Below are positions 1-45,110 of a stretch of 45,110 nucleotides of DNA, in pieces. Under the pieces are notes generated by a model that did no database searches, was not told the DNA's origin, and was given only the letters and a program-made list of their open reading frames with translations. Each line of letters begins with the position of its first letter. The stretch's first letter is position 1. A program made the translations under genes and the position numbers. The stretch spans positions 1-45,110 of the forward strand of contig JAHFGX010000006.1 of the NCBI GenBank assembly GCA_023247215.1, in the 5' to 3' direction. This stretch comes from Candidatus Omnitrophota bacterium (GTDB lineage: Bacteria; Omnitrophota; Gorgyraeia; Aquiviventales; Aquiviventaceae).

Positions 1-2148
1 CTTCAGCTCCGGCTGCTTCGACACCGGGTCATAGGCCTCGATCGTCGCGCGGTTGACCACCGCCTCGCCCCATGAGCCGCCCCAGTGAAACGGCATGAAG
101 CAGGTGCCGCGCGTGATCCCGTCGGTCATCCGGCAGGCGGCGGTGGCCTGGCCGCGCCGGGAGACGACCCTCACCCGGTCCCCCTGAGCGATGCCAAGCG
201 GCGCGGCGTCGTCCGGATGGAGCTCCACGAACGAGGCGGGCGCCTTTTTCATCAGCACGGGGATCTTGCCGGTGCGGGTCATCGTGTGCCACTGGTCGCG
301 CACGCGGCCGGTGGTCAGCACCATGGGAAACTGCGCATCGGGAGGCTCCGCCGGCGGCTCCTGCTCATGGGCGAGAAACTTGGCCTTGCCGTCCGGATGG
401 GCGAAGCGGCCGTTGGTGTAGCGCCGCATCGTCGAGCGATGCGCCGAGGTCGGGCAGGGCCATTGGATCGAGCCCTGCTTCAGCCGCGCATAGGTGACGC
501 CGCGGATGTCCAGGTCCCGGCCGGCGGTCAGTTGCGTGTATTCCTCGTAGACCTCTTGCGCGTTTCGAAACGCCAACCGCTCGCCCACGCCGAACGCCTG
601 GGCGAAGCGGCAGAGAATCTCCCAATCCGGCAGCGCCTCGCCCGGCGGATTCACGACCTGCTCGAGATAGGAGATCGCCCGCTCCGAGTTGGTCACCGTG
701 CCGTCGCGCTCGGCCCACTGGGCGGCCGGCAGGACGATGTCCGCCATCTGCGTCGTCTCGGTGGGATGGTAGATGTCGTTGACGATGACCAGCTCCGCCT
801 TGGTCAGCGCCGCCTGGGCCAGCGCCAGGTTCGGCAGCGAGACCATCGGGTTCGTGCAGAGAATCCACACGCTCTTGACGCGCCCCTCGGCCAGCGCCTT
901 GAAGAGCTCGACGGCCGGCAGGCCGGGCTTCGGGGAGATGCGTCCTGCGGGCAGGCCCCACAGGGCCTCGGTCTCCCGGCGGTCCGCGTCGTTCGCGACG
1001 AGCCGGTGGCCTGGCAAGAGGTGCGACAAGCCTCCGGTCTCGCGGCCGCCCATCGCGTTGGGCTGTCCGGTGAGGGAAAACGGCCCGGCTCCAGGCCGGC
1101 CGATCTGGCCGGTGGCCAGATGGAGATTGATCACGCTGTTGTTCTTGGCGGTGCCGTGCGTGCTTTGGTTCAGGCCCATGGACCAGAAGCTCATGGCGGC
1201 CTGGGCCTTTCCGAACAGCCGGGCCGCGTCGCGGATCGAGTCGGCGGAAACGCCGCAGAGCTCCGCCGCGCGCTCCGGCGTATACCGCTCCGCGAGGACG
1301 GCGGCGGCGTCCCAGCCGGTGGTGCGCTGCTCGATGAAGCGTTGATCCAGCAGCCCGTCTTGGCGAAGGACGTGCAGCAGGGCGTTCAACAAGGCCACGT
1401 CGGTGCCGGGCTGGATGGGCAGATACACGTCCGCGATATCCGCCGTGCGGGTCTTGCGGGGATCCACGACGATCACCTTCACCCGCTGCGGCGCCGCCAG
1501 CTTGCGGCGGCGGATCCGCTCGAAAGTCACCGGGTGGCAGGCGGCGGTGTTGGTGCCGATCAGCAGGAAGCAGTCGGCGAGCTCGATGTCGGCGTAGCAG
1601 CCCGGCGGCGCATCCGCCCCCAGGGAGGTGACGTAGCCGGAGACCGCCGAGGCCATGCACAGCCGCGAGTTCGAGTCCACGTTGTTGGTGCCGAGCAACC
1701 CCTTGGCCAGCTTGTTGACCACGTAGTAGTCTTCGGTCAGCATTTGCCCGGACACGTAAAACGCCACCGCGTCCGGCCCATGGTCTTGGATGATCCGACG
1801 CCACTCGGTCGCAATCCGCTCGAACGCCTCCTCCCACGAGGTTCGCCGGAACTCGGCATCGCGAGTCGCCCGCGTCATGGGATGGCCCAGGCGATCCGGC
1901 GTGCGGACCATCTGGGGCAGCGTCGCTCCTTTACCGCAGAGCAGCCCGTAATTGGCCGGATGGTTCGGATCGCCGCGCACCTTGAGCACGCGGTTCTCCT
2001 TGCTCCCGGCCAAGACACCGCACCCCACGCCGCAGTACGGGCAGATGCTGCGCTTCCAGGTCAGCTTCAAGTCGGCGTCGGTGAGCGGGGTCTCGACAAT
2101 TTCCCCCGTCTCCTGGACGACCTGCATGACCACGCGCTCAACACTCAT
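1..2148 (-). CDS. nasA: Assimilatory nitrate reductase catalytic subunit (molybdopterin oxidoreductase), partial, runs off the left edge
   Basis: Read manually (open at edge, so missing from ORF track): MSVERVVMQVVQETGEIVETPLTDADLKLTWKRSICPYCGVGCGVLAGSKENRVLKVRGDPNHPANYGLLCGKGATLPQMVRTPDRL...; CxxCxxxC 4Fe-4S motif; NarB/NasA-type MGLNQSTHGTAKNNSVINLHLATGQIGRPGAGPFSLTGQPNAMGGRE. Confidence 0.93.
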   Translation of the reverse strand, partial: MSVERVVMQVVQETGEIVETPLTDADLKLTWKRSICPYCGVGCGVLAGSKENRVLKVRGDPNHPANYGLLCGKGATLPQMVRTPDRLGHPMTRATRDAEFRRTSWEEAFERIATEWRRIIQDHGPDAVAFYVSGQMLTEDYYVVNKLAKGLLGTNNVDSNSRLCMASAVSGYVTSLGADAPPGCYADIELADCFLLIGTNTAACHPVTFERIRRRKLAAPQRVKVIVVDPRKTRTADIADVYLPIQPGTDVALLNALLHVLRQDGLLDQRFIEQRTTGWDAAAVLAERYTPERAAELCGVSADSIRDAARLFGKAQAAMSFWSMGLNQSTHGTAKNNSVINLHLATGQIGRPGAGPFSLTGQPNAMGGRETGGLSHLLPGHRLVANDADRRETEALWGLPAGRISPKPGLPAVELFKALAEGRVKSVWILCTNPMVSLPNLALAQAALTKAELVIVNDIYHPTETTQMADIVLPAAQWAERDGTVTNSERAISYLEQVVNPPGEALPDWEILCRFAQAFGVGERLAFRNAQEVYEEYTQLTAGRDLDIRGVTYARLKQGSIQWPCPTSAHRSTMRRYTNGRFAHPDGKAKFLAHEQEPPAEPPDAQFPMVLTTGRVRDQWHTMTRTGKIPVLMKKAPASFVELHPDDAAPLGIAQGDRVRVVSRRGQATAACRMTDGITRGTCFMPFHWGGSWGEAVVNRATIEAYDPVSKQPELK

Positions 2149-2151
2149 GGC

Positions 2152-3387
2152 TTACTCTTTTTGGGCCGCCAGTTGGGACGGCATCCGCAGCGCCTCGATG
2201 GTTTGGCTCAGCCACGAGCCGTGCCAACCCCGCTGGACCGCGCGCAGCAGCGTCAGACACCCGAGCCCGACCACGCCGAAGCAGAAGAACCCCACCCCGT
2301 AGGATCCCGTCGCGTCTTTCACCACCCCAAGGAACGACGGCAACAGGAATCCTCCCAGCCCGCCCGCGGCTCCGACGACGCCCGTGGCCACGCCGATCTG
2401 GTCGCGGAAGCGCTGGGGAACGAGTTGAAACACCGACCCGTTGCCCATCCCCAGGATGGCCATGACGAGGAACAACAGCGTCGTCACCAACCAGAGCGGC
2501 GGCAGCGCGCCGATCGCCATGAGGCCGAGCGAGGCGCAGAGGAACAAGGCCGTCAGCATCCGTGTGCCGCCGAAGCGGTCGGCCAGATACCCACCGAAGG
2601 GCCGAAGGAAGCTGCCGGCGAAGACGCATAAGGCCGTGAAGTTGCCGGCCATCACCTTCGACAGGCCGTATTGGTCGTGGAAGAAAATGACCAGGAGACT
2701 GGCCAGACCCACGAAGCCGCCGAACGTAAAACTGTAGAACAGGCAAAACCAGAGCGTGTCGTGTTCCCTGCACAGGCCCAGGTAGCTCCGGAGCGGCTTC
2801 GGGGCAGGCTGAGAGGGGCTGTCCTTGGCTAACACAATGAAGGTCATCAGCGTCAGGACGACCGGGATCATGGCCAACCCGAAGACGTTGTGCCAGCCGA
2901 TCGCCTCAGCCAAGCGTGGGGCGAGCAGCGCGGCCAAGACGGTGCCGCTGTTGCCGGCCCCGGCGATGCCCATGGCCAACCCCTGGTGGCGCGGCGGATA
3001 CCACCGGCTGGCCAGCGGCAGGGCCACGGCGAAGCTCCCGCCCGCGATGCCCAGCAACAGGCCAAATGCGATGATCTCATGCAGCGTCCGGCCAAAGAGC
3101 CACGCCCACACCAAGGGGATGAGGACCAACAGTTGGCCCAGGGTGCCGGTCCGCTTCGGGCCGATCCGATCGACAAGAATCCCCAGCGGGATTCTCACGA
3201 GCGAGCCGCCGAGGATCGGGATGGCCACCAGCAAGCCCTTTTGGCTCGCGGTCAACCCGAAGTCGCCGGCGATGTGCACGCCCAGCACGCCGATCAGCAC
3301 CCACACCATGAAGCTGATGTCAAAGTACAAGAACGCCGAGAACAGCGTCGGCGGGTGCCCGCTCTTCGCAAAATCCTTCAATCGCAT
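2152..3387 (-). CDS. narK: NarK/NasA-type MFS nitrate/nitrite transporter
   Basis: 411 aa, 12-TM MFS pattern, GGSFAVALPLASRWYPPRHQGLAMGIAGAGNSGT signature; 3 bp upstream of nitrate reductase. Confidence 0.92.
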   Translation of the reverse strand: MRLKDFAKSGHPPTLFSAFLYFDISFMVWVLIGVLGVHIAGDFGLTASQKGLLVAIPILGGSLVRIPLGILVDRIGPKRTGTLGQLLVLIPLVWAWLFGRTLHEIIAFGLLLGIAGGSFAVALPLASRWYPPRHQGLAMGIAGAGNSGTVLAALLAPRLAEAIGWHNVFGLAMIPVVLTLMTFIVLAKDSPSQPAPKPLRSYLGLCREHDTLWFCLFYSFTFGGFVGLASLLVIFFHDQYGLSKVMAGNFTALCVFAGSFLRPFGGYLADRFGGTRMLTALFLCASLGLMAIGALPPLWLVTTLLFLVMAILGMGNGSVFQLVPQRFRDQIGVATGVVGAAGGLGGFLLPSFLGVVKDATGSYGVGFFCFGVVGLGCLTLLRAVQRGWHGSWLSQTIEALRMPSQLAAQKE

Positions 3388-3692
3388 TTGCCCGTCCGGA
3401 TCGTGTACGCCGCTTTCACGTCGCTCAGAAAGATCCGGCCATCGCCCGGATGGCCGGTCCTGGCGGCGGTCATGATCGCCTCGACGGCGGTCGGCGCTTC
3501 GTCATCCTCGACGACCACCATCAGGCAGAGCTTCGAGAGCTCCCCATAGACCGTCCCGCCCATCTGAATGCCCCGTTGCCGGCCGCGTCCAAGGACATCC
3601 CATTTGGTGAGGGCCGAGAGGCCGGCCGCCTCCAACCCGTGGATGACTTCGGTTTCCTTTTCCGGCCGGATCACCGCTTTGATGAGCTTCAT
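3378..3692 (-). CDS. PII-family nitrogen regulator, NifI1-like
   Basis: MKLIKAVIRPEKETEVIHGLEAAGLSALTKWDVLGRGRQRGIQMGGTVYGELSKLCLMVVVED...GDGRIFLSDVKAAYTIRTG. Confidence 0.9.
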   Translation of the reverse strand: MKLIKAVIRPEKETEVIHGLEAAGLSALTKWDVLGRGRQRGIQMGGTVYGELSKLCLMVVVEDDEAPTAVEAIMTAARTGHPGDGRIFLSDVKAAYTIRTGKCD

Positions 3693-4042
3693 GTTGCGAC
3701 GACCTCCGTGACTTCCACCGGCGGCTCACGTTCCCCCGTGGACACCCGATAGGCCTCGGCGACCTCGACGACGAAGATCTTTCCGTCGCCGAACTCGCCG
3801 GTTTGGTTCGCGCGGATGATCGCTTCGATGGTCTCCCGCGCCCGATCGTCCTCCACGACCACCGTAAAGAGCAGCTTCGGCAAGAACGACACGCCGTGCT
3901 GCGCCTGCTCGCCGCGAAGCCCGCGTTGCCGGCCGCGTCCCAGCACCGGGAACACGGAATAGCCGGGGCACCCGACGCGGGCAAGCTCCTCTTTCGTGGC
4001 CCGGGCGCGGTTGCGTCGGACGACGGCCAGGAGCTCAACCAT
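3689..4042 (-). CDS. PII-family nitrogen regulator, NifI2-like
   Basis: VLGRGRQRGLRGEQAQHGVSFLPKLLFTVVVEDDRARETIEAIIRANQTGEFGDGKIFVVEVAEAYRVSTGE; 4-nt overlap with preceding PII gene. Confidence 0.85.
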   Translation of the reverse strand: MVELLAVVRRNRARATKEELARVGCPGYSVFPVLGRGRQRGLRGEQAQHGVSFLPKLLFTVVVEDDRARETIEAIIRANQTGEFGDGKIFVVEVAEAYRVSTGEREPPVEVTEVVAT

Positions 4043-4772
4043 GGGCCACGAGCAGTTTGCCGGAGGCGATGACCAAGACGACGGCCAGCAGCCGACGCAG
4101 CCACAGGCCGGAACAATAGCGCGCCCCGAACCGGGCGCCGACGAGTCCGCCGGCGAAAGCGGTGACGACCAGCGGGAAGAGCGGCCCGACCTGGAGCCGC
4201 CCCGCGAGCAGGCGCCCGGCCAATCCCGCGAGCGAGTTGACGACGATAAACGCGGCGGAGATGGCCGCGGTCCGTTTCACGTCCGCCCAGCGCAGCAGCA
4301 CCATCAGCGGGCTGAGAAAAATCCCGCCACCCACGCCGACGATCCCTGAAATGAGTCCGAGGGCGCCGCCGACAGGGAGCGCGACGGCCAGGGCCGGCGC
4401 CTGAGCACGCGCCCCGTCTTGCGCGGATGGCAGGCACAGGCGCGCGGCTGCGACGAGCAGACAGCCGGCCAGCAGCCATCGGTACGTCTGCGCGGAGACC
4501 GGCAGCCACCCGCCGACCACGGCCGCCGGAACGGACGAGGCCGCGAACGGCCACAGCAGCCGCCACGAGCCGTGGCCGGCGCGCCAAAACGTCATCCACG
4601 CGGTGCCGGCGACGACCAGGTTCAAGAGCAGGGCACTGGCGCTCATCGCGGTCAAGGCATAGCCGCCAACCAGCGACATCGCGGCCAGATAGCCCGACGC
4701 TCCGCCGTGGCCGACCGAGGCGTAGAGCATCGCCATGAGGAAAATTAGGACAAGGAGGGTAAGGAACGGCAT
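4035..4772 (-). CDS. TauE/SafE-family sulfite/anion exporter
   Basis: MLYASVGHGGASGYLAAMSL and GLISGIVGVGGGIFLSPLMVLL repeats typical of TauE/SafE. Confidence 0.85.
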   Translation of the reverse strand: MPFLTLLVLIFLMAMLYASVGHGGASGYLAAMSLVGGYALTAMSASALLLNLVVAGTAWMTFWRAGHGSWRLLWPFAASSVPAAVVGGWLPVSAQTYRWLLAGCLLVAAARLCLPSAQDGARAQAPALAVALPVGGALGLISGIVGVGGGIFLSPLMVLLRWADVKRTAAISAAFIVVNSLAGLAGRLLAGRLQVGPLFPLVVTAFAGGLVGARFGARYCSGLWLRRLLAVVLVIASGKLLVAHG

Positions 4773-5266
4773 GCGTGCTCCGATTCCGCATACGGGTTTT
4801 CATCGCGCAGCAACTTCACCGCGTGCCCGAGCACGGGGCGCACCACCGCGAAACATTCCCGGGCCGCCTTCGGGCTCCCGGGGACATTGATGATGAGCGT
4901 CTGCCCGCGCACGCCGACGACGCCGCGCGAGAGCATGGCAAACGGCGTCTGCTTCAGGCTCTCCTGCCGGATCGCTTCCTCCATGCCGGGCAGCCGCTTC
5001 TCGATGACGGACGCCGTCGCTTCCGGGGTCACGTCACGGGGAGAGAGGCCGGTCCCGCCGGTGGTGAACACGACCTCGCACCGCGCCTGATCAGCCAGCC
5101 GGATGAGGGCGGGCGCGATCATCGCCGGATCGTCCGGGACGACGATCATCTCCACCACCTCGGCCCCCGCCTCTTCCAACAACTGTTTCAGGACAGGCCC
5201 GCTCCCATCCGGCCGTTCGCCGCGGAAGGAGCGGTCGCTCACCGTGATCACGGCCGCGCGCATCAT
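4745..5266 (-). CDS. moaB: Molybdenum cofactor biosynthesis protein MoaB/MogA
   Basis: AAVITVSDRSFRGERPDGSGP...TTGGTGLSPRDVTPEA. Confidence 0.92.
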   Translation of the reverse strand: MMRAAVITVSDRSFRGERPDGSGPVLKQLLEEAGAEVVEMIVVPDDPAMIAPALIRLADQARCEVVFTTGGTGLSPRDVTPEATASVIEKRLPGMEEAIRQESLKQTPFAMLSRGVVGVRGQTLIINVPGSPKAARECFAVVRPVLGHAVKLLRDENPYAESEHACRSLPSLS

Positions 5267-5742
5267 TCGCTCCGCTGAAACGCCTGCGTCCCGCCGGTCT
5301 TACTGACCAGCTGCAGGTCGGTGATCGTGGCCGCCGGGTCCACCGCCTTGACCATGTCGTACAGCGCCAGCGAGGCCACCGCTGCCGCCACAAACGCCTC
5401 CAGCTCCACGCCGGTCTTGGCCGTCGCGCGCGTCTGCGCGGTCAGCCGGACGGTATGCGTGGCCGCCTCCGGCGTGAAGGTGATCTCCAGATGCTCCAGC
5501 GGCAACCCATGGCAGAGCGGGATCAGCTCAGCCGTCCGCTTGGCCGCCTGGATGCCGGCGAGCTTCGCCACGGTGTAGGCATCGCCTTTGCGCAACCCTT
5601 GCCGCTCGAGCGCCGCAAAGGCCTCCGGCGACAACCGCACGACGCTCTGGACCACCGCCTGCCGGCGGGACACCCGTTTGGCCCCCACATCCACCATCCG
5701 CGCGCGGCCGTGACGATCAAGATGTGACAGCGATGTCTGCAT
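5263..5742 (-). CDS. moaC: Cyclic pyranopterin monophosphate synthase MoaC
   Basis: MVDVGAKRVSRRQAVVQ...KLAGIQAAKRTAELIPLCHGLPLEHLEI...KTGVELEAFVAAAVASLALYDMVKAVD; start trimmed from the longer ORF. Confidence 0.94.
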   Translation of the reverse strand: MQTSLSHLDRHGRARMVDVGAKRVSRRQAVVQSVVRLSPEAFAALERQGLRKGDAYTVAKLAGIQAAKRTAELIPLCHGLPLEHLEITFTPEAATHTVRLTAQTRATAKTGVELEAFVAAAVASLALYDMVKAVDPAATITDLQLVSKTGGTQAFQRSE

Positions 5743-6325
5743 GGAGTTGCGCCTGGTCCGCCGGAGTGTTGACGTTCGTAAAGCCGCGCCGAAGCTCAGG
5801 GTCATGGATGGGCACCAGCCGCGCGCGCGGCCGGTCCAGCAGCGCCTGCACCGCCCATGCGCCCTCGTCCAACAGCCGTCCCACATCCCGGCAGGCGGCC
5901 CGGCGACAGATCAGCGGAAACGGCTCGATGCGGCGGTCCGGCGTGGAGCTGGCCACCACGTCGGTACGCGCATCGCAGGCCTGCCGCAACCGCGCCAGCA
6001 CGCGCGGATCCACCCAGGGCATGTCGCAGGGCACAAAGACGTTCAGGTCGGTGCCGGTGTGCATCAGCCCGGTGTAGAGGCCCATCAACGGGCCGCGGTC
6101 CGGCACGAGATCCGTCAAGACGGCGTGGACTGACGGAGGTCCATACACGGCTCGAAGGCGGGCGGCGTTGTGCGCGTTGCCGATCATCACCAGCCGGCCC
6201 ACGCTCGGCCGCAGCCGCTCGATGACGAGCTCGACCAGGGGACGGTCCCCGACCGGCATGAAGGCCTTATCCGACCCCATCCGCGTTGATCGCCCGCCGG
6301 CCAGGACATAGCCGGTCACCATCAC
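5717..6325 (-). CDS. mobA: Molybdenum cofactor guanylyltransferase MobA
   Basis: VTGYVLAGGRSTRMGSDKAFMPVGDRPLVE...FVPCDMPWVDP. Confidence 0.93.
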   Translation of the reverse strand: MMVTGYVLAGGRSTRMGSDKAFMPVGDRPLVELVIERLRPSVGRLVMIGNAHNAARLRAVYGPPSVHAVLTDLVPDRGPLMGLYTGLMHTGTDLNVFVPCDMPWVDPRVLARLRQACDARTDVVASSTPDRRIEPFPLICRRAACRDVGRLLDEGAWAVQALLDRPRARLVPIHDPELRRGFTNVNTPADQAQLHADIAVTS

Positions 6326-7542
6326 CTCGATTCCTCCTTGACCAACACCGGCGTTCCCGCAGGCCAGGGCCCCGCCTCAGCCGTGACCCGAATCCATCCA
6401 TCAGCCTCGACGAGGCTCCGGAGGCGATGCGAGGCCTGGCCGGTCAGCGGCTCGGCCACCCGCTGCCGGCGGGCGTCGCATCGGACGCGGACGAAGTGGG
6501 TGCGCCGCGTGGGTGAGAGGTGCAGGTCGCTGGCGAGCGCGGCCGGCACGGCGTACGGATCCTCCCACGCGCGCCCCATCAACCGATACAACGCCGGCTT
6601 GACGAACTCTTCAAAGGTGACGAAGACCGACACCGGGTTGCCCGGCAGGCCAAACAGGCAGGTCCGGCCGCGCCGGCCGAACCACAGCGGCATGCCGGGT
6701 TTGATGTTCACTTGCCAGAAGACCTCCCGCACGCCGCAGCGGCGGGCCGCGGCCCGAACGAAGTCCTTGTCGCCCACCGACACGCCGCCGGCCACGAGTA
6801 GCACGTCATGCCGAAGCCCCCAGCTGATCTTCTCAACGAGCGAGCGCATCTCATCGCGCGCCACGCCAAGGCGGATGACGCGCGCGCCCGCCTGACGGAC
6901 CAACGCCTCCAACAGGATACCGTTGCTGTCATAGATCCGGCCGGGCTTCAGGCGGCGTCCCGCCGGCTGCAACTCATCGCCGGTCGTCAGGATGGCGACC
7001 GCCGGCGGCCGATACACGCGAACCGTCGCGTGGCCGAGCGCCGCCAACAGCGCGATCTCGTGGGGACGCAGCCGTGTGCCGGCGTCCAGCGCCTGGTCCC
7101 CGCGCCGCAGGTCCTCGCCGCGCCGCCGGATGTTGCGTCCCGCCTCCGGCCAGTTGGCGAAGATGATCCGCCCGCCATGTCGTTGCACCTGTTCCTGCAT
7201 GAGCACGCAATCCGCGCCGCGCGGCACCACCGCCCCCGTCAAAATCCGCACCGCTTCGCCAGCCTGCACGGACCGGCGGTAGGGCGACCCGGCGCTGGCG
7301 CATCCGACGACCGGCAGCGCAACAGGGCCCCCGTTGTGCGGCGGGTGACCGTCCCCATCGGGCCGGCGCACCGCATAACCGTCCACGGCCGCCTGATCGA
7401 ACGGCGGCAGATCCAACGGCGAGGTCACCCCCTTCGACAGGACGCAGCCCAACGCGTCCGCGAGCGGGACCAGCGCCGATCGAGGCGCGGGAGCGGCCTC
7501 GAGGATGCGCTGCAGGGCGTCCTCATACGTGAGCATGTTCAC
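6322..7542 (-). CDS. moeA: Molybdopterin molybdotransferase MoeA
   Basis: LPPFDQAAVDGYAVR, ILTGAVVPRGADCVLMQEQ, VSVGDKDFV, FGLPGNPVSVFVTFEEFV. Confidence 0.95.
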   Translation of the reverse strand: MNMLTYEDALQRILEAAPAPRSALVPLADALGCVLSKGVTSPLDLPPFDQAAVDGYAVRRPDGDGHPPHNGGPVALPVVGCASAGSPYRRSVQAGEAVRILTGAVVPRGADCVLMQEQVQRHGGRIIFANWPEAGRNIRRRGEDLRRGDQALDAGTRLRPHEIALLAALGHATVRVYRPPAVAILTTGDELQPAGRRLKPGRIYDSNGILLEALVRQAGARVIRLGVARDEMRSLVEKISWGLRHDVLLVAGGVSVGDKDFVRAAARRCGVREVFWQVNIKPGMPLWFGRRGRTCLFGLPGNPVSVFVTFEEFVKPALYRLMGRAWEDPYAVPAALASDLHLSPTRRTHFVRVRCDARRQRVAEPLTGQASHRLRSLVEADGWIRVTAEAGPWPAGTPVLVKEESR

Positions 7543-7975
7543 CTCCCTCTTCCTCGACCCATCGGGAGGTGCCGTCGTCGTAGAGCTCCCGCTTCCAGAT
7601 CGGCACCTGGTGTTTCACCTGCTCGATGAGAAAGGTTGAGGCGGCGTACGCCGCCTGCCGGTGCCCCGCCGCCGTGAGAATGAGCACGCTGATCTGGCCC
7701 GCCTCGACGAGGCCCAGGCGATGCAGCATCTGCAGATGAGTCAGCGCCCAACGGGCGCGGGCTTCACTCGCCAGCCGCTCAAGCTGCGCGTCGGCCATCT
7801 CGGGGTACGCCGCATAGTCAATGGCGCGCACCCGCCGGGGGCCATGCTGATCGCCCCGGACGATTCCCCGGAAGGTCACCAGCGCCCCCGCCGGTTGTCG
7901 GGCGACCTCGCGCTCCAGGCGGGCCAACCGGTTCCAAGGAATCGGTTGCCTCGTGAAATAGCGCATCGCCGTCAT
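7523..7975 (-). CDS. moaE: Molybdopterin synthase large subunit MoaE
   Basis: GALVTFRGIVRGDQ...HRLGLVEAGQISVLILTAAGHRQAAYAASTFLIEQVKHQVPIWKRE. Confidence 0.93.
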   Translation of the reverse strand: MTAMRYFTRQPIPWNRLARLEREVARQPAGALVTFRGIVRGDQHGPRRVRAIDYAAYPEMADAQLERLASEARARWALTHLQMLHRLGLVEAGQISVLILTAAGHRQAAYAASTFLIEQVKHQVPIWKRELYDDGTSRWVEEEGGEHAHV

Positions 7976-8217
7976 CCGCCGCTCACCGGCGGGAGGAGCC
8001 CGACCTCATCGCCGTCGTGCAGCCCGTGGTCCCAGGGTTGGTAGTCATGGTTGACCGCCAGGCGGGTCACCGTCCAGCACCGTTCCAACTGCGGATAGCG
8101 CGCCGTCAGCGTGGTTTGCAGATCGCTCCCCCGCGCTCCCTGTCCGAGGGTGAGCCGGCATTCCTCGAGGCCGACGGCATCCTGCAGCCACGAAAAAAAA
8201 CGCACCCGCACCCTCAT
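7972..8217 (-). CDS. moaD: Molybdopterin synthase sulfur carrier subunit MoaD
   Basis: MRVRVRFFSWLQDAVGLEE...HDGDEVGLLPPVSGG; C-terminal GG; start trimmed to 8217. Confidence 0.9.
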   Translation of the reverse strand: MRVRVRFFSWLQDAVGLEECRLTLGQGARGSDLQTTLTARYPQLERCWTVTRLAVNHDYQPWDHGLHDGDEVGLLPPVSGG

Positions 8218-8230
8218 CTTCCAAGACCCC

Positions 8231-8572
8231 TCACGCGGTGTGACATGCCGGGGCCTCCACCGTCCGGTGTCCCGTCCGGATGGTATAGGCGGCCTCGACC
8301 GAACTGATGAAAATCTTGCCATCGCCATGCTGGCCGGTCTTCGCGCCGGCTTCGATCGCGGCGACCGCGGCGTCCACGTGCGCATCCTCGACGACAATCA
8401 GGAGCTGGACTTTGGGAAGCTCATCGTAGAGCGTCGCGCCGACTTGGACGCCGCGCTGCTGGCCGCGTCCCAGCACGTCCATCTTGGTCAGCGACACCAC
8501 CCCCGCGTTTTCCAGCGCCGCGACCACCTGCTCCTCCCGCTCCGGGCGCACCATCGCGCGAATCAGTTTCAT
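8231..8572 (-). CDS. PII-family nitrogen regulator, NifI1-like
   Basis: MKLIRAMVRPEREEQVVAALENAGVVSLTKMDVLGRGQQRGVQVGATLYDELPKVQLLIVVED...GDGKIFISSVEAAYTIRTG. Confidence 0.92.
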   Translation of the reverse strand: MKLIRAMVRPEREEQVVAALENAGVVSLTKMDVLGRGQQRGVQVGATLYDELPKVQLLIVVEDAHVDAAVAAIEAGAKTGQHGDGKIFISSVEAAYTIRTGHRTVEAPACHTA

Positions 8573-9108
8573 GGCCTGGCTCCTTCCCGGGGCGTCCCCA
8601 GCGCGCCCCAGAGCATCTCGAATGGCAGCTGCGCCTTCAGGGCTTCGGCGTTGCGCTCCCCCGTGCGGATGCGCACCACGCCCTCCACCGGCAGGACGAA
8701 GACCCGCCCATCGCCCACGTGACCGGTCCGATTCGCGTCCATGATCGCGTGGATGAGGGGGGCGACCTGCGGCTCCTCCACGATCCAGGACACCATCCGC
8801 TTGGGGAGATACCGCACGCGCACGTCCGAGGCTGAGCCGGGTCGCGGCCGCATGCGCACGCCCCGCTCTAGGCCTCGGCCGAGCACGCGGTGCTGGGTAA
8901 AGGCGCAGCAGCGCAGCCGCTGCGCGCGACGCTTCGTCTCATGCCACCGCTCCGGCCGAATGATCGCGAGGACTTCTTTCAACAGCGCGACCGGCTCCTG
9001 CGCCGGCGGGTTCCACGCCTGTAAGATGCCCGGCGCGATCGAACGGGCGTACCCGAACTCCCGCCGCGCCTCCACGCGCACGTTGAGATCTTGCGAGGCT
9101 TCCATCAT
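8569..9108 (-). CDS. PII-family nitrogen regulator, divergent NifI2-like, possible N-terminal extension
   Basis: KEVLAIIRPERWHETKRRAQ...VLGRGLERGVRMRPRPGSASDVRVRYLPKRMVSWIVEEPQVAPLIHAIMDANRTGHVGDGRVFVLPVEGVVRIRTGE; start uncertain (ATG 9108/9105 or TTG 8982 at the PII-domain edge). Confidence 0.82.
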   Translation of the reverse strand: MMEASQDLNVRVEARREFGYARSIAPGILQAWNPPAQEPVALLKEVLAIIRPERWHETKRRAQRLRCCAFTQHRVLGRGLERGVRMRPRPGSASDVRVRYLPKRMVSWIVEEPQVAPLIHAIMDANRTGHVGDGRVFVLPVEGVVRIRTGERNAEALKAQLPFEMLWGALGTPREGARP

Positions 9109-9131
9109 GGTGACTATAGAACACCACACGG

Positions 9132-9169
9132 GTTACAACGGCATCACGCGGATGTTAACTTGGCGTAAC
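9132..9169 (-). promoter_or_regulatory. Four-box tandem element (copy 1) upstream of the PII/Moco/nitrate operon
   Basis: Minus strand: GTTAC gccaag TTAAC atccgc GTGAT gccgtt GTAAC; candidate -10 TATAGT follows. Confidence 0.75.
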
Positions 9170-9208
9170 ATCCCCGCGTCCAAGTTGCCTCAAGGGCGCC
9201 GTTGCGCT

Positions 9209-9874
9209 ATGCTGATGCAACTGATGCCCCAGACCCTTTTGTTCTACCTCATCTTGATCCCGACGCTGATGGCGGCCATCACCTGCCACGAGTATGCGCA
9301 CGCGCGCACGGCGCTCCAGTTCGGCGACGACACGGCGGCGCGGCTCGGACGGGTCAGCCTGAACCCGCTGGTGCACCTCGATCCGATCGGCACGCTCAGC
9401 CTCTTCCTTATCGGCTTCGGCTGGGGCAAGCCGGTCCCGGTGGCCCGCGACCGCCTGCGCGCCCGCTATGCCGATACGCTGGTCTCCGCCGCCGGCCCGG
9501 CCGCCAACTTGATCCTGGCGGCGCTGTGCGCGTGGCCGCTGCGCAGCCCGTCGGCCATGGCCGGGCTGGATCTCCTCGGCGCCGGCGTGGGAGCCCGACT
9601 GCTCCTGACGGCGCTGGTCTCCATCAATATCGCCCTCGCTTGCTTCAACCTGCTGCCGATCGGCCCGCTGGACGGCGCGCACGCCGTCGCCAGCCTGCTG
9701 CCGATCCGCCAGCAGTTCCGATTTGAAGCGTTCAATCATCGCCACGGCTACCTGATCCTGCTGCTCCTCATCCTCCTCGACCACTGGACGCCGTGGTCGC
9801 CGCTGTCCTGGGTGCTGGGTCCGACCATGACGTTTTTCAACAGCCTCTTGCTGGGGCCGTCGGCGGCCGGATGA
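9209..9874 (+). CDS. Site-2 protease family (M50) membrane metalloprotease
   Basis: [17 protein letters not shown] (HExxH), [25 protein letters not shown]; start trimmed from a longer ORF overlapping the divergent PII gene. Confidence 0.88.
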
Positions 9875-10125
9875 ATCCCGTCATCCGGATCTTCATCACC
9901 GCCTGGCAGTTGGGGATGGCCATCGCCGCCGTCCTGGGCGTCGGACTGGGGCTGTTGAGCTTCGCAAAGCCGAGGCAATCCATCCAGCTGTATCAGGTGA
10001 TCATGGTCTGGTTCAACTGGCGCGTGGTCCCCATCAATGAGGCGAAGGAACTGCGCAATACGCGGGTCCTGGGCGCCATCTTGGTGTTCCTGAGCCTCGT
10101 GGACGCCTGGCTCCTAACGAAATAA
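9871..10125 (+). CDS. Small membrane protein, unknown function
   Basis: [31 protein letters not shown]...; ATGA overlap with the upstream protease gene; two predicted TM segments. Confidence 0.6.
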   Translation: MNPVIRIFITAWQLGMAIAAVLGVGLGLLSFAKPRQSIQLYQVIMVWFNWRVVPINEAKELRNTRVLGAILVFLSLVDAWLLTK

Positions 10126-10138
10126 CCCGTCACGGAGG

Positions 10139-10735
10139 ATGCGCATCATGCGTAGACGAATCGCAGTCGCCTTGGCTGTCGGTCTGTGGGTCAGCGCGCC
10201 GGCCGCGTGGGCCGCCACCTATACGATTGACCCGGACCACAGCACGGCGTCCTTCAAGATCCGCCACCTCTTTTCCAAGGTGGAGGGGCTGTTCCGGACT
10301 TTCGAAGGCACGGTGGAGTACGAGCCGGGGCACCCGGAGCAATGGAAGACGCAAGCCACGATCCAGACCGCGAGCATTGACACGCGCGTCGAGCAGCGGG
10401 ACAAGCACCTGCGTTCCACAGACTTCTTCGACGCGGAGCAGTACCCCACCATCACCTTCCGCAGCACCGAGGTCACCGACGCCACTCCCACCAACGCGAA
10501 GCTCCACGGCCTGCTGACGATCCATGGGGTGGAGAAGCCGGTCGTGCTGGATCTGACCCTGCGCGGGGTCGGCAAAGACCCGTGGGGCAACGTGCGGGCC
10601 GGGTTCACCGCCACCACGATGATCAACCGCAAGGAGTTCGGGCTGACGTGGAATCAAACGTTGGAAACCGGCCAGCTCCTGGTCGGAGAGGAGGTGGAAA
10701 TCACGTTAGAGATCGAGGGCATCGCCAAACAATGA
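10139..10735 (+). CDS. YceI family protein with signal peptide
   Basis: ATYTIDPDHSTASFKIRHLFSKVEGLFRTFEGTVEY...HGVEKPVVLDLTL. Confidence 0.93.
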   Translation: MRIMRRRIAVALAVGLWVSAPAAWAATYTIDPDHSTASFKIRHLFSKVEGLFRTFEGTVEYEPGHPEQWKTQATIQTASIDTRVEQRDKHLRSTDFFDAEQYPTITFRSTEVTDATPTNAKLHGLLTIHGVEKPVVLDLTLRGVGKDPWGNVRAGFTATTMINRKEFGLTWNQTLETGQLLVGEEVEITLEIEGIAKQ

Positions 10736-10758
10736 CACGGACGCCACGGAGGAACCCA

Positions 10759-11061
10759 ATGGACAAGCACGCGAAGACGCTCGTGATGGCATCTATGGCC
10801 GGCCTGCTCGCCGGCGCGGCGGCGCTGGTCGGAGGAACGCGCGCCCAGGCCCATTCCCAGGACGATGCCCAACCCCAGAAGCTGGCGCACTGCTACGGGA
10901 TCAACAAGTGCCAGGGCGTGGGCGCCTGCGGCGGCAAAGGCCGCGCCTGCGGCGGCACGAACGCCTGCAAAGGGCAAGGCTACCTGGACCTGCCGGAAGA
11001 GACCTGCCTCAAGATCGAGGGTGGGCGGCTCACCGAAGAGATCGAGCCGCAAGCTTCGTGA
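10759..11061 (+). CDS. BufA2-like bufferin-type metallophore precursor
   Basis: Signal peptide then AHCYGINKCQGVGACGGKGRACGGTNACKGQGYLDLPEETC; six Cys; directly upstream of DUF692. Confidence 0.85.
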   Translation: MDKHAKTLVMASMAGLLAGAAALVGGTRAQAHSQDDAQPQKLAHCYGINKCQGVGACGGKGRACGGTNACKGQGYLDLPEETCLKIEGGRLTEEIEPQAS

Positions 11062-11062
11062 C

Positions 11063-11902
11063 GTGGCGCTTTCCGCGGCCTCCTGGCCGACACTCGGCTG
11101 CGGGGTGGGACTGCGCAGCGAGCACTATGAGTTCATCACGCAGGCGTGGCCGGCGATGGATTGGTTCGAGGCCATCTCCGAAAATTTCATGGACTCCGGC
11201 GGCCGTCCCTTGGCGATCCTGGAGTCGGTGCGTGCCCGCTACCCGGTGGCGCTCCACGGCGTGGCCCTCTCCATCGGCTCCACCGATCCGCTCGACCGGA
11301 CCTACCTCGCGCGGCTGAAGACGCTGGCGGATCGCATCGAGCCGGCCATCGTTTCGGACCACCTCTGCTGGACCGGCGTCGAGGGCGAACAGTTGCACGA
11401 TCTGCTGCCCCTGCCCTTCACCGAAGAATCCCTCCGCCACGTCGTCGAGCGCGTCCAGCAGGTCCAGGAGGCGCTTGGACGGCGCCTCCTGCTTGAAAAC
11501 GTGTCGGCCTACGTCACCTTCCGCCACTCCACCATGCCGGAGTGGGAGTTCCTGACCGCCGTGGCGCAGCGCTCCGGGTGTGGGATTCTTCTGGACCTCA
11601 ATAACATCTACGTCAACGCCTACAATCATCAATTCGACGCGCGGGACTACCTCCGGCACATCCCCGGCGAGCTCGTCGGGCAGTTCCATCTCGCCGGCCA
11701 CACCGACATGGGCGCCTACCTATTCGACACGCACAGCCGCCCAGTGATTGACGCGGTCTGGGGCCTCTACCGGAATGCGCTCGACCGGTGGGGGCCGGTG
11801 ACGACCCTCATTGAATGGGACGAGGAAATCCCGCCGTTTCCCCGCCTGGCCGAAGAAGCCGCCCGCGCGCGGGCCATCGCGTCGGAGCTCGCACCTCGTT
11901 AG
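11063..11902 (+). CDS. DUF692 multinuclear non-heme iron oxidase (MNIO, BufB-like)
   Basis: GCGVGLRSEHYEFI...DWFEAISENFMDSGGRPL...VALHGVALSIGSTDPLD...HLCWTG...LLLENVSAY...GILLDLNNIYVNAYNHQFDA...LAGHTD...TLIEWDEEIP; GTG start 1 nt after the BufA2 stop. Confidence 0.9.
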   Translation: MALSAASWPTLGCGVGLRSEHYEFITQAWPAMDWFEAISENFMDSGGRPLAILESVRARYPVALHGVALSIGSTDPLDRTYLARLKTLADRIEPAIVSDHLCWTGVEGEQLHDLLPLPFTEESLRHVVERVQQVQEALGRRLLLENVSAYVTFRHSTMPEWEFLTAVAQRSGCGILLDLNNIYVNAYNHQFDARDYLRHIPGELVGQFHLAGHTDMGAYLFDTHSRPVIDAVWGLYRNALDRWGPVTTLIEWDEEIPPFPRLAEEAARARAIASELAPR

Positions 11903-11911
11903 CGGCGCGCC

Positions 11912-12712
11912 ATGCCTGACGCGGTCCCGTCCTTGCGCGATCTCCAGCGCGTTGTGAAAGCCGGCATCCGCGCGCCGTCTTCCTCGCCCAGCGGCGCAGC
12001 CGGCGTGCTGAACCCGCAACGCGGCACACCGGGAGCGGAACGGCTGGCGGTCTACGCGCAGGGATACCAGACGCGGATCCATCAAGCGCTGGCGGAGGCC
12101 TACCCGGCCATCCGGCATCTGCTGGGCGAGCGCACGTTTGCCAAGATGGCGGAGGCCTATGCCCAACGGCATCCCTCGCGTGACTACAACCTCAGCAAGG
12201 CCGGGCGGCACCTGCCGGAGTTCCTTGTCGATTGGTCCGCGACCACCACGCTGCCGTTTTTGCCGGATGTCGCAACGCTGGAGCGCCTGGTCGCGCACGC
12301 GTTCCATGCCGCTGACATGAGTGCGCGTCCCCTTGAGGCGTTGGCGGCGCTTCCGCCAAGCGCCTGGGACGCCGTTCGGCTGGAGTTTCAACCGTGGGTG
12401 GGGGTGTTGGCGTCCGCCTGGCCGGTCTTGGATGTGTGGGAAGCCCGGGCGCAGCCGCGCGCGTCCATCAATATTGCTCTCGAGGACCGGCCGCAGCACG
12501 TCGTGGTGTTCCGGCGAGGCTTCGAGGTGGTTTGCGAGAGGCTGGATCCGTCCGCCTACGCGCTGCTCCACGCCTTGCTGAGCGGCGCGGCGTTGGGAGA
12601 CGCGTGCGCGCAGGCCGCGCAGGGTGAGCCGTCCAACGCATCCTCGACGATCCAGGCGTGGTTCGAGCGCTGGGCGTCACAAGGATGGATTGCGGAGTGG
12701 CGGGAGAGCTAA
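11912..12712 (+). CDS. DUF2063 / HvfC-BufC family partner protein
   Basis: LRDLQRVVKAGI...ERLAVYAQGYQTRIHQALAEAYPAIRHLLGERTFAKMAEAYAQRHPSRDYNLSKAGRHLPEFL. Confidence 0.88.
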   Translation: MPDAVPSLRDLQRVVKAGIRAPSSSPSGAAGVLNPQRGTPGAERLAVYAQGYQTRIHQALAEAYPAIRHLLGERTFAKMAEAYAQRHPSRDYNLSKAGRHLPEFLVDWSATTTLPFLPDVATLERLVAHAFHAADMSARPLEALAALPPSAWDAVRLEFQPWVGVLASAWPVLDVWEARAQPRASINIALEDRPQHVVVFRRGFEVVCERLDPSAYALLHALLSGAALGDACAQAAQGEPSNASSTIQAWFERWASQGWIAEWRES

Positions 12713-13314
12713 ACCAGCTCGCGGCGGCCTTCCACGGCGCGAGCCAGGGTGGCATGATCCGCGTATTCGAGGTGGCCGCCGACCGGCAGGCCTGACGCCA
12801 GGCGGGTCAGCTTCACCGGCTGGGCCCGTAGCAGCTTGGCGAGGTAGGATGCGGTGGTTTCCCCGTCTTTATCCACGTCGGTGGCGATCAGGATTTCCCG
12901 GATGCCGCCTTCAGAGGCCGCCACCCGCCGGACCAGCTCGTCAATCTTCAGCAGCTCCGGCCCGATCCCGTCCAGCGGCGCGATCGCGCCCAGCAGCACG
13001 TGATACAGCCCCCGGTACGTCCCGGTCTTCTCGATGGCCAGCACGTCTTTCGGCTCCTCCACCACGCAAATCGTCGAGGGGTCCCGCGCCGCGTCTTGGC
13101 AGACCCCGCAGCGGGGCTCCTCGCTTACGTTGAAGCAGATCTCGCAAAACCGGAGCCGCTCCTTCACGTCGAGGATCGCCTGCGCCAATTGGCCGGTCTG
13201 TTCCTCCGAGACGCGCAGCAGGTAAAACGCGATCCGCTCCGCCGAGCGCGGCCCGACGCCTGGCAATTTCCCCAGCGCTTCCAATAAGCGGAGCAATGGG
13301 CGAGCGTAGGTCAT
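12709..13314 (-). CDS. recR: Recombination mediator RecR
   Basis: LEALGKLPGVGPRSAERIAFYLL, CxxC zinc finger, TOPRIM region. Confidence 0.95.
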   Translation of the reverse strand: MTYARPLLRLLEALGKLPGVGPRSAERIAFYLLRVSEEQTGQLAQAILDVKERLRFCEICFNVSEEPRCGVCQDAARDPSTICVVEEPKDVLAIEKTGTYRGLYHVLLGAIAPLDGIGPELLKIDELVRRVAASEGGIREILIATDVDKDGETTASYLAKLLRAQPVKLTRLASGLPVGGHLEYADHATLARAVEGRRELV

Positions 13315-15020
13315 CCCAGCACTGACGGGGGCTGGGGCAAGATCCGGGCGTCAAACAGCTTCACGATATCCCGCACCACCGGCGGAAGCGCCGCCTCCGG
13401 AGCGCTGCCGGCAGGCGGCTCCGGCAGCGGCGAGTAGCGCACCGACAACGCCCGGCCGAGCTGCTCGGACAGCGTCCGCTCGAGCAGGCGCATCGTCTCC
13501 GGCAAGTTCAGGATCTCTTGATGGAGCGGAAAGGGCGGGATGCCCACTTCCACCTGCTGCTGCGCCACGCTGAGCGGCTTCGTCTCTGACAAATAGGCGG
13601 CCAAGGACATCTTCTGCTCTCCGATCCGTTGAATCACGTTCGGCCACCGCGCCGCGAGCGCGTCCAACGTCACCTCTCCCGTCGGGGAGGCCGGCTGGGC
13701 AACCGCGTCCTGGGACACGGGAGGGGCTTCGGCGCGTGCCGACGACGGCGCAGCGGTGGCCGGCGGCGCTGGAGCCTCAGCGCGCGCCGGGGCGGCCGTG
13801 GTGGTGCCAGGCGCGGCCCGCTCCAACCGCTGCAGCATCTGCTCCAGCGAGGCCCACGATTCCCGCATCGCCGCTTGGATCAGCGCGCACTCGATGATCG
13901 CCTGCGCGAAGGGGCTGCGGCGGGCCAGCTCGTACGCCCCGGCCAGGACCTGCGACATCACGATCAATTCTTCCACCGTGGCGTTGGCCGACTGGGCGTC
14001 GAGCCGCGCGCGCGCGTCGTCGGGCAGGTCAATCAATCGCGCCAACAGCTCCGCCCGCGCCGGGGAGTGCGCCGTCGCGCGCGCGATCAGCAGGTGCCGC
14101 AGGTGCCACAACAACCCGGTGAGGATCTGCACCGGCTCTTTGCCCTGCTCCACCTGCTGGGCCAATAGGCTCAGGGCCGCCGGCACGTCGCGGCCCAACA
14201 GGGCGTCCGCCCAGGCCGACAGCACGTCGTGCTCCACATCGCCGAGCAGCTGCGTCACATCGCGCTCGGTGATCGCGCCCTCGCAGAAGCTGGCGAGCTG
14301 CTCCAGCATCACCTCGGCGTCCCGCAGGCTGCCGTCGGAGGCGCGGGCCACGGCGTAGAGCGCGCGCTCGTCCGCGCGCACGCCCTCCGCCTCGATGACG
14401 CGCTGCAGCACCCCGACCACCGTCCGGTTGTCCACGCGGCGGAAGTCAAAGCGCTGGCAGCGGGAAAGGATCGTCGGCGGCACCTTCTGGGGCACGGTGG
14501 TGGCGAAGATGAACTTCACGTGCGCCGGCGGCTCTTCCAGCGTCTTCAGCAGCGCGTTGAAGGCATCCGGAGTGATCTGGTGCACCTCATCGATGATGTA
14601 GATCTTGAACGCGCCCTGAACCGCCGCGAACCTGACCTGGTCGCGCAGCTGCCGGATGTCGTCAATGCCCCGGTTGGAGGCGCCGTCAATTTCGATCACA
14701 TCCAAGTGGTTGCCGCGCGTGATCGCCTCGCAGCTCGGGCAGGTTTGGCAGGGGGTGCTGGTCGGCCCCGTGGCGCAGTTGAGGCACTTGGCGAGGATGC
14801 GCGCGGCGGAGGTCTTGCCCACCCCGCGCTGCCCGGCGAACACATACGCCTGGCCGATCCGGCCGCTGTCAATGGCGCGGGCCAAGGTCATCGTGACGTG
14901 CTCCTGCCCGACGAGCTCCTGAAACGCCTGCGGCCGGTACTTCCTCGCCAGCGCCGCGTGGGGTTGCGGGCGCGCAGTGGCGTCAGGCGTGCGAGCAGGA
15001 GATGCGGATCGTTTGGCCAT
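13311..15020 (-). CDS. dnaX: DNA polymerase III subunit gamma/tau
   Basis: ALARKYRPQAFQELVGQEHVTMTLARAI...GQAYVFAGQRGVGKTSAARILAKCLNC; start trimmed because the ORF-track N-terminus translates tRNA-Ser. Confidence 0.95.
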   Translation of the reverse strand: MAKRSASPARTPDATARPQPHAALARKYRPQAFQELVGQEHVTMTLARAIDSGRIGQAYVFAGQRGVGKTSAARILAKCLNCATGPTSTPCQTCPSCEAITRGNHLDVIEIDGASNRGIDDIRQLRDQVRFAAVQGAFKIYIIDEVHQITPDAFNALLKTLEEPPAHVKFIFATTVPQKVPPTILSRCQRFDFRRVDNRTVVGVLQRVIEAEGVRADERALYAVARASDGSLRDAEVMLEQLASFCEGAITERDVTQLLGDVEHDVLSAWADALLGRDVPAALSLLAQQVEQGKEPVQILTGLLWHLRHLLIARATAHSPARAELLARLIDLPDDARARLDAQSANATVEELIVMSQVLAGAYELARRSPFAQAIIECALIQAAMRESWASLEQMLQRLERAAPGTTTAAPARAEAPAPPATAAPSSARAEAPPVSQDAVAQPASPTGEVTLDALAARWPNVIQRIGEQKMSLAAYLSETKPLSVAQQQVEVGIPPFPLHQEILNLPETMRLLERTLSEQLGRALSVRYSPLPEPPAGSAPEAALPPVVRDIVKLFDARILPQPPSVLG

Positions 15021-15042
15021 GTAATGTGACTGCTCAAGAGAA

Positions 15043-15132
15043 CGGAGAGGCCGGGATTTGAACCCGGGAGGGAGCTTGTGGCCCCCTAGCGCATTAGCAG
15101 TGCGCTGCAATCGACCGCTCTGCCACCTCTCC
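15043..15132 (-). tRNA. tRNA-Ser(GCT)
   Basis: GGAGAGG/CCTCTCC acceptor stem, long variable arm, anticodon loop CTGCTAA. Confidence 0.95.
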
Positions 15133-15141
15133 CACAACCGA

Positions 15142-15606
15142 TTACGACGATAGGCGCGCGCTGGTCGGAGCTTTGCGCAGGATGGCGGCGCATTCGAGGG
15201 CCAGCACGCCCTTGACCACGATCAGTTTCTTGTTCAGGCGCTCGTGCGCGGACAGATCAATCACCGATCCGGCCGCGCCTTCCTTGAGGTCATCGCAGCC
15301 GATCACCAGCCGGGACACCCCGCTCAGCAGCACCGCTCCGAGGCACATGCAGCAAGGCTCCTGGGTGACATACACCGTGCAGCCGGTGAGCTGCTCCGAC
15401 TGGAGCGTATTGGCCGCCTGCGTGATGGCGATGACGACCGCATGGGCGGTGGGATCCTGGAGCGTGCGGGTCTGGTGATGGGCGCGGGCGACCACGCGGG
15501 TCTTGTGAACGACCAGCGCCCCCACCGGTTTCTCGCGGACGCTCAAGGCGCGCTCAGCTTCTTTAAGCGCCTCCCGCATCCGCTGTTCGTCAACTTTTGA
15601 GGCCAT
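15142..15606 (-). CDS. TadA-family nucleoside deaminase homolog with catalytic Glu replaced (HAV)
   Basis: EKPVGALVVHKTRVVARAHHQTRTLQDPTAHAVVIAITQAANTLQSEQLTGCTVYVTQEPCCMCLGAVLLSG...GAAGSVIDL...GVLALECAAILR. Confidence 0.9.
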   Translation of the reverse strand: MASKVDEQRMREALKEAERALSVREKPVGALVVHKTRVVARAHHQTRTLQDPTAHAVVIAITQAANTLQSEQLTGCTVYVTQEPCCMCLGAVLLSGVSRLVIGCDDLKEGAAGSVIDLSAHERLNKKLIVVKGVLALECAAILRKAPTSARLSS

Positions 15607-15631
15607 CGCTCTGTCCGCCCATCAGAAACCG

Positions 15632-15705
15632 TGCGCCCAGGTGGGCTCGAACCACCAACCTTCGGCTCCGCAGGCCGACGCTCTATCCAATTGAGCTATG
15701 GGCGC
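15632..15705 (-). tRNA. tRNA-Arg(GCG)
   Basis: GCGCCCA/TGGGCGC acceptor stem, TCGGC-CTGCGGA-GCCGA anticodon arm (anticodon GCG at 15671-15669). Confidence 0.93.
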
Positions 15706-15735
15706 GAACTCGTCAACAGCGTGTCAAATAAGTGG

Positions 15736-15825
15736 CGGAGAGGCTGGGATTCGAACCCAGGAGCCGCCTTGTGGGCAGCTACACGATTTCCAGTCGTGTT
15801 CTTTCGGCCACTCAGACACCTCTCC
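15736..15825 (-). tRNA. tRNA-Ser(GGA)
   Basis: GGAGAGG/CCTCTCC acceptor stem, anticodon loop CTGGAAA, long variable arm. Confidence 0.95.
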
Positions 15826-15883
15826 GAACGGCTTTGAACCCTTTAGTTTAGACCGAAATCACCGTCCTGAGAAGCGCAAAACC

Positions 15884-15970
15884 CGGAGAGGGAGAGATTC
15901 GAACTCTCGAGGGCCTTACGACCCTACCGCTTTTCGAGAGCGGCGCCTTCAACCACTCAGCCACCTCTCC
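15884..15970 (-). tRNA. tRNA-Ser(CGA)
   Basis: GGAGAGG/CCTCTCC acceptor stem, anticodon loop CTCGAAA, long variable arm. Confidence 0.95.
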
Positions 15971-16003
15971 AATATAACCCCCGCAAAAACATACACAAAA
16001 ACA

Positions 16004-16093
16004 CGGAGGAGGTAGGATTCGAACCTACGGTCCACCTTGCGGTGGACAGCGGTTTTCAAGACCGCCGCCTTCAACCACTCGAGCCACTCCTCC
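16004..16093 (-). tRNA. tRNA-Ser(TGA)
   Basis: GGAGGAG/CTCCTCC acceptor stem, anticodon loop CTTGAAA, long variable arm. Confidence 0.95.
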
Positions 16094-16840
16094 CTACAGG
16101 AACAGCGTCCGAAAGACCGTTACATAGGCGTTGCGGGTCAATCCCACCGCGTCCGCGAAGACGCTCGAGACCGAGACGCCCGGCACCGACGCCGGCAGCG
16201 TCACGACGACCAACGTCAAGCTGCCTAACCCGATCAGCGCGACCGACAACAAGTAGGACGCGAAGGGCACGCGCTCCTTGTTTCCCTTGAGCTCCTGCAG
16301 CTCGCGCGCCGCCATGATCCAGTGGAACATCAGCGCCGCGCCCAGCCAGACGGCCGAGACGGCATCCACCGCGTCGGCCGGCCACCACCCCCGCGCCGCC
16401 CACGCCGCCAGCGCGCCCAGGAGCGTATAGAGCGGCACCAGGTACGGGCTGAGCACCACCAGGGTGGAGCCTGAGGCCGCCGTCCCGGCGCCGGCGACCG
16501 GCTCGGCTTTCGCTTTGCCTTTGGCGCGCTTGCCGGAATCCGCTTGAGCGCCTCCGGTGGCAATCTGCCCGCCGAAGAGCCACGCGGACAACCCAGAGAG
16601 CATCCGGTGCTGCACGCGGAACAGTGCCACCGGCTGGTAGAGAAACAGGTAGACGCCGACCGCACCGACCGCGCCCATAGCGGCCCAGCTTCCGGCCGAG
16701 CGCGAGCCGATCACCACCACGTCCAACTGGCGCAGCGTGCCCGCGATCAGGCCGATCAGGGGCGGGACCAGCGCCAGCCCCACTAGGGCTTTGACGAAGA
16801 GCCCGAACCCCTCACGCAGCTTCGAGGTGGCTTTGCCCAT
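16094..16840 (-). CDS. Membrane protein of unknown function (Yip1-like topology)
   Basis: Multiple hydrophobic segments; starts inside the 3' end of serS; start at 16840 (MGKATSKLREG) or 16882. Confidence 0.65.
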   Translation of the reverse strand: MGKATSKLREGFGLFVKALVGLALVPPLIGLIAGTLRQLDVVVIGSRSAGSWAAMGAVGAVGVYLFLYQPVALFRVQHRMLSGLSAWLFGGQIATGGAQADSGKRAKGKAKAEPVAGAGTAASGSTLVVLSPYLVPLYTLLGALAAWAARGWWPADAVDAVSAVWLGAALMFHWIMAARELQELKGNKERVPFASYLLSVALIGLGSLTLVVVTLPASVPGVSVSSVFADAVGLTRNAYVTVFRTLFL

Positions 16841-18080
16841 GCAGATAGGGACGCAACGCTTCAGGAATCGCGATCCGGCCATCCGCCTGCTGATGCGTCT
16901 CCATCAGGCAGACCACCGTCCGGGCCAGCGCCAGGCCGGAGCCGTTGAGCGTATGCACGGGGGCGACCTTCTTGGTCGCGGCGGCGCGATACCGGATGTT
17001 CGCCCGCCGCGCCTGGAACGCCTCGAAGTTGCTGCAGCTCGACACTTCCAGGAACTGCCCCAGGCCCGGCGCCCACGCTTCCAGATCGTAGCATTTGGCG
17101 GCCGAGAAACCCAGGTCGCCGGCCGCCAGGCACACGACGCGGTAATGCAGCCCCAGCCGCTTCAGGATCGTCTCGGCGTGCTGCACCAGCCGCTCATGCT
17201 CCTCGTAGGAGCGCTCCGGGGTGGTGAGCGTCACCAGCTCCACCTTGTCGAACTGATGGACGCGGATCAGCCCCTTGGTGTCCTTGCCATAGGAGCCGGC
17301 CTCCCGCCGGAAGCAGGGCGTGTACGCCGTGTACTGCAGCGGCAATTGCGCTTCGTCGAGGATCTCATCGCGGTGCAGGTTCGTCACCGGCACTTCCGCC
17401 GTCGGAATCAGGAAGAGGTCGTCGTCCTTGAGCCGGTACATGTCCTCTTCGAATTTCGGCAGCTGCCCGGTGCCGAACATCGAATCGCGGTTGACCACAA
17501 ACGGCGGGGAGATTTCGGTGTAGCCGTGCTCGCGGGTATGGACGTCGAGCATCCAGTTGATGAGCGCCCGCTCCAACCGGGCGCCGGCGCCGCGATAGAG
17601 CGGAAAGTTGGCGCCGGTGATCTTGGCAGCGCGCGGAAAATCGAAGCATCCCAGCCGCTCCCCCAGCTCGACGTGCGTCTTGGGCTGAAACGAGAACGCC
17701 GGGGCGGCCCCGACGGTGCGGATCATCTGATTATGGCTGGCGTTCCCGGCCGGCACGGAGGCGTGCGGGATGTTCGGCACCATGGCCAGCGCCGCCGTCA
17801 GCTGCCGCTCCAGCTCGGCGAGCTGCCGCTCCCGCTGGGTAATTCCGTCGGAGAGCGGCTTCAACTGCGCGGGGGGCGCGGTAGCCCCGGCCGCTTTGTG
17901 GCGGCCGAACGCCTCAGACTCCTGCTTGAGCTTCGCGCGGTCCTGCTCGATCTGGCCGAGCAGCGCCCGTCGCTGTGCTTCCAATTTCACCAGCGCGGGC
18001 ACGTCCGTGGTGTTGCCCCGGGCCGCCATCCCCTTGGCCAGTCCGTCGGCATTGTCGCGGAGCAGCTTCATCTCGTGCAT
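16812..18080 (-). CDS. serS: Seryl-tRNA synthetase
   Basis: MHEMKLLRDNADGLAKGMAARG...TEISPPFVVNRDSMFGTGQLPKFEEDMY...TPCFRREAGSYGKDTKGLIRVHQFDKVELV...LNGSGLALARTVVCLMETHQ. Confidence 0.97.
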   Translation of the reverse strand: MHEMKLLRDNADGLAKGMAARGNTTDVPALVKLEAQRRALLGQIEQDRAKLKQESEAFGRHKAAGATAPPAQLKPLSDGITQRERQLAELERQLTAALAMVPNIPHASVPAGNASHNQMIRTVGAAPAFSFQPKTHVELGERLGCFDFPRAAKITGANFPLYRGAGARLERALINWMLDVHTREHGYTEISPPFVVNRDSMFGTGQLPKFEEDMYRLKDDDLFLIPTAEVPVTNLHRDEILDEAQLPLQYTAYTPCFRREAGSYGKDTKGLIRVHQFDKVELVTLTTPERSYEEHERLVQHAETILKRLGLHYRVVCLAAGDLGFSAAKCYDLEAWAPGLGQFLEVSSCSNFEAFQARRANIRYRAAATKKVAPVHTLNGSGLALARTVVCLMETHQQADGRIAIPEALRPYLHGQSHLEAA

Positions 18081-18083
18081 CGC

Positions 18084-18788
18084 TTATCCCTTCACCACGT
18101 CCAGCGGAGGCGCCTCCCGCGATTCCAGCAGATCGCAAAACCAAAACCCCTCGCGCTCCACCACCTCGCCGCGCGCCACGCCCACCGGCCGGCGGAAGAT
18201 GGGGCCGTCGTAGACGAAGGTGTGGAACTCGCCGCGCTCGCCGCACGGATCCACCGTGGCCGGCAGGTCCGCCAGCATCGGCCGGTCAAACTCCCGGCCG
18301 CAGAACATCGGGTCGAGCTGCTTGGGGTCCACGCACACCAGGATCGCGCGGAACCCCGCGTCAATAAACTCCCCCGCCAGCTGCTGCGTATCGCGCTGCC
18401 ATAAGGGAAAAATCCCCGACATGCCGATCTGCGCCAGTTGCCGCTCGCGGTAGGAACGGATGTCCTCGAGAAACAGATCGCCGAAGATGACGCGCGACAC
18501 CCCGCGCGCCTGATAGCGCCTCAGGAGACGCTCCATGGCTGCCTCGTAGCTGTCGTTGGAAGCACGGATCGGGATCCGCACCTGCTCCAGCGGCAAGCCG
18601 ATGGCGGCGGCCTGCTGCTCCAGGAGCGCACGGCGCACCCCATGCATGCTGATCCGCTCGTAGCCTTCGGTGACGGTCGTGAGCAACGCTTCCACGCGCA
18701 GGGACGGATCGCGCAGCGCGGCCTGCAAGGCCAAGGAACTGTCCTTGCCGCCGCTCCAGCACATCAGGACCGGCTCCGGATCAGACAT
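18084..18788 (-). CDS. Dph6-related ATP pyrophosphatase (diphthine-ammonia ligase family)
   Basis: MCWSGGKDSSLALQAA...ISMHGVRRALLEQQAAAIGLPL...GDLFLEDIRSYRERQL...GERGEFHTFVYDGPIF. Confidence 0.88.
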   Translation of the reverse strand: MSDPEPVLMCWSGGKDSSLALQAALRDPSLRVEALLTTVTEGYERISMHGVRRALLEQQAAAIGLPLEQVRIPIRASNDSYEAAMERLLRRYQARGVSRVIFGDLFLEDIRSYRERQLAQIGMSGIFPLWQRDTQQLAGEFIDAGFRAILVCVDPKQLDPMFCGREFDRPMLADLPATVDPCGERGEFHTFVYDGPIFRRPVGVARGEVVEREGFWFCDLLESREAPPLDVVKG

Positions 18789-18794
18789 CCACCA

Positions 18795-19043
18795 TCACCT
18801 TTGCTTCGATACGAGCGCGAGCTTCCGCTGCCGGGTCCACGATTGCACTTCGCGCTCCCGTCGCTGCGCGGCGGACCGGCTCGCGCACGGCTCGACATAG
18901 GCCAGGACCGCGGCTCCGCGGCTCCGGACATATTTCGACCCGCGCCCGGCGTTGTGGCTCGCGATCCGCTTCGACGGGTTCGTGGTCACGCCGGCGTACA
19001 GCGACCCGTCCGCGCATCGCGCCAGATACAAATACCAGGCCAT
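18795..19043 (-). CDS. GIY-YIG nuclease family protein
   Basis: MAWYLYLARCADGSLYAGVTTNPSKRIASHNAGRGSKYVRSRGAAVLAYVE. Confidence 0.9.
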   Translation of the reverse strand: MAWYLYLARCADGSLYAGVTTNPSKRIASHNAGRGSKYVRSRGAAVLAYVEPCASRSAAQRREREVQSWTRQRKLALVSKQR

Positions 19044-19070
19044 GCGTTCTCCTGGATGTAGGAAAAACAC

Positions 19071-19087
19071 GGGCCGCCTGGGACTCG
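19071..19087 (-). repeat. 17-nt duplicate of the 3' end (T-arm/acceptor) of tRNA-Lys
   Basis: gggccgcctgggactcg identical to 19243-19259 inside tRNA-Lys. Confidence 0.6.
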
Positions 19088-19241
19088 GCGCCCTCCGTTC
19101 CCCGCCAAAGAACCGTGGCGGATCACTCCGGGTCGGCCAGCCGCCGCTCCCAAGGAAAGTCAGCGCTCCCACAACGGTCGCGCTGACATCCAGCTTGGTC
19201 GCGGCTCCCTTCTCGTCCCAGGCTCGATTACGAAAAGAAGA

Positions 19242-19314
19242 TGGGCCGCCTGGGACTCGAACCCAGCACCCACAGCTTAAAAGGCTGTTGCTCTGCCAGA
19301 TGAGCTAGCGGCCC
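19242..19314 (-). tRNA. tRNA-Lys(TTT)
   Basis: GGGCCGC/GCGGCCC acceptor stem, anticodon loop CTTTTAA. Confidence 0.95.
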
Positions 19315-19404
19315 AAAATGTTAAAGAACGATGGAAGCAGTCTACCGGAAGGCATTATAGCGCAGCCCGCCGTCGTCAGCGCGGATGTCGTGACCCGAGC
19401 GGGG

Positions 19405-19968
19405 TCAGGCGGAGAGGAGCTCGTGCTCTTTCGCTTTGAGGAGTGAGTCGATTTGGCCGATGTGCTGGTCGGTCAGCTTCTGGATCGTGGCTTGGAAGTC
19501 GAAGACGTCGTCCTCGGTGGCCTGCTTGGCGGCTTTGAGCTGCTTGATGGCTTCGTTGGCGTCCCGCCGGACGGTGCGGATCGCCACGCGGTCTTCTTCG
19601 GCCATTTTGTGGACGAGCTTGATCAGCTCGTTGCGCCGCTCCACGGTCAGCGCCGGGATCGGCAGGCGCAGCATCTTGCCGTCCACCTGCGGCGTGATGC
19701 CCAGGTTGGACTGCAGAATGGCCTTTTCGATTTCCTGGACCAGGCTGGCATCCCACGGCTGCACGACCAGCATCCGGGGCTCAGGCGCCGTGATCGCCGC
19801 CAATTGCTTCAGCGGCGTCGGCGTGCCGTAGTACGCCACGGTCAGGTGCTCGGCCAGCGCCGGCGAGGCCCGGCCGCCGCGCACCTCGCCGAACTGGCGC
19901 GTGACGGCGGCGACGGACTTCTTCATTTTCTCTTCGGCATCCTTCAGCACTTGCGGGAGGGTGGGCAT
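19405..19968 (-). CDS. frr: Ribosome recycling factor
   Basis: DAEEKMKKSVAAVTRQFGEVRGGRASPALAEHLTVAYYGTPTPLKQLAAI. Confidence 0.96.
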   Translation of the reverse strand: MPTLPQVLKDAEEKMKKSVAAVTRQFGEVRGGRASPALAEHLTVAYYGTPTPLKQLAAITAPEPRMLVVQPWDASLVQEIEKAILQSNLGITPQVDGKMLRLPIPALTVERRNELIKLVHKMAEEDRVAIRTVRRDANEAIKQLKAAKQATEDDVFDFQATIQKLTDQHIGQIDSLLKAKEHELLSA

Positions 19969-19976
19969 GGGCCGGC

Positions 19977-20726
19977 TCACTTTTCGTTGGTCACGGTGGT
20001 CCCGACGGCTTCTCCGCACACGGCGCGGCGGATGTTGCCGGCGCGATTGAGGTTGAAGACGATGATCGGCAATTGGTGATCCATGCACAGGCTGATGGCG
20101 GTGGCGTCCATCACCTGCAGCCGCCGCTTCAGGACTTCCATGAACGTCAGGCGGGTGAATTTCTTGGCGCGGCGGTCCACGGCCGGGTCGGCGGAGTAGA
20201 CGCCGTCCACGTTCGTGGCCTTCAGGACGACCTCGGCGCCGATTTCCATGGCGCGCAGGGCGGCCGTGGTGTCCGTGGTGAAGAAGGGGCTGCCGATGCC
20301 GCCGACGAAGATCACGACGCGGCCTTTTTCCAGGTGGCGGATGGCCCGGCGCCGGATATAGGGCTCGGCCACCTTGGCGATCTCAATGGCGCTTTGCACG
20401 CGGGTGGGCACCCGAATGCGCTCCAGCGAGTCCTGCAGGGCCAGGCCGTTGATGGCGGTGGCGAGCATGCCCATGTAGTCCGCCGTCGCCCGCTCCATCC
20501 CCGTGGTGGACGAGGCCTTCAGCCCCCGGAAGATGTTGCCGCCGCCGACGACCACAGTGACCTGCACGCCCAGCTCGTGGATTTCCTTGACCTGGTGCGC
20601 CAGCAGCTCGAGCACCTGCGGGTCAATGCCGAACCCCAGCGCGCCTTGGAGCGCTTCGCCGCTGAGCTTGAGGACAATCCGCTTGTAGCGAGGAGCGGGG
20701 GGGGATTGGGCGGCGCGGCTCATCAC
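19977..20726 (-). CDS. pyrH: UMP kinase
   Basis: [35 protein letters not shown]...[13 protein letters not shown]...[17 protein letters not shown]. Confidence 0.97.
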
Positions 20727-20733
20727 ACGCGGA

Positions 20734-21264
20734 TCACTGGCCGGCCTGCTCTCCCAATCCGAAGCGCGTGAAGCGACGGATGACGATGTTCTCGCCCGTC
20801 TTGGCGATCAGGGCCGTCAGCAATTGCCCGATGCTCTGCCCCTGGTCCTTGATGAAGGACTGCTCCAGCAGGCAGGCCTGCTTGATGACGGCTGCGTCCC
20901 GCTGGCCGGCGGGCAACTGCTCCTTGCTGACCACGGAAGGCTGCTGTGAGGCCACCTGCATGGCCACCTCGCGGCAGAACTGTTGGAACTCGGGCAGCCG
21001 CGCGACGAAATCCGTTTCGCAGTTGATCTCGACCAGCGCGCCGACGCGGCCGTCATGGTGGACGTACGACTCCACTCGGCCGAGCGAGGCCGCGCGGTCT
21101 TTGCGCTTCTGCGCGGCTTCCACGCCTTTGCGCTTCAGCAGCTCCCGCGCCTTCGCGGGGTCGCCCCCGGCCTCTTCCAGCGCCGAGCGCACGGTGCCGA
21201 CGGCCGCCCCGGTTTCCTCGCGCAGCGCCTTGATGGCGTCAAGCGGGATGCGCATCGTCGGCAT
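20734..21264 (-). CDS. tsf: Elongation factor Ts (short form)
   Basis: [37 protein letters not shown]...[18 protein letters not shown]. Confidence 0.95.
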
Positions 21265-22036
21265 TGACTTCCGCCACGTCGGCGGTCGGCGGCGTCTCGC
21301 CCTCAGGCGCGTCGTCAGACTCCTGCTCCATCGGCACGATCGGGAGCCCGGCCCCCCGCCGCCCGGCGAGGATCCGGTCGGTCAGCATGGTGGTAATCAG
21401 CCGCACGGAACGGAGCGCATCGTCGTTGCCCGGGATGGGATATGCGATCTGATCCGGGTTGGCATTGGTGTCGCAAATCGCGATGATGGGGAGATTCAAC
21501 CGGTTGGCTTCGTGCACGGCGTTCTGCTCCCGTTTCGGGTCCACCACGTACACGCACGCCGGCAGGCGGGTCATGGTCACGAGCCCGGAGTACTGGCCTT
21601 CCAATCTCTCCAACTGGCGCTCGTGGTGCTTCGCGTCCTTCTTGGTCAACCGCTCGAAGTAGCCTTCCTCCCGCTGCTGGCGCAGGGTCACCAGGAGCTG
21701 GATATTGCGCTTCAGCGTGTTGAAATTCGTCAGGGTGCCGCCCAGCCAGCGCGTCGAGACGCTGGGCATGCCGCAGCGCAGGGACTGCTCGCGGATGATC
21801 ACCTTCGCCTGCTTCTTGGTGCCGACAAAGAGGATCAGCTCCCCCTTGGCCGCCAGGTCCTCCACGAAGTCGCAGGCCCGCTGCATCCCCTGCTCGGTCT
21901 GCTGCAGGTCAATGATGTAGATCCCCGCGCGCCGGCCGAAGATGAACCGCTTCATTTTGGGGTTCCACCGTTTGGTCTGATGGCCGAAGTGCACCCCCGC
22001 ATCCAAAAGCTGTTTGAGCAAGGTGGTTGTTGGCAT
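21239..22036 (-). CDS. rpsB: 30S ribosomal protein S2
   Basis: LLDAGVHFGHQTKRWNPKMKRFIFGRRAGIYIIDLQQTE...RWLGGTLTNF. Confidence 0.97.
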   Translation of the reverse strand: MPTTTLLKQLLDAGVHFGHQTKRWNPKMKRFIFGRRAGIYIIDLQQTEQGMQRACDFVEDLAAKGELILFVGTKKQAKVIIREQSLRCGMPSVSTRWLGGTLTNFNTLKRNIQLLVTLRQQREEGYFERLTKKDAKHHERQLERLEGQYSGLVTMTRLPACVYVVDPKREQNAVHEANRLNLPIIAICDTNANPDQIAYPIPGNDDALRSVRLITTMLTDRILAGRRGAGLPIVPMEQESDDAPEGETPPTADVAEVNADDAHPA

Positions 22037-22039
22037 GGG

Positions 22040-23860
22040 TTACGCGTACGCACTGGACGAGCGCAGCCCGGTATCCGTCAATTGCAGGTCGTGCAACCGG
22101 CGGTACACCACGCTCGACCTCAGAAGCTCCTCATGACGCCCTTCTTCAACCAAACGGCCTTCCTGGATCACCACGATCCGATGGGCCAGGCGCGCCGTGG
22201 ACAGTCGATGGGCGATCAACAACACGGTCCGGCCCTGGCAGAGCCGTTCTAACGCTTCCGTAATCAAATGCTCCGATTCGGCATCCAATTGGCTGGTCGC
22301 CTCGTCGAGAATCAGGATGGGGGGGTTCTTGACGAGCGCGCGCGCGATCGCCAGCCGCTGGCGCTCGCCGCCGGAGAGCAGGTCGCCCCGCTCGCCGATC
22401 ACCGTATCGTATCCCTTCGGCAGCCGGCTGATGAACGCGTGGGCGTTGGCCGCCTTGGCCGCGTCCACAATCTCATTGAAGCTCGCCGCCGGGTTTCCGA
22501 GCGACACGTTGGCCCGCACGGTGTCGTTGAAGAGCTGCGTCTCCTGCGTCACCAGCCCGATCTGCTCGCGCAGCGATCGCACCGTCGCATGGCGCAGGTC
22601 CATGCCGTCCAACAGCACGCGCCCGGCGGTCGGATCATAGAACCGCGGCAGCAGGTTCACCAGCGTCGTCTTCCCCCCGCCGCTGGGGCCCACGAACGCC
22701 ACCACCTCGCCGCGCGGGATCGTCAGCGAGATGCCGCGCAAGACCGGCTGGTCCTGATATTGAAACGACACCCGGTCGTACGTGATCGCCTGGTGGAAGA
22801 CCGGAAGCGGTTTGGCCGACGGCGCGTCCGCGATGGCGGCTTCGAGGTCGAGCACCTCGAAGATCCGCGTCGCCGCCGCCAGCGCCTGCTGGTTCACGCT
22901 GTGCAGCCGGGCCAGCCGCTTGAAGGGCCGGATCAGCATCAGCATCGAGCCGAGAAACATCAGGAACATCCCCAGGGTCATCTCCCCGCTCAGGACCGCG
23001 CGGCCGCCGGACCAGAACACCACCGCCGCGCCCACGCCGGTGATCAGCTCCGAGATCGGGGCGAGCACGTTCATCCGTTTTTGGATCTTGCGGTTGAGGC
23101 GGTAGAACCGCTCGTTCGCGTTGGCGAACTTCAAGCGGGCCGACGGTTCCATCAGGAAGGCTTGGATCACCTGGATGCCGGAGATGGATTCGAGGATCGT
23201 CGAGTTGAGCTGCCCGATCATCGCCTGCGCCTGGCTGGAGAGCTTCTTGAGGACCTTGCCAAGCTGCACCGTGGCCCAGCCCATGGGCCCCACCACGAGG
23301 AAAATGATCAACGCCAGCTTCCAGTTGATGGCGAACACCATCCCGAGGTAGAGGACGATCTGCAAGCTTTGGTAGACCAGATCGGTCAATCCCTCGGTGA
23401 TCGTGTTCTGCACCACGCCCGAGTCGTACAGGATGCGCGACATCGTGGTGCCGGTGGGGTGGGTGGTGTGGTAATCGAGGGAGAGCCGGGTGAACTGGTC
23501 GAACATGCGCTGGCGGATGTCCCGGATCACCTGCTGGGCGGCGTCATTCATGTAGAACGTTTGCAGGAACTCGAACAGCCCCTTCAGGAAAAACAACACC
23601 GGGATCGTGATGGCGAAGAAGGTCAGGAGGCTCCCCGGCTGGATGCCGTTGAACCACGCCACCAGGTGGCCCAGCCACCCCGGCGCCCAGGCGGGGGGCA
23701 TCGGAATCGCCCGGTTGCTGACCACGCGGTCAGCCAGCGGCACAATGGCCCCCAATTGGACCCCGCCAAGCAGGGTGGAGCCCAGCATGAACACGACCGC
23801 CATGCCGAACACGCCGAGATGCGGCTTGATAAACTTCAGGAGCCGGAGATAGGTGCGCAT
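22040..23860 (-). CDS. ABC transporter, ATP-binding/permease (MsbA-like lipid exporter)
   Basis: TM domain plus VAFVGPSGGGKTTLVNLLPRFYDPTAGRVLLDG, LSGGERQRLAIARALVKNPPILILDEATSQLD. Confidence 0.93.
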   Translation of the reverse strand: MRTYLRLLKFIKPHLGVFGMAVVFMLGSTLLGGVQLGAIVPLADRVVSNRAIPMPPAWAPGWLGHLVAWFNGIQPGSLLTFFAITIPVLFFLKGLFEFLQTFYMNDAAQQVIRDIRQRMFDQFTRLSLDYHTTHPTGTTMSRILYDSGVVQNTITEGLTDLVYQSLQIVLYLGMVFAINWKLALIIFLVVGPMGWATVQLGKVLKKLSSQAQAMIGQLNSTILESISGIQVIQAFLMEPSARLKFANANERFYRLNRKIQKRMNVLAPISELITGVGAAVVFWSGGRAVLSGEMTLGMFLMFLGSMLMLIRPFKRLARLHSVNQQALAAATRIFEVLDLEAAIADAPSAKPLPVFHQAITYDRVSFQYQDQPVLRGISLTIPRGEVVAFVGPSGGGKTTLVNLLPRFYDPTAGRVLLDGMDLRHATVRSLREQIGLVTQETQLFNDTVRANVSLGNPAASFNEIVDAAKAANAHAFISRLPKGYDTVIGERGDLLSGGERQRLAIARALVKNPPILILDEATSQLDAESEHLITEALERLCQGRTVLLIAHRLSTARLAHRIVVIQEGRLVEEGRHEELLRSSVVYRRLHDLQLTDTGLRSSSAYA

Positions 23861-23975
23861 TAAACGAAGTATTCTAGCACACGAATTGACGAATGGCAAC
23901 GACGTCTGTTAGACTGGGCAGCATTCCTCTGGGTCTTCCGGAAACGCAGGATGATCATAACTTACATGATGACAA

Positions 23976-24914
23976 ATGGTTAAACCAGTCCGGGTCGCGG
24001 TCATTGGGGTCGGGTACGTTGGGACACTCCATGCCCAGGTCTATGCCAAGCTGCAGGAAGCGCGCTTGGTGGCGGTGTGCGATTCCCAGGCCGAGCGGGC
24101 CAAGGTGGTGGCCTCCCAGCTTGGCTGCGAGGCGGTCACGGACCTCCGGCAGCTCTTCAGCCGGGTGGACGCCGCCAGTGTCGCCGTGCCGACCAGCGCG
24201 CACTATGCGGTCGGGCGCACCCTGCTTGAGCATGGCATCCACGTCCTCATCGAAAAACCGCTGACGACCACCTTGGGCCAAGCCGACCGGCTGCTGGTCC
24301 TGGCCAAACGTGTCCGCCGGATCCTCCAGGTCGGCCACATCGAGCGATTCAACGCCGCCATCCAGGCGGCGCGGCGCTATCTGACGCACCCGCGCTTCAT
24401 CGAGGCGCACCGCCTCTCCCCTTATCCCTTCCGCGGCACCGACGTCAGCGTCGTGCTGGACGTGATGATCCACGACCTGGATTTGGTGCTGCAGCTCGTC
24501 CGCGCGCAGCCGGTCAAGATTGACGCGCTGGGTATCCCGGTCCTGTCCCGAAGCGAAGACCTCGCCAACGTCCGGCTGGTTTTTCCCTCCGGCTGCGTGG
24601 CCAATCTCACCGCCAGCCGGGTCAGCGATGAGTCGCTGCGCCGCCTGCGGATTTTCCAGGAGGACGGCTACTGCTCCATTGACTATAAAGCGCAGACCGC
24701 CAAGCTGGCCCGCAAAGGCGCCGGCGGCATCCAACGGCAAACCCTCGTCGTGCAGCGGCGCCCGCCGTTGGATGATGAGCTGCGCGCGTTCGTCCATGCG
24801 GTGGCCGCCGGCAAGCGGCCGGTCGTCTCCGGCGAAGAGGCGCGCGAAGCGCTGGCGCTGGCCTTACAGATCGAACGCGTCATCCGCCGCGCCCCGCGCC
24901 GCTCGGCGTCATGA
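23976..24914 (+). CDS. Gfo/Idh/MocA family oxidoreductase
   Basis: VRVAVIGVGYVGTLHAQVYAKL...VLIEKPLTTTLGQADRLL. Confidence 0.93.
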   Translation: MVKPVRVAVIGVGYVGTLHAQVYAKLQEARLVAVCDSQAERAKVVASQLGCEAVTDLRQLFSRVDAASVAVPTSAHYAVGRTLLEHGIHVLIEKPLTTTLGQADRLLVLAKRVRRILQVGHIERFNAAIQAARRYLTHPRFIEAHRLSPYPFRGTDVSVVLDVMIHDLDLVLQLVRAQPVKIDALGIPVLSRSEDLANVRLVFPSGCVANLTASRVSDESLRRLRIFQEDGYCSIDYKAQTAKLARKGAGGIQRQTLVVQRRPPLDDELRAFVHAVAAGKRPVVSGEEAREALALALQIERVIRRAPRRSAS

Positions 24915-26053
24915 CGCAGCTGTGCTTCGTCGCCGGCGATCCCTCCGGCGATGCCCACACCGCCGTCCTCGTCCACGCGCTGCGCCGCCGCGACCCCTCC
25001 TTCACCTTCTCCGGGCTGGGCGGCCCCTGCATGCGAGCCGCCGGGGTGGCGCTGCTGGACGACCTGACGCAAGCCGCGTCCATCGGCCCCTTCGACGCCG
25101 CGCGGCATCTGCGCCGGTTCATTCAAGCCCGACGGCTGCTGCAGGAGCACCTGGCCTCGACGAAGCCTGAGGCCGTCATCCTCGTGGATTTCGGAGATTT
25201 CAACCTGCCGGTCGTCGCCCCGTTGGCCAAGCGCGCCGGCTGCCGCGTCCTCTACTACATCAGCCCACAACTGTGGGCGTGGGGGCGGTTCCGGATGCGC
25301 TTCGTGAAGCGCTACGTGGACCGGATGCTGGTGCTGTTTCCCTTCGAGGAGGCGTTTTATCGTCGGCACAACGTCCCGGTGACCTGGGTGGGCCACCCGC
25401 TGGTGGAAGATCGGCCTGCGGTCCGAACCCGCGAGGCCGCCTTGCAGGAGACCGGGCTCAATCCGTGGCGGATTGCGGTGGGGCTGCTGCCTGGCTCGCG
25501 GGAACGGGAAGTGGCCCGGCATCTGCCGCTGATGTTGGCCGCGGCGCGGCGCATCGCCTGGGAGATGCCGGGAGCGCAGTTCCTGATCCTCAAGGCGCCC
25601 GGCGTTCCGCGCGAACGCTACGAGGCCGCGATGCGGAAGGCCGGGGTGGATGTCACGCTCACCGACAGAGCGCTGGGAGAGATCGCGCCGGCGCTGGACG
25701 GGGCCGTCGTCGCCTCCGGCACCGCGACGCTGCAAACCGCGCTGGCGGGCGTGCCGATGGTCGTCACTTACCGCACGTCCTGGCCGACCTACCTGGCGGC
25801 GAAGGCCGTGGTGCGGGTGCCGTACATCGCGATGGTCAACCTCCTCGCGGAGCAGGAAATCGCCCCGGAGCTGATTCAATGGCGCGCGATACCATCGCGC
25901 ATTGCCGCGGCGCTCGTGCAGATCCTCCGCAGCGAACCCCGCCGCGCCGCCATCCGGCGGCAGCTTCAAGCCGTGGCTGAACGACTCGGGCCGCCGGGCG
26001 CCGTCGAACGGGCTGCCGAAGCGATCGTGCAGGCCATTCAGGATCCCTCGTGA
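24911..26053 (+). CDS. lpxB: Lipid-A-disaccharide synthase
   Basis: LCFVAGDPSGDAHTAVLVHALRRRDPSFTFSGLGGPCMRAAG...YYISPQLWAWGRFRMRFVKRYVDRMLVLFPFEEAFY...GLLPGSREREV. Confidence 0.95.
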   Translation: MTQLCFVAGDPSGDAHTAVLVHALRRRDPSFTFSGLGGPCMRAAGVALLDDLTQAASIGPFDAARHLRRFIQARRLLQEHLASTKPEAVILVDFGDFNLPVVAPLAKRAGCRVLYYISPQLWAWGRFRMRFVKRYVDRMLVLFPFEEAFYRRHNVPVTWVGHPLVEDRPAVRTREAALQETGLNPWRIAVGLLPGSREREVARHLPLMLAAARRIAWEMPGAQFLILKAPGVPRERYEAAMRKAGVDVTLTDRALGEIAPALDGAVVASGTATLQTALAGVPMVVTYRTSWPTYLAAKAVVRVPYIAMVNLLAEQEIAPELIQWRAIPSRIAAALVQILRSEPRRAAIRRQLQAVAERLGPPGAVERAAEAIVQAIQDPS

Positions 26054-26373
26054 CCGCGATCTCCGGTCATATGCTTGGGTAATTCGCGCAATTTATTGCG
26101 CGCCTTCGCCGGCTTGGCGCGGCGCTCCTGCTTGTGGACTTTCGCCGCCGCGCACCCCGCCACCCATCCGTGCGGCACGGCGCAGGGCGTGGGAAACACG
26201 CGGCACTCTCCCGACCCAGGCAGATGGGCCGTGGTGAGCACCTGAGCACACGGTTCGACGCCCGGCGTGACCACCGCCGCGTCCTGCGCGCCGGCAACGG
26301 CCACCAGGCTCATGCCACTCAGGAGCGCGCCGCTGAGGCCCATCCACCATCGCTGACATCTCCGGAGGGGCAT
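26038..26373 (-). CDS. Small secreted Cys-containing protein, unknown function
   Basis: MPLRRCQRWWMGLSGALLSGMSLVAVAGAQDAAVVTPGVEPCAQVLTTAHLPGSGECRVFPTPCAVPHGWVAGCAAAK; signal-peptide-like N-terminus; overlaps the glnA stop. Confidence 0.55.
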   Translation of the reverse strand: MPLRRCQRWWMGLSGALLSGMSLVAVAGAQDAAVVTPGVEPCAQVLTTAHLPGSGECRVFPTPCAVPHGWVAGCAAAKVHKQERRAKPAKARNKLRELPKHMTGDRGHEGS

Positions 26374-27725
26374 CACAGCAGCGGGAGGTAGGTCTTCAGC
26401 TCGTAGTCCGTCACGATCCGTTGGAACCGCTCGGCCTCGATGATCTTGTTCTTCAGCACGCTGTCGAACACGTGATCCCCCAGCGCCCGCCGCAGGAACG
26501 CGCTGCCCCGCGCCACCGCGATCGCTTCCGACAAGCTGCCCGGGAGCCTCTCGATCTTCCGCTTGGCCCGTTCCTCGTCGCTGAGCTCCGCCACGTTCAC
26601 CTGGGCGGGCGGCGGAAGCTTGGCGCGGCGTCCGATGCCTTCCAGCCCGGCGGCCAGCATGAGGCTGAAGGCCAGGTACGGGTTGCACGCCGGGTCCGGC
26701 GAGCGCAGCTCGATGCGCGCCGAGGACGCTTTCTTCGGCGTGTACGTGGGAATGCGGATCAAATCCGATCGGCTGCGCTGCGCCCAGGTCACGTAGACCG
26801 GCGCCTCATAGCCCGGGATGAGCCGCTTATAGGAGTTCGCCCACTGGTTCAGCACCAGCGTCATCTCCCGCACATGGGACAGCACCCCGGCCAGGAACGC
26901 CTTCGCCGTCGGCGACAGATGCGCCGCGTCCTTTGGATCGTAAAAGACGTTGCGCTCTCCATGGAAGAGCGACATGTTCACGTGCATCCCGGAGCCGTTG
27001 TGGTAGGTGAGGGGCTTGGGCATGAAGCTGGCGTAGGCGCCATGCTTCATGGCGATTTCCTTGACGACCAGGCGATAGGTCATCACGTTGTCGGCCATCG
27101 TCAGGGCGTCGGTGTAGCGGAAATCAATCTCATGCTGGGAGGGTGCGGCCTCGTGGTGGGAATACTCGATGCCGATCCCCATCTCTTCCATCGCCAGGAT
27201 GATGTCCCGCCGCAGATCGGTGGCGGCATCCAACGGTGTGAGGTCGAAGTAGCCTCCGGTGTCCAGCGGGATCGGCTCCTCCGCGCTCTTGAAGACGAAG
27301 AACTCCAGCTCCGGCCCCACATAGAACGTGTAGCCGGCCTTCGCCGCGCGCGCGAGGGTGCGCTTCAGGACCTGGCGCGGGTCTCCCTCGAAGGGTTGGC
27401 CGCCCGGCCGGTGGATGTCGCAGAACATGCGCGCGACCGCGTTCTCTTTGGGGCGCCACGGCAGGATGCAAAAAGTGTTCGGGTCCGGCATGGCCACCAT
27501 GTCAGACTCCTCAATCCGCGCGAAGCCCTCGATGGCGGAGCCGTCGAAGCCCACGCCCTCCTCCAGCGCCTCCTCCAGCTCATCAATCGTGAGGGCCACG
27601 CTCTTCAACATGCCGAGGATGTCCGAGAACCACAGGCGGATGAACCGGACGTCATGCTCCTTGGCGAGCCGGACCACATAGGCCTTGTCTTTCCGCATCG
27701 AATTTCGGCGTAGCTCTGGCATCAC
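26373..27725 (-). CDS. glnA: Glutamine synthetase, type I lacking an evident adenylylation Tyr
   Basis: GVGFDGSAIEGFARIEESDM, GPELEFFVF, NGSGMHVNMSLF, NSYKRLIPGYEAPVYVTWAQRSRSDLIRIP, ELRSPDPACNPYLAFSLMLAAGLEGI; start may be 27698. Confidence 0.95.
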   Translation of the reverse strand: MMPELRRNSMRKDKAYVVRLAKEHDVRFIRLWFSDILGMLKSVALTIDELEEALEEGVGFDGSAIEGFARIEESDMVAMPDPNTFCILPWRPKENAVARMFCDIHRPGGQPFEGDPRQVLKRTLARAAKAGYTFYVGPELEFFVFKSAEEPIPLDTGGYFDLTPLDAATDLRRDIILAMEEMGIGIEYSHHEAAPSQHEIDFRYTDALTMADNVMTYRLVVKEIAMKHGAYASFMPKPLTYHNGSGMHVNMSLFHGERNVFYDPKDAAHLSPTAKAFLAGVLSHVREMTLVLNQWANSYKRLIPGYEAPVYVTWAQRSRSDLIRIPTYTPKKASSARIELRSPDPACNPYLAFSLMLAAGLEGIGRRAKLPPPAQVNVAELSDEERAKRKIERLPGSLSEAIAVARGSAFLRRALGDHVFDSVLKNKIIEAERFQRIVTDYELKTYLPLL

Positions 27726-28447
27726 GATCTCCTGCTGACAATCTGCTCGGCAAACGCCCTGGCGACATGCCGGGCCAATGCCTGCAACCGGACCACATGC
27801 TGCGGGCTCTGCCGGCGGACGGCCAGCGGATCAATGATCCCGCGCAGCGACTTCAACTCCGCGCGGTTGACGGGCGTGCGCATCCACGCCCGCACGATGG
27901 CCTCCGTCACTTCCAGGTGAAACTGCAGCCCATAGATGCGGTCCTGATACCGGAATCCCTGTTCCGGACACACCGGCGAGCCGGCCAGCCGCACGGCGCC
28001 CTTCGGCAGCGCGAACGTATCGCCATGCCACTGGAACACCGTCTCCGTGGATCCGAACGGCTCGAACAGCGGATCGCCGTCGGCGCCGGGCTCCCGCATC
28101 ACCGGGTACCAGCCGATCTCTTTCTGCGGCGCTTTCGTGACCGAAGCACCCAGCGCCGCGGCCAACAGCTGCGCGCCCAGGCACACGCCCAGGACCGGCA
28201 GCTCCTCCGCGACCACCCGCTTCAAGAACGCCAGCTCCGGCTTCAGGAAGGGATGCGTGGCCTGCTCATAGACGCTCTGCGGTCCGCCCATGACGATGAT
28301 CCCGTCCAGCGCCTCCGGGCTGGGCCAGACGGCCTTCGGGTCGGCGGCGTTGAACGGCCGCAGCGCGCAGCCCGCTTGCTTGAATGCGGCCTCAAACGTT
28401 CCCAACCGCTCGTGCGGGACATGCTGGATGACGAGCAGCCGGCTCAT
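27722..28447 (-). CDS. Type 1 glutamine amidotransferase (GATase I)
   Basis: VMGGPQSVYEQATHPFLKPELAFLKRVVAEELPVLGVCLGAQLLAAALGA...GLQFHLEVTE. Confidence 0.92.
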   Translation of the reverse strand: MSRLLVIQHVPHERLGTFEAAFKQAGCALRPFNAADPKAVWPSPEALDGIIVMGGPQSVYEQATHPFLKPELAFLKRVVAEELPVLGVCLGAQLLAAALGASVTKAPQKEIGWYPVMREPGADGDPLFEPFGSTETVFQWHGDTFALPKGAVRLAGSPVCPEQGFRYQDRIYGLQFHLEVTEAIVRAWMRTPVNRAELKSLRGIIDPLAVRRQSPQHVVRLQALARHVARAFAEQIVSRRS

Positions 28448-28469
28448 CGCTTCCCCGATCCGTCACAAA

Positions 28470-28504
28470 GCACAACGGGGCAAGCAGCGCCTGCCCCGTT
28501 GTGC
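28470..28504. repeat. Perfect 13-bp-arm stem-loop between glnA and the GATase gene
   Basis: GCACAACGGGGCA-agcagcgcc-TGCCCCGTTGTGC. Confidence 0.75.
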
Positions 28505-28529
28505 GGACTCGACGACGCCACCCAATGAA

Positions 28530-30062
28530 TCAGGCGTCGAAATACAGATGGAACTCGTACGGATGCGGCCGCAGGCGGACCTTGTCAATCTCCTGCCGCT
28601 TGTACTCCAGCCAGACGCTGATCACGTCCTTGGTGAACACGTCGCCCTTGAGCAGGAACGCTTGGTCCTTCTCGAGCGCGTCCAGCGACTCGGTGAGGGA
28701 GCCCGGCACCTGCTTGGGCGCGCGGTCCGCCGACATCTCATAGATGTTCTCATTGACGACCGGCTTGCCCGGGTCAATGCGGTTCTGGATACCGTCCAGG
28801 CCCGCCATGAGCATCGCCGCGAAGGCGATGTACGGGTTGCAGGACGGATCGGGCGCGCGGAACTCGACGCGCTTGCTCTTCGGGTAGTCCACGTACATCG
28901 GGATGCGGCAGATCGCCGAGCGGTTCCGGGCCGAATAGGCCAGGTTCACCGGCGCCTCGAAGCCGGGGACCAACCGCTTGTACGAGTTGGTCGTCGGGGC
29001 CGCGAAGGCCAGGATCGCCGGCGCGTGCCGGAGCAGCCCGCCGATGTACCACTTGCACAGCTGGCTGATCAGGGCGTACCCGTTCTTGTCGTAGAACAGG
29101 TTCGTGTCGCCGTTGAAGAGGCTCTGGTGGGTGTGCATCCCGGAGCCGTTGTCGCCGAAGAGCGGCTTGGGCATGAAGGTCGCGACCTTGCCGTGCTTCT
29201 TGGCGACGTTCTTGATGATGTACTTGTAGAGCAGCAGGTTGTCCGCTTGTTTGGTCAGCGTCGTGTAGCGGATGTCGATCTCGGCCTGGCCGGCGGTGGC
29301 CACCTCGTGGTGCTGCTTCTCCACCGGGATGCCCGCCTTGATCATTTTCAGGATCATCTCGGTGCGCAGGTCCTGCTGCGAGTCGTGCGGGGGCACCGGG
29401 AAATAGCCTTCCTTGTAGCGGGGCTTGTAGCCGAGGTTCGGCTTCTCGTCCCGGCCGGTGTTCCACTCACCCTCGACGGAATCCACGAAGTAGTAGCTGG
29501 CGTTCTCGGTCGAGTCGAAACGGATGTCGTCGAAGATGAAGAACTCCGCCTCCGGACCCCAGTAGCTCGTCGTGGCGATGCCCGTCTTCTTCAGGTAGGC
29601 CTCGGCCTTCTTGGCGATGTAGCGCGGATCGCGCGTGTAGGGGCCGCGGGTGATGGGGTCGGCGATGTCGCAGACGATGGACACGGTGGGAATCTCGCAG
29701 GCGGGGTCCACGATCGCGGTGCTGGTGTCCAGGTGGAGGTTCATGTCCGATTCCTGGATCTTCTGGAACCCGCGGATCGAGGAGCCGTCGAAGCCGATCC
29801 CGTCCACCCAGATGCCTTTGTTCGGATTCTGGTCGATCTCGCTGATCGGGATGGTGAAGTGCTGCCAGAGGCCGGGCAGGTCGTTGAACTTCAGGTCCAC
29901 GACCTGCGCGTGGCTCTCTTTGATCAGCTTCCAGACCTTCTTGACGCCTTCTTCAGTGGCTCGGAACCCGTTCGCGCTTTTCACGATGGACTCCGCCGCC
30001 CGCACCGCTGCCGAGCCGCTGCGCCGCGCGCCGGCTCGAGGTGATGTTCGCACGCTTGCCAT
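28530..30062 (-). CDS. glnA: Glutamine synthetase type I with adenylylation-site-like Tyr
   Basis: [73 protein letters not shown]; start trimmed to 30062. Confidence 0.95.
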
Positions 30063-30107
30063 AATACGTTCTCGCTCCTTTGCCCTTCGTGTTCCATCAT
30101 CATGCTT

Positions 30108-30147
30108 TGAGGAGACCCGCCCGCGCACCGGCGGGCAGGCCTCCTCA
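30108..30147. repeat. Imperfect GC-rich stem-loop between glnB and glnA
   Basis: TGAGGAG-accc-GCCCGC...GCGGGC-aggc-CTCCTCA pairing. Confidence 0.6.
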
Positions 30148-30170
30148 GGCATGCGATCGTTCACTGCCGA

Positions 30171-30509
30171 TTAGATCGCGATCTCGCCCCGCTCTCCGGT
30201 CCGAATCCGAATCACGTCCTTGACGTCGCTGACGAAGATCTTGCCGTCCCCCACCCCGCCGGTCTTGGCTGCCTTAATGACCGCCTGGATGATCCGTTCG
30301 GCATCGGCGTCGCTGACCACCAGCTCGATCTTCACCTTGGGCAGAAACTCGACGCGGTAGGTCTCGCCGCGCCACTGCTGCACGACGCCTTTTTGCTTGC
30401 CGTGCCCCTGGGCCTCCGTGATGGTGATCCCGGGATAGCCGACGGCCTCGATGGCCTTGCGCACTTCATCCACCTTCTCCGGGCGGATGATGGCTTCGAT
30501 TTTCTTCAT
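30171..30509 (-). CDS. glnB: Nitrogen regulatory protein PII (GlnB/GlnK)
   Basis: MKKIEAIIRPEKVDEVRKAIEAVGYPGITITEAQGHGKQKGVVQQWRGETYRVEFLPKVKIELVV...GDGKIFVSDVKDVIRIRTGERG; canonical T-loop. Confidence 0.96.
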   Translation of the reverse strand: MKKIEAIIRPEKVDEVRKAIEAVGYPGITITEAQGHGKQKGVVQQWRGETYRVEFLPKVKIELVVSDADAERIIQAVIKAAKTGGVGDGKIFVSDVKDVIRIRTGERGEIAI

Positions 30510-30569
30510 GGTGGCACTCCTCGTCTTTCCCTGTGGCGGAGTTGATTCGGCGACGGCTTCTAACATCGC

Positions 30570-31913
30570 TCAACTCTTTGCCGGCTGGCCGACGCCGACC
30601 GAATACTCCATCGTGAGCGGAATGGTCTTCCGCGTCACGAAGTCCGGGTAGCAGGAGTTGCCGTGCTCGCCGATGTCCAACCCTTCGATCTCTTCCTGAG
30701 CGCTCACGCGAACGCCCATGAGGGCTTTGATCACGGCCCAGCCGATGAGCGACATTGCGAACACCGCCGCCCCGGCACTCACCACACCGATGATCTGAGT
30801 CACGAGCTGCTGGGCCCCGCCACCGAAGAACAGGCCTGAGGTATGCGCCGGGGTCCACTTCGACTCCGCAAAGAGGCCGACACAGAGGGTGCCAAACACC
30901 CCGTTGACCAGGTGGACCGACAACGCCCCGACCGGGTCATCAATACGCGCCTTGTCGAACAGGATCACGGAATACACCACGATGATCCCCGCGAGCAGCC
31001 CGATGATCGCCGAGCTCTCCACGCTGACGAACGCGCACGGCGCGGTGATCGCCACCAGCCCCGCCAGACACCCGTTGATGGTCATCCCCAGGTCCGGTTT
31101 GCCGAGCAGCAACGTCGCCGCGACCGTGGAGCTGAGCATGGCCATCGCCGCCGCCATGTTCGTAGTGATGCAGATGCGCGAAATGGCCTCCACATCGGCC
31201 GCCATCGTCGAGCCCGGGTTAAATCCGAACCAACCGAGCCAGAGCACGAAGCACCCGATCAAGCCGAGCGACAGATTATGCCCGGGAATGGCGTTGGCTG
31301 ACCCGTCCTTGTTGTACTTGCCGATGCGGGGACCCAGCGTCAGGACGCCGGCGAGCGCCGCCCATCCGCCAATCGAGTGCACCTGGGTGGAGCCGGCGAA
31401 GTCCAAGAAGCCCTTCTGCGCCAACCACCCGCCGCCCCAGATCCAGTGGCCGACGACGGGATAGATGACGGCGGTGAGGAGCAAGCTGAACACAATAAAC
31501 GAGAAGTACTTGATCCGCTCCGCCACCGCCCCGGAGACGATCGTCGCCGCCGTACCGCAGAACACCAACTGGAAAAAGAACTTGGCCAACAACGGCACCC
31601 CGGTCCAGTTCAAGGACGAATAGACGCCTTGATAGGCCTGCGCGACGGCGGGGCTATTGTCGGCCCCATGGAGCAACCACAGGCCTTGCAGCCCGAGGAG
31701 GGGCGAGCCGTCGCCGAACATCACGCCAAAACCGAGCATCCAGAACCCGACGGTCGAACACGCGAACACGATGAAGTTCTTCGAGAGGATGTTCACCGCG
31801 TTCTTCGCCCGGCAAAACCCCGATTCCACACACGCGAAGCCCAAGTTCATGAAGAACACGAGCATCGCGGTGACGAGCACCCACAGCGTGTCCGCGACGA
31901 CTTTCGGATCCAT
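30570..31913 (-). CDS. amt: Ammonium transporter
   Basis: DTLWVLVTAMLVFFMNLGFACVESGFCRAKNAVNILSKN, DFAGSTQVHSIGGWAALAG, WLGWFGFNPGS. Confidence 0.97.
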   Translation of the reverse strand: MDPKVVADTLWVLVTAMLVFFMNLGFACVESGFCRAKNAVNILSKNFIVFACSTVGFWMLGFGVMFGDGSPLLGLQGLWLLHGADNSPAVAQAYQGVYSSLNWTGVPLLAKFFFQLVFCGTAATIVSGAVAERIKYFSFIVFSLLLTAVIYPVVGHWIWGGGWLAQKGFLDFAGSTQVHSIGGWAALAGVLTLGPRIGKYNKDGSANAIPGHNLSLGLIGCFVLWLGWFGFNPGSTMAADVEAISRICITTNMAAAMAMLSSTVAATLLLGKPDLGMTINGCLAGLVAITAPCAFVSVESSAIIGLLAGIIVVYSVILFDKARIDDPVGALSVHLVNGVFGTLCVGLFAESKWTPAHTSGLFFGGGAQQLVTQIIGVVSAGAAVFAMSLIGWAVIKALMGVRVSAQEEIEGLDIGEHGNSCYPDFVTRKTIPLTMEYSVGVGQPAKS

Positions 31914-31979
31914 GGTGCGCCTCCTACGTCAATTCACCAGCGTCCCGCCACGCGCCGCGCGTGGGACGGGAAAGTTGTA

Positions 31980-33266
31980 TTAGAAGTGGTAGACCACCTC
32001 GGCTGCGACGGTGTCCTGGCTGTTCGCAAAACCGGAGTTCTCTAAGAACACCTTCTCCGTGGAGATATCGTGCCGGTACTCCAGACGAGCCAAGAGATGC
32101 TCGTGCAATTTCCACTGGCTCGTCAGGGTGTACTCGCTTAGTCGCACGCCATCCACCCCCACGCCGTCAAATGCGGTCAACCCGGTGCGGGCGCCGTCGG
32201 CGTCGTTGAACATTTCCCACCGGCCCGCCAGCGCCCATGTGTCGGTCAGATCGTACTTGGCGTACAGCGCGACCCCGCTCCAGTTGGCCGAATCCGAACC
32301 TTTCGCTCCGGTGCTCGTGCGGTGCACCACGTTGCTCTGGTGGCCGTTGTCATAGTTGGCCATCAGGGTGAGCTTGTCCGTCGGCTGCCAGGTCGCGACG
32401 AGATCGAGGACGGTCCGGTCATCCCGGTTATTGGTCCCTAACTCGGCGCCGGTGATGAGGTTCGTCGCCAACGTCACACCCTGGATCGGTGTTAAGGTCA
32501 GGTTACCCAGGATGGTTTTGAACGAGTTGGTCTCATCCACCAAGTCCCAGCCGTTGACCAGCCCCCAGGTCGTGGAGCCCCACTCGCCAAGCGAGTAGGT
32601 GGCCAGCGCGCCGGTGTGCGTGAACGGAATCGCAAAGCCGAACAGGTAGGAGCGCGAGAAGTTCCAGTTGGAAGGGCTTTCGATGACTTCCGCCCCCAAC
32701 AGGGTCACGAACTTCCCGGCCTTCAGATCCAGCCCGTTGCCGATTGGAGCGTGGTAGGTGACGTAGGCTTGCTCCAGGTCGAAGGAGTCCGTGCCTGCGG
32801 CGCCAAGCCCGGTGGAGTGGATCAGCTCCGCATCGTCGCCGTACATCAAGTCGGTTCTGAACCCGACCGGAGAGGCGTCCGACGCGGTCTTCTCAAACGC
32901 CAACTTGGCGACGTGCGGGGTGAAACTATTGCTGTTGATGTCGAAGACCCGGCCCTTGTTGCCGCCCGCCGGTGTGGCCGGCCGGTTGAAATTGAACTCG
33001 TAGGAGGTGTCCACGTAGCCACTGATCGTGACGCCCTGCAGACCGCTCGGCAGGGTGAGAGTCGGTAGGCCGGCTTTGTCGCCCATGCTGGTGGACCCGC
33101 TGCCGGAGGGAACTTGCGACAACTGCCGCTCCAATTGATTCAAGCGCTGCTTGAGGACTTCAATATCCGCCTTCAGCGACGCCGTTTCCGGCTCATCCGC
33201 GAAGGTGTAGGTTGCTGACGACACGACCATGCCGACTGCCGCAAGCCACAGCGCCACTCTCTTCAT
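31980..33266 (-). CDS. Outer-membrane beta-barrel porin (BBP2-like)
   Basis: Signal peptide, coiled-coil SLKADIEVLKQRLNQLERQL, then GVTISGYVDTSYEFNFNRP and alternating beta-strand pattern to C-terminal VVYHF. Confidence 0.85.
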   Translation of the reverse strand: MKRVALWLAAVGMVVSSATYTFADEPETASLKADIEVLKQRLNQLERQLSQVPSGSGSTSMGDKAGLPTLTLPSGLQGVTISGYVDTSYEFNFNRPATPAGGNKGRVFDINSNSFTPHVAKLAFEKTASDASPVGFRTDLMYGDDAELIHSTGLGAAGTDSFDLEQAYVTYHAPIGNGLDLKAGKFVTLLGAEVIESPSNWNFSRSYLFGFAIPFTHTGALATYSLGEWGSTTWGLVNGWDLVDETNSFKTILGNLTLTPIQGVTLATNLITGAELGTNNRDDRTVLDLVATWQPTDKLTLMANYDNGHQSNVVHRTSTGAKGSDSANWSGVALYAKYDLTDTWALAGRWEMFNDADGARTGLTAFDGVGVDGVRLSEYTLTSQWKLHEHLLARLEYRHDISTEKVFLENSGFANSQDTVAAEVVYHF

Positions 33267-33326
33267 CGTCCCTCCGGGTTCATGGTTCCACCGAACTAAA
33301 AAAGCCCTATTAGTCTATCGCAGCAC

Positions 33327-33364
33327 GTTACAACCACAAGACGCCAATGTTAAATCTATGTAAC
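33327..33364 (-). promoter_or_regulatory. Four-box tandem element (copy 2) upstream of the porin-amt-glnB-glnA operon
   Basis: Minus strand: GTTAC atagat TTAAC attggc GTCTT gtggtt GTAAC. Confidence 0.75.
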
Positions 33365-33691
33365 ATCACCAGCCAGGAACCGGTAGCCTTCTCCGGCTTC
33401 CTCAATCCACCGCCGCCTCCCATCACGTTCCAGCTTGGATCTCAGGTGCCGGATGTGCTCATCCAGCATCCGCAGCCCCCCCGCATCGTGCCGGCCCATC
33501 CCTTCCTCCAAGAGCCGGCGCTTGGTGACCACATGGTCCGGGTGGGTGGCCAGGTAGACCAGGAGCGCGTACTCCCGGTAGGTCAGCACCACGGGCTGGG
33601 CCGCCAAGAGGACGCGGTAGCGCTCCAAGTCAATGACCAGGTCGCCGAATTGCATGATGAGGGATGCGTCCATGACGTCCGTTGCCGCCAT
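33356..33691 (-). CDS. Stand-alone OmpR/PhoB-type winged-helix DNA-binding protein (no receiver domain)
   Basis: LTYREYALLVYLATHPDHVVTKRRLLEEGM...LRMLDEHIRHLRSKLERDGRRRWIEEAGEGYRFL; an in-frame TAG sits immediately before the ATG, so no upstream receiver is possible. Confidence 0.85.
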   Translation of the reverse strand: MAATDVMDASLIMQFGDLVIDLERYRVLLAAQPVVLTYREYALLVYLATHPDHVVTKRRLLEEGMGRHDAGGLRMLDEHIRHLRSKLERDGRRRWIEEAGEGYRFLAGDVT

Positions 33692-33718
33692 CTAATGGAA
33701 TGACCATAGCGGCGTGAT

Positions 33719-33756
33719 GTTACGCGCAGATCACGCGGCCGTTAAATCACCGTGAC
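33719..33756 (-). promoter_or_regulatory. Four-box tandem element (copy 3) upstream of the receiver-less regulator
   Basis: Minus strand: GTCAC ggtgat TTAAC ggccgc GTGAT ctgcgc GTAAC. Confidence 0.75.
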
Positions 33757-33781
33757 TTCTGTTGGGGAAGCCGCGGGACGG

Positions 33782-34525
33782 TTAGTTGGCAGGACGCTTG
33801 CGACAAAGCGCAATGAGATCAAGGGCCGCCGAGGAGAGATTGTGTGACACGGTGAAATCGCTGGGAGAAGCCTGCTGATAGAATCGCGCTACGAGATTGA
33901 GCTGGGCCGGTCCGATTCTCTCCAACCCCCATCTCTTGAGCCGCTGGTAAAACCGATGCCTCCACGTCAGATGCAGACCGTAGAGCTCAACAGCCGGAAA
34001 CGCCTGCTGGAGCGTCTCTCGAAGCTCTGGCGCCGTGAATTCCTTTTCATGGTAGATCAGTTTTTCGTACGGGCGGCCTGGCTTCATGTTGTGGGCCAGG
34101 TTCAACGTCGAGAGACAACACACGCCCTCGGGCCGCAGGACGCGAGACAGTTCGGACAGGTACCGGCTCAACAGCGACTCAGGGATATGCTCAATGACTT
34201 GGAACGAGCAAATCACATCGAACGAGTCATTTGGAAACTCGAGATAGGTCGCATCCATGTGCTGGAAATGAAGGTTCGGCCGTTGATATTCCGCAGCGGC
34301 TCGAGGAATATTGCCTGGGGCCAGGTCAATGCCGACCACTTCAGGGGCCACCTCCGCCAAATAGTTCGCCCCGTAGCCATTCCCGAATCCCACTTCCAAG
34401 ACCCGCTTTCCCACCGCATACGCCTTCACAAAGGCATAGGCAGAGAGATGCTGGGCGACAAACCGAGGATCATGTTCCTCTGGGTCCAATCCGCAAATAT
34501 GCGCTTCAGCCTGTGCACGAGTCAT
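33782..34525 (-). CDS. Class I SAM-dependent methyltransferase
   Basis: VGKRVLEVGFGNGYGANYLAEVAPEVVGIDLAPGNIPRA...FDVICSFQVIEHIPESLLSRYLSELSRVLRPEGVCCLST. Confidence 0.9.
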   Translation of the reverse strand: MTRAQAEAHICGLDPEEHDPRFVAQHLSAYAFVKAYAVGKRVLEVGFGNGYGANYLAEVAPEVVGIDLAPGNIPRAAAEYQRPNLHFQHMDATYLEFPNDSFDVICSFQVIEHIPESLLSRYLSELSRVLRPEGVCCLSTLNLAHNMKPGRPYEKLIYHEKEFTAPELRETLQQAFPAVELYGLHLTWRHRFYQRLKRWGLERIGPAQLNLVARFYQQASPSDFTVSHNLSSAALDLIALCRKRPAN

Positions 34526-34634
34526 GGGAGAGTCGGAGGTGGATTATAACATCCTGCTCAAACCACGTCAAAAATTTTGGTCGGGCGGCGGTGGCCGCAC
34601 AGGCCGCCTTGCCGCGGCTCAATCGGGTGAATTG

Positions 34635-35354
34635 TTAGGGGCGTTTGGACGTGCGGCGGGGAGGGGGCGCGTGGTGGTCGTCAGGCGGGGTGAACTTGTA
34701 GCCGACGTTGCGGATGGTGGCGACGTAGATCTCGCCGCCGGACTCGATCTTGGAGCGCAGGCGGCGGATGTGCACGTCCACCGTCCGCGTGCCGCCGTAG
34801 TAATCGTAGCCCCACACCTTGTCCAGCAGCGCCTCGCGGCTGAACACCCGGCCGGGGTGCGCGCTGAGGAATTTCAGCAGCTCAAACTCCTTGTAGGTCA
34901 AATCCACCGGGGCGTCGTTGATGCGCACCTCGTAGCGGTCGAAATCAATGGTCAGCGAGCCCACCTGCAGCCCGTGCTTGAATGCCACCTTCTGGAGCTT
35001 CCAGAGCAGGAACTTCAGCCGCTGGACGAGCCGCTGCACGCTCACCGGCAGGGTGAGGTAGTCGTCCACGCCCCACGAGACGTCCAGATGCTCCAGCTGC
35101 GCTTCGGTCAGCAGCGCCACCACCGGCGATTCTTTGAAGACGTCGTTGCGCTTGATCGCTTGGCACAATCGCCCCGGCGTGACCTGGCACTGCTCCAGGT
35201 CCGCGATGACCAGGTCCGCCTTCGGCGGCTCCAGATCGTCCTTGGTCGCCTCCGCTGAGCCGAGGACCGTCAGGGCGAACCCCGCCTCATGCAAACCGGA
35301 CTTGAGCGGCTTGCGCGCGTCGGCCTGGTCCGTGACCAGCAGGATCCGGTGCAT
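34635..35354 (-). CDS. OmpR-family response regulator with atypical receiver domain
   Basis: MHRILLVTDQADARKPL...ADLVIADLEQCQ...DDYLTLPVSVQRLVQRL then LTYKEFELLKFLSAHPGRVFSREALLDKVWGYDYYGGTRTVDVHIRRLRSKIE. Confidence 0.9.
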   Translation of the reverse strand: MHRILLVTDQADARKPLKSGLHEAGFALTVLGSAEATKDDLEPPKADLVIADLEQCQVTPGRLCQAIKRNDVFKESPVVALLTEAQLEHLDVSWGVDDYLTLPVSVQRLVQRLKFLLWKLQKVAFKHGLQVGSLTIDFDRYEVRINDAPVDLTYKEFELLKFLSAHPGRVFSREALLDKVWGYDYYGGTRTVDVHIRRLRSKIESGGEIYVATIRNVGYKFTPPDDHHAPPPRRTSKRP

Positions 35355-37042
35355 CAGGAGGCCTGGTACCGGTTGGTGATGGGCACGCGGCGGTCCTTCC
35401 CGAACGATTTGGGGGTGATTTTCACGCCCGGCGGCGCCTGGCGGCGCTTGTATTCGCTGCGGTCCACCATGCGGATGACCTGTTGGACGGTCTCCGAGGC
35501 GAACTGGGTCCGCTCCAGAATCTGCTGGAGGCTGCGGTCTTCCTCGACGTAGGCCTTCACGATGGCGTCCAGCATGGGGTACGGCGGCAACGTGTCCTGG
35601 TCCGTCTGGTTCGGCGCCAACTCCGCGGTCGGCGCGCGCGTGAACACCCGCTCCGGAATGGGCCCCCGCCGTTGGCGGGGCAGGCGGTCGGCCCCCCGGC
35701 GCTGCCGAAGGCGCGCCAACTGATAGACCAGCGTCTTGGGCACGTCCTTGATCACCGCGAACCCTCCTGCCATGTCGCCGTAGAGCGTGCAGTACCCGGT
35801 GGCCATTTCGCTTTTGTTGCCGGTCGTCAGGACCAGCCAGCCGAACTTGTTGGAGAGCGCCATCAGCAGCGTGCCCCGGATGCGGGCCTGCAGGTTCTGC
35901 TCCGCTATGTCCGACAGCCGGCCGCCTGCCCCGCCAACGGCCGGGGCCCACAGCGGCTGCAGGGTCTTCAAAAACGCCTTAAAGCACGGCTCGATGGAGA
36001 GCTCTTCACAACGAATCCCCAGCGCCTGCGCCAGCTGCCGTGCATCGTCCTGCGTCTCGGTCGAGGAAAACCGCGAGGGCATCACGACCCCGACCACCTG
36101 CGCCGTCCCCACGGCGTCCGCCGCCAGACACGCCACCAGGCTGGAGTCAATGCCGCCGGAGAGACCCAGGACCACCGTGGCAAATCCGTTCTTGCGCACG
36201 TAGTCCCGCGTCCCCAGCACCAGGGCGTCGTAGATCTCCTCCAGCGGCGGCTGCGCCGGCCGCCGCGTCGGCGGCACTGGAGGCAATTCAGCCGCCGACG
36301 GCGCCGAACCGACGGACAGATCCGCCAGCACCAGGTCTTCGCGGAACTGCCAGCCGTTCGCCACCACGCGGCCGTCCGCGTTCAGGACCAGGCCGGCGCC
36401 GTCAAACACCAGCTCATCCTGGCCGCCAACCAGATTGCAGTACCCGATAGCCATTCGCCCGGACCGGGCGCGCTCAGCGAACAACTGCCGCCGCTGATGC
36501 GCCTTCCCGGCATGATACGGGCTGGCGGACAGGTTGGCCAGCACGTGGCACTTCAGGGCGGCCAAGCGCTTCACCGGCTCGCCCTGCCACAGGTCTTCGC
36601 AAATCGTCACACCCACCCGCACCGACCCCATCCGGAACAGCAGGCTGTCGCGGCCGGGGGTGAAGTAGCGCTGCTCATCGAAGACCCCGTAATTGGGCAG
36701 GCACTGCTTATGGTACACGGCGACCACGCGCCCGTCCGCCAGCACGGCGGCGGCGTTGAACAGCCGCCCCCGCCGGTCGCGATCCACGTAGCCGACGAGG
36801 GCGACGATGCCCTCAGTGGAACGGGCGACCCGCGCTATGGCCGCGAGGTTGTCGTCAATGAAGGCCGGCTTGAGAAGCAGGTCTTCCGGCGGATAGCCGG
36901 TGACCGCCAGCTCCGGCAGGACCACCAGGTCCGCGCGCCAGGCCTTGGCGCGCAGGATGGCCTCGCGGATCCGCTCGGTATTGCCGGATAAATCGCCGAC
37001 CGTCACATTCAGTTGGGCTAAGGCAAGGCGCAGGAACGGCAT
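35354..37042 (-). CDS. nadE: Glutamine-dependent NAD+ synthetase (nitrilase + NadE)
   Basis: LALAQLNVTVGDLSGN...CEDLWQGEPV...VVLGLSGGIDSSLVACLAADAVG...ARIRGTLLMALSNKFGWLVLTTGNKSEMATGYCTLYGDMAGGFAVIKDVPKT. Confidence 0.96.
   Translation of the reverse strand: MPFLRLALAQLNVTVGDLSGNTERIREAILRAKAWRADLVVLPELAVTGYPPEDLLLKPAFIDDNLAAIARVARSTEGIVALVGYVDRDRRGRLFNAAAVLADGRVVAVYHKQCLPNYGVFDEQRYFTPGRDSLLFRMGSVRVGVTICEDLWQGEPVKRLAALKCHVLANLSASPYHAGKAHQRRQLFAERARSGRMAIGYCNLVGGQDELVFDGAGLVLNADGRVVANGWQFREDLVLADLSVGSAPSAAELPPVPPTRRPAQPPLEEIYDALVLGTRDYVRKNGFATVVLGLSGGIDSSLVACLAADAVGTAQVVGVVMPSRFSSTETQDDARQLAQALGIRCEELSIEPCFKAFLKTLQPLWAPAVGGAGGRLSDIAEQNLQARIRGTLLMALSNKFGWLVLTTGNKSEMATGYCTLYGDMAGGFAVIKDVPKTLVYQLARLRQRRGADRLPRQRRGPIPERVFTRAPTAELAPNQTDQDTLPPYPMLDAIVKAYVEEDRSLQQILERTQFASETVQQVIRMVDRSEYKRRQAPPGVKITPKSFGKDRRVPITNRYQAS
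35660..35692 (+). repeat. 33-nt intragenic repeat, copy A (inverted relative to copy B), within nadE
   Basis: gggcccccgccgttggcggggcaggcggtcggc; 31/33 identical to the reverse complement of 35917-35949. Confidence 0.9.
35917..35949 (-). repeat. 33-nt intragenic repeat, copy B, within nadE
   Basis: Minus strand gggccccggccgttggcggggcaggcggccggc. Confidence 0.9.
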
Positions 37043-37105
37043 ACCCCCTCCGGGCAAGCCGCTTAATTATAGCAGGGATTAGCGAAAATGGGGAATGGAG
37101 AGGCG

Positions 37106-37891
37106 CTACTTGGCGCCGATGAGGAGGAAGTCGGTCAGGAGCGCGACGAAGAACCCGAGCAGCAGCCCAACACCGACCACCGCTTCCTCTTTGAGCTGGC
37201 GGCCCAAGTGGAGCAACTCGCCGACGATATAGAGGATCGTCCCGGAGGCCAGCGACAGGCAGAGCACTTCCGTGGGCTCGTTGGTCCACCAGCCGCCCAG
37301 CACCGCCCCCAAGAAGGTGGGGCCGCCGGCGACAAGGCCGGCCAGCCCCAGGAACTTCCAGGACACCCGATGGCCGGAGAGCGGGGCGGCGATCCCGAAT
37401 CCCTCCGTGGCGTTATGCAGGCCGAACCCGACCGCCAGCAGCCAAGCCAGCTTCAGCGCCCCGGACATATAGCCCTGGCCGATCGCCAGCCCTTCGCTGA
37501 AGTTATGCAATCCCAGGCCGATGGCGATCATCATGGCCACCTGCTCCGCCTTGGCCTTGGGCACCGCGCCGTTCTTCGCGGATGCCAGGAAGCGCCCTTC
37601 AAAGTAGACGAGCCCGAGCAGGCCGGCCGAGAAGCCCAGCGCGAATAGCCCGCCGTACTGGATCGCGGGAGCCAGGGACGTACCGTGCTCCACGGCGGCC
37701 TCGATCAGCTCCTCCATCTCCTCCAGCAGGTGGCCGGTGATTTCCACCAGCAGGAAGATCAACACGCCGGTGGAGATGGCGTTCAGCAAGGCGCGGGTTT
37801 TGACCGTGACCGCGCGCATCCGCGCGATGGGCAACCCCAGGAAGATTGTGCCGCCGGCCAACAACCCTAAGAGGAGCTGTTCTGTCTGCAT
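37106..37891 (-). CDS. ZIP family metal transporter
   Basis: IAIGLGLHNFSEGLAIGQGY and AVGFGLHNATEGFGIAAPL metal-site helices. Confidence 0.9.
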   Translation of the reverse strand: MQTEQLLLGLLAGGTIFLGLPIARMRAVTVKTRALLNAISTGVLIFLLVEITGHLLEEMEELIEAAVEHGTSLAPAIQYGGLFALGFSAGLLGLVYFEGRFLASAKNGAVPKAKAEQVAMMIAIGLGLHNFSEGLAIGQGYMSGALKLAWLLAVGFGLHNATEGFGIAAPLSGHRVSWKFLGLAGLVAGGPTFLGAVLGGWWTNEPTEVLCLSLASGTILYIVGELLHLGRQLKEEAVVGVGLLLGFFVALLTDFLLIGAK

Positions 37892-37900
37892 GGTCCTCTC

Positions 37901-40042
37901 TTAGAAGGTGACGCCCACCCGCAGGCCGGCGTAGAGATTCCGCTCCGAGGCAGGGTCAAGACCCCCGCTGGTGGCCCGGGAGAAATACCGCTCATCGAAC
38001 AGGTTGTTGATCCCTGCGATCAGCGACACATAGTCCTGATACAGCTTCACTTCGCCCGCCAGGTCCCACACTTTATACGAGGGGATCCGCTGGGCGGCGG
38101 TGTTCGCGTCATCGCCGAAATGGTCGTCCCCCAGCACGCTGCTGAGGTTGGCCGTCACGCGACGGCGCCAATCATACTGCAGCCCGGAACGCAGGGTGTA
38201 CTGCGGCGCGTACTGGGGGCGCTTGCCGTCCTGCGGCCCCTTGATGAACTCCGCATCCAGCAGCAGCAGGTTGATGAAGGGCTTGAGGGAACCCCACTGA
38301 TTGCGGTGGTCGGTTCCGGCCCGCGCGTCCGCCCAGCCCACTACGTCCGCGTCGGCGGACACTTCCAGCCCGTGGTGGAGGGCGTGGCCCACGTTGGCGA
38401 TGGTGTTGCCGGCGGTGCCGATCTGGTCGTCGAACCGCATGACGAAATAGCTGGCGTCCCAGCTCAGCAGATCCTCGTACCGGCCGCGCATCCCCACGTC
38501 AAACGCAAAGCTTTTGCCCTCGTCCAAATCGCCGTTGACCACCTGCGTGGCTCCCGTGGGGACCGCCTGGGTGAAGGCCTTCGGCCGGTAGCCTTGCGAA
38601 AGGTTGCTGTAGAGCGTGACGCGCGGCGTCAGGTCATACGCGACGCCCAGGCCGAACAGCGGCACGGCGTCGAATGCCGATTCGTCCGCCAGCGGGGTGC
38701 CGGCGGCTGTCTTATCCACGTTCACCTGCTCTTTCACCTGCTGCCAGAGATGCTCCATGCGGACGCCGGGCGTGAGCGACAGCTTGCCGAACCGGAACAG
38801 ATGCTCGGCGAACAGCGAGAAATATTGCATCTGCCGGTCGCTGTGGTTCCGCAGGCTTCCGGAATCCGCTTCCGGGGTGGACCCCCGCTGGTCTTCGCGC
38901 GGGGAGTCCGAGAAGTAGGTCATGGCGCCGACGGTCAGGGCGTGGCCCTCCTGGCCGAAGGCATCGTAGCTGTGGCGGAACCGCGGCTCCAATCCGAACG
39001 TGTAAAAATCCTGCTCTTGGATCTCGTTGGTGGCGCCGGTGGGCGTAGTGCCGAACCCGCCGCCGCGCTGCCGCTTGCTGTAGCGGCGGTAGTGGCCGCC
39101 GAAGGCGCGCAGCGCGAACGCGTTGTCCTCATCCAGGTCGCGCTCATACCGCAGGACCCCGGCGTAACGCTCCAGGCGGAAGCGGTCGGAGAACCGGTGG
39201 GTGATGTCGCGCCCCTCGCCGTCCGCTTCGGCGCGGGTCAGGCCGCCCGGCTCGCCATGCTCCTCGTGGTACTCATCGTACTCCAACGTGAGGCGGGAAT
39301 CGGTCGTTTGCCCCAAGGTGACTCGCGCGCCTCCGCCGAGGACCTCGAAGTCGCTGTTGGTTTCCCGGAACCCGTTCCCTTCCCGCTCGTGCAGGTACCC
39401 TTGGTAGCCTAGCGGGTCCAGCAGGCCGGTCAGGCGGGTGGTATGGGACATCATCTGGTTGTCGCCGAAGAGGTGCTCGGAATAGGCGGCGAAGGGCGTG
39501 CCGGGCTGCGGCGACTTGGTGATGAAGTTGAGCGCGCCGCCGGGCTGCGGCCCGTACATAAGCGAGGCGCCCCCGTGGACGAACTCGATGCGCTCCACGG
39601 TTTGGAACGGGGGAGTGTAGTAGGCCTCGGGGTAACCGAACAGGTCCGCCTGGATCGGCACGCCGTCCTTGAGCACCTGCATGAACTGCATCCGGTCCGG
39701 CGCCAAGCCGCGGTAGCCGATGCTGACCAGCGGCGTGGTCTCCTCGCTCAGCACCAGGCCGGGGGTTTGCGCCAGCGCCTGGCGGTAGTTATTGTTCGCG
39801 ATGGCGGGACGGGTCCGCAGGTCAATGACCGCGGTCTTCTTGCCGGCATAGATCTGGGTCTGGCTCACATCGGGCAGGAACGGGCGGGTAGGCTGTTCCC
39901 CGGTGACCACCACCTCTTCCAACCGGCGGGAACGCGCCGGCGGCTCCGGCTCATCCGCGTGCGCCGGGAGGGCCATTCCCATCACACCCAGCCACGCCGC
40001 AGCCGCCCATGCGGCCCACACCAACGTTCGGTGTCGCCTCAT
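37901..40042 (-). CDS. TonB-dependent outer-membrane receptor (FecA-like)
   Basis: Signal peptide, LEEVVVTGEQ TonB box region, plug IEFVHGGASLMYGPQPGGALNFITK, barrel ending NLYAGLRVGVTF. Confidence 0.93.
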   Translation of the reverse strand: MRRHRTLVWAAWAAAAWLGVMGMALPAHADEPEPPARSRRLEEVVVTGEQPTRPFLPDVSQTQIYAGKKTAVIDLRTRPAIANNNYRQALAQTPGLVLSEETTPLVSIGYRGLAPDRMQFMQVLKDGVPIQADLFGYPEAYYTPPFQTVERIEFVHGGASLMYGPQPGGALNFITKSPQPGTPFAAYSEHLFGDNQMMSHTTRLTGLLDPLGYQGYLHEREGNGFRETNSDFEVLGGGARVTLGQTTDSRLTLEYDEYHEEHGEPGGLTRAEADGEGRDITHRFSDRFRLERYAGVLRYERDLDEDNAFALRAFGGHYRRYSKRQRGGGFGTTPTGATNEIQEQDFYTFGLEPRFRHSYDAFGQEGHALTVGAMTYFSDSPREDQRGSTPEADSGSLRNHSDRQMQYFSLFAEHLFRFGKLSLTPGVRMEHLWQQVKEQVNVDKTAAGTPLADESAFDAVPLFGLGVAYDLTPRVTLYSNLSQGYRPKAFTQAVPTGATQVVNGDLDEGKSFAFDVGMRGRYEDLLSWDASYFVMRFDDQIGTAGNTIANVGHALHHGLEVSADADVVGWADARAGTDHRNQWGSLKPFINLLLLDAEFIKGPQDGKRPQYAPQYTLRSGLQYDWRRRVTANLSSVLGDDHFGDDANTAAQRIPSYKVWDLAGEVKLYQDYVSLIAGINNLFDERYFSRATSGGLDPASERNLYAGLRVGVTF

Positions 40043-40689
40043 TCCAACATAAACCGGATCGGCACCTCCACGACGCACTCCACCGGCACCCCGCCGGTCC
40101 GAGCCGGACGGAACCTCCATCGGCGCACCGTCGCCAGCGCCGATCCGTCCAAGATGGGAAACCCTGAGCTCTGCGCCAACTCCACCTGCCGGGCGCGGCC
40201 GGTTGGCTCAATGGCCACGGACAACACCACGAGCCCGGCTTGCCCGAGGCGCCGCGCCTCGAGCGGATAGGACGGAACCGGGTTCCTCAAGTAATTGGGC
40301 CGGGCATTGGTCTGGCCTCCGCCAGAGGAAGAGAAGGTCGTCTCATCTTCTCCGGGCACCGGGGAGCTGCCATCGCCGACAAACGAGGAGCCGGCGGACG
40401 GGACCGCCGCCGGCGCGGGGTCGGCAAGCGGCTCGGGCTGAAGCGCGTCCGGCGCCACGGCGGAGATGCTCGGCGCCTGGGCGGCGCCGGCGGCGGGCAG
40501 CGCGGCCACCAGCTCGATGGAGATGCCCCCGTGACCCGGCTCGATGCCGTACTCAGCCGGCTGGGCCAAGAGCCGCCCCCCGGCCAGCAGGATGATCAGA
40601 TGGCAGAGGAGCGAAACCGCCCCGCCGAGCAGGCGGTTGCGTGTCATGGCCGCGATGTCCGGCCGCTGTTCCAAGATGGTCGGACTCAT
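40039..40689 (-). CDS. tonB: Energy transducer TonB
   Basis: N-terminal TM, Pro-rich linker, C-terminal YPLEARRLGQAGLVVLSVAIEPTGRARQVELAQSSGFPILDGSALATVRRWRFRPA. Confidence 0.9.
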   Translation of the reverse strand: MSPTILEQRPDIAAMTRNRLLGGAVSLLCHLIILLAGGRLLAQPAEYGIEPGHGGISIELVAALPAAGAAQAPSISAVAPDALQPEPLADPAPAAVPSAGSSFVGDGSSPVPGEDETTFSSSGGGQTNARPNYLRNPVPSYPLEARRLGQAGLVVLSVAIEPTGRARQVELAQSSGFPILDGSALATVRRWRFRPARTGGVPVECVVEVPIRFMLE

Positions 40690-41105
40690 CGAGGCTCCGG
40701 AGCCGGGCGCGTCTGCACGACGATCTTGGTAATGCCGAGCACGCGGAGATCGTCCAATACCCGGATCGCGCTGCCGAAGAGGGTGCGTTCATCGCCGTGC
40801 ACCACCACCCGCAGGTCCGGCTCCGCCGTTTTTCTCGCGTGCAGGCGGGCCTTGAGCGACTCGGCGCTGACCGCCTCCTGGTCCAGATACACCTCGCCGC
40901 GCTCGGTGATCGTGACGGTGGCGGCCGGGATCGGTTCCTGCGGAACACCTGAGGCGGCTGAAGGCAGCGATACCGGGATCCCCTGGTTCTTGATCATCGA
41001 GAGCGAGACCATGACGAAGGTGGCCAGGAGGAAGAACATGATGTCAATCAGGGGGATGATCTCGATGCGCGCGCGGCGCCGCGTGGAGGGGGCCGGCACT
41101 CTCAT
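40686..41105 (-). CDS. exbD: ExbD/TolR biopolymer transport protein
   Basis: RARIEIIPLIDIMFFLLATFVMVSLSM...VVVHGDERTLFGSAIRVLDDLRVLGITKIVVQT. Confidence 0.92.
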   Translation of the reverse strand: MRVPAPSTRRRARIEIIPLIDIMFFLLATFVMVSLSMIKNQGIPVSLPSAASGVPQEPIPAATVTITERGEVYLDQEAVSAESLKARLHARKTAEPDLRVVVHGDERTLFGSAIRVLDDLRVLGITKIVVQTRPAPEPR

Positions 41106-41719
41106 GTCCGAATCCCGGCTTCCCTTGGCTTCATCAGGAGCAACTCCAGATGGGTGGAGGCGTCCTCGATCGCGTGCCGCGCGTCCTCAAGCTTGGCATG
41201 CAGGTAATTGAATGGAATGAGCGCGGTGATGGCGATGCCCAGGCCGAAGGCGGTGGCAATCAACGCTTCCGCAATGCCGCCGGTGATGGCGGCCGGCGCG
41301 CCCAACTCGTGCGTGCCCAACAGCCCGAAGGAGCGGATCAGTCCGGTCACCGTCCCCAGCAATCCCAGGAGCGGGGCCAGCGTGATGATGGTGTCCAGCA
41401 CCGCCAAGCCGCGGCTGAACCGCTCCAGCTCCTGGTTGGCCGCGCGCAGGAGCGCGTTCGAAAAGGACTGCTCTCGGTGCGACAACCCGTAGCCGAGCAC
41501 CCGCGCCACGAAATCCCGGGACCGGCTCCCGATGCGGATCGCTCCCTCGATGTCGCCGGTCTCGGTGCGGCTGAGCATCTCTCCCACCGCCGCGCGGTCC
41601 CGGCGGCGGCGCTCCCACTCGATGAACAGCAGCCGCTCGACCACCACCGCCAGCGCGATGCACGACGTGGCCAGGAGGGGCCACATGATCGGCCCGCCTT
41701 GGAGGAATACGCGCAGCAT
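41102..41719 (-). CDS. exbB: ExbB/MotA-TolQ proton channel protein
   Basis: GLAVLDTIITLAPLLGLLGTVTGLIRSFGLL...GGIAEALIATAFGLGIAITALIPFNYL. Confidence 0.93.
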   Translation of the reverse strand: MLRVFLQGGPIMWPLLATSCIALAVVVERLLFIEWERRRRDRAAVGEMLSRTETGDIEGAIRIGSRSRDFVARVLGYGLSHREQSFSNALLRAANQELERFSRGLAVLDTIITLAPLLGLLGTVTGLIRSFGLLGTHELGAPAAITGGIAEALIATAFGLGIAITALIPFNYLHAKLEDARHAIEDASTHLELLLMKPREAGIRT

Positions 41720-41759
41720 CCTCAGCCGTCACTCCGCCGAAGTCCGGCGCTGACTCCGC

Positions 41760-42239
41760 TCACGCCACCATCTCCTCGACGTGCAGGTGCGGCGGCTTGG
41801 CCAGGCGCTTGTCCCCGGCGCCCTGGCACGCGGCGCACAAGCCGTAGAGCTTGTGCGTGTGCGTCAGCAGCTGGTACTTGTAGCGCGTGGCGACCTCGTC
41901 CTGCAGCCGCTCCCACCGCGGCTCTTGGAACTCGATGATCTCCCCGCAGTGCAGGCACATCAGGTGGTCATGGTGCGCTTTCGCGAACGTCACTTCGTAG
42001 TTGGGCGGGCCGTAGCGGAAGTCATGCTTCTCCACCATCCCGGCCTGCTGCAGCATCGCCAGCGTCCGGTAGACGGTGCCCCGCGCCACGGAGGGGTCAA
42101 ACTCCTGCACGTCCTTCACCAACTCCTCGGCGGTGAAGTGGAGGTAGGCCACCGCGCGGCGCACCACCAGCCGGCGCTGGTCGGTGAGGCGAATGCCGTG
42201 GGTCTTCAGCCATTGCTCAACCTCGACGAAGCGTTTCAT
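41760..42239 (-). CDS. fur: Fur-family transcriptional regulator
   Basis: LTDQRRLVVRRAVAYLHFTAEELVKDVQEFDPSVARGTVYRTLAMLQQAGMVEKHDF...AHHDHLMCLHCGEIIEFQEP. Confidence 0.93.
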   Translation of the reverse strand: MKRFVEVEQWLKTHGIRLTDQRRLVVRRAVAYLHFTAEELVKDVQEFDPSVARGTVYRTLAMLQQAGMVEKHDFRYGPPNYEVTFAKAHHDHLMCLHCGEIIEFQEPRWERLQDEVATRYKYQLLTHTHKLYGLCAACQGAGDKRLAKPPHLHVEEMVA

Positions 42240-42245
42240 TGTTAG

Positions 42246-42262
42246 TTGAGACTGAGTCTCAA
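42246..42262. promoter_or_regulatory. Putative Fur box, perfect 8-1-8 palindrome
   Basis: TTGAGACT-G-AGTCTCAA between fur (leftward) and the ferritin-like gene (rightward). Confidence 0.8.
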
Positions 42263-42396
42263 GTAAGATATTTTAGAGAACACCGCTGCGGCTGTCAAGA
42301 ACAACCTGACGTTCTTGTCGGCTTTCCAGAACCGGCGCCGTTGACACCCCAGGCGCCACGGACTACACTGCCACCAACCCCACAGGAGGCTTCCAC

Positions 42397-42816
42397 ATGT
42401 CCCTCGACGACGGCAAGATCATCAAGCTCATGAACGAAGGCCTGGAGATGGAGTACGCCAGCTACATCCAATACGTGACGCAGGCGGCGATCACCAGCGG
42501 GCCGTACGCGGAGGGCCTGATGGGACGGTTCGAGGAGATCGCCTCAGACGAGGCCGAGCACGCCAAGCTGCTGCGGCAGCGGATCGTGGCGCTGGGCGGG
42601 GTGCCCACGACGAAGGTGGGGGAGATTCAGATCCACAAGGACTCGCTGCAGGCGGTCAAGATCAACCTGAAGTACGAGCGCGACACCGTGACGTTCTACC
42701 GCAAGCTCCTCAACTTGATCCCGCACGACGAGGTCATCCTCTATGAAGCGATCGAGCACATCCTCCAGGACAGCCAAGAGCACGTCGAGGAGCTCGAGCG
42801 CCTCGTCGGTAAATAA
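42397..42816 (+). CDS. Ferritin-like / bacterioferritin-type protein
   Basis: LMNEGLEMEYASYIQYVTQAA...RFEEIASDEAEHAKLLRQRIVALGGVPTTKVGEI...EAIEHILQDSQEHVEELERLV. Confidence 0.9.
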   Translation: MSLDDGKIIKLMNEGLEMEYASYIQYVTQAAITSGPYAEGLMGRFEEIASDEAEHAKLLRQRIVALGGVPTTKVGEIQIHKDSLQAVKINLKYERDTVTFYRKLLNLIPHDEVILYEAIEHILQDSQEHVEELERLVGK

Positions 42817-42831
42817 TTCAAGGACCCCTGC

Positions 42832-44019
42832 CTACACGGCCTGGCCGGCGGCCCAGCCGGACGACCACGCCCACTGGAAGTTGTAGCCGCCCAGCCAGCC
42901 GGTGACGTCCACCACCTCGCCGATGAAGTACAGTCCCGGGACGGTGTGACACTCCATCGTCTTGGACGAGAGCGCGTTGGTGTCCACCCCGCCCCGCGTG
43001 ACTTCCGCCGTCCCGTAGCCCGCCGTGCCGTGCGGCATAAACGTCCACGCCTTCAGGCCCCGGCAGAGCGATTCGAGCGCGGCCGCCGGCTGCTGCGCCA
43101 GCGACCGGGGCGTCATGTCGTGCAGCTTGTAGAACCGCTCGGCAACGCGCTTGGGCAGCCGCTCAGCCAGCAGCGTCTCCACCTTGGCACCAGATCCGTC
43201 TGTCTTCTTCTCGGCAAACCAACCCCGCAGCTCTTCCATGGACAGCGATGGCAGCAAGTCCACGCTCACCTTCCGGCCCGGCTGCCAATAGAGCGAGGCC
43301 TGCAGCGCGGCAGGCCCGCTCAAGCCGGCGTGCGTAAAGATGATCCCCTCCTCGAAGCGCGCCCCCTGGCAGGTGACGGCGGCCGGCAGAGAGATTCCGG
43401 CCAGCTCCTCGAACCGCCGGCGGTCATTCGCCGAGAAGACGAACGCGTCCAGCGCCGCCGCCGTGGGGATGACGCGCACCCCGAACTGCTCCGCCGCCCG
43501 GTAGCCGAAGTGCGTGGCGCCGATCTTCGGCAGCGACAGCCCGCCCGTGGCAATCACGAGCGCGTCGGCCGAATAGTCGCCGGTGCTGGCCTTCACGAGA
43601 AATTCGTCCGTCTTCTTCAGGGTGTGCACCTGGCAGTTCAGCACGATCTCTACACCGGCGCGGCGGCATTCCTTAACGAGCATGTCAATGACCTGCTGGG
43701 CGGACCGGTCGCAGAAGAGCTGGCCGAGCGTTTTCTCATGGAACGCGATGCCGTGCGAGCGCACCAGCTCCACAAAGTCCTCGGGCGTGTACCGCGACAG
43801 CGCGGAGCGGCAAAAATTTGGATTCGCCGAGACGTACCGCTCGGGAACCACCCCCCGGTTGGTGAAGTTGCACCGCCCGCCGCCGGAGATGCGGATCTTG
43901 CGGCCGATGACGCTGGCATGCTCCAGCAGCGCCACCCGGCGGCCGCGGCGGCCCGCCTCCATGGCGCACATCATCCCCGCCGCTCCGGCGCCGATCACCA
44001 CCACATCGTAGGGGTCCAT
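42832..44019 (-). CDS. BaiN/YhiN-family NAD(P)/FAD-dependent oxidoreductase
   Basis: YDVVVIGAGAAGMMCAMEAGRRGRRVALLEHASVIGRKIRISGGGRCNFTNRG...GGVDTNALSSKTMECHTVPGLYFIGEVVDVTGWLGGYNFQWAWSSG. Confidence 0.94.
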   Translation of the reverse strand: MDPYDVVVIGAGAAGMMCAMEAGRRGRRVALLEHASVIGRKIRISGGGRCNFTNRGVVPERYVSANPNFCRSALSRYTPEDFVELVRSHGIAFHEKTLGQLFCDRSAQQVIDMLVKECRRAGVEIVLNCQVHTLKKTDEFLVKASTGDYSADALVIATGGLSLPKIGATHFGYRAAEQFGVRVIPTAAALDAFVFSANDRRRFEELAGISLPAAVTCQGARFEEGIIFTHAGLSGPAALQASLYWQPGRKVSVDLLPSLSMEELRGWFAEKKTDGSGAKVETLLAERLPKRVAERFYKLHDMTPRSLAQQPAAALESLCRGLKAWTFMPHGTAGYGTAEVTRGGVDTNALSSKTMECHTVPGLYFIGEVVDVTGWLGGYNFQWAWSSGWAAGQAV

Positions 44020-44105
44020 ACGCGACAGCATAGCGGGAATGCCCCGTCCGCGCCAGCGTCAATGGCTTGACGCGCATTCCCCGCCGCCCTAAGCTAACGT
44101 CTTCC

Positions 44106-45110
44106 ATGGCGGCCATCCTCCAGCTCAGCAAGATCGTCAAGCAGTTCGGCCCGCGCGTTATCTTCGACGAAGCCAGCGTCACGCTGGACTCCGAGAAGAA
44201 GACCGGCTTTATCGGCCGCAACGGCGCGGGGAAATCCACGCTGTGCAAGATCATCATCGGCCAGGACACCGCCGATTCGGGCGAGGTCGTCCACAGCCGC
44301 GACCTGCGGCTCAGCTACCTGGAGCAGCACGACCCCTTCACCCCCGAGGAAACCGTGCTCGATTTCCTGATACGCCATACCGGACAGGAGGCATGGCGCT
44401 GCGGCGAGGTCGCGGGCCGGTTCCAGCTCAAGGGCGACCAGCTCGATGCCCGCGTCACCAGCCTCTCCGGCGGCTACCAGACCCGCGTCAAACTGACGTC
44501 CATGCTGCTGCGCGAGCCGAACTTCCTGATCCTGGATGAACCATCGAACTATTTAGACCTCAAGACCCTCATCCTGCTGGAAGAGTTCCTGCAGGACTTC
44601 GACGGCGGCTTCCTGATCGTTTCTCACGACCGCGAGTTCCTGAAGAAGACGTGCGACCACACGCTGGAGGCTGAGAGCGGGCGGCTGATGCTCTACCCCG
44701 GCACGGTCGAGGAGTACCTGATCTTCAAGGCCGAGCAGCAGGCCCAAGCCATCAGCTACAACCAGACGATCGAGAGCAAACGCAAGCAGCTCCAGGCGTT
44801 CGTCAACCGCTTCAAAGCCAAGGCGTCGAAGGCCAGCCAGGCGCGCTCCAAGATGAAGCAGATCGAGAAGCTCACACCCATTGACCTAGCCGAAGCGCAG
44901 CACAACGTGCAGATCAAGATCCCTGACGTCCCGCGCCGCCAAGGCCCTGCCTTCTCCTGCGACGGGCTCGCCATCGGCTATCCGGAGAAGCTCGTGGCCC
45001 AGGGCATCCGCATCGAGGTGGATCACGGCGCCCACGTGGCGGTGCTGGGCGACAACGGCCAGGGGAAGACGACGTTGTTGCGGACGCTGGCCGGGGAGTT
45101 GGCGCCCAAG
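44106..45110 (+). CDS. ABC-F family ATPase, partial, runs off the right edge
   Basis: Read manually (absent from ORF track): MAAILQLSKIVKQFGPRVIFDEASVTLDSEKKTGFIGRNGAGKSTLCKIIIGQ...LSGGYQTRVKLTSMLLREPNFLILDEPSNYLDL...VLGDNGQGKTTLLRTLAGELAPK. Confidence 0.95.
   Translation, partial: MAAILQLSKIVKQFGPRVIFDEASVTLDSEKKTGFIGRNGAGKSTLCKIIIGQDTADSGEVVHSRDLRLSYLEQHDPFTPEETVLDFLIRHTGQEAWRCGEVAGRFQLKGDQLDARVTSLSGGYQTRVKLTSMLLREPNFLILDEPSNYLDLKTLILLEEFLQDFDGGFLIVSHDREFLKKTCDHTLEAESGRLMLYPGTVEEYLIFKAEQQAQAISYNQTIESKRKQLQAFVNRFKAKASKASQARSKMKQIEKLTPIDLAEAQHNVQIKIPDVPRRQGPAFSCDGLAIGYPEKLVAQGIRIEVDHGAHVAVLGDNGQGKTTLLRTLAGELAPK

Follow-up and report, generated by a model that had tools for sequence, protein, structure and literature searches.

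A tadA orthologue that probably no longer edits tRNA is conserved beside a GCG-anticodon tRNA-Arg in a family of Omnitrophota

Why would a bacterium keep a gene for TadA, the enzyme that edits A34 of tRNA-Arg, when neither the catalytic glutamate of the protein nor the A34 of the neighboring tRNA is there any longer? This question is raised by a locus in the window analyzed here (the whole stretch of 45,110 nucleotides from an Omnitrophota contig), in which a TadA-like frame with an ATG start and no internal stops lies next to a tRNA-Arg with the anticodon GCG (Table 1). The pair had been pointed out in the initial annotation of the window; the tRNA stands as described, but the two genes are separated by 24 bases rather than the 27 bp given there, and the reading of the protein as a TadA with HAV for HAE is borne out by the frame, the family matches, and the structure matches. 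The product matches PRK10860 over nearly its full length (E=3.5e-39 and 134 bits, a score below the curated NCBIfam equivalog cut-off of 150), and solved TadA structures match it as well (2b3j at 2.3e-34). The motif reads H55-A56-V57 instead of the HAE of TadA, while all of the zinc ligands (H55, C85, and C88) are present. The protein consists of the deaminase domain alone, without the N-terminal tRNA-binding domain of the ADAT3 type. Residue numbers of the Escherichia coli enzyme are those of a sequence that we take to be E. coli TadA and that matches the PDB alignment over residues 9-146.

Table 1. Features of the tadA locus in the window (positions in plus-strand numbering)
Feature	Position	Strand	Evidence
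dnaX, conserved neighbor, basis of the species tree	13311..15020	(-)	TIGR02397, 417 bits; tree
tRNA-Ser(GCT), between tadA and dnaX, synteny conserved	15043..15132	(-)	ARAGORN
tadA orthologue, TadA-like protein predicted to be catalytically dead (154 aa, HAV)	15142..15606	(-)	ORF; TadA family matches; AlphaFold2 TadA fold
PCxxC zinc cysteines C85 and C88, retained	15343..15354	(-)	Alignments
V57 codon GTC, counterpart of E. coli TadA catalytic Glu59	15436..15438	(-)	Sequence; alignment
H44 codon, counterpart of E. coli Asn46/S. aureus Asn42 (A34 base contact)	15475..15477	(-)	Alignment
tRNA-Arg, anticodon GCG, G34 at 15671	15631..15705	(-)	ARAGORN; Rfam tRNA, 70.9 bits
Three tRNA-Ser genes (GGA, CGA, UGA), upstream, same cluster	15733..16093	(-)	ARAGORN; recurs in family loci

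The assembly that contains the window has 1.46 Mb and is 92% complete and, like every genome compared here, it is a metagenome bin. None of its 44 tRNAs carries A34, and its arginine tRNAs are GCG, UCG, CCG, UCU, and CCU. No second TadA with HAE was found in this genome, the only other PF00383 protein being RibD. The arginine codons of 12 clear genes in the window are 47% CGC and 45% CGG; given this share of CGC, the GCG tRNA must bear much of the arginine decoding.

The family to which the window belongs (f1) comprises 27 Omnitrophota genomes, and a tadA-like gene was found in 17 of them. All 17 read HAA, HAV, or HAT, and the tRNA linked to the gene has G34 in every case; the 123 distinct TadAs from outside the family all read HAE (one of them judged by eye). 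With one further protein from a sister family (genome G127 of f44), there are 18 distinct non-HAE proteins. At loci where tadA is accompanied by an arginine tRNA with ACG or GCG, the pairing has no exception: ACG goes with all 59 HAE genes and GCG with all 16 non-HAE genes, and gene and tRNA are on the same strand in all cases but one. At the remaining two non-HAE loci the tRNA lies at a contig edge and is G34 by pattern. No A34 tRNA-Arg was detected in the 12 family genomes sampled, and the other TadA matches in family genomes are weak and fall within frames of 377-534 residues, as is the case for RibD. A strict G34 pattern run on 197 genomes of the class located tRNA-Arg(GCG) only in the 10 sampled gene-bearing members of the family, although this pattern was too stringent and missed f16 and f44, so a relaxed version was used for these sister families. 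The initial annotation had named as support the absence of tRNA-Arg(ACG), the absence of a second TadA with HAE, and the co-inheritance of the altered motif with GCG, and all three were found. It had also argued that one sequencing error does not explain HAV, and both error and chance are indeed excluded because none of the 17 gene-bearing family genomes has E at the site, which is always A, V, or T, and the linked tRNA is G34 in all of them.

Some candidate patterns were rejected. Loss of the gene in the other 10 family genomes is one of them, since dnaX has no good match in 8 and lies at a contig edge in 2, so assembly gaps account for the missing genes. Another is tRNA-Arg(UCG) as a marker of the clade, as its pattern matches all 12 sampled family genomes but also 89 others. 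Elsewhere in the comparison, genomes G004 (7% contaminated) and G014 have two HAE TadA genes each, every one near its own tRNA-Arg(ACG). In family f32, neither G060 nor G083 has a TadA match, and that of G033 is weak; G083 nonetheless has an A34 tRNA-Arg, for which unmodified A34 or missing contigs are the options.

The changes in the protein go beyond the glutamate. In the alignment, the Glu59 site is E in all active TadAs and A, V, or T in the 18 non-HAE proteins, the Asn46 site is N in 98% of active TadAs and in none of the 18, and R98, H128, and the C-terminal FF (E. coli numbering) are gone in all or nearly all of them. N46 (N42 in Staphylococcus aureus) touches the A34 base and the glutamate serves as proton shuttle (PMC8216470). 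His55 is found in 18/18 sequences and the zinc ligands in 17/18, the exception being a family protein (L037:1501-1965, from G176:C32) with HAT and an intact frame in which PCxxC reads PSAMS, both zinc cysteines having been replaced by serine. Asn127, in the loop that the partner subunit brings to the anticodon stem (PMC9643335, PMC8216470), is retained, residue 128 is Arg or Lys in the family, and Lys110 is mostly retained. The isoelectric points extend to lower values than those of active TadAs. The AlphaFold2 model of the window protein has the TadA fold (pLDDT 93, TM 0.91 to 2b3j), and its last long helix has 9 residues (136-144), compared to 19 (135-153) in an active relative. Binding of the stem-loop depends on the long C-terminal helix (PMC8216470), and the family has lost it.

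All 17 family genes, from many genera, are intact full-length frames. The codon-model omega (IQ-TREE) was 0.078 and 0.028, versus 0.074 and 0.044 for active TadAs, values that are rough because synonymous sites are near saturation, and the closest-pair dN/dS is about 0.2. Judged by these ratios, the gene is under strong purifying selection, with a dN/dS as low as that of active TadA. In addition, D117, E122, and R144 are invariant in the family and atypical of active TadA.

With the relaxed pattern, true GCG tRNAs appeared in both sister families (7/9 genomes of f16 and 2/2 of f44), and no A34 tRNA-Arg was found in either; relaxed matches in G035 and G079 and a second one in G153 proved not to be tRNAs. 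The f16 genomes gave no TadA match above the RibD level. In this family tRNA-Ser(GCT) and dnaX come after the GCG tRNA, without tadA at the expected site, and the site also lacks tadA in G140 (f44). G127 (f44) has a TadA-like gene with HAA, the same Asn-to-His change, and a diverged C-terminus. In the DnaX tree, f1, f16, and f44 form one clade (support 95/92; 100/99 for f1), and the TadA tree places all 18 non-HAE proteins in a single group (support 86). Because GCG is common to the three families and tadA is absent in f16, the simplest reading is a single loss of A34 with later deletion or retention of the gene: A34 probably became G34 once in the common ancestor of f1, f16, and f44, and tadA would then have been deleted in some branches and retained in f1. 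The interpretation first put forward is refined accordingly, the non-HAE/GCG state being clade-wide and one sister family being without tadA.

Two tRNA bodies with GCG are found in f1. The first is near an outgroup ACG tRNA (64/73 bases). The second, that of the window, is identical in 68/73 bases to its own genome's tRNA-Arg(CCG) (L022:1501-1575), the differences being mainly in the anticodon arm, and in 66/73 to one outgroup ACG tRNA. Given the resemblance to the CCG tRNA, some members may have exchanged the tRNA body after the anticodon had changed.

We consider it highly likely that the window gene is the tadA orthologue of an Omnitrophota clade that no longer edits tRNA and that it has been kept as a pseudoenzyme. 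The edit would have been written into the tRNA gene itself, A34 becoming G34, which would read CGC and CGU directly while the U34 and C34 tRNAs would read CGA and CGG, so inosine would not be needed. Once superfluous, editing would have given way to deletion of tadA in some lineages and to its retention as a pseudoenzyme in f1. G34 decoding without inosine and survival of the deaminase as a pseudoenzyme had already been proposed in the initial annotation, and the absence of ACG, the absence of an HAE TadA, and the complete co-inheritance support both. From the pattern of conservation, the pseudo-TadA of the family probably has a new, non-enzymatic job. Somewhat less firmly, we favor the view that a tRNA-editing enzyme, its edit hard-wired in the tRNA gene, took on a conserved function other than catalysis in one bacterial family, as a pseudo-TadA with independently evolved inactivating changes of the ADAT3 kind and no active partner.

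Other explanations have to be weighed against these. That all sources are metagenome bins invites the suspicion of a sequencing, assembly, or binning artefact, but the pattern recurs in 17 family genomes, each assembled on its own, and in one genome of a sister family, the glutamate has been replaced by any of three residues, and the tRNA has changed to match, which leaves this a negligible chance. The protein could still be an active deaminase with another proton shuttle or another substrate, as the nearly universal zinc ligands and the invariant His55 might suggest; however, the glutamate is required throughout the deaminase superfamily, where Val marks the inactive ADAT3 (PMC8216470), A, V, and T are unable to shuttle a proton, the base-binding Asn has been lost too, and L037 has no zinc cysteines, so that remaining activity is very improbable. 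Even less credible is a role like that of ADAT3, as partner to an active HAE TadA whose gene lies at another place in the genome. The Glu-to-Val change and the shortened last helix are as in ADAT3, but the window's genome has no PF00383 protein besides this one and RibD, the second matches in the family resemble RibD in strength and frame length, and the A34 substrate is gone; the heterodimer partner considered in the initial annotation thus finds no candidate.

Slow decay, in which tadA drifts to deletion after the loss of its substrate and the intact frames are functionless leftovers, would agree with the absence of the gene in f16 and G140. The loss of both zinc cysteines in L037 and the diverged C-terminus of G127 could likewise be early decay, and they count to that extent against a conserved pseudoenzyme. 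Decay is nonetheless improbable because of the low dN/dS, equal to that of active TadA, and the gain of new invariant residues specific to the family; besides, 17/17 frames are intact across many genera, and where a family genome gave no hit, the locus is missing or is cut off by a contig edge. A more serious, although still rather doubtful, alternative is a non-catalytic scaffold or regulator that works off RNA and is kept for protein-protein contacts. It would agree with the lower isoelectric points and with the disappearance of both the A34 pocket and the C-terminal helix by which the anticodon stem-loop is bound, while the retained Asn127 of the RNA loop with a basic residue next to it, the mostly retained Lys110, and the persistent linkage to tRNA genes speak against it.

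As a retained pseudoenzyme, the protein would be folded, would contain zinc in most cases, and would act as a scaffold without catalysis, which would make it a bacterial counterpart of ADAT3 that has no ADAT2 partner. For its present role we tentatively put forward RNA binding, perhaps to the tRNA anticodon stem, through the loop of the partner subunit, a protein-protein role being the next choice. The retained tRNA binding proposed initially for the pseudoenzyme has to be modified, since plain retention of normal binding is an unsafe guess once the C-terminal helix required for binding the anticodon stem-loop is gone.

The family protein resembles bacterial TadA (1z3a of E. coli, 2b3j of S. 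aureus) in sequence, fold, synteny with tRNA-Arg and tRNA-Ser, and tree position, but it has neither the catalytic Glu nor the Asn that binds A34, its last helix is short, and its genomes offer no A34 substrate. In eukaryotes, the wobble deaminase contains an inactive paralogue, ADAT3/Tad3, which works together with ADAT2. The window protein shares with ADAT3 the replacement of Glu (by Val in both), the preserved zinc site, and the shortened last helix, but has no ADAT2-like partner and no N-terminal domain, and the family protein derives from the sole TadA copy and not from a duplicate. In Mollicutes, ACG has been replaced by GCG, tadA is reported lost, and CGN is decoded without inosine (PMC3711424). 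The decoding is of the same type here, with GCG replacing ACG and UCG present for the A- and G-ending codons; in contrast to Mollicutes, tadA is kept as a conserved pseudoenzyme in the window's family, though absent in f16. GCG in place of ACG has also been reported in Thermotogae and Spirochaetes (PMC8007984), a likeness that concerns the tRNA. The switch from ACG to GCG is therefore already known, but we found no conserved bacterial pseudo-TadA in the literature searched (most subscription papers lie outside it), within which it is new.

One clade spans the series from active TadA with A34, through pseudo-TadA with G34, to G34 without tadA, and because it holds the whole series, it becomes testable how a tRNA modification of general importance can be given up. 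The same applies to the question whether an editing enzyme has a second role outliving its chemistry. The case also parallels, in nature, the way in which ADAT3 arose. Databases likely label this gene a tRNA or nucleoside deaminase, which would lead to a false prediction of inosine in these bacteria.

Around tadA, four tRNA-Ser genes (GCT, GGA, CGA, and UGA), the gene of seryl-tRNA synthetase, and tRNA-Arg are clustered (15043-16093 and 16812-18080). Adjoining serS in this bacterium, the frame 18084-18788(-) resembles Dph6, the diphthine-ammonia ligase of archaea, with a score of 89 bits that falls short of the cut-off. The tRNA cluster around tadA is found again at the family loci.
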